A DNA stretch of 38,910 nt, taken from assembly GCA_002683405.1 (NCBI GenBank), contig NYTH01000016.1, positions 1 through 38,910 of the forward strand, in the 5' to 3' direction. A model generated the notes under the pieces. It was not told the origin of the DNA. It worked only from the letters and a program-made list of their open reading frames with translations, and ran no database searches. Source of the DNA: Salinisphaeraceae bacterium (GTDB lineage Bacteria; Pseudomonadota; Gammaproteobacteria; Nevskiales; Salinisphaeraceae). Position 1 is the first letter of the stretch, and every line of letters starts with the position of its first letter. The position numbers and the translations under genes are program-made. This document shows positions 1 to 38,910 of this stretch, piece by piece.

Positions 1-3000
1 CGCCATTCGCATCTGGGCGGCGTCAGTCCTGAGGCCTTTGAGCAGGCCTCATTTTGAGGCTCGGTCGTGTCCTCCAAACCGTGGGCAGTCCACTCAAATG
101 CCGACTCACGATCACCACGCCCAGTTATAGTCCGCACTCGCCATTCGTGGTAGCGCGCCTCGTCCGAACGCCCTACTTCATCGCGGGGTAGTTTCAGAAA
201 CTGCTGTACGAGTGGATCGATCTCATACCGCGCGAAGTCCCCATCCTTAAGCGCGGAACTCATGATGTCATCAGGAAAAAGCGATCCAGAGTAGTCCTGG
301 ACAAAGCCAGCCAGCATGTCGTCGCTGATTGCTTCTATCGGCGGCCCCGCCGAGTAAGGTGGCCGGGCCCGATCTAGCGATATGCTTGTCGGCAACACGC
401 GGCGATACGCCGCCAGCTCGGTGATACCCCGAGCGTGATCGCGAATCAACGCATGAGGCTGAATAGGGTCGTTGGCGAAAACCGCTGAGTAAGCAGCCTC
501 GGCCAATGCTGTGAGGCCCTCGTCATCACCACGACGAGTCGCGCCTCCATAGGCGGCTGCTAAGACACGATCTAGGACATAGGGATCGTTAATGCCAGCA
601 AAGTGATTGATGATATCGCTACCCAGTTCCCGCCGGTTCACCAGGAGCACTGCGAGCGCCTTGGTCGCCATATCGCGGACAATTCGGTGACTGAGGCTGG
701 TGAGCCACGCGAGGGTGATTGCTACCAACCAAGCACGACTAGGCTCGATGGCATTGAGGCCATTAGCCAACACCCATTGAATTAGCGTATTGATCGCATT
801 GCCCTCATTGGCGGCCAAGTAGGTCGCCCTGATCGACCACAGTTTGTCCCTCTCCGGCATCGACATTGGTCGTAACCAGCGGTCGAGATAGTCTGCGTTG
901 AAGGCATTGCTCGGCTCGGTTGCAATCGCGATCAGTGTGTCGAGCCACGGATCGCCGTCGAGATCGTCAGCATGTTCTTCGAGCAAATCCATGGTGCGTT
1001 GGCGAAAAGCAACCTGACGGCGCCACAACAAGCTGCTCCTGAAGGCCGGCAACAAATCATAGATAACGGTGGAGTCTTCAATGAGATCGAGAAGCTCCAT
1101 ATCGAAGCGTTCAGGCAACTGCACGGCGAAAGCCTCAGCAATGCCAGCAAAGGGATGCGCTTCTGGTCCAGCCACATACTCGCGAAGCGGTCCGGACTGC
1201 GCGAAGGCAGGTCCAGGATCGTTGTTGATAATTTCCGCATCGAGCAGCGCCTGCGCGATGCAATGATCGCTCAAGCGCTCGAAGGTAAATCGGACCAGCT
1301 CTACCAGCGACGATCCTTCAAGCACCGGTTCGACTGAAATCACACCCTCGTTCTCCAGTTGGAAGAAAAGACTCTGCTCGGCCTGATTTTGTGATGGGTG
1401 CAGCTTTTCGAATAGCGCAATGACCTCTGCGATTGGCAGAGAACCGCTTCGCGCCTCGATCATCGCCTGAGTGAGATCTTCGAGGGCGTTTTCAACAATC
1501 CGTAGACGTGGGTACAGGCCCAAACGCGCGGTTATTGCCTCAGCGACTGCTCGAAAATAAAAATCAAAGACTCCGGATACACCTTCTAGCCCTTTGGGAA
1601 GCTCCTGCTCGCCACGGCGCTGAAGCGCATCACAACAAGTCCTCAAAAAAAGCGGGTTTTCAAATTCAGGAGAGAAATTGGGTGCCGCCATTCGCACGAT
1701 GCCGCGAGCATCGAGATAGCGCTGCGCGGCTTGCGCGGCCCTGCCAGCGAAGCCTGGGTGGGCTAAGCGAGGGAGTGCTTTCTCATCAATTTCGCGGATG
1801 ATATAAGGCAGAAACGTCGTGCGACAGGATAAAATCACGGCCACATGCGGAAAGCGGTCAGCCGTGGCGAGGAAAGCCATGAGGCGGTCGGCCCATAACG
1901 CGATGCCCCCGCGTTCATTGATCGCATCTATCATGACGAGTGCGCGGGTTCCCGCTGCCTCGCCAGCGGCATCGAGCGCGCCGAGCAGTTCATCCGGCGT
2001 TGTATTGCTCAGGCCAAGTTGATCCGCGGTTTGCCGCCAAGGCTCGCCCTCAGCAAAGCTGCCCCCGAGGACCAGGACCGCAGGAAATCCTCTGTCTATG
2101 TGACGGTCCGCCACGTCAGCGAGCAGATGCGATTTGCCCGACCCCGCCTCGCCCGTCACAAGCAGTCGCTGCTCGTTCGCCATTTGGCTGCCCGGCCGCT
2201 TGATTCCGTGGGATACCCTCGCGATCACTTCGTAGAGTTGCTCCAAGAAAAACTGTACATGCTGTACCTCCTCGCGGTTTTTGTCTTTCTCTCGGCGCAA
2301 GCCCCAGATCGCCGCCGAGCAGGTGCCCAAGGCCGCGTTCACCTTATCGAGAGCCTGTATCCACGTCTCGAAAGGTACGGGATCGGCCGGACCAATCGAT
2401 GCATTTCGGACCAATCTGCTTACCGTACGTAACCGAGCATCGAGGTCCGCGCCAGCTGCTGCCGTAGGAGTTTCGGCCAGCAACTTCGCCAGCCTGTGTG
2501 TCACGCGATGCCGCGCCTCGTCGATATCGTCGGCGAAACGGGTCAAACCTTCGATGAAGCTCGGATCACGAGCGATCGCGAGTAATCCTCGCCGAATTGG
2601 CAGCTCGATATTCAGTTCAGGGGTGTAACGATTACCCAGCGCCTGACGCGTGATCTTGAACCTCGTTCGAAACCAATCAGGCGTGAATTGCAGCAAATCA
2701 AACCAATAGTGTAGCCGTCCAACGTACCGCGGCTCATTCCGTGATAGTCGTTCTATCAGCTGCGTTTCGTCCCACAATTCGATCTCTACGTTACGCGGAG
2801 ACATTGCCTTGGCGCGTGCTCTTAGCCAGCGTTTCCATCGATCTTTCTGAGAAGTGCTATTCCTGACGCGCCCGTCAGATAGATTAAAGGGCAGGCTGAC
2901 AATAAAGCGTGAAAGCGCGGGATGATGCGCGACTGCCTGGTTGAGTGATTTGGTCAGCTGTGCAGCTTCATTGCTCCCGAACTTGAAAAAATACTTCGCT

Positions 3001-3233
3001 TGCCAGCCAGTCTCAGACCCATCGGCTTCCACTCGGTAGCATTCGAGCCCGGCATCCGCACCCGCGCCTTTTCTGTGAAACGGGGCATCATCAGCCGCCT
3101 CTAGGGCGGCAAGCTGGCACACCATTTCCTCAAAACCTGTTTGCTGGCTTCCGTGGTGGGGTCGAATACTATGAAAATCTATCGTCGGTGAAGGCATGTT
3201 GACTGTCGCTTCGAGTATCGCGAAATTTCCCAT
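1..3233 (-). CDS. Avs-like STAND NTPase with N-terminal Mrr/Cap4-like nuclease domain (3' end cut by window)
   Basis: I translated this reading frame by hand. It is open from an ATG at 3233 to the window edge, giving at least 1077 residues. Residues 30-180 form a PD-(D/E)XK-type nuclease of the Mrr/Cap4 kind: a GFEE motif at 33-36, D60 in GADAGLE, and Q78-A-K80 in GWQAKY. A P-loop NTPase follows, with Walker A GEAGSGKS at 361-368, a Walker B-like VMIDAINE ending near 440 (D436), and an ILSCRT strand after it. The rest is a long helical region, the usual sensor of STAND proteins. Family knowledge: Avs proteins recognise phage proteins, oligomerise and activate the nuclease. That this one acts against phage is inferred from architecture and from lying in a mobile island. 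An alternative ATG in frame is at 3197; neither start has a strong ribosome binding site. The gene diverges from the small gene at 3353. Confidence 0.85.
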   Translation of the reverse strand, partial: MGNFAILEATVNMPSPTIDFHSIRPHHGSQQTGFEEMVCQLAALEAADDAPFHRKGAGADAGLECYRVEADGSETGWQAKYFFKFGSNEAAQLTKSLNQAVAHHPALSRFIVSLPFNLSDGRVRNSTSQKDRWKRWLRARAKAMSPRNVEIELWDETQLIERLSRNEPRYVGRLHYWFDLLQFTPDWFRTRFKITRQALGNRYTPELNIELPIRRGLLAIARDPSFIEGLTRFADDIDEARHRVTHRLAKLLAETPTAAAGADLDARLRTVSRLVRNASIGPADPVPFETWIQALDKVNAALGTCSAAIWGLRREKDKNREEVQHVQFFLEQLYEVIARVSHGIKRPGSQMANEQRLLVTGEAGSGKSHLLADVADRHIDRGFPAVLVLGGSFAEGEPWRQTADQLGLSNTTPDELLGALDAAGEAAGTRALVMIDAINERGGIALWADRLMAFLATADRFPHVAVILSCRTTFLPYIIREIDEKALPRLAHPGFAGRAAQAAQRYLDARGIVRMAAPNFSPEFENPLFLRTCCDALQRRGEQELPKGLEGVSGVFDFYFRAVAEAITARLGLYPRLRIVENALEDLTQAMIEARSGSLPIAEVIALFEKLHPSQNQAEQSLFFQLENEGVISVEPVLEGSSLVELVRFTFERLSDHCIAQALLDAEIINNDPGPAFAQSGPLREYVAGPEAHPFAGIAEAFAVQLPERFDMELLDLIEDSTVIYDLLPAFRSSLLWRRQVAFRQRTMDLLEEHADDLDGDPWLDTLIAIATEPSNAFNADYLDRWLRPMSMPERDKLWSIRATYLAANEGNAINTLIQWVLANGLNAIEPSRAWLVAITLAWLTSLSHRIVRDMATKALAVLLVNRRELGSDIINHFAGINDPYVLDRVLAAAYGGATRRGDDEGLTALAEAAYSAVFANDPIQPHALIRDHARGITELAAYRRVLPTSISLDRARPPYSAGPPIEAISDDMLAGFVQDYSGSLFPDDIMSSALKDGDFARYEIDPLVQQFLKLPRDEVGRSDEARYHEWRVRTITGRGDRESAFEWTAHGLEDTTEPQNEACSKASGLTPPRCEW

Positions 3234-3352
3234 TAAAACTACCGCTGCTTGCAGCGCAATTAATTAATGTTATCCGAGAGTTAGCTCCATATCGCTATTT
3301 ATGTCTGACGCCTAACCAGTGTCTCTGGCAGCAATCTAAACTGGAGACAACT
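3234..3352. promoter_or_regulatory. Divergent intergenic region between the STAND gene and the small RHH-like gene
   Basis: This 119-bp AT-rich stretch must hold promoters for both flanking genes. I see TTAATTAA-type sequence around 3258-3270 but no confident -35/-10 pair. A GGAG ribosome binding site lies about 7 bases before the ATG at 3353 on the plus strand. Confidence 0.4.
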
Positions 3353-3811
3353 ATGAAGGGTAAGATACAGGCGAAAAACGACCGTGACTTGTTCGAGGGC
3401 ACCGCTGACGACCCTGAAAATTTCAAGGATGAAAACGTTAGCGCTAACGTTAGCGCTAACGCCGCCGGGCCCAAAGCCGGTACCGATTGCACAGGCAATG
3501 TGCCGGCTCCAGAGGCCCAGGCGACAAACTCAAGGGAGAGCGACACAACCAAGCTGGCTTTTCTTGAACACGAACTCGCCGGCTACATCGAGACCGAGAA
3601 CGGCCAGACCACCAATATTCACGGCGTGCTCAAAACCCGTAAACCGGAGCCGTCGGGCGCAGCAGAACGGCAAGCGCGATTCAAGGAAAAGCAGATTGAG
3701 GCGGGTCTGAGAAAAATCTCGCTGTACGTGCGAGAGGAGCTTGTTGACGAGGTTCGAGAGTATGTAAAGAAGGCGAACGAGAAAGCGCAGAAGAAGAAGT
3801 CAAGCGAGTGA
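3353..3811 (+). CDS. Small protein with ribbon-helix-helix-like C-terminus
   Basis: This is a 152-residue protein I do not recognise as a named family. The first 60 residues are acidic and low in complexity, including NVSANVSAN, which is encoded by two tandem palindromes. Residues about 100-140 (from GAAERQARF through RKISLYVREELVDEV) have a basic stretch, a short beta-strand and then a helix. This is the pattern of ribbon-helix-helix DNA-binding proteins of mobile elements. The C-terminus is very lysine-rich. The ATG has a GGAG ribosome binding site. The 3' end overlaps the convergent giant recombinase gene by 12 bp, which suggests the two travel together. A role as accessory DNA-binding factor or regulator for the recombinase is inference. 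Confidence 0.6.
   Translation: MKGKIQAKNDRDLFEGTADDPENFKDENVSANVSANAAGPKAGTDCTGNVPAPEAQATNSRESDTTKLAFLEHELAGYIETENGQTTNIHGVLKTRKPEPSGAAERQARFKEKQIEAGLRKISLYVREELVDEVREYVKKANEKAQKKKSSE
3437..3460. repeat. Two tandem 12-bp perfect palindromes inside a coding region
   Basis: GTTAGCGCTAAC occurs at 3437-3448 and again directly at 3449-3460. Each copy is a perfect palindrome, and flanking bases extend the pattern by one on each side. In frame they encode the NVSANVSAN stretch of the small RHH-like protein. They could be a protein-binding site, a recombinase recognition site or a simple coding repeat. Confidence 0.85.
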
Positions 3812-6800
3812 TGTTGACACCTCTTCAGCCGCCAGCTGAATGGCGGCAACATGGCTCATGACCCATCTGACCGCAATGGTGTCGCGAACAATCACCTTGC
3901 TTGAGGATGGGTCGATACATTTTATCCGCACACGCTTGTCTGCCGCAGTTTTTGGCGTGGCCAGCTCGATAGTGACCTGGTCGTCGTTAGCCATGGCCTG
4001 GATTCTCAGCTGCTCGCCTGTATCGTCCAGTCGAATGTAGCCTCGATCACGACTGCTGGCCAACGTCCATTTCTCCAGCAGCCAGCGAAAATCGTCTGGC
4101 TGTTCGTGCCGCAGGCTGGACAACCAATCACATAGCGTGGCCGCTGCCTGTGTTGCCGTACCGGCTGCCAGCGGCGGCGGCAGCCATACACCGTCGCTAA
4201 TTTCGGCCAAATCGTGGCGCAGCGCGGCTGCGCCACGCTTGCCGGACTTCAACGACGCCAGTTGCGATAAACCATAGCGCGAGCCGTCTATCGCATCCGT
4301 TCCCAGCAAGGGTCGACCATCTCTTAACGAGCGATCAATCAATTCCAGGTGATCGAATGAAATTCGTTCATCTGTTGAGCCTTCCGTAGAGTCTTCTGCC
4401 AATAGCAGCGGGTCATTGGGCGTTTCATCGCGGCTGATCCCGGCATCTTCTAACTTCAGTTCAATCATGTCGCGCAGGGCGCGGTTGATTTCTTGTCGGC
4501 GCTGGTCAGGCTCAATCGCCTCGGCCGTTTCCCGGGCCGATCTCGACCACCGCTGCATCGTGGCCAGACTCATGAAGCGCCGCTCAAAACTGCGACTCAT
4601 GTTGAGCTTATCCAGGCCACGCAGTGCGCCAAACAACGCGAGGCAGAGAATATGTACGTAATAACGGATCGTCGTTGTGGCATGCGAGTGTCCGATCAGA
4701 CCGGACACGGCCTGCAACCCTTGCCCGGCATTGCCCTCGGACCCCAGTAGTGCAGCAATGCGGTCGCCACTGAGCGGCAAGCGCTCAACCCATGGAAACT
4801 CATCGCTGATCTGCTCTAGGTTTCCAGCATCGTGCAGTAGCGTCGCGGTCAGCCGGCTCGCAAGTGCGTGACGCAGATGGTGGGATGAGAGACTATCGTC
4901 ACCCGTCACTTTCTTTATCAGCCGATTTACCGCGTCGTAAAAATTGTCAGGATTCGCGGCCGTTGACTCGTCGGGATCGATGAGCAGACCATATTTTTGG
5001 TTACTAGCCTGACGCATCCACGCTCGGGTTTCGGGCTCGGCAAACGCCAATGGCAATGTCCGCTCAGCCCACGCAGTTTTTAGCGTGTGGTCGCCGTACG
5101 CTTGCACGCGAATCATATTGCGCTGGTAATCCAAGCTGCGCAGTGCACTGCTTTCACCTCGCCGCAACCCGAACGTAGCCATCAACTCAATGTGACGGCG
5201 GGCCGATATGCGAAGCGCCGCGTTGCCGATACCCGATCTTGCGGAAAGTAGTAAATCCAGCAGTTGCTCAATTTCGTCTTCGCACATGATTTTGGCGGAG
5301 ACCGCTCTGACCGGTGGCGGACCGAGCGGCCCCACTGCGAACCCGGCGTGGTCGGCGCTTTTGTCAGTGAGAAACGCGTGAAATTGAAACCATGCCCCGT
5401 GTTGCAGTCGGTCGGGGAAATGCTCGCGGCTGATCTCCGCCAATGCAGCAATGACGCTCTCGTCGATATAGGACCAATACGGTCCACTGGAGGTATATCC
5501 CAGCAACATCGTGGCCACGACCCGCAAACGGTTCCTGAGATAGCGTCTGCCGTAAACCTCCCAAGACTCCTCGTCCGCCGCTTTCTGGCGGGGCAGCAGC
5601 CAGAGGGCGAAAGCCTGCAACAGCCGTTCGGCCGGTGTCTCAACTGGCTGGGCGGCAATCGCTCCCTGCCATTGCTGGATATCGTCATAAAGCGGGCCGA
5701 TCAATGCCCGGAGGAAAGGTGCGCCATAGGCGACAATGTCATCAGGAATATCGCCGTCTTCTAGCTCATACTCTTTAAATGCTGGGAGTTCGCTACTAGC
5801 GCTGCGCCCTGCCCTGCGAACGGGATTCAGACCAGCCAGCCGACGCAAGTCGGGATCGCCTAGGTCCTCGGTCATCAATTCACCGCGAGCATAGGCCGCG
5901 ACGACGGGCGCCGATTCACTCATGATGCGCTGCGCGGCTGCTTCGGTCATGGCCGATAGAGTGACTCGGTGCTGCCCTGCCCCTATCGACTTGAGATAAC
6001 TGTTGATTGCCGCTTCGGCCCGGGCGCGACGTGATACCTGATTCACTCCAGGCGTTTGCCCATAGATGCCCGGCAGCAGATCGTTCTGAATGGACGATTT
6101 CTCTATGGTGAGGTAGCTGCTCGAAAACGCATCCAGACACACCGTGCGCTGCATGGGCTCGCGGGACAGTTCGCTGGTGACCTGTAGAATCTGATAACGC
6201 GCTTGGCCTACTGCCAATATTTCCATGCCGGCGTGGAGCGCCTTCAGCCAGGCATCCAGCAGGGACCAACGCGTTAATCCCAACCGCCAGATACCGATCA
6301 TTAATAGGCGTCCTAACTCCGTTCGAGTGCGGGCGGCTACCACGGCGTCTTTTTCACCGAAGAGATTCAGCCTCGTCGGCAGAATTTCGAGATCCTTTTG
6401 AAATGCCTCCAGCACGTGCACTTGGAGGTAATCGAGTGTTTGCAATCCCGCGGTGTTCAGCACAAACCGGTTTGCAAATAGCGGCCGAGGGCGCTCGGCG
6501 AAAAGGGGAATTTTTCGCTGAGTACGAATGAATTCACAGGCCGATTTTGCCAGCCGGACCAACTGCTCGGGTGACGATTTGCTGTGCGCGGCCGCGAGTT
6601 TTCGCACCAGTTCCAACGCCACGCCCGGCTCGCAGGGCCGAGATTGATCCATCAACCGTTCATAGTGCGCCGGGCTCGCGGCCTCCAGGTAGGGCTCGAT
6701 GTCGGGAATAGGTTTTTCTTCAGGGCACTTTACTGTGTTAGCCGTCCGCACTGACTTCGCCGGCATCCGCGGGGGCCTTCTGCTCCGCTGCCAGTTACCG

Positions 6801-9271
6801 CCCACGGCTAGCAATTCAAAACCCAGTTCGTCTTCCAGTTGTGTTTGCCGACTCAACATTTGCGACCTGAAATCACGTGAGTCCAGGCTACTGACGATGT
6901 GCCAGGCGTGCCGGCCTCGAGCAAAATGTCCCAGCTCGGCATCGCGATAACGGCCGGGCATGTGGGTTGTTTCGGAGCGAAAGAGTTTTCTGCCGAAATT
7001 GGCGGGTAGCGCGGTGAGCTGCTCGTCGCTCTCCTGATATTTCGGTTGATAAGGCACGACAGTGCCGTCGTGCTGAATGTACTGCAGTCGAATACTGGTA
7101 CCCGCCTCCGTCTGAACTAACGGATCCAGTTCAGGTAGCAAGACGGCTAGCTCGCTGGCCAGAGAGAGGTAGATATCAATCTGCCTTAGCAGTCCGTCGG
7201 TCAACGGTATGAGTCTGTCAGTTGATCCATCACTTCTATGCTTATCCGAGACCAATACCCAGCTTCCAGCCAGGATGATGCGAGGTACGGGTGATCGCGT
7301 TTTACGCCCGGCAGTCCCCAAGCCGAGCCAATACACCAGATACAGGGTCAGCAGGTTGTAAGCGCGAACCCAGTCGCCGGCACCTTCAGCGTTTCTTATG
7401 CGTTGCTTGATGTCTGCGATGTACTCGGAAAGGGCCGTTAGCTCGAAAGCGTGTTGCGTCCCGACGCGTGCGTTTTCCGTCTGATCTTTCTGTTGGATTG
7501 GCTCGGTCGGTAGAGAGGAACCCAGTACGATTTCAGCTGCCTTCTTCCACCATGTCGCCAACTCGCGCGCCGAGTACGACGCATAGTGGATGACGTTTTG
7601 CGTATTGGCCTCGGTGCCGTCGGTGATGGCCTTCTGAGCACCCAGATCGCCGCGCGTGATTTCGGCCAGGGCTCGGATGAACGCGTAACGCAACCCTTTT
7701 TCCGTAATCCGTAATTCGAAAGGGAAGGAGCGTAGAAGGCGGCGGGCGCTACGGACGACTTCGGCGAGCTTGTGGGCTGGATGATGCGCGACCCAATCGA
7801 TAAGCGCCGACCACTCTGTTGGCAGAGGCAATGAGATCGAATATGCGGAGGGATAACAAACCGGGGGAGGGGTTGCTTCTGCCCGCAATACCGGACGACC
7901 GCAATAGACATGAAGTCGATGGGGATTCTTACTAATAATGATCGGCGAAGTCTTGGTCGCCTCGGTGGTCTCGCCGCCAATTTCTGGCAACGCCGTTTCC
8001 TCGAGGCTTCGCCCGGTGAGTAGGCTCAGGCCGATCGCCAACCGAGCCTGTTTCCCGGTAGGGGTTTCGTCTGCTTCTTCTGGTTGCGAAATTGCTGCCA
8101 GCACGACATCCAACGCCTGCCTCGAAAGCGTAGATCTCGCCCACGGCAACTGCGCATTTTGATACTCAATCGCCGCCTGCATGGCTTTGGCGCCGTAGTA
8201 CCCTTTAATGGGCTCGGCCCCGTCGGCAAGGAAAAGGGAAAATAACGGCTCTTTCTGCTCCTCTTCCTCGGGGTCATCGTCTACCTCGGAGCGATCATCC
8301 ACTCCGAAGTCGGCGTCATCGTCGCGTGCGTAAAAATCTACGACCGTACCCGCGTGCAGGTCATCATCGTCCACGCGTAGCAGCATTTCCGTGAGATGCC
8401 GGCCACGTCGAATTTCTGGACGGACTACGCGTCTCGTACCTCCCCCACCACCACCCGATTTACGAACCCCGGCCCGCAGGTTGAGTTCATCGCCCCACAC
8501 AGTTGTGAGCAACAACGACAAAGCCGGCGGCATGACTGCCTCTAGAGCATTGATTTCGTCGCCCAGTCGCGACTCGTCGAAACCCAATTTTTCCGCCGCG
8601 TGTCGCTTCAACCGGCGCGATTCGGTGCCATCAGACAGTCGGGCAAGCCGCGATAGCAAGGTGAGTTCCAAACTTCGCTGATGGCTTAGGGTCAAACGCA
8701 TGCCATGCAAGGACGCAAGTTTCTCCCTGTTAGCCTCTTCAGCGAGATTTCTTAGTGCCAGATAAGCGTTGTAGATCCGGCTGCCGTGTCCTTGCTCCAG
8801 CAGCCTGGGTCCCTCCTCAAGCAGATACCGCTTGTACGATTCTCGTCGAATGGTACGGACGTGAAACCGCTGAACCTGCCAAATCAGCCAGGCGCACAGA
8901 TGATGAAATTGTCGCGAGTAGGCCTCAGCACGGGACCGAATCAGCAATAGCTCGCCGATCACACTGTCCCCTGTGTATGGACGCAGCGGGGTGAGTACGC
9001 TGCCGCGACTGCGGCCCAAAACCTCACCGGTAAGCACTTCGCTTACAGCATCCAGGTCCGCGATCCGATCAAGCAGCTTCAGGCGTTGACGGTACCGTGC
9101 CACTCCATCAAGGGTTGCCAATGCAGGGAACCGCTCCCGCCAGTCTCGGAACTCCCGACAAATGGGGATAATGGCGGTCAGCGATCTTGGGACCCGCAGT
9201 ATGTACAACGCATCAATTAACTCCTCGAGATCAATATCAGGCCCGAGCTCCACTTGCAGCTCGTTCAGCAC
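3800..9271 (-). CDS. Giant site-specific recombinase with two tyrosine-recombinase modules (second complete, first degenerate)
   Basis: This is an 1823-residue protein starting at GTG 9271, preceded by a strong AGGAGG. The C-terminal module (about 1330-1560) carries the full tyrosine-recombinase set: R1370 in FGLRRGES, H1464-H-L-R1467, H1528 in LIGHSHATT, and Y1537 exactly nine residues after H1528. A beta-hairpin lysine lies between the first Arg and the His-x-x-Arg. A related module sits at about 630-830, with R656 in GTAGRKT and H782 in AELGHFARG. At the position expected for the nucleophile it has W790-H791 and no tyrosine, so it is probably catalytically dead. The N-terminal 500 residues contain a glycine run near 270 and an acidic stretch (about 300-340). 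The last 250 residues match nothing I know. It overlaps the upstream gene by 7 bp and converges with the small gene at 3353. Family members cut and rejoin DNA through a 3'-phosphotyrosine. Confidence 0.85.
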   Translation of the reverse strand: MLNELQVELGPDIDLEELIDALYILRVPRSLTAIIPICREFRDWRERFPALATLDGVARYRQRLKLLDRIADLDAVSEVLTGEVLGRSRGSVLTPLRPYTGDSVIGELLLIRSRAEAYSRQFHHLCAWLIWQVQRFHVRTIRRESYKRYLLEEGPRLLEQGHGSRIYNAYLALRNLAEEANREKLASLHGMRLTLSHQRSLELTLLSRLARLSDGTESRRLKRHAAEKLGFDESRLGDEINALEAVMPPALSLLLTTVWGDELNLRAGVRKSGGGGGGTRRVVRPEIRRGRHLTEMLLRVDDDDLHAGTVVDFYARDDDADFGVDDRSEVDDDPEEEEQKEPLFSLFLADGAEPIKGYYGAKAMQAAIEYQNAQLPWARSTLSRQALDVVLAAISQPEEADETPTGKQARLAIGLSLLTGRSLEETALPEIGGETTEATKTSPIIISKNPHRLHVYCGRPVLRAEATPPPVCYPSAYSISLPLPTEWSALIDWVAHHPAHKLAEVVRSARRLLRSFPFELRITEKGLRYAFIRALAEITRGDLGAQKAITDGTEANTQNVIHYASYSARELATWWKKAAEIVLGSSLPTEPIQQKDQTENARVGTQHAFELTALSEYIADIKQRIRNAEGAGDWVRAYNLLTLYLVYWLGLGTAGRKTRSPVPRIILAGSWVLVSDKHRSDGSTDRLIPLTDGLLRQIDIYLSLASELAVLLPELDPLVQTEAGTSIRLQYIQHDGTVVPYQPKYQESDEQLTALPANFGRKLFRSETTHMPGRYRDAELGHFARGRHAWHIVSSLDSRDFRSQMLSRQTQLEDELGFELLAVGGNWQRSRRPPRMPAKSVRTANTVKCPEEKPIPDIEPYLEAASPAHYERLMDQSRPCEPGVALELVRKLAAAHSKSSPEQLVRLAKSACEFIRTQRKIPLFAERPRPLFANRFVLNTAGLQTLDYLQVHVLEAFQKDLEILPTRLNLFGEKDAVVAARTRTELGRLLMIGIWRLGLTRWSLLDAWLKALHAGMEILAVGQARYQILQVTSELSREPMQRTVCLDAFSSSYLTIEKSSIQNDLLPGIYGQTPGVNQVSRRARAEAAINSYLKSIGAGQHRVTLSAMTEAAAQRIMSESAPVVAAYARGELMTEDLGDPDLRRLAGLNPVRRAGRSASSELPAFKEYELEDGDIPDDIVAYGAPFLRALIGPLYDDIQQWQGAIAAQPVETPAERLLQAFALWLLPRQKAADEESWEVYGRRYLRNRLRVVATMLLGYTSSGPYWSYIDESVIAALAEISREHFPDRLQHGAWFQFHAFLTDKSADHAGFAVGPLGPPPVRAVSAKIMCEDEIEQLLDLLLSARSGIGNAALRISARRHIELMATFGLRRGESSALRSLDYQRNMIRVQAYGDHTLKTAWAERTLPLAFAEPETRAWMRQASNQKYGLLIDPDESTAANPDNFYDAVNRLIKKVTGDDSLSSHHLRHALASRLTATLLHDAGNLEQISDEFPWVERLPLSGDRIAALLGSEGNAGQGLQAVSGLIGHSHATTTIRYYVHILCLALFGALRGLDKLNMSRSFERRFMSLATMQRWSRSARETAEAIEPDQRRQEINRALRDMIELKLEDAGISRDETPNDPLLLAEDSTEGSTDERISFDHLELIDRSLRDGRPLLGTDAIDGSRYGLSQLASLKSGKRGAAALRHDLAEISDGVWLPPPLAAGTATQAAATLCDWLSSLRHEQPDDFRWLLEKWTLASSRDRGYIRLDDTGEQLRIQAMANDDQVTIELATPKTAADKRVRIKCIDPSSSKVIVRDTIAVRWVMSHVAAIQLAAEEVSTSLA

Positions 9272-9976
9272 TGCGAGCGCCTCCTATACCGGCTGGCTAC
9301 TTCCGCGCTCCAGGACCGGCAATAATCTGAGAACCAGGGTGATTCCGGTAAGCGGCCGGCAGCCAGCACGATACGGTGTCGATTCAGAGCAAAAACCGGT
9401 CCCATCACAGCCTCCACTCCTGCGCAGATTTCAGCGAATGACCGTGTCAATGTTGTCGATTGCGCCAACTCACGCACGCGAATGGGCCGACCCAGCAATC
9501 TGTGAAATGCCAGCATCGCCGGGATATGGTTCGCAACCACGAGATATCGGCCATTCTTGTCTGGGGGGCCGACTACGGGTGGCGCCCAATCCAACACCGT
9601 TGAGATAACGGAGTCAGGCAACGACTCCAGGAATTCCCGAGTCTGCGGTAATGGCTGAATCGGCAGTGATGCCGGAACTGCCCAAGTGAGCAGATGGGGC
9701 TGAATACGCCGCCGGATGCGGTAGGAGTGTTCTTCGAAACCGTACCGGTTGAAGGGGCAATACGCCGGTTTTGGTGTCGGTCAATACACGAGATGCCAGT
9801 TGAGAGTTGATAGCGCACAGTAGCAATGCGCGAGCCTGTTGCCTGCTACGAAGGTCGATTGGGACGTCTGTGAGGATGTCTTGCAGGAACGCGCCTATCC
9901 CACGCTTACCATTCTTGGGCAGCGGCGGCGAGAGCTCGAATAAAACGCTATCCTGGACCGATTCTGACGCGTTCAT
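9265..9976 (-). pseudogene. Frameshifted gene of unknown family in the recombinase operon
   Basis: Reading starts at ATG 9976 (MNASESVQDS) and is convincing to about 9770 (SRQQARALLL to LTDTK). In that frame it then turns into low-quality sequence and stops at 9614. From about 9769 another frame becomes protein-like (PAYCPFNRYGFEEHSYRIRR onward) and runs on to a stop at 9265. Dropping one base from the A4 run (TTTT at 9769-9772 on the plus strand) joins the two into one protein of about 237 residues. I therefore annotate one gene with a +1 frameshift. It could also be two overlapping genes, the second starting at TTG 9621, or a sequencing error. I do not recognise the family. It overlaps the GTG of the giant recombinase and probably formed an operon with it, so it may be a recombinase partner. 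Confidence 0.6.
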
Positions 9977-10163
9977 GTCTGCCCGACGGTCATTTATTAC
10001 CGGACTTTTCGCGCCTCATTTTGCATTTCATAACTGGCTTTAATCGGGCCTAGCCGGGATAGTCAACTTCGCAGAAAAGCCTTTATTTATATACTCTAAT
10101 CACGATTAACGCTGCAGAAAACCGATATACAGTTACTACACAGTTCGGGTTATGAGCGACGAG
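9977..10163. other. Right end of the island and presumed recombination junction
   Basis: An AT-rich stretch lies between the recombinase operon and the truncated tRNA. It contains a 12-bp inverted repeat, TAATC-AC-GATTA, at 10097-10108. Similarity to the tRNA ends at about 10146-10154, where CTCATAACCCGAA of the anticodon arm passes into unrelated DNA. This is the expected place for element-end binding sites. The exact crossover cannot be fixed without the left end. Confidence 0.45.
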
Positions 10164-10186
10164 CTGCCAGACTGCTCCACCCCGCA
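10144..10186 (-). pseudogene. Truncated initiator tRNA (tRNA-fMet), 5' half only
   Basis: Read on the minus strand, GCGGGGTGGAGCAG, then TCTGGCAGCTCGTC, then CTCATAACCCGAA match the acceptor strand, D-arm and anticodon loop (CAU) of bacterial initiator tRNA. Two bases of the characteristic GGG before the anticodon loop are missing (GTCGCTCAT instead of GTCGGGCTCAT). After the anticodon arm the sequence departs, with no T-arm, acceptor 3' strand or CCA. The gene cannot make a functional tRNA. It is the broken target at the right border of the island. A functional initiator tRNA gene must lie elsewhere in the genome. Confidence 0.8.
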
Positions 10187-10190
10187 CCCG

Positions 10191-10411
10191 ATGAGCGGCG
10201 CATTATAGAGATGGGATTTCGGACACGCAAGGGCAATTCGATAATTAATTGAAATCCAAGGGCGAAAGCGCTTTCGAACGCTGCTACGGCGGCCTGCCGC
10301 AGCACAAAAAACCAATGCGTACCGGTCGCGCACCAGGTCCGCGCATTCGCTCGTAATCCGGTTTTGAGACCAAATTGAGACCACGACCAAGCAGCCAATC
10401 TTCCAAACGGC
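10191..10411. other. Intergenic, no gene seen
   Basis: Apart from the tRNA promoter, this stretch holds a short direct repeat, TGAGACCA at 10365-10372 and 10376-10383, with an inverted GGTCTCA near 10426-10432. Nothing else is recognisable. Confidence 0.4.
10198..10227 (-). promoter_or_regulatory. Stable-RNA promoter of the truncated tRNA-fMet gene
   Basis: On the minus strand, TTGCGT and TATAAT are separated by 17 bases, followed by a GC-rich discriminator (GCGCC) typical of tRNA genes and then the tRNA start. This near-consensus promoter survived the insertion. With the tRNA truncated, it reads directly toward the recombinase operon beginning at 9976. Confidence 0.7.
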
Positions 10412-10560
10412 TCACTTTTGACCGTCGGTCTCATTCACCGCTGGCACGTGTTCGGCCACCTCTCCTACCCCGCACTCAAAGTATTCGCACAACTTGTCGG
10501 CGGTATCGATTTCCACGTTGTAGCGCTTGTTGTTGGCCAGCTTGGAAAGCGTCACGCAGA
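10412..10560 (-). pseudogene. C-terminal remnant of a Cro/CI-type HTH regulator
   Basis: The minus-strand frame ending at TGA 10412-10414 reads TLSKLANNKRYNVEIDT, then DKLCEYFECGVGEV and VPAVNETDGQK. This is the C-terminal part of the short HTH_26-type regulators, which normally begin about 30 residues earlier with the first HTH helices. Upstream the frame continues open without a start and loses similarity (CREADARPAVC), so the N-terminal half has been lost. Its position beside the broken tRNA marks this as an integration or deletion scar. Confidence 0.7.
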
Positions 10561-10632
10561 CAGCTGGCCTTGCATCCGCTTCCCTACATAGCGCCGCGCC
10601 AACACACTGTGTAACGACGCTGAAGCGAGCCG

Positions 10633-11433
10633 CTAGCGGCCGTTGAAATGCGGCCGGCGTTTCTCCACGAAAGCCTTGGCGCCTTCGACAAAGTCATCCG
10701 TGCGGCCGCAAGCGCACTGCAGCTCGCGTTCGAGCTGGAGCTGCCCGTCGAGCGTGCCGGACTGGCCGGTGTGAATGGCCTGCTTGATGTGCCCCAGCGC
10801 CTTCAGCGGGCCTTTCGACAGCCGCGTAGCCAGCGCCAGGCCGGCTTCGGGCAGCGCCTCGTCCTCGACCACGTCCCAGATCAGGCCCCAGTCGCGCGCC
10901 TGCTCGGCGGAAATCCGCTCGCCCAGCATTGCCATGCCCATGGCCCGCTGGGGCCCGACGGCCTGACCGAGCGTGTAGGTGCAGCCGGCATCCGGCATGA
11001 GCCCGATGTTCACGAATGCCTGCAGAAAATAGGCCGATCGCGCGGCGATGGTCAGATCGGCCGCCATGGCAAAGCCGGCGGCGGCGCCGGCCGCCACGCC
11101 GTTGACGGCGGCCACAACGGGCTTCGGCGTGTCGCGCATGGCCTGAACGAAGGGGTTGTACAGATCTTCCAGCGCCAGCCCCAGGTCAAGCTGGCCGTCG
11201 CTTCCCCGCGGCAGATCGTTCGGGTCGCCGCTCAGGTCGGCGCCGGAGGAAAAAGCGCGCCCTTCTCCGGTCAGCAGAATGGCGCCGATGTCCGGATCCG
11301 TCGCCGCGGCATTGAACGCGGCAGTGAGCTCCTTGATCAGTTCCGGCGACAACGCGTTGAGCGACTTCGGGCGGTTCAGCGACAGCACGGCCACTTTCTC
11401 TTCTCTGCGGACAATCAGGTTTTCGTATTCCAC
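10633..11433 (-). CDS. Enoyl-CoA hydratase/isomerase family protein, PaaG-like
   Basis: This is a 266-residue crotonase-fold protein. The start is a GTG at 11433 with an AGGGAG ribosome binding site; an upstream extension to 11457 lacks one. The fold is shown by GRAFSSGADLSG (about 59-69) and NGVAAGAAAGFAMAAD (about 111-126), which build the CoA and oxyanion sites. The classical second glutamate is replaced by aspartate D148 in NIGLMPDAG. That aspartate is the signature of PaaG-type ring-epoxide isomerases and related Asp-type isomerases. No other phenylacetate genes are nearby, so the substrate is uncertain and may be an unsaturated acyl-CoA from fatty-acid breakdown. It lies downstream of an AraC regulator on the same strand, with a strong hairpin between them. 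Confidence 0.8.
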   Translation of the reverse strand: MEYENLIVRREEKVAVLSLNRPKSLNALSPELIKELTAAFNAAATDPDIGAILLTGEGRAFSSGADLSGDPNDLPRGSDGQLDLGLALEDLYNPFVQAMRDTPKPVVAAVNGVAAGAAAGFAMAADLTIAARSAYFLQAFVNIGLMPDAGCTYTLGQAVGPQRAMGMAMLGERISAEQARDWGLIWDVVEDEALPEAGLALATRLSKGPLKALGHIKQAIHTGQSGTLDGQLQLERELQCACGRTDDFVEGAKAFVEKRRPHFNGR

Positions 11434-11486
11434 ACAACACTCCCTAACGTTTCTCAACAGCCACCTGGCTGAATCATTCTGCTCAT

Positions 11487-11512
11487 GCGGCGCGTTCGAA
11501 GACGCGCGCCGC
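11487..11512. terminator. GC-rich hairpin between the AraC-type gene and the PaaG-like gene
   Basis: GCGGCGCG and its reverse complement CGCGCCGC form an 8-bp stem with a 10-base loop. There is no U-tract, so it could be a Rho-independent-like pause or a processing site after the regulator gene, which stops at 11574. Confidence 0.4.
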
Positions 11513-11573
11513 GAACCATACCGTCCGGCTCAACCCGCGGCCAGCGCGCGAGAGCAGACCGGCGGCTTGTAAA

Positions 11574-12581
11574 CTAAAGTTTGCGGTAGGCCACCGGCGT
11601 CATTCCGCTCCAGCCCTTGAAGGCCCGTATGAAGGCGCTGGATTCGGTAAAGCCTACCCGATCGGCCACCTCCGCCACGCTCAGGCCGGATTCGTTGCTC
11701 AGCAGCCAGAGCGCGTAGTCGCGTCGGGCCTGCGTCCGCAGACGCAGATAGGTGGTTTCCTCCCCCGCCAGACGCCGCCGCAGCGTCTGGGAGTGCAGCG
11801 CCAGGTCGGCGGCCACCTGCTCCATCTCCGGCAGGCCGGCCCCGTGCTGCAGCTGCTGAATGATGCGGCTGCGCACCTGATGACTGAACAGCTTGGTGAA
11901 CAGCGGCCGGAACATGTCGGCGGGCGCCCGATTGATATAGGCGTTCAGGCTGGCGAGCGTGCGCTGCGGCTTGAGCGTGGCGTAGCGCTCGGAAAATCGC
12001 AGTTCGGTGACCGGCGCATCGAATCCCACGGGCGAGCCAAAAAACAGACTGTGATATTCCTCCGACCAGCGCGGCTCGGGGTAATCCAGACGAACGGCAT
12101 TCAGCTCGATACGGCTGCGGCACAGCCAGCTCAGAAAACGATGCAGCGTCATGGCGGCCGATTCGATGATGTAGTGGTTCAGCACCGCATGGCCATGGCT
12201 GCGCGTTAGCGTCACGACGATTTCCCCGTCTGATTCGTGCACCCCGGTCACCAGGCCGTTGTCGAACCAGTTGTAATAATCGGCATATCGGGTGAGCGCC
12301 TGATACAGATCCGGCTCCTGCAGCAGCGCGCGGGTAATCAGCGCGAAGGTGCCGAGTTTCTGCGGCCGCGCGAGCAGCCCCATGGCCTCGTCGGCCATTT
12401 CCCGCTGCAGCACACGCACCAGCTCGACAAAGTGCTGCGCCGGGACCCGGGCGCGGGGAAGGCAGAGCAACGACGGCGCGATGCCGGCCGACTTCAGCAG
12501 GCGGTCCGTGTCGTAGCCGGCCTGCGTGGCACCCTGCAGCCCGAGACGGACAAAAGGCATGGCAATCGTGATGTCCTGCAT
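11574..12581 (-). CDS. AraC-family transcriptional regulator (OruR/ArgR-like, with arabinose_bd-type N-terminal domain)
   Basis: This is a 335-residue protein. Residues about 20-200 form the ligand-sensing domain common to AraC regulators of the OruR type (TFALITRALLQEPDLYQAL, then a YWSEEYHS-like region). Residues about 240-335 hold the two HTH motifs, ending in the family signature SVAEVADRVGFTESSAFIRA and WSGMTPVAYR. It is divergent from the thiolase-hydratase operon and upstream of the PaaG-like gene. It is therefore a good candidate regulator of this local acyl-CoA metabolism, possibly through the palindrome at 12642-12656. That link is inferred from position. Confidence 0.85.
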   Translation of the reverse strand: MQDITIAMPFVRLGLQGATQAGYDTDRLLKSAGIAPSLLCLPRARVPAQHFVELVRVLQREMADEAMGLLARPQKLGTFALITRALLQEPDLYQALTRYADYYNWFDNGLVTGVHESDGEIVVTLTRSHGHAVLNHYIIESAAMTLHRFLSWLCRSRIELNAVRLDYPEPRWSEEYHSLFFGSPVGFDAPVTELRFSERYATLKPQRTLASLNAYINRAPADMFRPLFTKLFSHQVRSRIIQQLQHGAGLPEMEQVAADLALHSQTLRRRLAGEETTYLRLRTQARRDYALWLLSNESGLSVAEVADRVGFTESSAFIRAFKGWSGMTPVAYRKL

Positions 12582-12635
12582 GGCCCTATTGTTCGCGCAG
12601 TGTCATCTAATGTCTATTTTTTACGGGTCAGGTCA

Positions 12636-12664
12636 TTGTCAGCCATGTTGCATGGCAACAGAAT
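12636..12664 (+). promoter_or_regulatory. Predicted sigma-70 promoter of the beta-oxidation operon with a palindromic operator in its spacer
   Basis: TTGTCA (12636-12641) and CAGAAT (12659-12664) are spaced by 17 bases. The spacer contains GCCATG-TTG-CATGGC (12642-12656), a 15-bp inverted repeat with perfect arms. A dyad exactly between -35 and -10 is a classic repressor site. Confidence 0.55.
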
Positions 12665-12729
12665 GTCGGGCCTCGAAAATCGTCCGGCCTTGAACCGGTC
12701 CGCAATGGATTCTCGCCAGGAGTTACCCC

Positions 12730-13938
12730 ATGAGCCATACCGCCTACATCTTTGACGCGATTCGCACGCCCCGCAGCAAGGGCAAGAAGGACGGCACTCT
12801 GCATGAGGTGAAGCCCATTGATCTGGGCGCCGGGCTGCTGCGGGAACTGCAGACGCGGCACAACCTGGATACCAGCCAGGTGGACGACGTGGTCTTCGGC
12901 TGCGTGTCACCGGTGGGCGAACAGGGCACGGACGTCGCCAAGATGATCGTGCAGAACGCCGGCTGGAGCGAGTCGGTTGCCGGTGTGCAGCTCAACCGCT
13001 TCTGCGCTTCGGGCCTGGAGGCCGTGAACACGGCGGCGCAGAAAGTCGCGTCGGGCTGGGAGCATCTGGTGGTGGCCGGTGGCGTTGAATGCATGTCGCG
13101 CGTGCCCATGGGCAGCGACGGCGGCGCCATGGCGGGCGACCCGCAGTTCATGGTCAAGACCGGGTTCGTGCCTCAGGGCATTGGCGCGGACACCATTGCC
13201 ACCATCGAAGGCTACAGCCGTACCGACGTGGATACCTTCGCCGTGGAGTCGCAGCGTCGCGCCGCACAGGCGCGCGACAACGGCTGGTTCGATCGCTCCG
13301 TTATCCCGGTGCGCGACGCCAACGGCCTGACCATTCTGGAGCGCGACGATTTCATCAAGCCCGACAGCACCGTCGAGGGCCTGGCCAACCTGAAGCCTTC
13401 CTTCGAGCAGATCGGCGGCTACGGCTTCGACGACATCATCATTCGCAAATACCCGCAGCTCGGCCGCGTGAACCACGTGCACACCGCCGCCAACTCCTCG
13501 GGCATCGTGGACGGCAGCAGCGCCGTGCTCATCGGCAGCGAGCAGGCCGGCAAGGATCAGGGCATGAGGCCGCGCGCTCGCGTGGTCGCCACCGCGGTGC
13601 TCTCCACCGACCCCATCATCATGCTCACCGGCCCCGGCCCGTCCGCGAAGAAGGCGCTGAGGGCAGCCGGCATGGACAAGAAGGACATCGACCTCTGGGA
13701 AATCAACGAGGCCTTCGCCTCGGTGGCCCTGCGCTACATGAAGGACCTGGATCTCGACCACGCGGTCACCAACGTCAACGGCGGCGCCATCGCCATGGGT
13801 CACCCGCTGGGCGCCACCGGCGCCATGCTCATTGGCACCGTGCTGGACGAGCTGGAGCGCCGCGACCTGCAGACCGGAATGATCTCCCTCTGCGTGGGCG
13901 GCGGCATGGGCATTTCCACCATCATCGAGCGGGTCTGA
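12730..13938 (+). CDS. Acetyl-CoA C-acyltransferase (thiolase), FadA/FadI type
   Basis: This is a 402-residue thiolase, the normal length, with start ATG 12730 after AGGAG. The catalytic residues are all present: nucleophilic C92 in [13 protein letters not shown]358 in [10 protein letters not shown], and C388 in SLCVGGGMG. It cleaves 3-ketoacyl-CoA to acetyl-CoA and a shortened acyl-CoA in beta-oxidation; biosynthetic condensation is the reverse. It is followed 67 bp later by the hydratase-dehydrogenase gene, so the pair supplies three of the four beta-oxidation steps. The acyl-CoA dehydrogenase is not in the window. Gene order (thiolase first) differs from fadBA of E. coli. Confidence 0.92.
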
Positions 13939-14005
13939 GCCAGGCCGACCCGGGCGCCAGCGCGCGCCCGCATCGCAAGCAGTATCAAGGAACAGGTAGC
14001 AAGTC

Positions 14006-16144
14006 ATGACAGGCACATTCGAGTACGACAAAGACGCCGACGGCATCGTCACCGTGACGATGAACATGTCCGGCCCGGTCAACGCCATGAACGACGAGTA
14101 CGAGCAGCTCATGGGCGACGCGGTGAGCAAACTCGAGGCCGAGGAAGGCCTGAAGGGCGTGGTTCTGGCCTCGGCCAAGAAGGTGTTTTTCGCCGGCGGC
14201 GATCTGAACTCGCTGCTGGCCGTCGGGCCGGAGGACGCGGAGCGATTTTTCCAGAGCGCCGAGCAGATCAAGAGCCAGCTGCGCCGGCTGGAAAAACTGC
14301 CCGTGCCCGTGGTGGCCGCCATCAACGGCGCGGCGCTGGGCGGCGGCTTTGAAATCTGCCTGGCCTGCAACCATCGCATCGCCTGGGACGATCGTTCCGT
14401 CCAGATCGGGCTGCCGGAAGTCTCGCTCGGCCTGCTGCCCGGCGGCGGCGGCGTGGTCCGCATGGTCAATCTGCTCGGGCTGGAAGCGGCCTCGCCGTTC
14501 CTGCTGGAAGGCAAGAAGGTCTCCCCCGACCAGGCGCTGAGCGCCGGCCTGATTCACGCCACCGTGGACTCGGCCGACGAGCTGGTACCGGCCGCCAAGG
14601 CCTGGCTGAAGGACAACCCGGACGAACACACCCAGCCCTGGGACCAGAAGGGCCACAAAATTCCCGGCGGCAACGCGTCCAGCCCCAAGCTGGCGCAGTT
14701 CATGGTCGGCGCGCCGACCATGCTGTCGCAGAAGACCCGCGGCCTGATGCCCGCGCCGGTGGAAATTCTCGACGTGGCCGTCAACGCGGCGCGCCTGGAC
14801 TTCGACACCGCGCTCACCGTGGAAAGCCGGGGCCTGACCAAGCTGGCGCTCACGCCGGAAGCCAAGAACATGATCACCACGTTCTTCTTCCAGCTCAACA
14901 GGATCAACAGCGGCGCCAGTAGGCCCAAGGACGTGCCCCGCAAACAGGTCAAAAAACTCGGCATTCTCGGCGCCGGCATGATGGGCCAGGGTATTGCCTA
15001 CGTGTCCGCGAAGGCCGGCATGGACGTGGTACTGAAAGACATCTCCGTCGAGGCCGCCGAAAAGGGCAAGGCCTATTCCGAGACGCTGCTCGACAAGGCC
15101 ATCAAGCGCGGGCGCAGCACCGAGGACAAGAAGCAGGCGCTGCTGGACCGCATCCACCCCACCGCCAGCAACGACGACCTGGCCGGCTGCGACCTGATCA
15201 TCGAGGCCGTTTTCGAGAACATCGAGCTGAAGAACAAGATTCTGCGGGAAACCGAATCGCAACTGGCCGACGGCGGCGTATGGGGCTCGAACACCTCCAC
15301 CCTGCCGATCACGCAGCTGGCCGAAGCCAGCGAAAAGCCCGACAACTTCATCGGCATTCACTTCTTCTCGCCGGTGGACAAGATGCCGCTGGTGGAAATC
15401 ATCCGCGGCGATAAGACCAGCGACGAAACCCTCGCCCTGGCCTTCGACTACACCCAGCAGATCAAGAAGACCCCGATTGTCGTCAACGACTCGCTGGGCT
15501 TTTTCACCTCGCGCACCTTCGGCACCTATCTGGACGAGGGCGCCCGTCTGGTGCACGAAGGCCTGCACCCCCTGCGGGTGGACAACCTCGGCAAGGCCGT
15601 CGGCTTTCCGGTCGGCCCGCTCACCGTGCACGACGAAGTCAGCCAGGAGCTCACCCGCAAGGCCAACGAGACCTGGGCCGAGATGGGCGTCACCGACCAA
15701 TGGGGCGACGGCAGCATCATGCGCGAGATGATCGACTTCCTGGTGGTGCAGAACGGTCGCGGCGGCCGCCACCACAACGGCGGCTACTTCGACTACAACG
15801 AAGCCGGCAAGACCCTCTGGCCGGGCCTGCTGGACAGGTTCCACAAGGCAGACCACAACATTCCCGACCAGGACATCAAGGACCGGCTGCTGTTCCGCCA
15901 GGTCATCGAAACGCTCAAGTGCCTGCAGACGGGCGTGCTGCGCACCGTGGCCGACGGCAACATCGGCTCGATCATGGGCATTGGCGCCCCCGCGCATACC
16001 GGCGGCTACCTGCAGTTCATCAACACCTACGGCCTGCAGCGATTTGCCGACCGCTGCGCGGAACTGGAAGCCGCCTACGGCGAGCGCTTCAGCTGCCCGC
16101 AGATCGTGCAGGACAAGATCAGCGCCGACGAGACGTTCGCCTAG
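14006..16144 (+). CDS. Bifunctional enoyl-CoA hydratase / 3-hydroxyacyl-CoA dehydrogenase (FadB/FadJ family)
   Basis: This is a 712-residue protein. Residues 1-190 form the hydratase domain, with the oxyanion motif NGAALGGGFE and catalytic E116 and E138 (LPEVSLGLLPGGGG). Residues about 315-500 form the NAD-binding dehydrogenase, with the Rossmann motif LGILGAGMMGQG and catalytic H452 in GIHFFSPVDKMPL. Residues about 500-700 hold the C-terminal dehydrogenase domains (DSLGFFTSR). It hydrates 2-enoyl-CoA and oxidises the product to 3-ketoacyl-CoA, the substrate of the thiolase just upstream. It ends 13 bp before a strong hairpin. Confidence 0.93.
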   Translation: MTGTFEYDKDADGIVTVTMNMSGPVNAMNDEYEQLMGDAVSKLEAEEGLKGVVLASAKKVFFAGGDLNSLLAVGPEDAERFFQSAEQIKSQLRRLEKLPVPVVAAINGAALGGGFEICLACNHRIAWDDRSVQIGLPEVSLGLLPGGGGVVRMVNLLGLEAASPFLLEGKKVSPDQALSAGLIHATVDSADELVPAAKAWLKDNPDEHTQPWDQKGHKIPGGNASSPKLAQFMVGAPTMLSQKTRGLMPAPVEILDVAVNAARLDFDTALTVESRGLTKLALTPEAKNMITTFFFQLNRINSGASRPKDVPRKQVKKLGILGAGMMGQGIAYVSAKAGMDVVLKDISVEAAEKGKAYSETLLDKAIKRGRSTEDKKQALLDRIHPTASNDDLAGCDLIIEAVFENIELKNKILRETESQLADGGVWGSNTSTLPITQLAEASEKPDNFIGIHFFSPVDKMPLVEIIRGDKTSDETLALAFDYTQQIKKTPIVVNDSLGFFTSRTFGTYLDEGARLVHEGLHPLRVDNLGKAVGFPVGPLTVHDEVSQELTRKANETWAEMGVTDQWGDGSIMREMIDFLVVQNGRGGRHHNGGYFDYNEAGKTLWPGLLDRFHKADHNIPDQDIKDRLLFRQVIETLKCLQTGVLRTVADGNIGSIMGIGAPAHTGGYLQFINTYGLQRFADRCAELEAAYGERFSCPQIVQDKISADETFA

Positions 16145-16157
16145 CCCGGCTATCGAG

Positions 16158-16180
16158 CGGGGCCCGCGTAGTGGGCCCCG
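16158..16180 (+). terminator. Hairpin after the beta-oxidation operon
   Basis: CGGGGCCC and GGGCCCCG form a perfect 8-bp stem with a 7-base loop, just past the stop at 16144. It lacks a clear T-run, so termination may be partial. Confidence 0.6.
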
Positions 16181-16385
16181 CAGACCAGTCAATGAGCAGC
16201 ATCGCAGGCAGTCAACAGCCGCGACCTGAAGCTGATGCGCCGCACCACCGGCACGAAATGACAGGGCTTCGCGTAATTATTGAGCCGTGCATTAAATAGA
16301 CAAATTTGTTCGGATCAATAATGCAGGCCCGAGCAACGCGAGCCCGCGTAGCGGATGGCCCGCCCGCGACCGTAAGGGCGCGAAA

Positions 16386-16414
16386 GCATTGGCCGGACAT
16401 GCGCCGGCCAATGC
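16386..16414. terminator. Strong 11-bp perfect hairpin in the intergenic region
   Basis: GCATTGGCCGG, the loop ACATGCG, then CCGGCCAATGC. It sits between the convergent beta-oxidation and iron operons. A second, shorter perfect stem, CGCGAA/TTCGCG, is at 16440-16456, next to the stop of the DUF4198 gene. Together they probably separate the two convergent transcripts. The rest of 16181-16474 contains no gene I can support. Confidence 0.55.
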
Positions 16415-16474
16415 GGCGCCCCTGAAACTTCGAACAAGGCGCGAAAGGACTTCGCGTATTGAGTGAACTGTTTA

Positions 16475-17293
16475 TTAAAGGGGCAGCACCTCCAGCGTCG
16501 CCACATAGGTGAGCCGACGCTGCGAAGCTGCTTCGCTGCTGGTTTGCTGGTCGCTGACGCTGGCCTCAAGGTAGTACATGCCGGCCCGCGGCCAGGTGAT
16601 CTCAATCAGGCCCTTATCGCCGCTGCGCAGCTTCATGCTGTTCAACGCGTCGCGATACCGACCGCCGCCGGGAATGATCTCCACGTCCACGCCGCTGGCG
16701 GGCTTGCCGTCGAGCAGCAGCGTGAAGCGGGCCGTTTCGCCGGCGTAGAGATCGTTGAAGTGCGTTTGCGGCACGAGCTCCAGTCCACGGCCAGTCGGTT
16801 CGAGCGCCTCGCGACTGGGCGCGCCGCTGGTCACGAAAACCTCGGCGCGGCTGATCCGCTCGGACACGCGCAGCTTGTCTGCATCCGCCGGCACTTCGCT
16901 CTTGAAGGCCGCCGCAGTCCCGCGCCAGCGATGCGATTCACCGTTGCGCTCGTAACGGGCAAACAGCCCGTCATCCACCACGGCGATTTTCCAGCTGCCG
17001 GGCTGGTTGATCTGCACGTCGAACACGCTGCGAATTTCCATCTCCTGCAAATTTTCGGGCGCGACCGTCCTGCCGTCCGGCGCGCGTATTTGCAGGCCGT
17101 CCAGGCCCATGCGGTTGTGATTGAAAATGAACGGGTCGTTGGAACGCGCCGCGTCCACGGTGACCCAGTCACCTTCGCCGGAGAGCACGGTGGACGACGG
17201 GAGCAGCCAGAACTTGTGCGCCTGCGCCAGGCCCGGCGCAAACCCCGCAAGTAGCGAAAGCACGAGCAGCAGTCGGTTTCTGAGGAGCGTCAT
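16475..17293 (-). CDS. DUF4198 domain periplasmic protein, last gene of an iron-receptor operon
   Basis: This is a 272-residue protein. The ATG at 17293 (MTLLRNRLLL) follows an AGAGG ribosome binding site; a longer in-frame extension to 17794 is out of context with the family. A signal peptide ends at LAQA-H. The mature protein starts with HKFWLLPSS, the typical opening of DUF4198 proteins, and has beta-rich sequence with the GLELVPQTHFNDLYAGE region at about 180-195. DUF4198 proteins often accompany metal-uptake receptors. Here it follows a TonB receptor, a PepSY protein and a DUF2271 protein, so a role in handling iron or another metal is likely but not shown. Confidence 0.85.
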   Translation of the reverse strand: MTLLRNRLLLVLSLLAGFAPGLAQAHKFWLLPSSTVLSGEGDWVTVDAARSNDPFIFNHNRMGLDGLQIRAPDGRTVAPENLQEMEIRSVFDVQINQPGSWKIAVVDDGLFARYERNGESHRWRGTAAAFKSEVPADADKLRVSERISRAEVFVTSGAPSREALEPTGRGLELVPQTHFNDLYAGETARFTLLLDGKPASGVDVEIIPGGGRYRDALNSMKLRSGDKGLIEITWPRAGMYYLEASVSDQQTSSEAASQRRLTYVATLEVLPL

Positions 17294-17313
17294 GAGTAAC
17301 CTCTTTGTTTGAT

Positions 17314-17850
17314 TCAGGGGATGAGTTCGAAAGTGATGTCGCCCAGTTCCCGCTCGCCGCGGGCGCTCAGGGTCGCTGCCTGCTGCGGGGGCCATTGGAA
17401 ATCGATGCGCAGCACTTCCCGCCCGCCAACTTCCCGAGCGGCCTCGACCACGAGCTGGTAATCGCCGGGCGACAGATCGCTCAAGGCGTTGTCTTCGGCG
17501 CTGAACACCAGGGTGTGCTGGCCCGGCCGGCGCGTCGCCCCGGACAGTCCGTCCACCGGCATCTCCAAGCCGCGGCCACTGCGACGCCACCACTGGCGCA
17601 GGTCCTTCAGCCACTTTTCGCCTTCGCCGCCCTTGTGGTCGAGCTGGTACCACACCGCCAGGTTGGCGGCCACGCGATGGCCGTCGCCCTCGATCCAGGC
17701 AGCCACGTACGGCGGGTGGTATTCGGCTACGCCAAGCCGGGGGATTTCTATCCCCAGCCTGGCGGCGGGTGCGGCGATAGCGACCTGCGCGCACAGCGCC
17801 AGGCCGAGCGCAATGAAGCGCGTGCGGTGATTGAACAAGACAGACCTCAT
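17314..17850 (-). CDS. DUF2271 domain periplasmic protein
   Basis: This is a 178-residue protein with a signal peptide ending at AIAA. The mature sequence reads [21 protein letters not shown], then [18 protein letters not shown] and a WWRRSGR region, the hallmarks of DUF2271. These proteins usually occur beside PepSY membrane proteins and TonB receptors. It sits between the PepSY gene and the DUF4198 gene, 20 bp from the latter, in the same operon. The function is unknown; it is probably a periplasmic partner in metal or flavin/heme handling. Confidence 0.85.
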
Positions 17851-17878
17851 GAAGACATTGCTGAAACGGTCGCGGTCA

Positions 17879-18559
17879 TCAGTGCACGAAAAACACGAGC
17901 AGAAGCCAGGGCAGGATCAATCCGGCGAGCGTGACCGGCCAGGTCGCCGGCCGATGCCGGGCATGCAGATAGAGCAGCACCAGCCCGGTCCCCGCGAACA
18001 CCAGCGCCGCAAAGGCGAACACATCGATGAACATCCGCCACGCCGGGCCGGTATTACGCCCCTTGTGCAGATCGTTGAGCCAGGCAATCCAGCCTCGATC
18101 GGTGTGCTCGTAGATCACCGACCCGGTCGTCCGGTCAACCGCCAGCCACGCATCGCCGCCCGGCTCGGGCAGCGCGAGATAGACCTCGCTGGCCGAAATA
18201 TCCGCTTCCGCCTGGCTGATGGGCAGCGACCAGTGGTCCGCCAGCCACACACGCAGCGCGGCCGGCAGGGCCTGCTGGCCGGTTTCGGGGAGGCGATCGA
18301 CCGCCGACCGGACCGAAGGCGGCAGTTCGGCCTCTAGTGTAGTGATCGCCGGCGTCGCCGTGATCGACCCGGCGTGGTTCAGGGTGAAGCCGGTAAACGA
18401 GAACAGCAGCAGACCGGCCAGGCAGACGGCAGAACTCACCCAGTGCCATTGATGCAGGCGGCGCAGCCAGACCGCGCGCGGCGGAAAAAGCCAGGCGCGC
18501 GGGCCAGCCGGCCTGCGCCGCGGCACAGCGGCCGCGGGTTGGTGCTCGATACCGCTCAA
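17879..18559 (-). CDS. PepSY-associated transmembrane protein
   Basis: This is a 226-residue inner-membrane protein. An N-terminal [12 protein letters not shown] segment leads into the first transmembrane helix (about 40-60). A periplasmic PepSY-like domain spans roughly 75-175 ([15 protein letters not shown]). Two more helices lie at about 180-203 and 207-226. The ATG overlaps the stop of the TonB receptor gene by 4 bp, so the two are translationally coupled. PepSY_TM proteins in such operons are thought to help ferric-siderophore reduction or release. That is family context, not evidence from this sequence. Confidence 0.85.
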
Positions 18560-20883
18560 AACGTCAGCGTGGTGCCAAGACTGTAGCGGCGGCCGTCGAT
18601 GATGCGGCCGTATTCCACGGTGGTCAGATTTTCATCGAAGATGTTGTACACGCCGCCATAAAGGCTCAGATACTCGGTGGCCGCGAAGCGCGCGCCGCCG
18701 TCCACGACCGTATAGCTGGGCGCGGTACCGTCGTCCGGTCCGCCGCGGCCGAAATAGCGCGTGTTGCCCTTGTAGCGCGCGCGTGACCACAGCCGGGTGG
18801 CGGCGTTGGCCTGCCAGGTCAGCGAGACGTTGGCCCGGTGTCGCGGCTGGTTGTTGAGCGGCTCACCCGCGTTGTCGCCCGTCAGCTGTTCGCTGTCGGT
18901 AAAGGTGTAGCTTGTATCCACCCGCAATCTCGGCCCCACGGGGAAACCCATGGATGCTTCAACGCCCTGCAACTCGGCCTCGTCGACATTCATGTACTGG
19001 TACAGGGCCTGGTAGAGCTCGCCCTGGAACGGGCAGTTGTAGAGGAATCCGCCGTTGCCGTCCGGCGTGCGGTCGCAAATGATCGGCTTCTCGATCTTGT
19101 TGTCGTAATCGGTGTGGTAGGCGGTCAGGCTGGCATTCACCCCATTGAAGCCGGTCCAGTACGCGCCCATTTCATAGGCAAGGCTCTCTTCGGGCTTGAG
19201 TTCGGAATTGCCCACATCGCGTCCGCCCGGCAGGCTCGGGCCGCCGCCGCCTTCCAGCCACGCCGAATCCCCTTCCTTCAGATCCGGCGTTCGATAGCCG
19301 GCGCTCACGCCGCCCTTGAGCGTGAATTGCGGCGTGAAACCGTAGACGCCGTACAGCCGCGGCACGAACTCGCTGCCGTAGTTCTCGTCATCCACATAGC
19401 GAAGGCCGGTCGTCAACGCGAAGGCTTCGCCGATGAACCACTCGTGCTCGCCAAACAGCGCCATGTCGTAGCGCTTGAGATCGGACTTGCCCAGCGCGCG
19501 GCTGGGATTGCGGGTTTCCTGCTGCCGGAAATGCGCCCCCAGCGTAACGACCTGCCGACCCAGCGGCACCACGGTGGACGTATCGGCCGAGTAGCGCTCG
19601 TAGGTCGCGTTCTGCGATTTGTTGTCCATGAGCTCGTGCTGCACGTAGCTGGTGGTCCGCATACCGCCGCCCCAGTCGAGGCGGTGCGAAACGGACTGAT
19701 GCTGCCGATTGCGCTCGAGAATGAATTCGTCACCGGTGCGCGCGTCAGTCCCCGTGGAATCCTGGCTGGAATAGCCGGCCTCCACTTCAAGCTGATGAGC
19801 CTGGTTGGGGGTCCAGGCCATCTGCAGCGTGTTGTTCTGCCGCGTGTAATCCTGGTAGGCGCCCTCGATTTCGTCTTCCTCGCGGTCATAGCGTCCGCCG
19901 TAGAACGTCAGGGACAGCCGGTCCTCCACCAGCGGCCCGCTCAGGTAGTACTGCGCGTTGTTGGTGTCACCGCTGCGCGAGTCGTCCTGAATGACGCGGT
20001 CCACGTTCACAGAACCGCCCCACTCTGCCGGTACCGGTCGCGTGATCACGTTGATCACGCCGCCCATGGCATCGGAGCCATACAGCGACGACATGGGTCC
20101 GCGAATCACCTCGATACGCTCGATGGCGGCGGCGGGCGGCAGCCAGCCGTACTCCGATCCGCTGCCATTGCCGTTGTAGTAGCCCTGGCGCGAGCCCTGG
20201 GGAATGCCGTCCACCAGAATCTTGGTGTACTCGGGGTCCCAGCCGCGGATGGAAATTTCCTGGTTGCCGCCGCGCCCGGCGGCGCCGTCGTCCACGTAAA
20301 CACCCGGCACGGCCTGCAGCGCATCGGTCAGATCACGGTAGGAGGTGCCGGCCAGGTCGTCCTGCGTAATGACCGACACACTCGCTGGCGCGCTGGCCAG
20401 GTCCTTGGCCGTGCCGGACGCGGTGGTGGACGTGACGTTGAGCGTGCGAAGTCGCTCGCCACGCGGCGGCGCCCCCACGGCCAGCTGCGGTGCCGATTCG
20501 GCCTGCCCGCCGTCCCCGCCGGCGCGCGTGATTATGATACTGGCCGTATCAATGCGGCCGTTCAGCCCCTGGCCCGCCACCAGACGTTGCAGAGCCTGTT
20601 CGGTGCTCATGACGCCCACCACCGCCGGCGCAGACCGATCGGCCACCAGATCCGGCGCAACCGATAGCGTCAGCCCGGCCTGGCGGGCCAGCGCCCGCAG
20701 CGACTCGGCCAGATCACCGGCCGGCAGGTTATAGGGGCGTACGGTCTGCTCGTCGGTTGCCTCCACCGTGGGCGCTTCCAGCCCCACGGCCGGTTCGGTG
20801 GGCGCGGCCTGCGCCTGCGAACAGGCCAGCATCAGAAGGGCAGCGGCCCATTGGGCGCTTCGCGATAGACAATCCGGAAACAT
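18556..20883 (-). CDS. TonB-dependent receptor with STN signalling domain (FecA/FepA-like)
   Basis: This is a 775-residue outer-membrane receptor. After the signal peptide (to about 27), residues 50-120 form the STN domain (NLPAGDLAESLRALARQAGL), which contacts FecR. The plug spans about 150-280 (QEISIRGWDPEYTKILVDG, then RIEVIRGPMSSLYGSDAMGGVINVITR). The barrel follows to the terminal GTTLTF, ending in the aromatic residue needed for assembly. The barrel shows GNSELKPEESLAYEMG and a two-cysteine extracellular loop (IICDRTPDG, then YNCPF), as in FepA/CirA-type catecholate receptors. The substrate is not certain. It is the third gene of fecI-fecR-receptor, so it probably signals its own induction. 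Confidence 0.9.
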   Translation of the reverse strand: MFPDCLSRSAQWAAALLMLACSQAQAAPTEPAVGLEAPTVEATDEQTVRPYNLPAGDLAESLRALARQAGLTLSVAPDLVADRSAPAVVGVMSTEQALQRLVAGQGLNGRIDTASIIITRAGGDGGQAESAPQLAVGAPPRGERLRTLNVTSTTASGTAKDLASAPASVSVITQDDLAGTSYRDLTDALQAVPGVYVDDGAAGRGGNQEISIRGWDPEYTKILVDGIPQGSRQGYYNGNGSGSEYGWLPPAAAIERIEVIRGPMSSLYGSDAMGGVINVITRPVPAEWGGSVNVDRVIQDDSRSGDTNNAQYYLSGPLVEDRLSLTFYGGRYDREEDEIEGAYQDYTRQNNTLQMAWTPNQAHQLEVEAGYSSQDSTGTDARTGDEFILERNRQHQSVSHRLDWGGGMRTTSYVQHELMDNKSQNATYERYSADTSTVVPLGRQVVTLGAHFRQQETRNPSRALGKSDLKRYDMALFGEHEWFIGEAFALTTGLRYVDDENYGSEFVPRLYGVYGFTPQFTLKGGVSAGYRTPDLKEGDSAWLEGGGGPSLPGGRDVGNSELKPEESLAYEMGAYWTGFNGVNASLTAYHTDYDNKIEKPIICDRTPDGNGGFLYNCPFQGELYQALYQYMNVDEAELQGVEASMGFPVGPRLRVDTSYTFTDSEQLTGDNAGEPLNNQPRHRANVSLTWQANAATRLWSRARYKGNTRYFGRGGPDDGTAPSYTVVDGGARFAATEYLSLYGGVYNIFDENLTTVEYGRIIDGRRYSLGTTLTF

Positions 20884-20928
20884 GGTTCCCCCCGTTTGGC
20901 AAATGGATCAGGTCTGTTTGCCTGTATG

Positions 20929-20962
20929 CCGAACGAGCCGGGGCAACCCCGTAAATTTTTTT
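20929..20962 (-). promoter_or_regulatory. Candidate ECF-sigma (FecI-type) promoter of the TonB receptor
   Basis: On the minus strand an A7-T3 block (20962-20953) is followed 15 bases later by CTCGTTCGG (20937-20929), about 45 bp before the receptor start. The same CTCGTTCGG lies upstream of the second TonB receptor. A FecI-type origin is inferred from location. On the plus strand the same DNA resembles a terminator. Confidence 0.4.
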
Positions 20963-20973
20963 CAGACGCTGCG

Positions 20974-21954
20974 CTACTTCGCGTGCACGGTGACCCACCA
21001 GCCGCTCATGCGATCGACCCGTACCGGCAGCGATTGCTCCAGCGCGCGCAGCGCGGCGTCGGTGTCCGATAGATGGAAAACACCCGTTACCCGCAGCGCC
21101 GCGGCTGTCGCGTCATACCGCAACCAACCGCTTCGCTGGCGACCGATGGCGTCCAGCACATCGCCCAGACGAGCGTTGTCGGCTTCTATCACGCCGTCCA
21201 CCCAGGCGCCCGGCGTGAGCCCGTCGTCCGCCAGCCGCTCGATGCGCCCGGACCGGATGCGCCAGCGCTCACCGGCCGCCGCAACCTGTTGACCACCCGC
21301 CTCGTCTGCCTCGATGGCCACCCGGCCGTGCAGGACAGACAATCCGACCGATCGCTTTTCCCGGCTGATCTCGAAGCGCGTGCCCAGCGCCCGGAAACGG
21401 GTATTCGCGGCATCGATAACCGGCTTGCGGTCTACACTCGCGGCAGATGAATCCACCAGAATCCGGCCGTCTCGCAGCATCAGATGCGGCCGGCCGGCCT
21501 GTACCGAAACGCTTACGGTGGTGGCGGCATCCAGGTGCAGGCTCGTGCCGCCAGCGAGGCGGATCAGGCGGGGCTGATCAACGGCCACCAGCTGTCGCTC
21601 GTAGCGCCCCGTTGATGCCGGCAGCAGCAGGCTGAGCAGGCCCGCGAGCAGAAGAACAACACCGATGGCGCTCCCCACGGCCGCGCGCGAACGCATGCGC
21701 CTGCCTCGTGCCGTCCGCTGCAGCGCACTGGAGGCTGCCCGCGACCCGGTCCGGGCCATCGAAAATTCCTGCTCCACCGCCTGAACGCGACGCCACGCGG
21801 ACCGGTTGGCCTCGCTCTGCTCCAGCCAGTGCTCAAGCGCGTCGTGATCAGCCCTGACCGCGGTGCCCGAACCGAGCACCACCGCCCAGTGAAACGCCCT
21901 GTCCAGAACGGACTCGGGGATATCGTTCGCGACCGAACTCGCCCGCATACGCAT
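20974..21954 (-). CDS. FecR-type anti-sigma factor / sigma regulator
   Basis: This is a 326-residue protein from ATG 21954, which overlaps the sigma gene's TGA by one base (TGATG); a longer open frame to 21978 is less likely. The N-terminal cytoplasmic domain (ALEHWLEQSEANRSAWRRV) binds the sigma factor. One transmembrane helix lies at about 90-115 (GVVLLLAGLLSLLLPAS). The periplasmic FecR domain includes LIRLAGGTSLHLDAATT and TRFRALGTRFEI, and a C-terminal STN-like part (RLGDVLDAIGRQ) contacts the receptor's signalling domain. It transmits receptor occupancy to the FecI-type sigma encoded just upstream. Confidence 0.92.
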   Translation of the reverse strand: MRMRASSVANDIPESVLDRAFHWAVVLGSGTAVRADHDALEHWLEQSEANRSAWRRVQAVEQEFSMARTGSRAASSALQRTARGRRMRSRAAVGSAIGVVLLLAGLLSLLLPASTGRYERQLVAVDQPRLIRLAGGTSLHLDAATTVSVSVQAGRPHLMLRDGRILVDSSAASVDRKPVIDAANTRFRALGTRFEISREKRSVGLSVLHGRVAIEADEAGGQQVAAAGERWRIRSGRIERLADDGLTPGAWVDGVIEADNARLGDVLDAIGRQRSGWLRYDATAAALRVTGVFHLSDTDAALRALEQSLPVRVDRMSGWWVTVHAK

Positions 21955-22454
21955 CAGCCCAGCAGCACTTCGTAGCAATGACGCAGCGCCCGCGCCATAT
22001 CCTTTTCGACGGTGCTCAGCGACACCTTCAACCGGCGCGCAATCGCGGGATGGCTGCAGCCGTCCAGCCGGGACAGCAGGAAGACCTGTCGGGCCCGCGG
22101 CTTGAGACCGTCGAGCAGCGCATCGATGCGGGCCAGTGCGTCCAGGATCAGGACCTGCTCTTCGGCCGGCGGTGCACTGGCCTCCGGCTCGAGCGCCAGC
22201 GCTTCCAGCCAGGCCTGCTCCAGCGCGCGGCGCCGCCGATGGTCAATCAGCAGGCCGTGCGCTATCCGGGCGAGGTAGGCGCGGGGTTCGTTCATGGAGG
22301 GCAGCACGGGCTTGCCCAGCAGCCGCACGAAAACATCCTGCGTCAGGTCGGCCGCCGTCTCCGTACAGCCCGAGCGCCGGTACAGCAAACGCCGCAGCCA
22401 GGAGCTGTGGTCGCCGTAGAGTTCATCCAGTCCGGGTTGCGCGGAAACAAGCAT
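21954..22454 (-). CDS. FecI-type ECF sigma factor
   Basis: This is a 166-residue sigma factor from ATG 22454 (MLVSAQPGLDELYGDHSSWL). The open frame extends to TTG 22523, but that stretch carries the Fur box and promoter, so the inner ATG is preferred. Region 2 is at about 10-80 (AADLTQDVFVRLL) and region 4 at about 105-160 (LKPRARQVFLLSRLDGCSHPAIA, then VSLSTVEKDMARAL). It directs RNA polymerase to the downstream receptor operon when FecR signals. It is translationally coupled to fecR. Confidence 0.9.
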   Translation of the reverse strand: MLVSAQPGLDELYGDHSSWLRRLLYRRSGCTETAADLTQDVFVRLLGKPVLPSMNEPRAYLARIAHGLLIDHRRRRALEQAWLEALALEPEASAPPAEEQVLILDALARIDALLDGLKPRARQVFLLSRLDGCSHPAIARRLKVSLSTVEKDMARALRHCYEVLLG

Positions 22455-22494
22455 GGGATCGGCCGGCTCGTGCAGCGGTGAAAACCTGCCGCCC

Positions 22495-22523
22495 AGAATA
22501 ATCTGAATGAGAAAGATTCGCAA
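22495..22523 (-). promoter_or_regulatory. Fur-controlled promoter of the first fecI
   Basis: On the minus strand TTGCGA (22523-22518) and TATTCT (22500-22495) are spaced by 17 bases. The plus-strand 15-mer TGAGAAA-G-ATTCGCA (22508-22522) matches the Fur 7-1-7 consensus TGAGAAT-N-ATTCTCA at 12 of 14 positions and overlaps the -35 and spacer. This predicts repression by Fur-Fe2+. Confidence 0.65.
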
Positions 22524-22588
22524 TCGTATCCTTAATCGTCGCCGCTCAGCCCTGCTCCCGCCAGCACAACCTTGCGGTCGATCCGCCG

Positions 22589-23473
22589 CTACCTCACATC
22601 GCCCGCAAGCCGCATGAAGGCATCGATATGACGACTGCGGCGCTCGGCGCTTCGCACCCCCAGATGAATCTGCTTGTCGATACCGGCGGCACCCAGCCGG
22701 ATGGCGGCAAGCGGCAATTCGCCGGCGTATTCATCCACGAGCCACCGCGGGAGCGCCGCCACGCCCCGTCCGGCGGCCACCATCTGCAGCATGATGTCGG
22801 TGGACTCGATGGTCTTGTGCCGGCGCGGCTGCACGCCCGCCGGGCCAAGCAGGTGGGTGAAGATGTCCAGGCGAGACGGCTCCACGGGGTAGGACAGCAG
22901 CGCCTCGCCGGCCAGATCGGCGGCGGCCACCTCGTCGCGCCCGGCCAGCGGGGGATCGCGGGCCACGGCCAGCACCTGCTCGTAGTCGAACACGGGCTCG
23001 AAGACCACGCCCTTGCGCGCCAGCGGGTCGGGCGTGACCAGCATGTCGATCTCGTGGTTGTACAGCGCGGCCATGCCGCCGAACTGAAACTGCTGGATCA
23101 CGTCGATATCAATGCCCGGCCACTGCGACAGGTAGGGGTCGACCACCTTGAGCAGCCACCGGTAGCAGGGATGACATTCCATACCGATACGCAGAGCGCC
23201 TTCCTCGCCGCGGGCGAATCCGCCAAGTTTTTCGTCCAGCCTTTCCAGCTGCGGCAGCAGCCGGTTGGCGGCGGCCAGCAGATAGTCGCCCGCGGGGGTC
23301 AGCCGAATGCCGCGGCCCTCGCGCGTCCAGAGCCGGGTGCCGATGCGCTGCTCCAGCCGACGCATGCTGTGGCTGACCGCCGACTGCGTCAGGTGCAGGC
23401 TTGTGGCGGCCGCCGTCAGCGAGCCTTCCTGTTCGATCCGGCGAAGAATATCGAGGTGAATTCGCTCGATCAT
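22589..23473 (-). CDS. metR: LysR-type regulator MetR
   Basis: This is a 294-residue protein. The N-terminal winged HTH (about 3-62) reads HLDILRRIEQEGSLTAAATS then LTQSAVSHSMRRLEQRIG, very close to MetR. The C-terminal effector domain (about 90-290) includes GMECHPCYRWLLKVVDPY, characteristic of the homocysteine-sensing MetR family. It is divergent from metE with about 120 bp between the starts, the standard arrangement in which MetR with homocysteine activates metE. Confidence 0.92.
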   Translation of the reverse strand: MIERIHLDILRRIEQEGSLTAAATSLHLTQSAVSHSMRRLEQRIGTRLWTREGRGIRLTPAGDYLLAAANRLLPQLERLDEKLGGFARGEEGALRIGMECHPCYRWLLKVVDPYLSQWPGIDIDVIQQFQFGGMAALYNHEIDMLVTPDPLARKGVVFEPVFDYEQVLAVARDPPLAGRDEVAAADLAGEALLSYPVEPSRLDIFTHLLGPAGVQPRRHKTIESTDIMLQMVAAGRGVAALPRWLVDEYAGELPLAAIRLGAAGIDKQIHLGVRSAERRSRHIDAFMRLAGDVR

Positions 23474-23595
23474 GGCATCGGTCCAGGCTTACATGTCACA
23501 TATTCATCTATCAATTATAAATTACCATTTTTATTCATTGATTGAGCGCCATACAGTCTCGCCCGGTATTCCACCCCAACACCGGAGACACGCGC
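23474..23595. promoter_or_regulatory. metR-metE divergent control region
   Basis: This is an AT-rich stretch with TATAAA near 23514 and ATTCAT-type half-sites at about 23503 and 23534. I do not find a perfect TGAA-N5-TTCA MetR box. No riboswitch fold is evident. Confidence 0.5.
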
Positions 23596-25875
23596 ATGGC
23601 GCAGACGCACAACCTCGGATTTCCCCGAATCGGACCCCGCCGCGAACTCAAATTTGCCGTGGAGGCCTACTGGAAAGGCGAAGCCGGCGCGAACGACCTG
23701 CTGGCCGTCGCCCGTGATCTGCGCGCCGCCAACTGGCAGCATCAGGCCGCGCTGGACTATGTGCCGGTGGGCGACTTCTCCCTCTACGATCATCTCCTGG
23801 ACACCAGCTTCCTGCTGGGCCACCTGCCCGACCGCGTGGCGCGGCTGGACGGCAGCCGCCTGGACAACTACTTCCGCGTGGCCCGCGGGCGCTCGGCCGG
23901 CGACAGCGACGCCCACGCCGTGCGCGCCGGAGAAATGACCAAGTGGTTCGATACCAACTACCACTACATCGTGCCGGAGGTGGATGCCGATACGCAGTTC
24001 TCGCTGGATGCCGATGAACTGCTGGCGCAGCTGGCTGAAGCCAAGCAGGCCGGCGTCACCCCCAAGCCGGTGCTGGTGGGCCCGGTCACCTATCTGTGGC
24101 TGAGCAAATCCCGGGACGAAAGCGACCGTCTGGACCTGCTCGACCGCATCCTGCCGGTGTACCGCGAACTGCTCGACACCCTTGCCGCACAGGGCGTCGA
24201 CTGGGTCCAGATGGACGAGCCGGCGCTGGTCACCGACCTGGACGCCGACTGGCGACAGGCCTTCGAAGCCGCCTATCAGTCCCTGGGCGCCGCGCCGCTG
24301 AAGATTCTGCTGACCAGCTACTTCGGCCCGCTGGCCGACAACGCCGAGCTGGCCGCCGGGCTGCCCGTGGCCGGCCTGCACGTGGACACCGTGCTTGGCA
24401 ACGACGACATCGAATCACTGGCCGATACGCTGGGCGAAGATCGGGTACTGTCCCTGGGCGTCATCGCCGGGCGCAACATCTGGAAGGCCGACCTGAGCGA
24501 GCTGGCCGACCGGCTGCAGCCGCTGGCCGACCGGCTGGGCGACCGCCTGTGGCTGGCGCCGAGCTGTTCGCTGCTGCACGTACCCGTGGACCTGGACACC
24601 GAGACCGAACTCGACCCCGAAATAAGAAACTGGCTGGCCTTCGCCCTGCAGAAGCTGGACGAACTGCGTGTGCTGGCACGCGCACTGAACGACGGCCGCG
24701 ACGCGGTCAGGGCCGATCTGGAGGCCAACGCCGAAGCCGTTGCCTCGCGCCGTGCGTCCCGCCGTGTGGACAACCCCGAGGTGAAGCAGGCCGCGGCCGC
24801 GATTACCCCGGATATGGGCAAGCGCCACAGCCCCTACGCCGAGCGGGCGAAAAAGCAGCGCGCCCATCTGGCGCTGCCGCTCTACCCGACCACTACCATC
24901 GGCTCCTTCCCGCAGACGAAAGATATCCGCAAGGCCCGTCTGGCGCACAAGCGCGGCCGGATGAACACCGAAGAATACGCCGAACGCATGAAGGCGGAGA
25001 TTCGGCATTCAGTGCGCGAGCAGGAAAAGCTGGGCCTGGACGTCCTCGTGCACGGCGAGCCCGAGCGCAACGACATGGTCGAATACTTTGGCGAACAGCT
25101 CGAGGGCTATGTCTTCTCCCGGCACGGCTGGGTGCAGTCCTACGGCTCGCGCTGCGTGAAGCCGCCCATCCTGTTCGGCGACATCAAGCGGCCCAAAGCA
25201 ATGACCGTGGACTGGATCACCTACGCGCAGTCGCTGACCGACAAGCCCATGAAGGGCATGCTTACCGGCCCGGTGACGATCCTCAACTGGTCCTTCGTGC
25301 GCGACGACCAGCGGGAGTCCGAAACCTGCATGCAGCTGGCCCTGGCCATCCGCGGCGAGGTGCTCGACCTGGAGGCCGCCGGCGTAAACATCATCCAGAT
25401 CGACGAAGCCGCCCTGCGCGAGGGGCTGCCGCTGCGCCGCTCGCGCTGGCAGGAGTACCTGGACTGGGCCGTCGAAGCCTTCCGCGTCACCGCCAACGGC
25501 GTGGCCGACGAAACCCAGATACACACCCACATGTGCTACTCGGAGTTCAACGACATCATCGAGGCCATCGCGCACATGGACGCCGACGTCATCACCATCG
25601 AGACCTCGCGCTCCAACATGGAGCTGCTGGATGTGTTCGACCGCTTTGCCTATCCCAACGAGATCGGCCCCGGCGTCTACGACATCCACTCGCCCAACGT
25701 GCCGGACCCCGATCAGGTGGTGAAACTCATGAGCCAGGCGGCCCGTCGCATTCCCGGGGAGCGGCTCTGGGTAAACCCCGACTGTGGCCTGAAGACCCGA
25801 CAGTGGGCCGAGGTGTCGCCTGCCCTGAAAAATATGGTGGCTGCCGCGCGGACGCTTCGAGACAGAGCTGCCTGA
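23596..25875 (+). CDS. metE: Cobalamin-independent methionine synthase
   Basis: This is a 759-residue protein, the normal MetE length. The ATG 23596 ([19 protein letters not shown]) follows CGGAGA; an upstream in-frame start is unlikely. The two barrel domains are complete. The zinc ligands are H645 and C647 ([13 protein letters not shown]), E669 ([10 protein letters not shown]) and C730 (NPDCGLKTR), the exact spacing of E. coli MetE. The enzyme transfers the methyl group from 5-methyltetrahydropteroyl-polyglutamate to homocysteine. It is divergent from metR and followed by a strong terminator. Confidence 0.97.
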
Positions 25876-25910
25876 TCGCGGCAAAAACCCCGCGTCGAGA
25901 AGCGGCATGG

Positions 25911-25950
25911 AAAACCCCGGCGGCGTTCGGCTGTCGGGGTTTTTTGTTTT
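25911..25950 (+). terminator. Rho-independent terminator of metE
   Basis: AAAACCCCG and CGGGGTTTT form the stem around an internal loop with further GC pairing (GGC-GTTCG-GCT). A T6 and a further T-rich run follow. It lies 36 bp after the metE stop. Confidence 0.85.
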
Positions 25951-26055
25951 TGCAGCGGGCGTGCCTCCAGAACTCGGCAACCCTGCCTACATGCGATGCA
26001 AGCCTCCGCCGGGATCGGTTGCCCATCTTTGACCAATCCCAGAGCAAACCGGGAA

Positions 26056-26098
26056 TTGCGACCGTGAAATCGCCTCTATAGAATGAGAATAATTGTTA
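26056..26098 (+). promoter_or_regulatory. Fur-controlled promoter of the second fecI
   Basis: TTGCGA (26056-26061) and TAGAAT (26079-26084) are spaced by 17 bases. TGAGAAT-A-ATTGTTA (26084-26098) is a strong Fur box at and just after the -10. The -35 hexamer is identical to that of the first fecI promoter. Confidence 0.75.
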
Positions 26099-26136
26099 TT
26101 TAGATTTTGCGATTGTTCGTCGCGCCGGGGGATTGC

Positions 26137-26646
26137 ATGTATAGCGCCGATCACAGCCTTTGCCCTGCGCTGTACCAAGACAACCATCAATGGCTGACCG
26201 GCTGGCTGCGCCGGCGTCTGGACTGTCATCACACTGCCGAGGATCTGGCGCACGACACCTTCCTGCGGCTGATCACGCGCGGCAAGCCGAATAATCAGTT
26301 CGGCCGCGAGCCGCGCGCCCTGCTCACTCACATCGCCAAGGGTCTGATGATCGATCGCTGGCGGCGTCAGGATGTGGAGCGTGCCTATCTGGAGGCCCTG
26401 GCGCAGGTGCCGGATGCGCAGGCGCCCTCCGAGGAAGCGCGTCTGGTCATCATCGAAACGCTGGTCCGCATCGACGCCATGCTCTGCCGTATGCCGGCCA
26501 AGACCCGCCGGATGTTTCTGCTGGCCCAGCTCGGAGGCTGCACGCTGCAACAGATATCGCAGCGCACCGACACCCCGGTGATCACCGTTCGCCGGCATAT
26601 CCGCAAGGCGCTGGTGGCCTGTATGGTTATCGTCGAGCAGGGCTGA
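26137..26646 (+). CDS. FecI-type ECF sigma factor (second copy)
   Basis: This is a 169-residue protein from ATG 26137, after a GGGGG-type ribosome binding site; the frame is open 30 bases further upstream. Region 2 includes TAEDLAHDTFLRLI and region 4 includes MPAKTRRMFLLAQLGGCTLQQIS then ITVRRHIRKAL. It is clearly related to, but distinct from, the sigma factor at 21954-22454. Four bases separate it from fecR. It probably controls the siderophore receptor at 29133, although the intervening toxin-antitoxin genes break the usual arrangement. Confidence 0.92.
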   Translation: MYSADHSLCPALYQDNHQWLTGWLRRRLDCHHTAEDLAHDTFLRLITRGKPNNQFGREPRALLTHIAKGLMIDRWRRQDVERAYLEALAQVPDAQAPSEEARLVIIETLVRIDAMLCRMPAKTRRMFLLAQLGGCTLQQISQRTDTPVITVRRHIRKALVACMVIVEQG

Positions 26647-26650
26647 CCGT

Positions 26651-27613
26651 ATGGCCGCTGTTTACGATCCGGCAACCATCCTGCTCGAAGAGGCTGCCGA
26701 ATGGGCAATGGTCTTCAAGTACGACGAGCCTGGCCCGGCGCAACGTCGTGCCTTCGAGCGCTGGCTGGGCCAGAGCCGGGCTCATGCCGAGGCCTGGACA
26801 CGCGCGCAGGCGGTCTACCAGACCTTCGAAGAGCTCCCCGCCGGCATCGGCCAGAAAGCCCTGGGCAAACTGGAAAACGCCCAGCGGCGCCGCGCCCTCA
26901 AGCTGCTGACCATGGCCGCTATTGCCGCGCCCGCCGGCTGGGTGGCCTGGCGCAGCAAAGCCTGGCAGCCCTGGACGGCCGACTACGCCACCGCCGCCGG
27001 CGAGCAGCAAACCCTCACGCTGCCCGACGGCAGTGAGCTGGTGCTGAACACGGCCAGTGCGGTCAACCTGCGATTTGACGAAGGCGCCCGCCGCATCCAT
27101 CTGGCGGCCGGCGAGATTCTGGTCGCCACCCATCCGTCCGCCGCCGACAAGCACCGCCCGCTGCAAGTCGATACGCGGGCCGGCGTGGTCAAGGCCCTGG
27201 GCACACGCTTCAGCGTGCGGGCATTGTCCGGCGGCCGCTACCAAGCCGCCGTGTTCGACAAGCAGGTCGAAATCGAGTCCCTCGGCGGCACAACGCAACG
27301 CCTGCGGGCCGGCCAGCAAACTGAATTCAGCGCAGCCCGGATCGGCCCCCTGGCGCCGGCCGAGAACAGCGACGCACTCTGGACCCGCGGCATGCTCGTG
27401 GCCAAGCGCATGCGCCTGGCCGATGTGCTTGCCGAACTCGGCCGCCACCACCACGGTATCCTGCGCTGCGACCCCGCCGTGGCCCACCTTGAAGTCTCCG
27501 GCGCCCTGTCACTGACCGACACCGACGCCGCGCTGGCGCTGCTGGAAGACAAGCTGCCGATCCGTATCAGCCGCGTGTCGGCGTATTGGGTAACGATCCT
27601 GCCGCGACACTAA
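26651..27613 (+). CDS. FecR-type anti-sigma factor (second copy)
   Basis: This is a 320-residue protein. The N-terminal sigma-binding domain (RRAFERWLGQSRAHAEAWTRA) is at about 30-55. One transmembrane segment lies at about 84-102 (LTMAAIAAPAGWVAW). The FecR periplasmic domain has LTLPDGSELVLNTASAVNLRF and VVKALGTRFSVRAL, and a C-terminal STN-interacting part (RLADVLAELGRHHHG) follows. It forms a regulatory pair with the sigma gene directly upstream. Confidence 0.92.
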   Translation: MAAVYDPATILLEEAAEWAMVFKYDEPGPAQRRAFERWLGQSRAHAEAWTRAQAVYQTFEELPAGIGQKALGKLENAQRRRALKLLTMAAIAAPAGWVAWRSKAWQPWTADYATAAGEQQTLTLPDGSELVLNTASAVNLRFDEGARRIHLAAGEILVATHPSAADKHRPLQVDTRAGVVKALGTRFSVRALSGGRYQAAVFDKQVEIESLGGTTQRLRAGQQTEFSAARIGPLAPAENSDALWTRGMLVAKRMRLADVLAELGRHHHGILRCDPAVAHLEVSGALSLTDTDAALALLEDKLPIRISRVSAYWVTILPRH

Positions 27614-27638
27614 TGCCGGCTTGCAACAAGGACATTCG

Positions 27639-27935
27639 TTGACGCATCTGATCGATGCGCTTATCGCAAAATACATAGCTCATCGATACCGGGAACAAGA
27701 CGTCATCACCTTCCAGGGCAAGACCGTGGAGGAGATCGAAAAGCGGTTCGGGGACTCGGTGGACGACTACCTGGGTTTCTGTGCCCAGCGCGGCGAAAAA
27801 CCGGACAAGCCGTTCACCGGCCGGCGCATGCTGCGCCTGCCGCCCGAATTGCACCGCCGCGCCTACCTGGGCGCACAGCGGGAAGGCAAGAGCCTGAATC
27901 AGTGGATCAGCGACAAGCTATTGGAGCTTGCTTGA
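27639..27935 (+). CDS. HicB-family antitoxin-like protein, probably N-terminally truncated and without HicA
   Basis: The C-terminal 75 residues are typical HicB: DVITFQGKTVEEIEKRFGDSV, then DDYLGFCAQRGEKPDKPF and the RHH segment MLRLPPELHRRAYLGAQ. The usual HicB N-terminal strand (a YKGY..VEF-like opening) is missing and replaced by unrelated sequence. No ATG is available; TTG 27639, with AAGGA six bases upstream, is the best start (98 residues), and TTG 27621 is also possible. No HicA toxin gene lies on either side. It is therefore an orphan or decaying antitoxin, 25 bp after fecR. Confidence 0.65.
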   Translation: MTHLIDALIAKYIAHRYREQDVITFQGKTVEEIEKRFGDSVDDYLGFCAQRGEKPDKPFTGRRMLRLPPELHRRAYLGAQREGKSLNQWISDKLLELA

Positions 27936-28007
27936 TAACGCGGCGTGGGGCCGGGCGGGGTTTCATCAGCGGGTCCCGAAGCCATCGTTCAGCTTCGAGT
28001 GCCCACC

Positions 28008-28193
28008 TTATTTCCGCCAATGATTGATTCTCTGGCGCATCTCCTGGTTCGAGATGATTCGGCCCGCCTCTGCATCCGCGATTCCCCTTTGAATCATTAA
28101 TTCAATCGCCAGTTCGCGGATCAATTCCTCCAATGTCGAATCATCGGGCTGCAAAGCCAGCAGTTGCTCATTTTCCTGTTTCGCCGTCGTCAT
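28008..28193 (-). CDS. Small orphan antitoxin-like protein
   Basis: This is a 61-residue acidic protein, MTTAKQENEQLLALQ to QRINHWRK. The ATG 28193 has a very strong GGAGGTGA ribosome binding site, which decides the start over a longer open frame to 28334. The pattern RELAIELMIQRGIADAEAG then RIISNQEMRQRI resembles the short helical antitoxins (DNA-binding or toxin-wrapping tail) paired with RelE/ParE toxins. No toxin gene follows it, since only 72 bp remain before the HicB-like gene. It diverges from higBA. Confidence 0.6.
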   Translation of the reverse strand: MTTAKQENEQLLALQPDDSTLEELIRELAIELMIQRGIADAEAGRIISNQEMRQRINHWRK

Positions 28194-28286
28194 AAATTCA
28201 CCTCCGTTACATATTGGGATTTTTCGTACAGCGGTAGGCATCCTGGAACATAACGAGTCTTGATTACGCTCGAAACTCAGCCAGTC

Positions 28287-28315
28287 TTGACTAGTGTCGC
28301 CTGTCACACGACAAT
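28287..28315 (+). promoter_or_regulatory. Candidate promoter of higBA
   Basis: TTGACT (28287-28292) and GACAAT (28310-28315) are spaced by 17 bases. The higB GTG begins only 7 bases after the -10, which would give a leaderless or nearly leaderless message. The -10 is weak, so this is tentative. Confidence 0.35.
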
Positions 28316-28321
28316 GATGAC

Positions 28322-28600
28322 GTGATTCGATCATTTCGCCATCGTGGCCTCAAGGCGTTGTACGAGGGGCGGACTACTAAGCGGGTTGATCCGGAGCACC
28401 GCGAGAAACTGCAAGATATCCTCACCTTGCTCGATGCGGCCAATGTCCCGGAGGGCATGAACCTGCCCGGTTTGCGCCTGCATCTGCTCAAGGGGAAATT
28501 GCGAGGCCACCATGCGGTGAGTGTATCCGGCAACTGGCGGGTGACGTTTCGATTTGAAGGCGGCGATGCCTTCGATGTGGATTACCAGGACTATCATTAA
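28322..28600 (+). CDS. higB: HigB-type toxin (RelE/ParE superfamily mRNA interferase)
   Basis: This is a 92-residue protein of normal length, starting at GTG. The family landmarks are IRSFRHRGLKALYEG, then MNLPGLRLHLLKGKLRGHHAVSVSGNWRVTFRFEGGDAFDVDYQDYH, which I recognise as HigB. It is expected to cleave translated mRNAs at the ribosome. The antitoxin gene starts 10 bases downstream (toxin first, the usual order for HigBA). It diverges from the small antitoxin-like gene and lies in the gap between the second fecR and its receptor. Confidence 0.92.
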   Translation: MIRSFRHRGLKALYEGRTTKRVDPEHREKLQDILTLLDAANVPEGMNLPGLRLHLLKGKLRGHHAVSVSGNWRVTFRFEGGDAFDVDYQDYH

Positions 28601-28609
28601 GGGTTGGTT

Positions 28610-28900
28610 ATGAGCATGGCACAACCGCGACATCCGGGCGGCATCATCCGCCGGCAATGCCTGGAACCGCTGGGGCTGACCGTGACCGCGGCGGCCGAGG
28701 GGCTCGGCGTGACGCGGCAGGCTTTGTCGGATTTGGTCAACGAGCGTGCCGGCGTGTCGGTGGACATGGCCATTCGCCTGTCCAAGGCATTCGGCAGCAC
28801 CCCGGAAACCTGGCTGGCAATGCAAACGGCCTATGACCTGGCCGCCGCCCACCGGCGCGGTGCAGACCGCGTCGCGGTGCGGCGCTTCGAGGCGATTTGA
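28610..28900 (+). CDS. higA: HigA-type antitoxin (XRE family HTH)
   Basis: This is a 96-residue protein from ATG 28610, after AAGGG. The XRE HTH is at about 25-65 (LTVTAAAEGLGVTRQALSDL, then VNERAGVSVDMAIRLSKAF), with the HigA landmark GSTPETWLAMQTAYDL after it. It neutralises HigB and represses its own operon. ATG 28616 is an alternative start. Confidence 0.92.
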   Translation: MSMAQPRHPGGIIRRQCLEPLGLTVTAAAEGLGVTRQALSDLVNERAGVSVDMAIRLSKAFGSTPETWLAMQTAYDLAAAHRRGADRVAVRRFEAI

Positions 28901-28928
28901 TTCGCATATTACCGCCATAAGGCAGGAT

Positions 28929-28988
28929 GGCGGCAAGGGATTGCCGCCCTACGGTCAAACACGGGTAGGTCGGCATCTCCTTGCCGAC
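28929..28988. repeat. Pair of REP-like inverted repeats
   Basis: Two adjacent hairpins: GGCGGCAA-GGGA-TTGCCGCC (28929-28948) and GTCGGCA...TGCCGAC (28969-28988). They share the GGCA...TGCC core, as in REP/BIME-type intergenic elements. They sit between higA and the siderophore receptor. Confidence 0.6.
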
Positions 28989-29033
28989 GGGTTCGGCTGA
29001 CTCCGGGCCTGCCGCAACCGGAACGCAGGCAAG

Positions 29034-29075
29034 AAAATTTTCCAAGTAGATGATCACTTTTCGATTCTCGTTCGG
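29034..29075 (+). promoter_or_regulatory. Candidate ECF-sigma promoter of the second TonB receptor
   Basis: AAAATTT (29034-29040) and CTCGTTCGG (29067-29075) lie upstream of the receptor at 29133. CTCGTTCGG is identical to the 9-mer in front of the first TonB receptor, but the spacing here is 26 instead of 15, about one helical turn longer. Confidence 0.35.
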
Positions 29076-29132
29076 TGTGTGAAGTGAACAGGGCGATTTC
29101 GCCCGCCACGTTTGACGCCATCAGGAATCGAT

Positions 29133-31532
29133 ATGAAATCCGGTCTCTCCACCGCGCCCCGCCCGACGTCGCTACGTCACGGTCCCTTCGCCTACGGGAT
29201 GACCCTACTGCTCGTCGCTTGCGCCCTGGTCATCGTGCCCGGCGCCGGCGCCCAGGCCCAAGAACAAGCTGTCCAGGAACAGCCGGCGGCGCAGCAGCGC
29301 GACTACGCCATCGGCCCCGGCAGCCTCGGCGACGTGCTGGCCGAATTCGCCGCGGCCTCGGGCCTGCAGCTCGTGGTGGAGCCGGGCACGCTGGAAGGGC
29401 AAAGCAGTGCGGGCCTCAACGGGCCGTATACGACCCGGGCCGGCCTGACGCAACTGCTGGCGGGCAGCGGGTATGACTATAGGCTGGGCGATGGCACGTT
29501 GACGCTGGTGCGGGCGGAAACTGGCGAGAGTCAACTCGCGCCGATTGCCGTGGTGGCGCCGCTGGTCTCCGACCGCGGCCGCGCGGGGCTGCTGGGCGAG
29601 CGCTTGATCCGCGACACGCCGTTCAGCATCACCTCGTTCGCCGAGACCGCCATCGACAATCAGCAGGCCAAGAGCGTGGCCGATGTGGTGGAAAACGATC
29701 CGTCCGTGCGTAATCTCGTCGGGCGTTCTTCCAACAGCGATCAGTTCCAGATTCGTGGCTTCCCCATCTTCACGACCGCGCTTGCCGTGGACGGGCTGTA
29801 CGGTCTTTCCGACGCGCGCCAGATGCCGGTCGAGGCGTTTGACCGGGTCGAAGTATTCAAGGGCCCGAACACATTCGCCAACGGCGTGCCGTCTACCGGC
29901 CAGATCGCCGGCGTCATCAACCTGGAGCTCAAGAGTCCCACCCGTGAGCCGCTGACCAATCTGACGCTGGACTATGAATCGGACGGCCACGCTGGCCCGC
30001 ACATCGATGTGTCCCGCCGCTTCGGCTCGGACGGCGCATTTGGCGCACGCTTCAACGGCGTCTATCGCGACGGCGATCTGGCGCTGGACGACACCAGCCG
30101 CGAACTCGGCCTGGCCAGCCTGGCGCTTGAATACGACCGCGGAGGACCGCTGCGCGCCACGGCCGATCTGTTTTATCGCGACCAGACGGTCGACGCGCCG
30201 CAGCAGCTGGTATCTCTGGCCGGCAACGACTTCGCCGTGCCCGACGCCCCCGACTCGAAAACCAATCCCGCTCAGGCTTTCGAGTACACCGACAATGAAA
30301 ATCGCTTCGCGCTACTCGGCGTCGAATACGACCTGGACAGCAACTGGACGGCGCGCCTGCGCTACGGCACCTCGCGCTCGGAGGAGGATCGTCTGTCGTC
30401 ACTGCCGCGGCTTCAGGACAGCGCCGGCAATACCGTCAATACGCTGCTCGACAGCGGTTTTCGATTCGACGCCGATACCGCCGAGGCTGGCGTGACCGGC
30501 TTTTTCGGCACCGGCGCGCTCGAGCACGAACTGACGATCGTTGCCAATCGGCTCGAGCAGGAGCGCTTCAACGCCAGCGCGTTCGGCTTCGCGATGTACG
30601 ACTCCAACCTGTACGACCCCGCCGGCTTTGCCGAGCCCGACCCGCTGCCCGATCCCGCGCTGCAGAAAAGCGGCGAGATCACCTTCGACAGCGTCGGCGT
30701 CTCCGATATCGTCAGGCTCTGGGATGATCGACTGCAGTTGACCGGTGGGCTGCGCTATCAGGAGCTTGAGACAATCACGTCAGGCGGCGGCGGAGAACGC
30801 ACCAAAGACAACGAACTCAGCCCCGCCGGCGGCATCGTGTTCAAGCCCAGCGAGCCCTGGTCCATCTACGCCAGCTATTCCGAAGGCCTTGCTCCCGGCA
30901 CCATCGTGCCCGGCGTCAACGCCAACGCCGGCGAACAGCTGGACGCCTTCGTCACCGAGCAGATCGAGACCGGCGTAAAAGCCGACTTCGGCGGGTTCGG
31001 CGCCGGCGCCACGCTATTCGAGATCAAGCAACCCCAGGAGGTCACGGACCCGGATACGCAGATCCTGAGTCAGAACGGCGAAATCCGGAACCGCGGCCTG
31101 GAACTCAACGTATTCGGCGAAGTGGTCGAGCAGTTGCGCCTGCTCGGTGGCATGGCCCTGTTCGACGCCGAGCAGACCAGCACGGAAGGTGGCGTCAACG
31201 ACGGCAACGACGCCGTGGGCGTGCCCGACATCCAGCTCAACCTGTACGGCGAGTACGACCTGCCGGGCGCCTTGCAAGGCGCATCGCTCACCGCACGCGT
31301 GATCCATACGGAAGATCAGTTCGTGGACGCGGCCAACCAGCAGAGTATCCCGGACTGGACTCGGGTTGATCTGGGCGCGCGTCATCAGACCACGATCGCC
31401 GAAACACCGGTAATCTTCCGCCTCGACGTGCGTAATCTGCTGGCCGACGACTACTGGTCGTCCGCCGCGCGCGGCTCCTTGAGCCGCGGTGTGCCGCGTA
31501 CGCTGCTGCTGTCGACCACGGCGTCGTTCTAG
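29133..31532 (+). CDS. TonB-dependent siderophore receptor with STN signalling domain
   Basis: This is a 799-residue protein from ATG 29133 (MKSGLSTAPR), after AGGAA. The signal peptide ends at about 43 (GAQAQE). The STN domain is at about 55-130 (IGPGSLGDVLAEFAAASGL), typical of FecA-type transducers. The plug is at about 170-290 (FQIRGFPIF, then AVDGLYG and FKGPNTFANGVPSTGQIAGVIN). The barrel ends at LLSTTASF. The arrangement fits ferric-siderophore receptors (TIGR01783-like). The siderophore itself cannot be named. It probably signals through the FecR/FecI pair at 26137-27613, from which it is separated by toxin-antitoxin genes. Confidence 0.92.
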   Translation: MKSGLSTAPRPTSLRHGPFAYGMTLLLVACALVIVPGAGAQAQEQAVQEQPAAQQRDYAIGPGSLGDVLAEFAAASGLQLVVEPGTLEGQSSAGLNGPYTTRAGLTQLLAGSGYDYRLGDGTLTLVRAETGESQLAPIAVVAPLVSDRGRAGLLGERLIRDTPFSITSFAETAIDNQQAKSVADVVENDPSVRNLVGRSSNSDQFQIRGFPIFTTALAVDGLYGLSDARQMPVEAFDRVEVFKGPNTFANGVPSTGQIAGVINLELKSPTREPLTNLTLDYESDGHAGPHIDVSRRFGSDGAFGARFNGVYRDGDLALDDTSRELGLASLALEYDRGGPLRATADLFYRDQTVDAPQQLVSLAGNDFAVPDAPDSKTNPAQAFEYTDNENRFALLGVEYDLDSNWTARLRYGTSRSEEDRLSSLPRLQDSAGNTVNTLLDSGFRFDADTAEAGVTGFFGTGALEHELTIVANRLEQERFNASAFGFAMYDSNLYDPAGFAEPDPLPDPALQKSGEITFDSVGVSDIVRLWDDRLQLTGGLRYQELETITSGGGGERTKDNELSPAGGIVFKPSEPWSIYASYSEGLAPGTIVPGVNANAGEQLDAFVTEQIETGVKADFGGFGAGATLFEIKQPQEVTDPDTQILSQNGEIRNRGLELNVFGEVVEQLRLLGGMALFDAEQTSTEGGVNDGNDAVGVPDIQLNLYGEYDLPGALQGASLTARVIHTEDQFVDAANQQSIPDWTRVDLGARHQTTIAETPVIFRLDVRNLLADDYWSSAARGSLSRGVPRTLLLSTTASF

Positions 31533-31593
31533 CGGTGGCGCGGGTTAATGGGCACTGAGCCGCCCGCCGCGACCGGCCTGGTTACGATGCGCG

Positions 31594-32526
31594 TCAGTCG
31601 CCGTGCGGTCGCCGCAGGATCAGGGTCATGCGATGACCGGCGCCGACCCAGCCGGCGAGCGGCGACAGGGGCGCCTGCGCCAGAGTCAGCAGGGGCCGGT
31701 ACCAGCGACCACGCACTTCGCGGGACTCTCGGAAGGCGAAGCCGCGCGTGGGCGCCGCGACAAGCTCTAGCCCGCAGCTTTTCGCCAGCGCCCTGCCGGC
31801 ACGGGGCGACCAGTAGCGGATGTGATTGGCCGGCGCGAAGCGGTAGTAGTTCCAGTCGGCGCCGCGCAGGCGGGCCACCCAGCTGCGCGCGTTCCCGGTC
31901 CGCATGAGGGCCATACCGCCCGGCCGCAGCACGCGGTGTACTTCACGCATCAACGCCAGCGGCTCCACCACGTGCTCGATCACCTCATTGGAATAGACCA
32001 CGTCAAATTCGCCATCTTCCAGGTGGGCGTCGAATATCTCGCCGGTCCGCACGTCCAGCCCGCGCTGGTCGCGCGTGGCCTGCGCGACCTGTGGCTCGAT
32101 CTCGATACCGGTCGGCTGCCAGCCGGCCTCGCGCGCCGCCTGCATGAACAGACCTGACGCGCAGCCCAGTTCCAGCAGCCGGTTTCGCTGACGAACCGAC
32201 TCGATGCGCCGGAGCGTTTGCTCGAAATCGGCGCGGTCTTTCGCGCCGGGCGCCTGCTTGAAGGCCGGCGGCGGCGTATCCGGACTCAGGTCAACGAATT
32301 CGGGGTAGATGTCGTGCACCCAGACGAACTCGCAGGCTTTGCACATCCAGAACCACTTCCCGTCCCGGAAAAGCAGCTTGCGCAGCTCGTCCGCCCCGCA
32401 GACCACGCAGGCGTCGGGAGTCTCGCCGAGTGCGTCTATGCGTTCACGCAACTGGGCCGGGGTGTGCCGCTCGTGCGGACGCGGCAGGTCCGCCAGCGAT
32501 GCTGCTGCGGAAGACCTTGTCGCCAT
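31594..32526 (-). CDS. SAM-dependent class I methyltransferase with N-terminal zinc ribbon
   Basis: This is a 310-residue protein. Cysteines C40, C43, C62 and C65 form a zinc-ribbon-like knuckle. SAM motif I is LLELGCASGLF (about 117-127), followed by FDVVYSNEVIEHVVEP (about 165-180) and HRVLRPGGMALM. Such zinc-ribbon methyltransferases of the Methyltransf_23 type often modify sugars, lipids or secondary metabolites. The substrate is unknown. It is convergent with the siderophore receptor (61-bp gap) and nothing indicates an operon. Confidence 0.85.
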   Translation of the reverse strand: MATRSSAAASLADLPRPHERHTPAQLRERIDALGETPDACVVCGADELRKLLFRDGKWFWMCKACEFVWVHDIYPEFVDLSPDTPPPAFKQAPGAKDRADFEQTLRRIESVRQRNRLLELGCASGLFMQAAREAGWQPTGIEIEPQVAQATRDQRGLDVRTGEIFDAHLEDGEFDVVYSNEVIEHVVEPLALMREVHRVLRPGGMALMRTGNARSWVARLRGADWNYYRFAPANHIRYWSPRAGRALAKSCGLELVAAPTRGFAFRESREVRGRWYRPLLTLAQAPLSPLAGWVGAGHRMTLILRRPHGD

Positions 32527-32646
32527 ATCAACTGTTCCTGATGCGCGCGTGGCAAGAATGTGCCGGACCGCCAGAATATCAACTGACGCCGCCCGGCGTC
32601 CCGGGCAGAACGCACGCCCCGGCCGACAGGAGACCGGCTGGACGCC

Positions 32647-33060
32647 TCAGAACCGCGTGACCACCGGGTCCGACGCCGGATAGAACAGCAGCGTGCCGAG
32701 AATCAGCGCGATGTACATGAGTATTTCCAGGTTCTCGGTCCAGGGCTGAATCCGCAGCAGGGCGCCCCAGACGTGCGCCACCAGCATGAACAGCCCGGCC
32801 GCCAGCAGAAACTGGAAGGCGAACACCAGCCCCGTGCCGGTCAGCCCGGCGCGCAGCAGGAACAGATCCAGAATCAGCACGAAGCCTCCCAGGCAGCGGC
32901 CGCAGTAGATCGCCAGATCGGTGTGCTCGGGAATGCGCCAGCGGAAAGCGCGCGCCCAGCCCAGCGGCGCCAGAAAAAGCGGCAGACCGAACACGACCGC
33001 CGTCAGCCCCGCAATGATCAGCGCGTAAACCTGCGCATAAGTGTCCAGCAATCCAATCAT
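32647..33060 (-). CDS. Small integral membrane protein, unknown function
   Basis: This is a 137-residue protein from ATG 33060 (MIGLLDTYAQVYAL); the frame is open further upstream but those residues are arginine-rich shadow. Four hydrophobic segments lie at about 9-31, 50-70, 75-98 and 112-130. I do not recognise a family. It is divergent from the monooxygenase gene at 33351. Confidence 0.65.
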   Translation of the reverse strand: MIGLLDTYAQVYALIIAGLTAVVFGLPLFLAPLGWARAFRWRIPEHTDLAIYCGRCLGGFVLILDLFLLRAGLTGTGLVFAFQFLLAAGLFMLVAHVWGALLRIQPWTENLEILMYIALILGTLLFYPASDPVVTRF

Positions 33061-33350
33061 CGGGCGCGCCTTCCGGGTCAAACCTTGCCGAATGTGTAGC
33101 AGATATTGTGGCCGCAATCTGCCCCGCCGCTGGCGGAATCCATAGCGGGCCACTCGCCGACGACGCCCCGCCAGGCTGCCTCCGCCAGGGCGGCGGCGCA
33201 TCGCGTACCGCCCGCCTGCCTCCGTCGACCCACGGCCGCCCCGCCGTCCCGATACGCGTGCCCGGACCGCCATATGCGGTTAAAACGAGCTACAGTAAAG
33301 GCCATCAGAGCGGTACAGCCGCCGAAAATCAGCGAGAAGGAGGAGTCGTC
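33061..33350. other. Intergenic region upstream of the monooxygenase gene
   Basis: No gene is supported here. TACAGT near 33291 may be a -10 for the monooxygenase gene, but no good -35 is seen. A strong GGAGG lies before its ATG. Confidence 0.4.
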
Positions 33351-34970
33351 ATGTCGTCAGCCAATTCCGGGGCCGATGCCCGAACTGTGGATGTCGTGAT
33401 CGTGGGCGCAGGCTTTGCGGGGCTGCACCTGCTGTATCGCATGCGCGAACTGGGGCTGTCGGTCCAGTCGTTTGAAGCCGGCGGCGATGTGGGCGGTACC
33501 TGGTACTGGAACCGCTACCCCGGCGCCCGCTGCGACTCGCCCAGCAGCAGCTACCAGTACTTCTTTTCCCGCGAACTGCTGGAAGAATGGCAGTGGAGCC
33601 AGCGTTTCCCGCCGCAGTCCGAGGCTCTGGCCTACCTGAACTACGTGGCGGACCGCTTCGATCTGCGGGATCACATCCAGTTCGACACCCGGGTCGTGTC
33701 GGCGCACTACGATGAAGACCGTGATCGCTGGCGCATCGAAACCGACGCCGGCGAAATCCTGGTTACGCGCTTCTTCATTTCCGCCATCGGCGTGCTTACC
33801 GAGCCGCTGGTGCCCGACCTGCCCGGCCAGGACAAGGCCCGGCCGAAATTCCTGCACACCTGCCGCTGGCCCCACGGCGGCGTGGATTTTCGCGGCAAGC
33901 GGGTCGGCGTGATCGGCACCGGCGCCACGGGCATCCAGGTAATCCAGTCGATTGCCGGCGAAGTGGCGTCGCTTACGGTATTCCAGCGCACGCCCAACTA
34001 CGCCATCCCCATTCGCAACCCGGCCCTGGACGAAACGGACTGGCAGACGCGCCGCGACCAGGCCGACGCCACGCATGCGCTCACGCACGAAACCTTCAGC
34101 GGCTTCGAGTACCACCTGAACCCGCAATCCGCGCTGGACGTGAGCGACAGCGAGCGCCGCGCCTACCTGGAAGAGCTCTGGGCGGACGGCTCGCTGAGTT
34201 TCTGGGTGGGCAACTACCACGACATCCTGGCCAGCGAAGCCGCGAATGCGCCGGTCGCCGAATTCGTGCGCGAAAAAATACGCGCCCGCGTGGACGACCC
34301 CGCCACGGCCGAAAAGCTGATGCCGGACTACCCGTACGGCAGCCGCCGCGTGCCGCTGGAAAACGGCTATTTCGAGGTCTACAACCAGGACAACGTCACG
34401 CTCATCGACGTGAACGAAGACCCCATGCAGGCCTTTACCGAACAGGGCATTCGCACCGCCAGCGGCGAGCACAAATTCGATTACATTGTGCTGGCCACCG
34501 GCTTCGACGCCGTAACCGGCAGCTATTCGCGCATTGATATCCGCGGCCGGGACGGCGCCTCGTTGAACGCCAAGTGGGCGCAGCGCCCGCTGGCTTATCT
34601 GGGTATCCAGTCGGCCGGTTTTCCCAACCTGTTCATGGTGACCGGGCCGACCGCGCCCACCACGGCCTTCTGCAACTACCCCACCTGCGGCGGCATGCAG
34701 GTGGAGTGGGTGACCGACTGCATTCGTCACCTGACGCGCCAGGGCCTGACCCGTATCGAGCCGGAGCCGGCAGCGGAAGTGGAATGGGCCGACCACGTGG
34801 ATGAAGTGGCCAACATGACGCTCATCCCCGCCACCAAATCCTGGTGGATGGGCAGCAATGTGGGCGGCAAAGCGCATTCCGTGCTGGGCTACATTGGCGG
34901 CGCCAACGAGTACAAGCGCATTTGCGACGAGGTGGCCGCGGAGAACTACAAGGGCTTCGAAACCGCCTGA
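33351..34970 (+). CDS. Flavin-containing monooxygenase of the Baeyer-Villiger (cyclohexanone monooxygenase-like) family
   Basis: This is a 539-residue protein from ATG 33351, with AGGAGG upstream. The FAD Rossmann motif is GAGFAG at 19-24, followed by GGTWYWNRYPGARCD, a hallmark of class B Baeyer-Villiger enzymes. The NADPH motif is VGVIGTGATG (about 186-195). The C-terminal part has NLFMVTGPTAP and the family WWMGSNVGGKAH. The canonical fingerprint FxGxxxHxxxW is only partly kept: H169 and W173 are present (HTCRWP), but the F and G positions are A163 and P165. The enzyme should use NADPH and O2 to insert oxygen into a ketone or related substrate, which is unknown. It stands alone between unrelated genes. 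Confidence 0.88.
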   Translation: MSSANSGADARTVDVVIVGAGFAGLHLLYRMRELGLSVQSFEAGGDVGGTWYWNRYPGARCDSPSSSYQYFFSRELLEEWQWSQRFPPQSEALAYLNYVADRFDLRDHIQFDTRVVSAHYDEDRDRWRIETDAGEILVTRFFISAIGVLTEPLVPDLPGQDKARPKFLHTCRWPHGGVDFRGKRVGVIGTGATGIQVIQSIAGEVASLTVFQRTPNYAIPIRNPALDETDWQTRRDQADATHALTHETFSGFEYHLNPQSALDVSDSERRAYLEELWADGSLSFWVGNYHDILASEAANAPVAEFVREKIRARVDDPATAEKLMPDYPYGSRRVPLENGYFEVYNQDNVTLIDVNEDPMQAFTEQGIRTASGEHKFDYIVLATGFDAVTGSYSRIDIRGRDGASLNAKWAQRPLAYLGIQSAGFPNLFMVTGPTAPTTAFCNYPTCGGMQVEWVTDCIRHLTRQGLTRIEPEPAAEVEWADHVDEVANMTLIPATKSWWMGSNVGGKAHSVLGYIGGANEYKRICDEVAAENYKGFETA

Positions 34971-35047
34971 GGGTTGCGTGATTGCCGCCGCGTTGCGCGG
35001 TGGCGCAAACCCGCCGCCAGGCGCCGGCTGACGCCCCGGGCAGGGCT

Positions 35048-35077
35048 TCCGGCGTGAAAGTCGGCACGCTACACTAG
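35048..35077 (+). promoter_or_regulatory. Candidate promoter of the heme oxygenase-phytochrome operon
   Basis: TTCCGG and TACACT lie 17 bases apart just before 35078, about 70 bp upstream of the heme oxygenase start. The -35 is weak. The region 34971-35040 is GC-rich with small hairpins and no gene. Confidence 0.4.
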
Positions 35078-35145
35078 GGCCCGCCGGGGGGCACATGCAT
35101 CGCGCAGCAAAGCGTGAGCATGCCTATTGCCTGGGACTTTCGGCT

Positions 35146-35670
35146 ATGCACGGCCTCAGAAATCATCTGAAGCAATCCACGCTTGCCGCGCACGAGCGGC
35201 TGGAAAATCATCCGACCATGCGCGCCTACGCAGGCGGCCAGCTGGCGCCCGCACGCTACCGGCAGCTGCTTCTGGCCCTGCAGGAATTCTGGTGCGCCGC
35301 CCAGCCCGCCAGCCGTGAACTCCCCGGTGACTACCACGACTGCCTGTCGGAATACCGCCTCGCCCTGGCCACCGATGCCGGCGAACAGGCGCCGCCACAA
35401 TCACCCCGGCAGTTCGACGAAATCGCCTATTTCTATCTGCTGCTGGGGTCGAGTCACGGCGCGCGCTACATGCTCAATGCTGCCGAGCGCCGCGCCGGTG
35501 GCCAGAGCCACCTGCGCGTGCTTGCCGAGCATGGCCGGCGCCTGTGGTCGCCCTTCGTGAAAACCGAAATCCGCCGTGTGGACGAGCGCCGCACAGCCGC
35601 CGTGGTGCAGGCCGCCGAGGCCATGTTCAATGCCCTGCACCGCCACATTGAAAACAAGAAGATAGTTTGA
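35146..35670 (+). CDS. bphO: Biliverdin-producing heme oxygenase
   Basis: This is a 174-residue protein from ATG 35146 (MHGLRNHLKQSTLAAHERLE), placing the proximal heme-ligand histidine at H16 as in bacterial heme oxygenases. An upstream in-frame ATG at 35095 lacks support. The distal part FYLLLGSSHGARYML (about 112-126) carries the helix that closes over heme. It opens heme to biliverdin, the chromophore of the phytochrome encoded next. Its TGA lies 2 bases before the phytochrome ATG, so the two form one operon. Confidence 0.92.
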   Translation: MHGLRNHLKQSTLAAHERLENHPTMRAYAGGQLAPARYRQLLLALQEFWCAAQPASRELPGDYHDCLSEYRLALATDAGEQAPPQSPRQFDEIAYFYLLLGSSHGARYMLNAAERRAGGQSHLRVLAEHGRRLWSPFVKTEIRRVDERRTAAVVQAAEAMFNALHRHIENKKIV

Positions 35671-35672
35671 CC

Positions 35673-38360
35673 ATGCTGGACATCGACAAGCTCGACTTCG
35701 AGCGCTGTGAAGACGAGCCCATTCATATTCCCGAGTCAATCCAGGGCTACGGCTACCTGTTTGCCCTGGACTGCAGCTCGGCCCGTATCGAAATCGTCAG
35801 CGAGAACATCGAAACGCTGCTGCGCGACGGCGCCGATGTGGTGGGCGAAAACTTCTTCGAACTGCTCGACCCGGACAGCACCGGCTATGACTTTCTGGAA
35901 GAAACCTATCAGCGCGCCCGCACGAAGGGCACGCGCCTGCCGGTGCGCGTCCAGTTCCGCCCGGAGCGGGTATTTGCCGAAGGCCGCGAGGAATTTCTGG
36001 CCGTGGTCTACGACAGCGACGGCCGCTTCGTGGTCGAACTCGAGCCGGCCAGCTCCTATCGCGAGGTCTTTTCCGCACAGCACTACCTGAAGCTTTACGC
36101 CATTACGGTGGCGCCGAAGTTCAAGCTGTGGACCACCATCGACGAGGTGGCCCAGGAAATTGTCGACACCATCCGCTATGTGACCGGCATGGATCGGGTG
36201 GTGCTGTACAAGTTCAACGAGGACGACTCGGGCCAGGTTATCGCCGAAGCCAAGTGCGACGAGGTGGAGTCCTATCTCGACCTGTTCTATCCCGCGTCGG
36301 ACATACCGCCGCAGGCGCGCGAGCTGTACAAGAAGAACTGGGTTCGGCTTACGCCGGACGTGGAACTCCCCCCTTCCCGCCTGCTGCCCACCATGCAGGA
36401 CACCGGCCGCGAGCCGCTGGACCTGACGCACTCGGTCATCCGCAGCCTGTCGCCGATTCACCAGCAGTACATTCGCAACCAGGGCTTGCGCGCTTCCATG
36501 TCGATGTCGCTGGTCACGCACGACAAGCTGTGGGGGCTGATTTCCTGCCACCATCGCGAGCCGCGCTATCTGCCGCAGAACGTGCGGCTGGAATGCGAAA
36601 AGATCAGCCAGCTTTTCAGCTGGCATCTGTACGCCAAGGAAGAGGAAATCTTCTTCAAGAAGAAGCAGGCGGCCGACCAGGCGGTCAACCGCATGCTGGC
36701 CGAAATTTCCGCCGACCACCCCATCAGCGACGTGTTTCGCGAAAACGAGGCCGAGGTGCTTCGCATTCTCGACGCCGATGGGTTCGTCTTCTATTCCCAT
36801 CCGCAAATCGTGACGATCGGCGCCACGCCCGATATCGATCTGGTCCGGCAGGTCTACCGGGCGTCCGCGGCCACCATGGCGAGCCCCTTCAAGAGCGCCG
36901 AGCTGCATGACGTCACCGCCTACGGGCACCGCTTTGGCGAGATCAAGGGCATGCTCATCATCCCGCTGCTGGAGGAAGGCGAGCACTTCACGGCCTGGTT
37001 CCGCCGCGAGCGCCGCATCAAGCAGAAGTGGGCCGGCGTGCCGCAGGAGGATACGGCCGCCGGGTCCAAGAAGGACCGCCTGATGCCCCGCGCGTCCTTC
37101 GAGGTGCATCACCGCGAAGTCACCGGCCGCAGCAAGGAGTGGGACCAGGCCGATCTGGACATGGCCGACCGCTTCAACCGCGTTTTCATGGCCTACGCGC
37201 TGGAAACGCAGCGCAAGATGCGACGCAACCTCAGCGACCTGGAAAAGCAGGACCGCTACCGCAACGAGTTTCTGGCCACGCTGGCGCACGAACTGCGCAA
37301 TCCGCTGGCGCCGATTAGCACCGGCATTTCGGTGCTCAAGAAACGCGCCGAGCAGCCCAACATGCACGAGATCATCGACCGCATGGAGCGCCAGATGGGC
37401 AGCCTCACGCTGATGATCGACGATCTTATGGACGCCTCGCGCGTCACCCGCGGCAAGGTGCACCTGAACCTGCAGGTGCTGCCCATCCAGCAGGTGCTGA
37501 GCGAGGTTGTCTCCAACGTCACCACCCTGGTCGAGCAGAAGCAGCACCATTTCAGCACCGACATGCCCGACGAGCCGCTGTACGTGAATGGCGATGCCAC
37601 CCGTTTGTCGCAGGTGTTCTTCAACCTGCTGAACAACGCCGTGAAATACACCGACCCCGGCGGCCGTATCCATTTGCAGGTCCGTGACGAGCAGGACGGC
37701 GTGGCCGTGGCCGTCATCGACAACGGCGTGGGCATAGAACCCGAAAAGGTGGACATGGTCTTCACCATGTTCACTCAGATCGACGCGGCCTCCCCCCGTA
37801 CCCAGGGCGGTCTGGGCGTGGGCCTCACGCTGGCCGAGCGGCTTGTTCAGCAGCACGGCGGCAGCATATCCGCCTGGAGCGAGGGTCTGGGCCGCGGCGC
37901 GCAGTTCAAGGTATTGCTGCCGCACGCCGAGCTGGAAGAGTCGGCGCAGCCGCCCAGCGAGCCGGCATCCACCCGCGTGCCCGGCCAGGGCCGCGGCAAG
38001 GTCCTTATCGTGGATGATGTTGAAGACATCGTCGCGGCCTATTCGCTGCTGCTTATCGACGAAGGCTACGACTGCGAAACCGCCACCAGCGCCGGCGACG
38101 CCATTACGGTTTTCGAACGCTTCGCGCCCGATATCGCCCTGCTCGACATCGGCATGCCCGACATGGACGGCTTTCAGCTCTGCAAGCATCTCAAAGGCCT
38201 GCCCGGTGGCGACCACTGCGTCTTCCTGGCCCAGTCCGGCTGGGCCAAGGAACAGGACCTGGAAAATTCGCGGGAAGTCGGCTTTGCCGATCACCTGGTC
38301 AAACCGTTCGACCCCGAACAGCTGCTGGAAAAGCTCGCCATGCATCTGGACAAGGGCTGA
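35673..38360 (+). CDS. bphP: Bacteriophytochrome hybrid histidine kinase (PAS-GAF-PHY-HisKA-HATPase-REC)
   Basis: This is an 895-residue protein from ATG 35673. C12 in FERCEDEPIHIPESIQ is the biliverdin-binding cysteine of bacteriophytochromes. The GAF domain has PASDIPPQAREL (D210), and the conserved histidine region is at about 260-285. PHY follows to about 515. HisKA has H539 in TLAHELRNPLAP, the N-box is FFNLLNNAVKYTD, and the G-boxes are DNGVGI and GGLGVGL. A C-terminal receiver domain has D825 in LLDIGMPDMDG. It senses red/far-red light through biliverdin and phosphorylates its own receiver. No separate output regulator is nearby, so the downstream target is unknown. Confidence 0.95.
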   Translation: MLDIDKLDFERCEDEPIHIPESIQGYGYLFALDCSSARIEIVSENIETLLRDGADVVGENFFELLDPDSTGYDFLEETYQRARTKGTRLPVRVQFRPERVFAEGREEFLAVVYDSDGRFVVELEPASSYREVFSAQHYLKLYAITVAPKFKLWTTIDEVAQEIVDTIRYVTGMDRVVLYKFNEDDSGQVIAEAKCDEVESYLDLFYPASDIPPQARELYKKNWVRLTPDVELPPSRLLPTMQDTGREPLDLTHSVIRSLSPIHQQYIRNQGLRASMSMSLVTHDKLWGLISCHHREPRYLPQNVRLECEKISQLFSWHLYAKEEEIFFKKKQAADQAVNRMLAEISADHPISDVFRENEAEVLRILDADGFVFYSHPQIVTIGATPDIDLVRQVYRASAATMASPFKSAELHDVTAYGHRFGEIKGMLIIPLLEEGEHFTAWFRRERRIKQKWAGVPQEDTAAGSKKDRLMPRASFEVHHREVTGRSKEWDQADLDMADRFNRVFMAYALETQRKMRRNLSDLEKQDRYRNEFLATLAHELRNPLAPISTGISVLKKRAEQPNMHEIIDRMERQMGSLTLMIDDLMDASRVTRGKVHLNLQVLPIQQVLSEVVSNVTTLVEQKQHHFSTDMPDEPLYVNGDATRLSQVFFNLLNNAVKYTDPGGRIHLQVRDEQDGVAVAVIDNGVGIEPEKVDMVFTMFTQIDAASPRTQGGLGVGLTLAERLVQQHGGSISAWSEGLGRGAQFKVLLPHAELEESAQPPSEPASTRVPGQGRGKVLIVDDVEDIVAAYSLLLIDEGYDCETATSAGDAITVFERFAPDIALLDIGMPDMDGFQLCKHLKGLPGGDHCVFLAQSGWAKEQDLENSREVGFADHLVKPFDPEQLLEKLAMHLDKG

Positions 38361-38525
38361 ACCCGGCCCTTGAGCCGGACCGTTTGCAGGCCCGGTGCGG
38401 TCGGCATACGCTTCCGGCCGGGCGCGCATGACGAATCTTCGCGACTTCGCACACACTACCCGCTGAACCACCTCGGGCCGGCTGCCTCCATTTGCCCGCC
38501 GCGGTGATTCGCATGGACAGATACG

Positions 38526-38910
38526 ATGGGCATGTTTCGAAAAACCCGGCGCCGATGGGCCGCGCAGCGCCGCCGCAATCGCGCACTCGGCCTTGGCTGG
38601 GCAAACCGGCTGGGCCGGCGCAAGTATTTCGGCCTGCACGGGCTCGACCGGCTGCTGGGCCCTACTGCGATTTTGATGGCGGCTACTACGTGGAGCTGGG
38701 CGCCAACGACGGCGTGGACAAATCAAACACCTGCCATCTCGACCTCTACCGGAACTGGCACGGCGTACTGGTGGAGCCTGCCCCCGACAAGTTCCTGCAG
38801 TGCCTGAGCGTCCGCGGACACAACAACGCCGTGTTCTGCAACGCCTGCGTCAGCTTCGAATACGCGGATCGCTTCGTCGAAATCGAATATTCGAATCTCA
38901 TGTCCTTCGC
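38526..38910 (+). pseudogene. FkbM-family methyltransferase, frameshifted and cut by the window edge
   Basis: The frame from ATG 38526 reads KYFGLHGLDRLLG up to about 38660. The next frame then continues as YCDFDGGYYVELGANDGVD, then NWHGVLVEPAPDKF, from 38663 to the window edge with no stop. The two parts fit the opening of FkbM-type methyltransferases. A missing base in the GGGCCC run near 38657-38662 explains the break. FkbM enzymes O-methylate sugars and other small molecules. The break may be a sequencing error or a true pseudogene. The 165 bp between the phytochrome stop and this gene hold no recognised feature. Confidence 0.7.

Follow-up and report, generated by a model that had tools for sequence, protein, structure and literature searches.

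Introduction

Tyrosine recombinases act as tetramers of separate chains, and Flp supplies its tyrosine in trans. In the gamma-mobile-trio, a recombinase, a large integrase and a small protein are encoded beside cargo, which sometimes comprises defence genes. Tn554 has a small accessory protein, and the recombinases of Tn554 and RIT elements are separate proteins, smaller than the one described below. Both types of element possess more than one recombinase, as mentioned in a passage of PMC10214605. For strand-biased circularizing integrative elements (SE), sections of PMC9345347 and PMC10214605 describe a conventional recombinase, a second protein with the recombinase fold that lacks the catalytic motif, a further, large recombinase and an essential small protein. 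According to the same sources, SE elements use few selected target sites, carry variable cargo and circularise with a strand bias, leaving no empty donor site, and with a 6-bp footprint. GInts, according to part of PMC5385486, encode several recombinases, among them one with an incomplete catalytic set; they also bear cargo and have a small protein at one island end.

Here, we analysed a stretch of 38,910 nt (the window), which is the entire contig C16 of the genome G000. A preliminary description of this DNA had proposed a mobile island with defence cargo at a broken tRNA-fMet gene, and in its main parts this holds: positions 1-10186 form an integrated island's left end (Table 1), with the giant recombinase and its small partner beside a truncated tRNA-fMet, and an Avs2 gene cut by the contig edge.

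Table 1. Features at the left island end (positions in the window; TR, recombinase-like segment of the giant protein)
Feature	Position	Strand	Remarks
Avs2-type STAND defence gene, first 1077 aa	3..3233	minus	3' end past contig edge; cargo
152-aa protein	3353..3811	plus	weak UrfF-like resemblance
Giant tyrosine recombinase, 1823 aa	3800..9271	minus	ORF; Pfam Phage_integrase at aa 1329-1475
TR4, aa 1290-1560	4592..5404	minus	predicted complete domain: R1370, K1398, H1464, R1467, H1528, Y1538
TR3, aa 980-1150	5822..6334	minus	putative recombinase-like fold, on structural evidence only; no recognisable catalytic set
TR2, aa 606-815	6827..7456	minus	putatively recombinase-like; R656, K677, R761, H782; no tyrosine where expected (by eye)
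TR1, aa 375-586	7514..8149	minus	putative recombinase-like fold; Tyr563 at catalytic position
Small partner gene	9265..9976	minus	118 and 120 aa, in different frames in this copy
Element left terminus, AACTGTGTAGT-type motif	10130..10145	minus	common to G052, G084 and G045; in G195 partly
Truncated tRNA-fMet, 5' part	10144..10186	minus	2 bases absent beside core
CTCATAA, anticodon loop of tRNA-fMet	10150..10156	minus	putative crossover core
tRNA-fMet promoter region	10187..10254	minus	repeated at intact tRNA end on C45

Results

The tRNA-fMet junction

The truncated initiator tRNA postulated at one end of the segment was confirmed. G000 also has an intact tRNA-fMet locus, on contig C45. Together with its promoter region, the fragment is identical to this locus in 110 of 113 bases, and the truncated copy is thus not the sole one. 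ARAGORN and Rfam reported no tRNA in the 38,910 nt, as expected for a fragment. The repeats formed by truncated and intact tRNA-fMet measure 131 bp (93%) in G000, 178 bp (86%) in G084, 60 bp (93%) in G052 and 125 bp (89%) in G195. Over positions 1-10000, the G+C content of the ten 1-kb steps ranges from 54 to 59%, and at 10001-11000 it is 59%; beyond 11000 it amounts to 62-68% in 26 of 27 steps, with 58% at 28001-29000.

Since C16 is the whole window, the other end of the island lies outside this contig. A tRNA fragment at one end and an intact copy with an integrase at the other, the layout of tRNA islands, were found on different contigs in G000 and on one contig in G084. The ends are on separate contigs also in G052, where the far end is not reached on contig C37 and the intact tRNA-fMet is on contig C2, and in G195. 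The island of G000 is therefore not read through, and its link from C16 to C45 is a deduced one. In G084 and G045, both ends are on one contig, and the distance from the left end to the intact tRNA on the same strand is about 62 and 79 kb, respectively. The right flank of the window differs from the upstream neighbourhood of tRNA-fMet in two other genomes (G007 and G010), and a search for an empty tRNA-fMet site found none, so that an older insertion or a rearrangement must be assumed. A pattern search for the fMet fragment, covering ten stretches from G045, G052 and G084, gave no hit. The pattern was too strict to prove absence: the shortened G084 fragment escaped it as well, and the G052 fragment is located in another stretch.

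The giant recombinase gene and its relatives

The giant protein matches end to end two adjacent separate genes of other Proteobacteria (split pair). With hhalign, it aligned to the C genes of split pairs with P 99.9 (E 7.7e-32) and to the N genes with P 99.2 (E 1.6e-19), while the N and C profiles of the giant family gave P 3.6 against each other. One polypeptide thus corresponds to two genes of its relatives, and on these alignments it is read as a fusion. A PDB sequence search with the giant-family alignment A1 gave nothing meaningful (best E 0.075).

Full-length relatives were detected in four other genomes among those scanned (G045, G052, G084 and G195). A profile search of genome contigs with alignment A1 gave 12 loci, namely nine in Acinetobacter, one each in Hydrocarboniphaga and Solimonas, and a further, partial locus in a bin assigned to an uncultured Wohlfahrtiimonas; an earlier contig scan with query P0001 had found no relative. 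On Acinetobacter plasmids, the small gene and the giant gene form a unit of about 6-6.5 kb with unrelated left flanks (nine distinct ones in ten loci), which we count as evidence for mobility.

Outside plasmids, four of the five full-length giants (G000, G052, G084, G195) share a junction directly beside the small and giant genes, where CTCATAA and then a related end motif come after the truncated tRNA-fMet. In G045, the end motif occurs without the tRNA, and the element ends at TTCATAA inside a coding gene. Such an end would suit a giant module that is an independent transposon with a preference for CTCATAA-like sites and that was inserted in tRNA-fMet fragments left by other elements. The varied flanks in Acinetobacter point the same way, as do the flanks of the G084 and G000 fragments, which resemble ends of other integrase elements. 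However, insertion at the same place of one tRNA in four of five copies is hard to account for without att-site targeting, and we regard an independent transposon as improbable.

The integrase at the intact tRNA-fMet

A related integrase of 400-471 aa is located beside the intact tRNA-fMet, on its upstream side, in all five giant-bearing genomes. On C45, it has 407 aa and is found together with genes read by eye as rimP-nusA-infB. In the fMet regions of two relatives without a giant (L042 and L043), this integrase family had no match at E <= 1e-20. Because of its presence at the intact-tRNA end in every case, targeting of tRNA-fMet is not creditable to the giant alone. This also agrees with an integrase of about 400 aa that moves the island by itself, the giant and its small partner being a passenger element beside attL with no part in integration. 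Along the same line, 8 of the 15 split-pair loci with both full genes have no integrase match in the fetched stretch, and no such integrase was seen beside the Acinetobacter unit at its many plasmid sites in the annotated regions. Yet the left island end is the giant's own end in four of five genomes, and the integrase family was found in the stretch of the other seven split-pair loci (three of the seven being profile rows). The coinciding ends and the integrase near split pairs argue for cooperation, and we hold a mere passenger role to be rather unlikely.

Upstream of the intact tRNA, repeats resembling integrase arm sites are suggestive by eye; a simple pattern for them occurs in only two of five genomes, and in the flank of the window.

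We favour, as fairly probable, insertion of an island into the anticodon loop of tRNA-fMet, the island having a two-gene module of the small partner and a four-fold giant at its left end and an integrase at its far end, all acting jointly. The island (left end at 1-10156) would integrate in the anticodon loop and bring a new promoter and 5' half, thereby yielding the intact tRNA-fMet at its other end on C45, while the old 5' half would remain as the fragment on C16. By analogy to SE, GInt and Tn554, both proteins of the left module and the conventional integrase may act together on the att sites, with TR4 cutting and joining the DNA and the other folds presumably binding DNA and holding the synapse. 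The anatomy, the match to a split pair, the recurring tRNA-fMet site and the recurring integrase are observed, whereas joint action, circularisation, the assignment of site choice to one of the enzymes and mobilisation of the cargo are presumed.

Recombinase-like folds of the giant

The protein had been called a double recombinase. It does pair end to end with two genes, and it is not simply double, as each half apparently comprises two recombinase folds. Profile comparisons and structure models point to four tyrosine-recombinase-like folds, one complete and three short of part of the catalytic set. Against 31 ordinary recombinases, TR1, TR2 and TR4 reached P 92.3, 94.9 and 99.5, compared with P 0.4, 4.6 and 0.4 for three other segments and P 0.1 for reversed profiles as controls; TR3 reached P 1.1 by sequence. 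Structure matches were obtained for TR1 (Z 8.5) and TR3 (Z 9.6) with models of low confidence (mean pLDDT of the two models 55.9 and 60.4), and for TR2 in a single row at Z 6.8, a value rated common by the tool. Foldseek with the N half returned 11 matches at E <= 10, among them P2 integrase at E 9.9, and none at E <= 0.001, which shows neither presence nor absence. Mutual alignment of TR1-TR4 as internal repeats was negative or weak, the best value being P 48.2 for TR1 with TR4, and TR2 with TR4 giving P 13.3.

The catalytic residues of TR4 are kept in all 14 fused proteins. The same applies to Tyr563 of TR1 (22 of 23 in a set including 16 split proteins) and to the TR2 pocket R656-K677-R761-H782 (23/23 in the set with split proteins). 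Hence the giant could be imagined as a single-chain recombinase assembly whose first half holds a composite active site, Tyr563 serving the TR2 pocket, which in the fused proteins is without a tyrosine at the expected place, somewhat as in Flp, so that together with TR4 each chain would have two active sites. A complete asymmetric synapse could then arise from two chains or, where the genes are split, from an N and a C protein on each side. This reading is weakened by the consensus of split N proteins, which has a tyrosine about 16 residues past the histidine, and by variation at the first TR1 arginine, which only 17 of 23 proteins retain; we consider this reading unlikely.

Small partner, 152-aa protein and cargo

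A partner of 237 residues had been described next to the giant. A small gene does lie ahead of the giant gene in G045, G052, G084 and G195 and in the eight Acinetobacter regions inspected, with interruption by insertion sequences in one of these regions, L019; the copy of the window consists of two ORFs in different frames. Homologues are single ORFs of 223-259 aa in G084, G052, G195 and one Acinetobacter plasmid, and the frame of G045 is open as well, so that the G000 copy is frameshifted, either truly or through an assembly error. The frameshift suggests that this copy may be inactive. Between small proteins of the fused and split forms, no convincing homology was seen (P 4.5). The 152-aa protein, likewise put forward as part of the system, was rejected as a conserved partner, since a phmmer search of the ORFs from 32 other stretches gave no homologue; its score with UrfF, a plasmid repression protein, is 22.5 bits and below the cut-off of 100.

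The suggestion of Avs-like STAND defence cargo proved correct. PADLOC assigned the gene to Avs2 (PDLC02164, 1180 bits, profile positions 2-1033 of 1504), and the NCBIfam Avs2 model scored 634.8 bits, under its cut-off of 1000, for this protein truncated by the contig edge. No other match was found in G000. Elsewhere, gene names without Pfam, NCBIfam or PADLOC assignment are readings by eye. The cargo comprises polysaccharide-type genes in G195 and metal-efflux-type genes in G045 (both by eye), BREX genes are present in two of the eight Acinetobacter regions, and genes of CBASS, BREX, Wadjet and type I-F CRISPR systems were observed next to split-pair relatives. Cargo is defence in several cases and not in all. 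The preliminary description, which took homologues without cargo as evidence against its proposal, had also expected the recombinase and both small genes at a fixed site beside varied defence cargo. The truncated tRNA-fMet and the preceding small gene stand, the 152-aa protein drops out, and the evidence named as speaking against the proposal is in part present, as the cargo is not always defence.

Discussion

In the literature searched (open-licence papers), we found no name for a multi-recombinase family with a fused giant. Described here is such a mobile-element family with the giant at one end, whose recurring integration site is the essential initiator tRNA, accompanied by repair of this tRNA. 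Several recombinase units in one chain would be an unusual build for a DNA-moving machine. If the reading of four folds is true, nature would provide a single-chain recombinase assembly and, with it, a direct test of why so many such elements require catalytically incomplete partners. Also, the islands are a further carrier of defence genes such as Avs2.

The gamma-mobile-trio likewise combines recombinases with a small protein next to cargo, which may be defence, its proteins measuring 441, 908 and 200 aa in locus L091. Membership in the trio was rejected, in agreement with the earlier view of a distinct family. The models for GmtY (NF040693, shown to work) and GmtZ (NF047926) had no match among the C16 proteins, the split proteins and the C45 integrase. 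The GmtX model (NF040692) matched none of the small proteins and nothing in G000; it had matches in one of 185 genomes, G195. By hhalign, alignment A1 gave P 0.2 with GmtZ and 0.1 with GmtY, and TR4 at most P 8.9 with GmtY.

Compared with SE elements as presented in the sections cited above, the islands share multiple recombinases with a small protein, few target sites and variable cargo, and differ in the fusion of two large genes and in the position of the integrase at the opposite island end. SE proteins of pAQU1 (IntA-Tfp-IntB-Srap; 545, 614, 671 and 161 aa) were picked by gene order, pAQU1 being stated in the source text to hold one SE. The N and C profiles of the giant gave only weak recombinase-fold matches to these four single-sequence targets, the best being C with the 545-aa protein (P 17.7; TR4 alone P 56.0). 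Like these islands, GInts bear cargo and have several recombinases, an incomplete one among them, with a small protein at an island end; the part of PMC5385486 consulted differs in describing a single ginABCD operon and no fused giant, a comparison by description. Tn554 and RIT elements, also compared by description, share the use of several recombinases, with a small accessory protein in Tn554, and differ by their separate and smaller proteins. In its logic, the giant family resembles SE, GInt and Tn554, and the likeness in sequence, where tested with the SE of pAQU1, is that of the recombinase fold.

Gene content of the window

The open frame of the 1823-residue recombinase named in the preliminary description was recovered in the window, which covers all of the 38,910-base contig C16 of a draft genome (Table). 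ORF listing and translation also gave an open frame of 1077 aa that runs off the contig at the left edge and was identified as Avs2 by PADLOC (1180 bits, profile positions 2-1033 of 1504), in agreement with the Avs-like cargo gene proposed there; no remaining piece of this gene was found elsewhere in the same genome. The small gene upstream of the giant recombinase, taken for a single 237-residue partner, is instead present as two ORFs in two frames and, owing to this frameshift, the copy in the window genome may be immobile. For the 152-residue protein, which the preliminary description proposed to search for together with the recombinase, the ORFs of 32 other stretches yielded no relative.

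Coordinates of features in the window and in DNA stretches from other loci (L + number)
Feature	Location	Position	Strand	Remark
Giant recombinase ORF, 1823 aa	window	3800-9271	minus	ORF listing and translation
tRNA-fMet 5′ part and promoter region	window	10144-10254	minus	110/113 bases identical to intact C45 locus
Bases missing beside CTCATAA	window	10150-10160		2 bases
Bases missing beside CTCATAA	G084; G052; G195			18; 1; 2 bases
Junction with missing bases	L046	about 11450
Junction with missing bases	L048	about 11740
Junction with missing bases	L151	about 13045
Two TGGTCTCA repeats	window	10365-10383		11 bases apart
Giant ORF, 1862 aa	L152	13288-18876	minus
Giant ORF, 1913 aa	L165	6272-12013	plus
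Type I-F Cas3	L052	15507-18821	plus
TIR-domain protein	L041 (C45)	1445-2482	minus	PADLOC TIR families
Recombinase-like ORF, 312 aa	L041 (C45)	3141-4079	plus	short Xer or integron type by eye

Relatives and split pairs

A relatives search over 146 genomes brought up full-length giants in G045, G052 and G084; nine of the 146 gave any match, including the window's own genome (G000) and five with domain matches only. A further one, in G195, came from 369 class genomes; 30 of these had any match, all but G195 partial and many to ordinary short recombinases. In G195 the match was reported with two TAG in the stretch, yet the ORF listing gives an open frame of 1825 aa there. No further full-length giant was found among 398 phylum genomes, the relatives, class and phylum sets overlapping. 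All 42 plasmid records matching the giant are from Acinetobacter (about 30% identity), and in 38 of them a single place spans 80% or more of the query. Among the compared fused proteins, identity was 26-36% between the main groups and 55% for G045 versus G084.

Pairs of two separate genes for the profiles came from four other genomes, and scanning the class and phylum sets added more. The N part of the giant matches the first gene of these pairs (about 860 aa; P 99.2, E 1.6e-19) and its C part the second (about 1000 aa; P 99.9, E 7.7e-32), and at the level of sequence this profile comparison shows the giant as two genes end to end. Two further giant ORFs, on L152 and L165, match the split-pair profile, and only weakly the fused family; they are perhaps independent fusions.

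Recombinase folds and catalytic residues

The expected double recombinase holds insofar as the giant equals two genes end to end, but four recombinase folds are likely. Compared with 31 ordinary recombinases, the regions TR1 (aa 375-586), TR2 (aa 606-815) and TR4 (aa 1290-1560) gave P 92.3, 94.9 and 99.5, the controls being 0.4, 4.6 and 0.4 for three other giant segments and 0.1 for reversed profiles, while TR3 (aa 980-1150) reached P 1.1 by sequence. Structure alignment was based on two low-confidence models (mean pLDDT 55.9 and 60.4; Z below 8 is common according to the tool's warning) and gave Xer 4a8e for TR3 (Z 9.6, 147 residues, rmsd 4.0) and TR1 (Z 8.5, 159 residues, rmsd 4.4), and the Tn1549 integrase for TR2 (Z 6.8, 150 residues, rmsd 3.8). 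The first 25 structure rows of TR3 were tyrosine recombinases and fold relatives (topoisomerase, protelomerase); unrelated proteins came after these, with Z of 3.9 or less. With such models and Z values, the four-fold reading is likely rather than established, its weaker parts being TR2 in fold and TR3 in sequence.

TR4 residues R1370, K1398, H1464, R1467, H1528 and Y1538 occur in 14/14 fused proteins, several of which are near-identical Acinetobacter sequences, making the independent number smaller; with split proteins included, each was found in 24/24 except H1464 (23/24). R656, K677, R761 and H782 of TR2 were equally constant (14/14 fused, 23/23 with split proteins); by eye, TR2 of the fused proteins has no tyrosine where expected, and in the split consensus a tyrosine lies about 16 residues past the histidine. 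Tyr563 of TR1 aligns with the catalytic tyrosine (14/14 fused, 22/23 with split proteins), R421 is kept in 14/14 and 17/23, respectively, and by eye there is no conserved second arginine. For Tyr1127 of TR3 the counts were 14/14 and 18/24.

Insertion at tRNA-fMet

The broken initiator tRNA described at the segment end was verified against the intact locus on contig C45 of the same genome. A truncated tRNA-fMet also precedes the small and giant genes in G052, G084 and G195, oriented as in the window, and the inside DNA at these junctions starts with CTCATAA and a related motif, G195 being least alike. Recurrence at a fixed tRNA-fMet therefore stands for four of the five full-length giants outside plasmids, but not for G045, where this end motif comes after TTCATAA, at the beginning of a coding gene read by eye as monooxygenase. 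The flank in G052 has a native look: upstream lie tRNA-Leu and genes read as ftsH, folP, glmM, tpiA and secG. The G000, G084 and G195 flanks are unlike it. In all four truncated copies bases are missing directly beside CTCATAA (Table), which perhaps locks the element in or silences the half tRNA. To the right of the window's tRNA fragment, the TGGTCTCA repeats resemble repeats located upstream of G084's intact tRNA; this flank may be the old end of another element.

On C45 a 407-aa integrase (domains Arm-DNA-bind_2 and Phage_integrase) lies ahead of the intact tRNA-fMet, and the genes after the tRNA are read by eye as rimP, nusA, infB, rbfA and truB; a short recombinase-like ORF also lies on this contig. 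One integrase family (400 to 471 aa) occupies the upstream side of the intact tRNA-fMet in 5/5 genomes; L042 and L043, taken from two relatives that lack the giant, gave no match. Between truncated and intact copies, shared stretches measure 131, 178, 60 and 125 bp at 93, 86, 93 and 89% in G000, G084, G052 and G195, as expected if the element carries its own promoter and 5′ half. The two island ends lie on the same strand about 62 kb apart in G084 and about 79 kb in G045, and on separate contigs in the other three genomes. Both full split genes occurred at 15 loci among the stretches searched, with the integrase family in the stretch at seven, three of these seven being rows of the profile itself. 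Split loci on L155, L156 and L162, which lie beside chromosomal-looking ordinary genes and had no integrase match in the stretch, are possibly small autonomous elements.

We infer that integrase, giant and small protein would act jointly at the anticodon loop. In this scheme TR4 would be the sure catalyst.

A two-gene unit on Acinetobacter plasmids

Comparison of Acinetobacter loci revealed a conserved block of about 6 to 6.5 kb, which starts about 150 bases ahead of the small gene and stops within some hundred bases past the giant, its right border being less sharp than the left. Nine distinct left flanks were counted among ten, one pair being alike, which supports the small gene and giant as a putatively mobile two-gene unit.

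Defence cargo

Of 20 proteins near these recombinases, 16 gave a PADLOC match at E <= 1e-5, some of the matches being weak or general; the 20 were chosen by eye, and what they show is the occurrence of defence cargo rather than its frequency or enrichment. Strong matches were CBASS genes in G020, PDC-S06 and a QatC-like protein in G084, BrxL and PglZ in G825, JetC and JetD in G622, and type I-F Cas3 in G049. On L052 a type I-F Cas3 lies close to a split N-C locus. When 101 proteins from 18 other stretches, each 250 aa or longer, were scanned and pooled over loci, 35 families reached E <= 1e-20. Among the 25 of these that were listed are RtcR-CARF, with two proteins, and DrmD, CARF/Csx1, PD-T4-6 and mad6, with a single protein each. 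Three cargo proteins of G052 had no PADLOC match. The TIR-domain protein upstream of the integrase on C45 may belong to the island as its second defence gene. BREX genes adjoin the two-gene unit in two of eight annotated Acinetobacter regions inspected and not in six, plasmid annotation being incomplete and one of the six (L020) covering less than 1 kb past the giant.

Comparison with known systems

The NCBIfam models GmtY, GmtZ and GmtX match the true gamma-mobile-trio in G195 as positive control and none of the proteins here; membership was rejected, in line with the distinct family suspected initially. G195 carries both a gamma-mobile-trio (L091) and the giant recombinase (L151). No description of the giant family was recognised in the open-licence literature searched. 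In SE elements, as described in PMC10214605 and PMC9345347, a conventional and a large recombinase are combined with a small protein and with a recombinase-fold protein that is dead, the same logic of parts as in the giant family. Compared as single-sequence targets, the four pAQU1 proteins taken as its SE gave no match to the giant family other than through the recombinase fold, the best being TR4 with the 545-aa protein (P 56.0). GInts are alike in plan by their description in PMC5385486.
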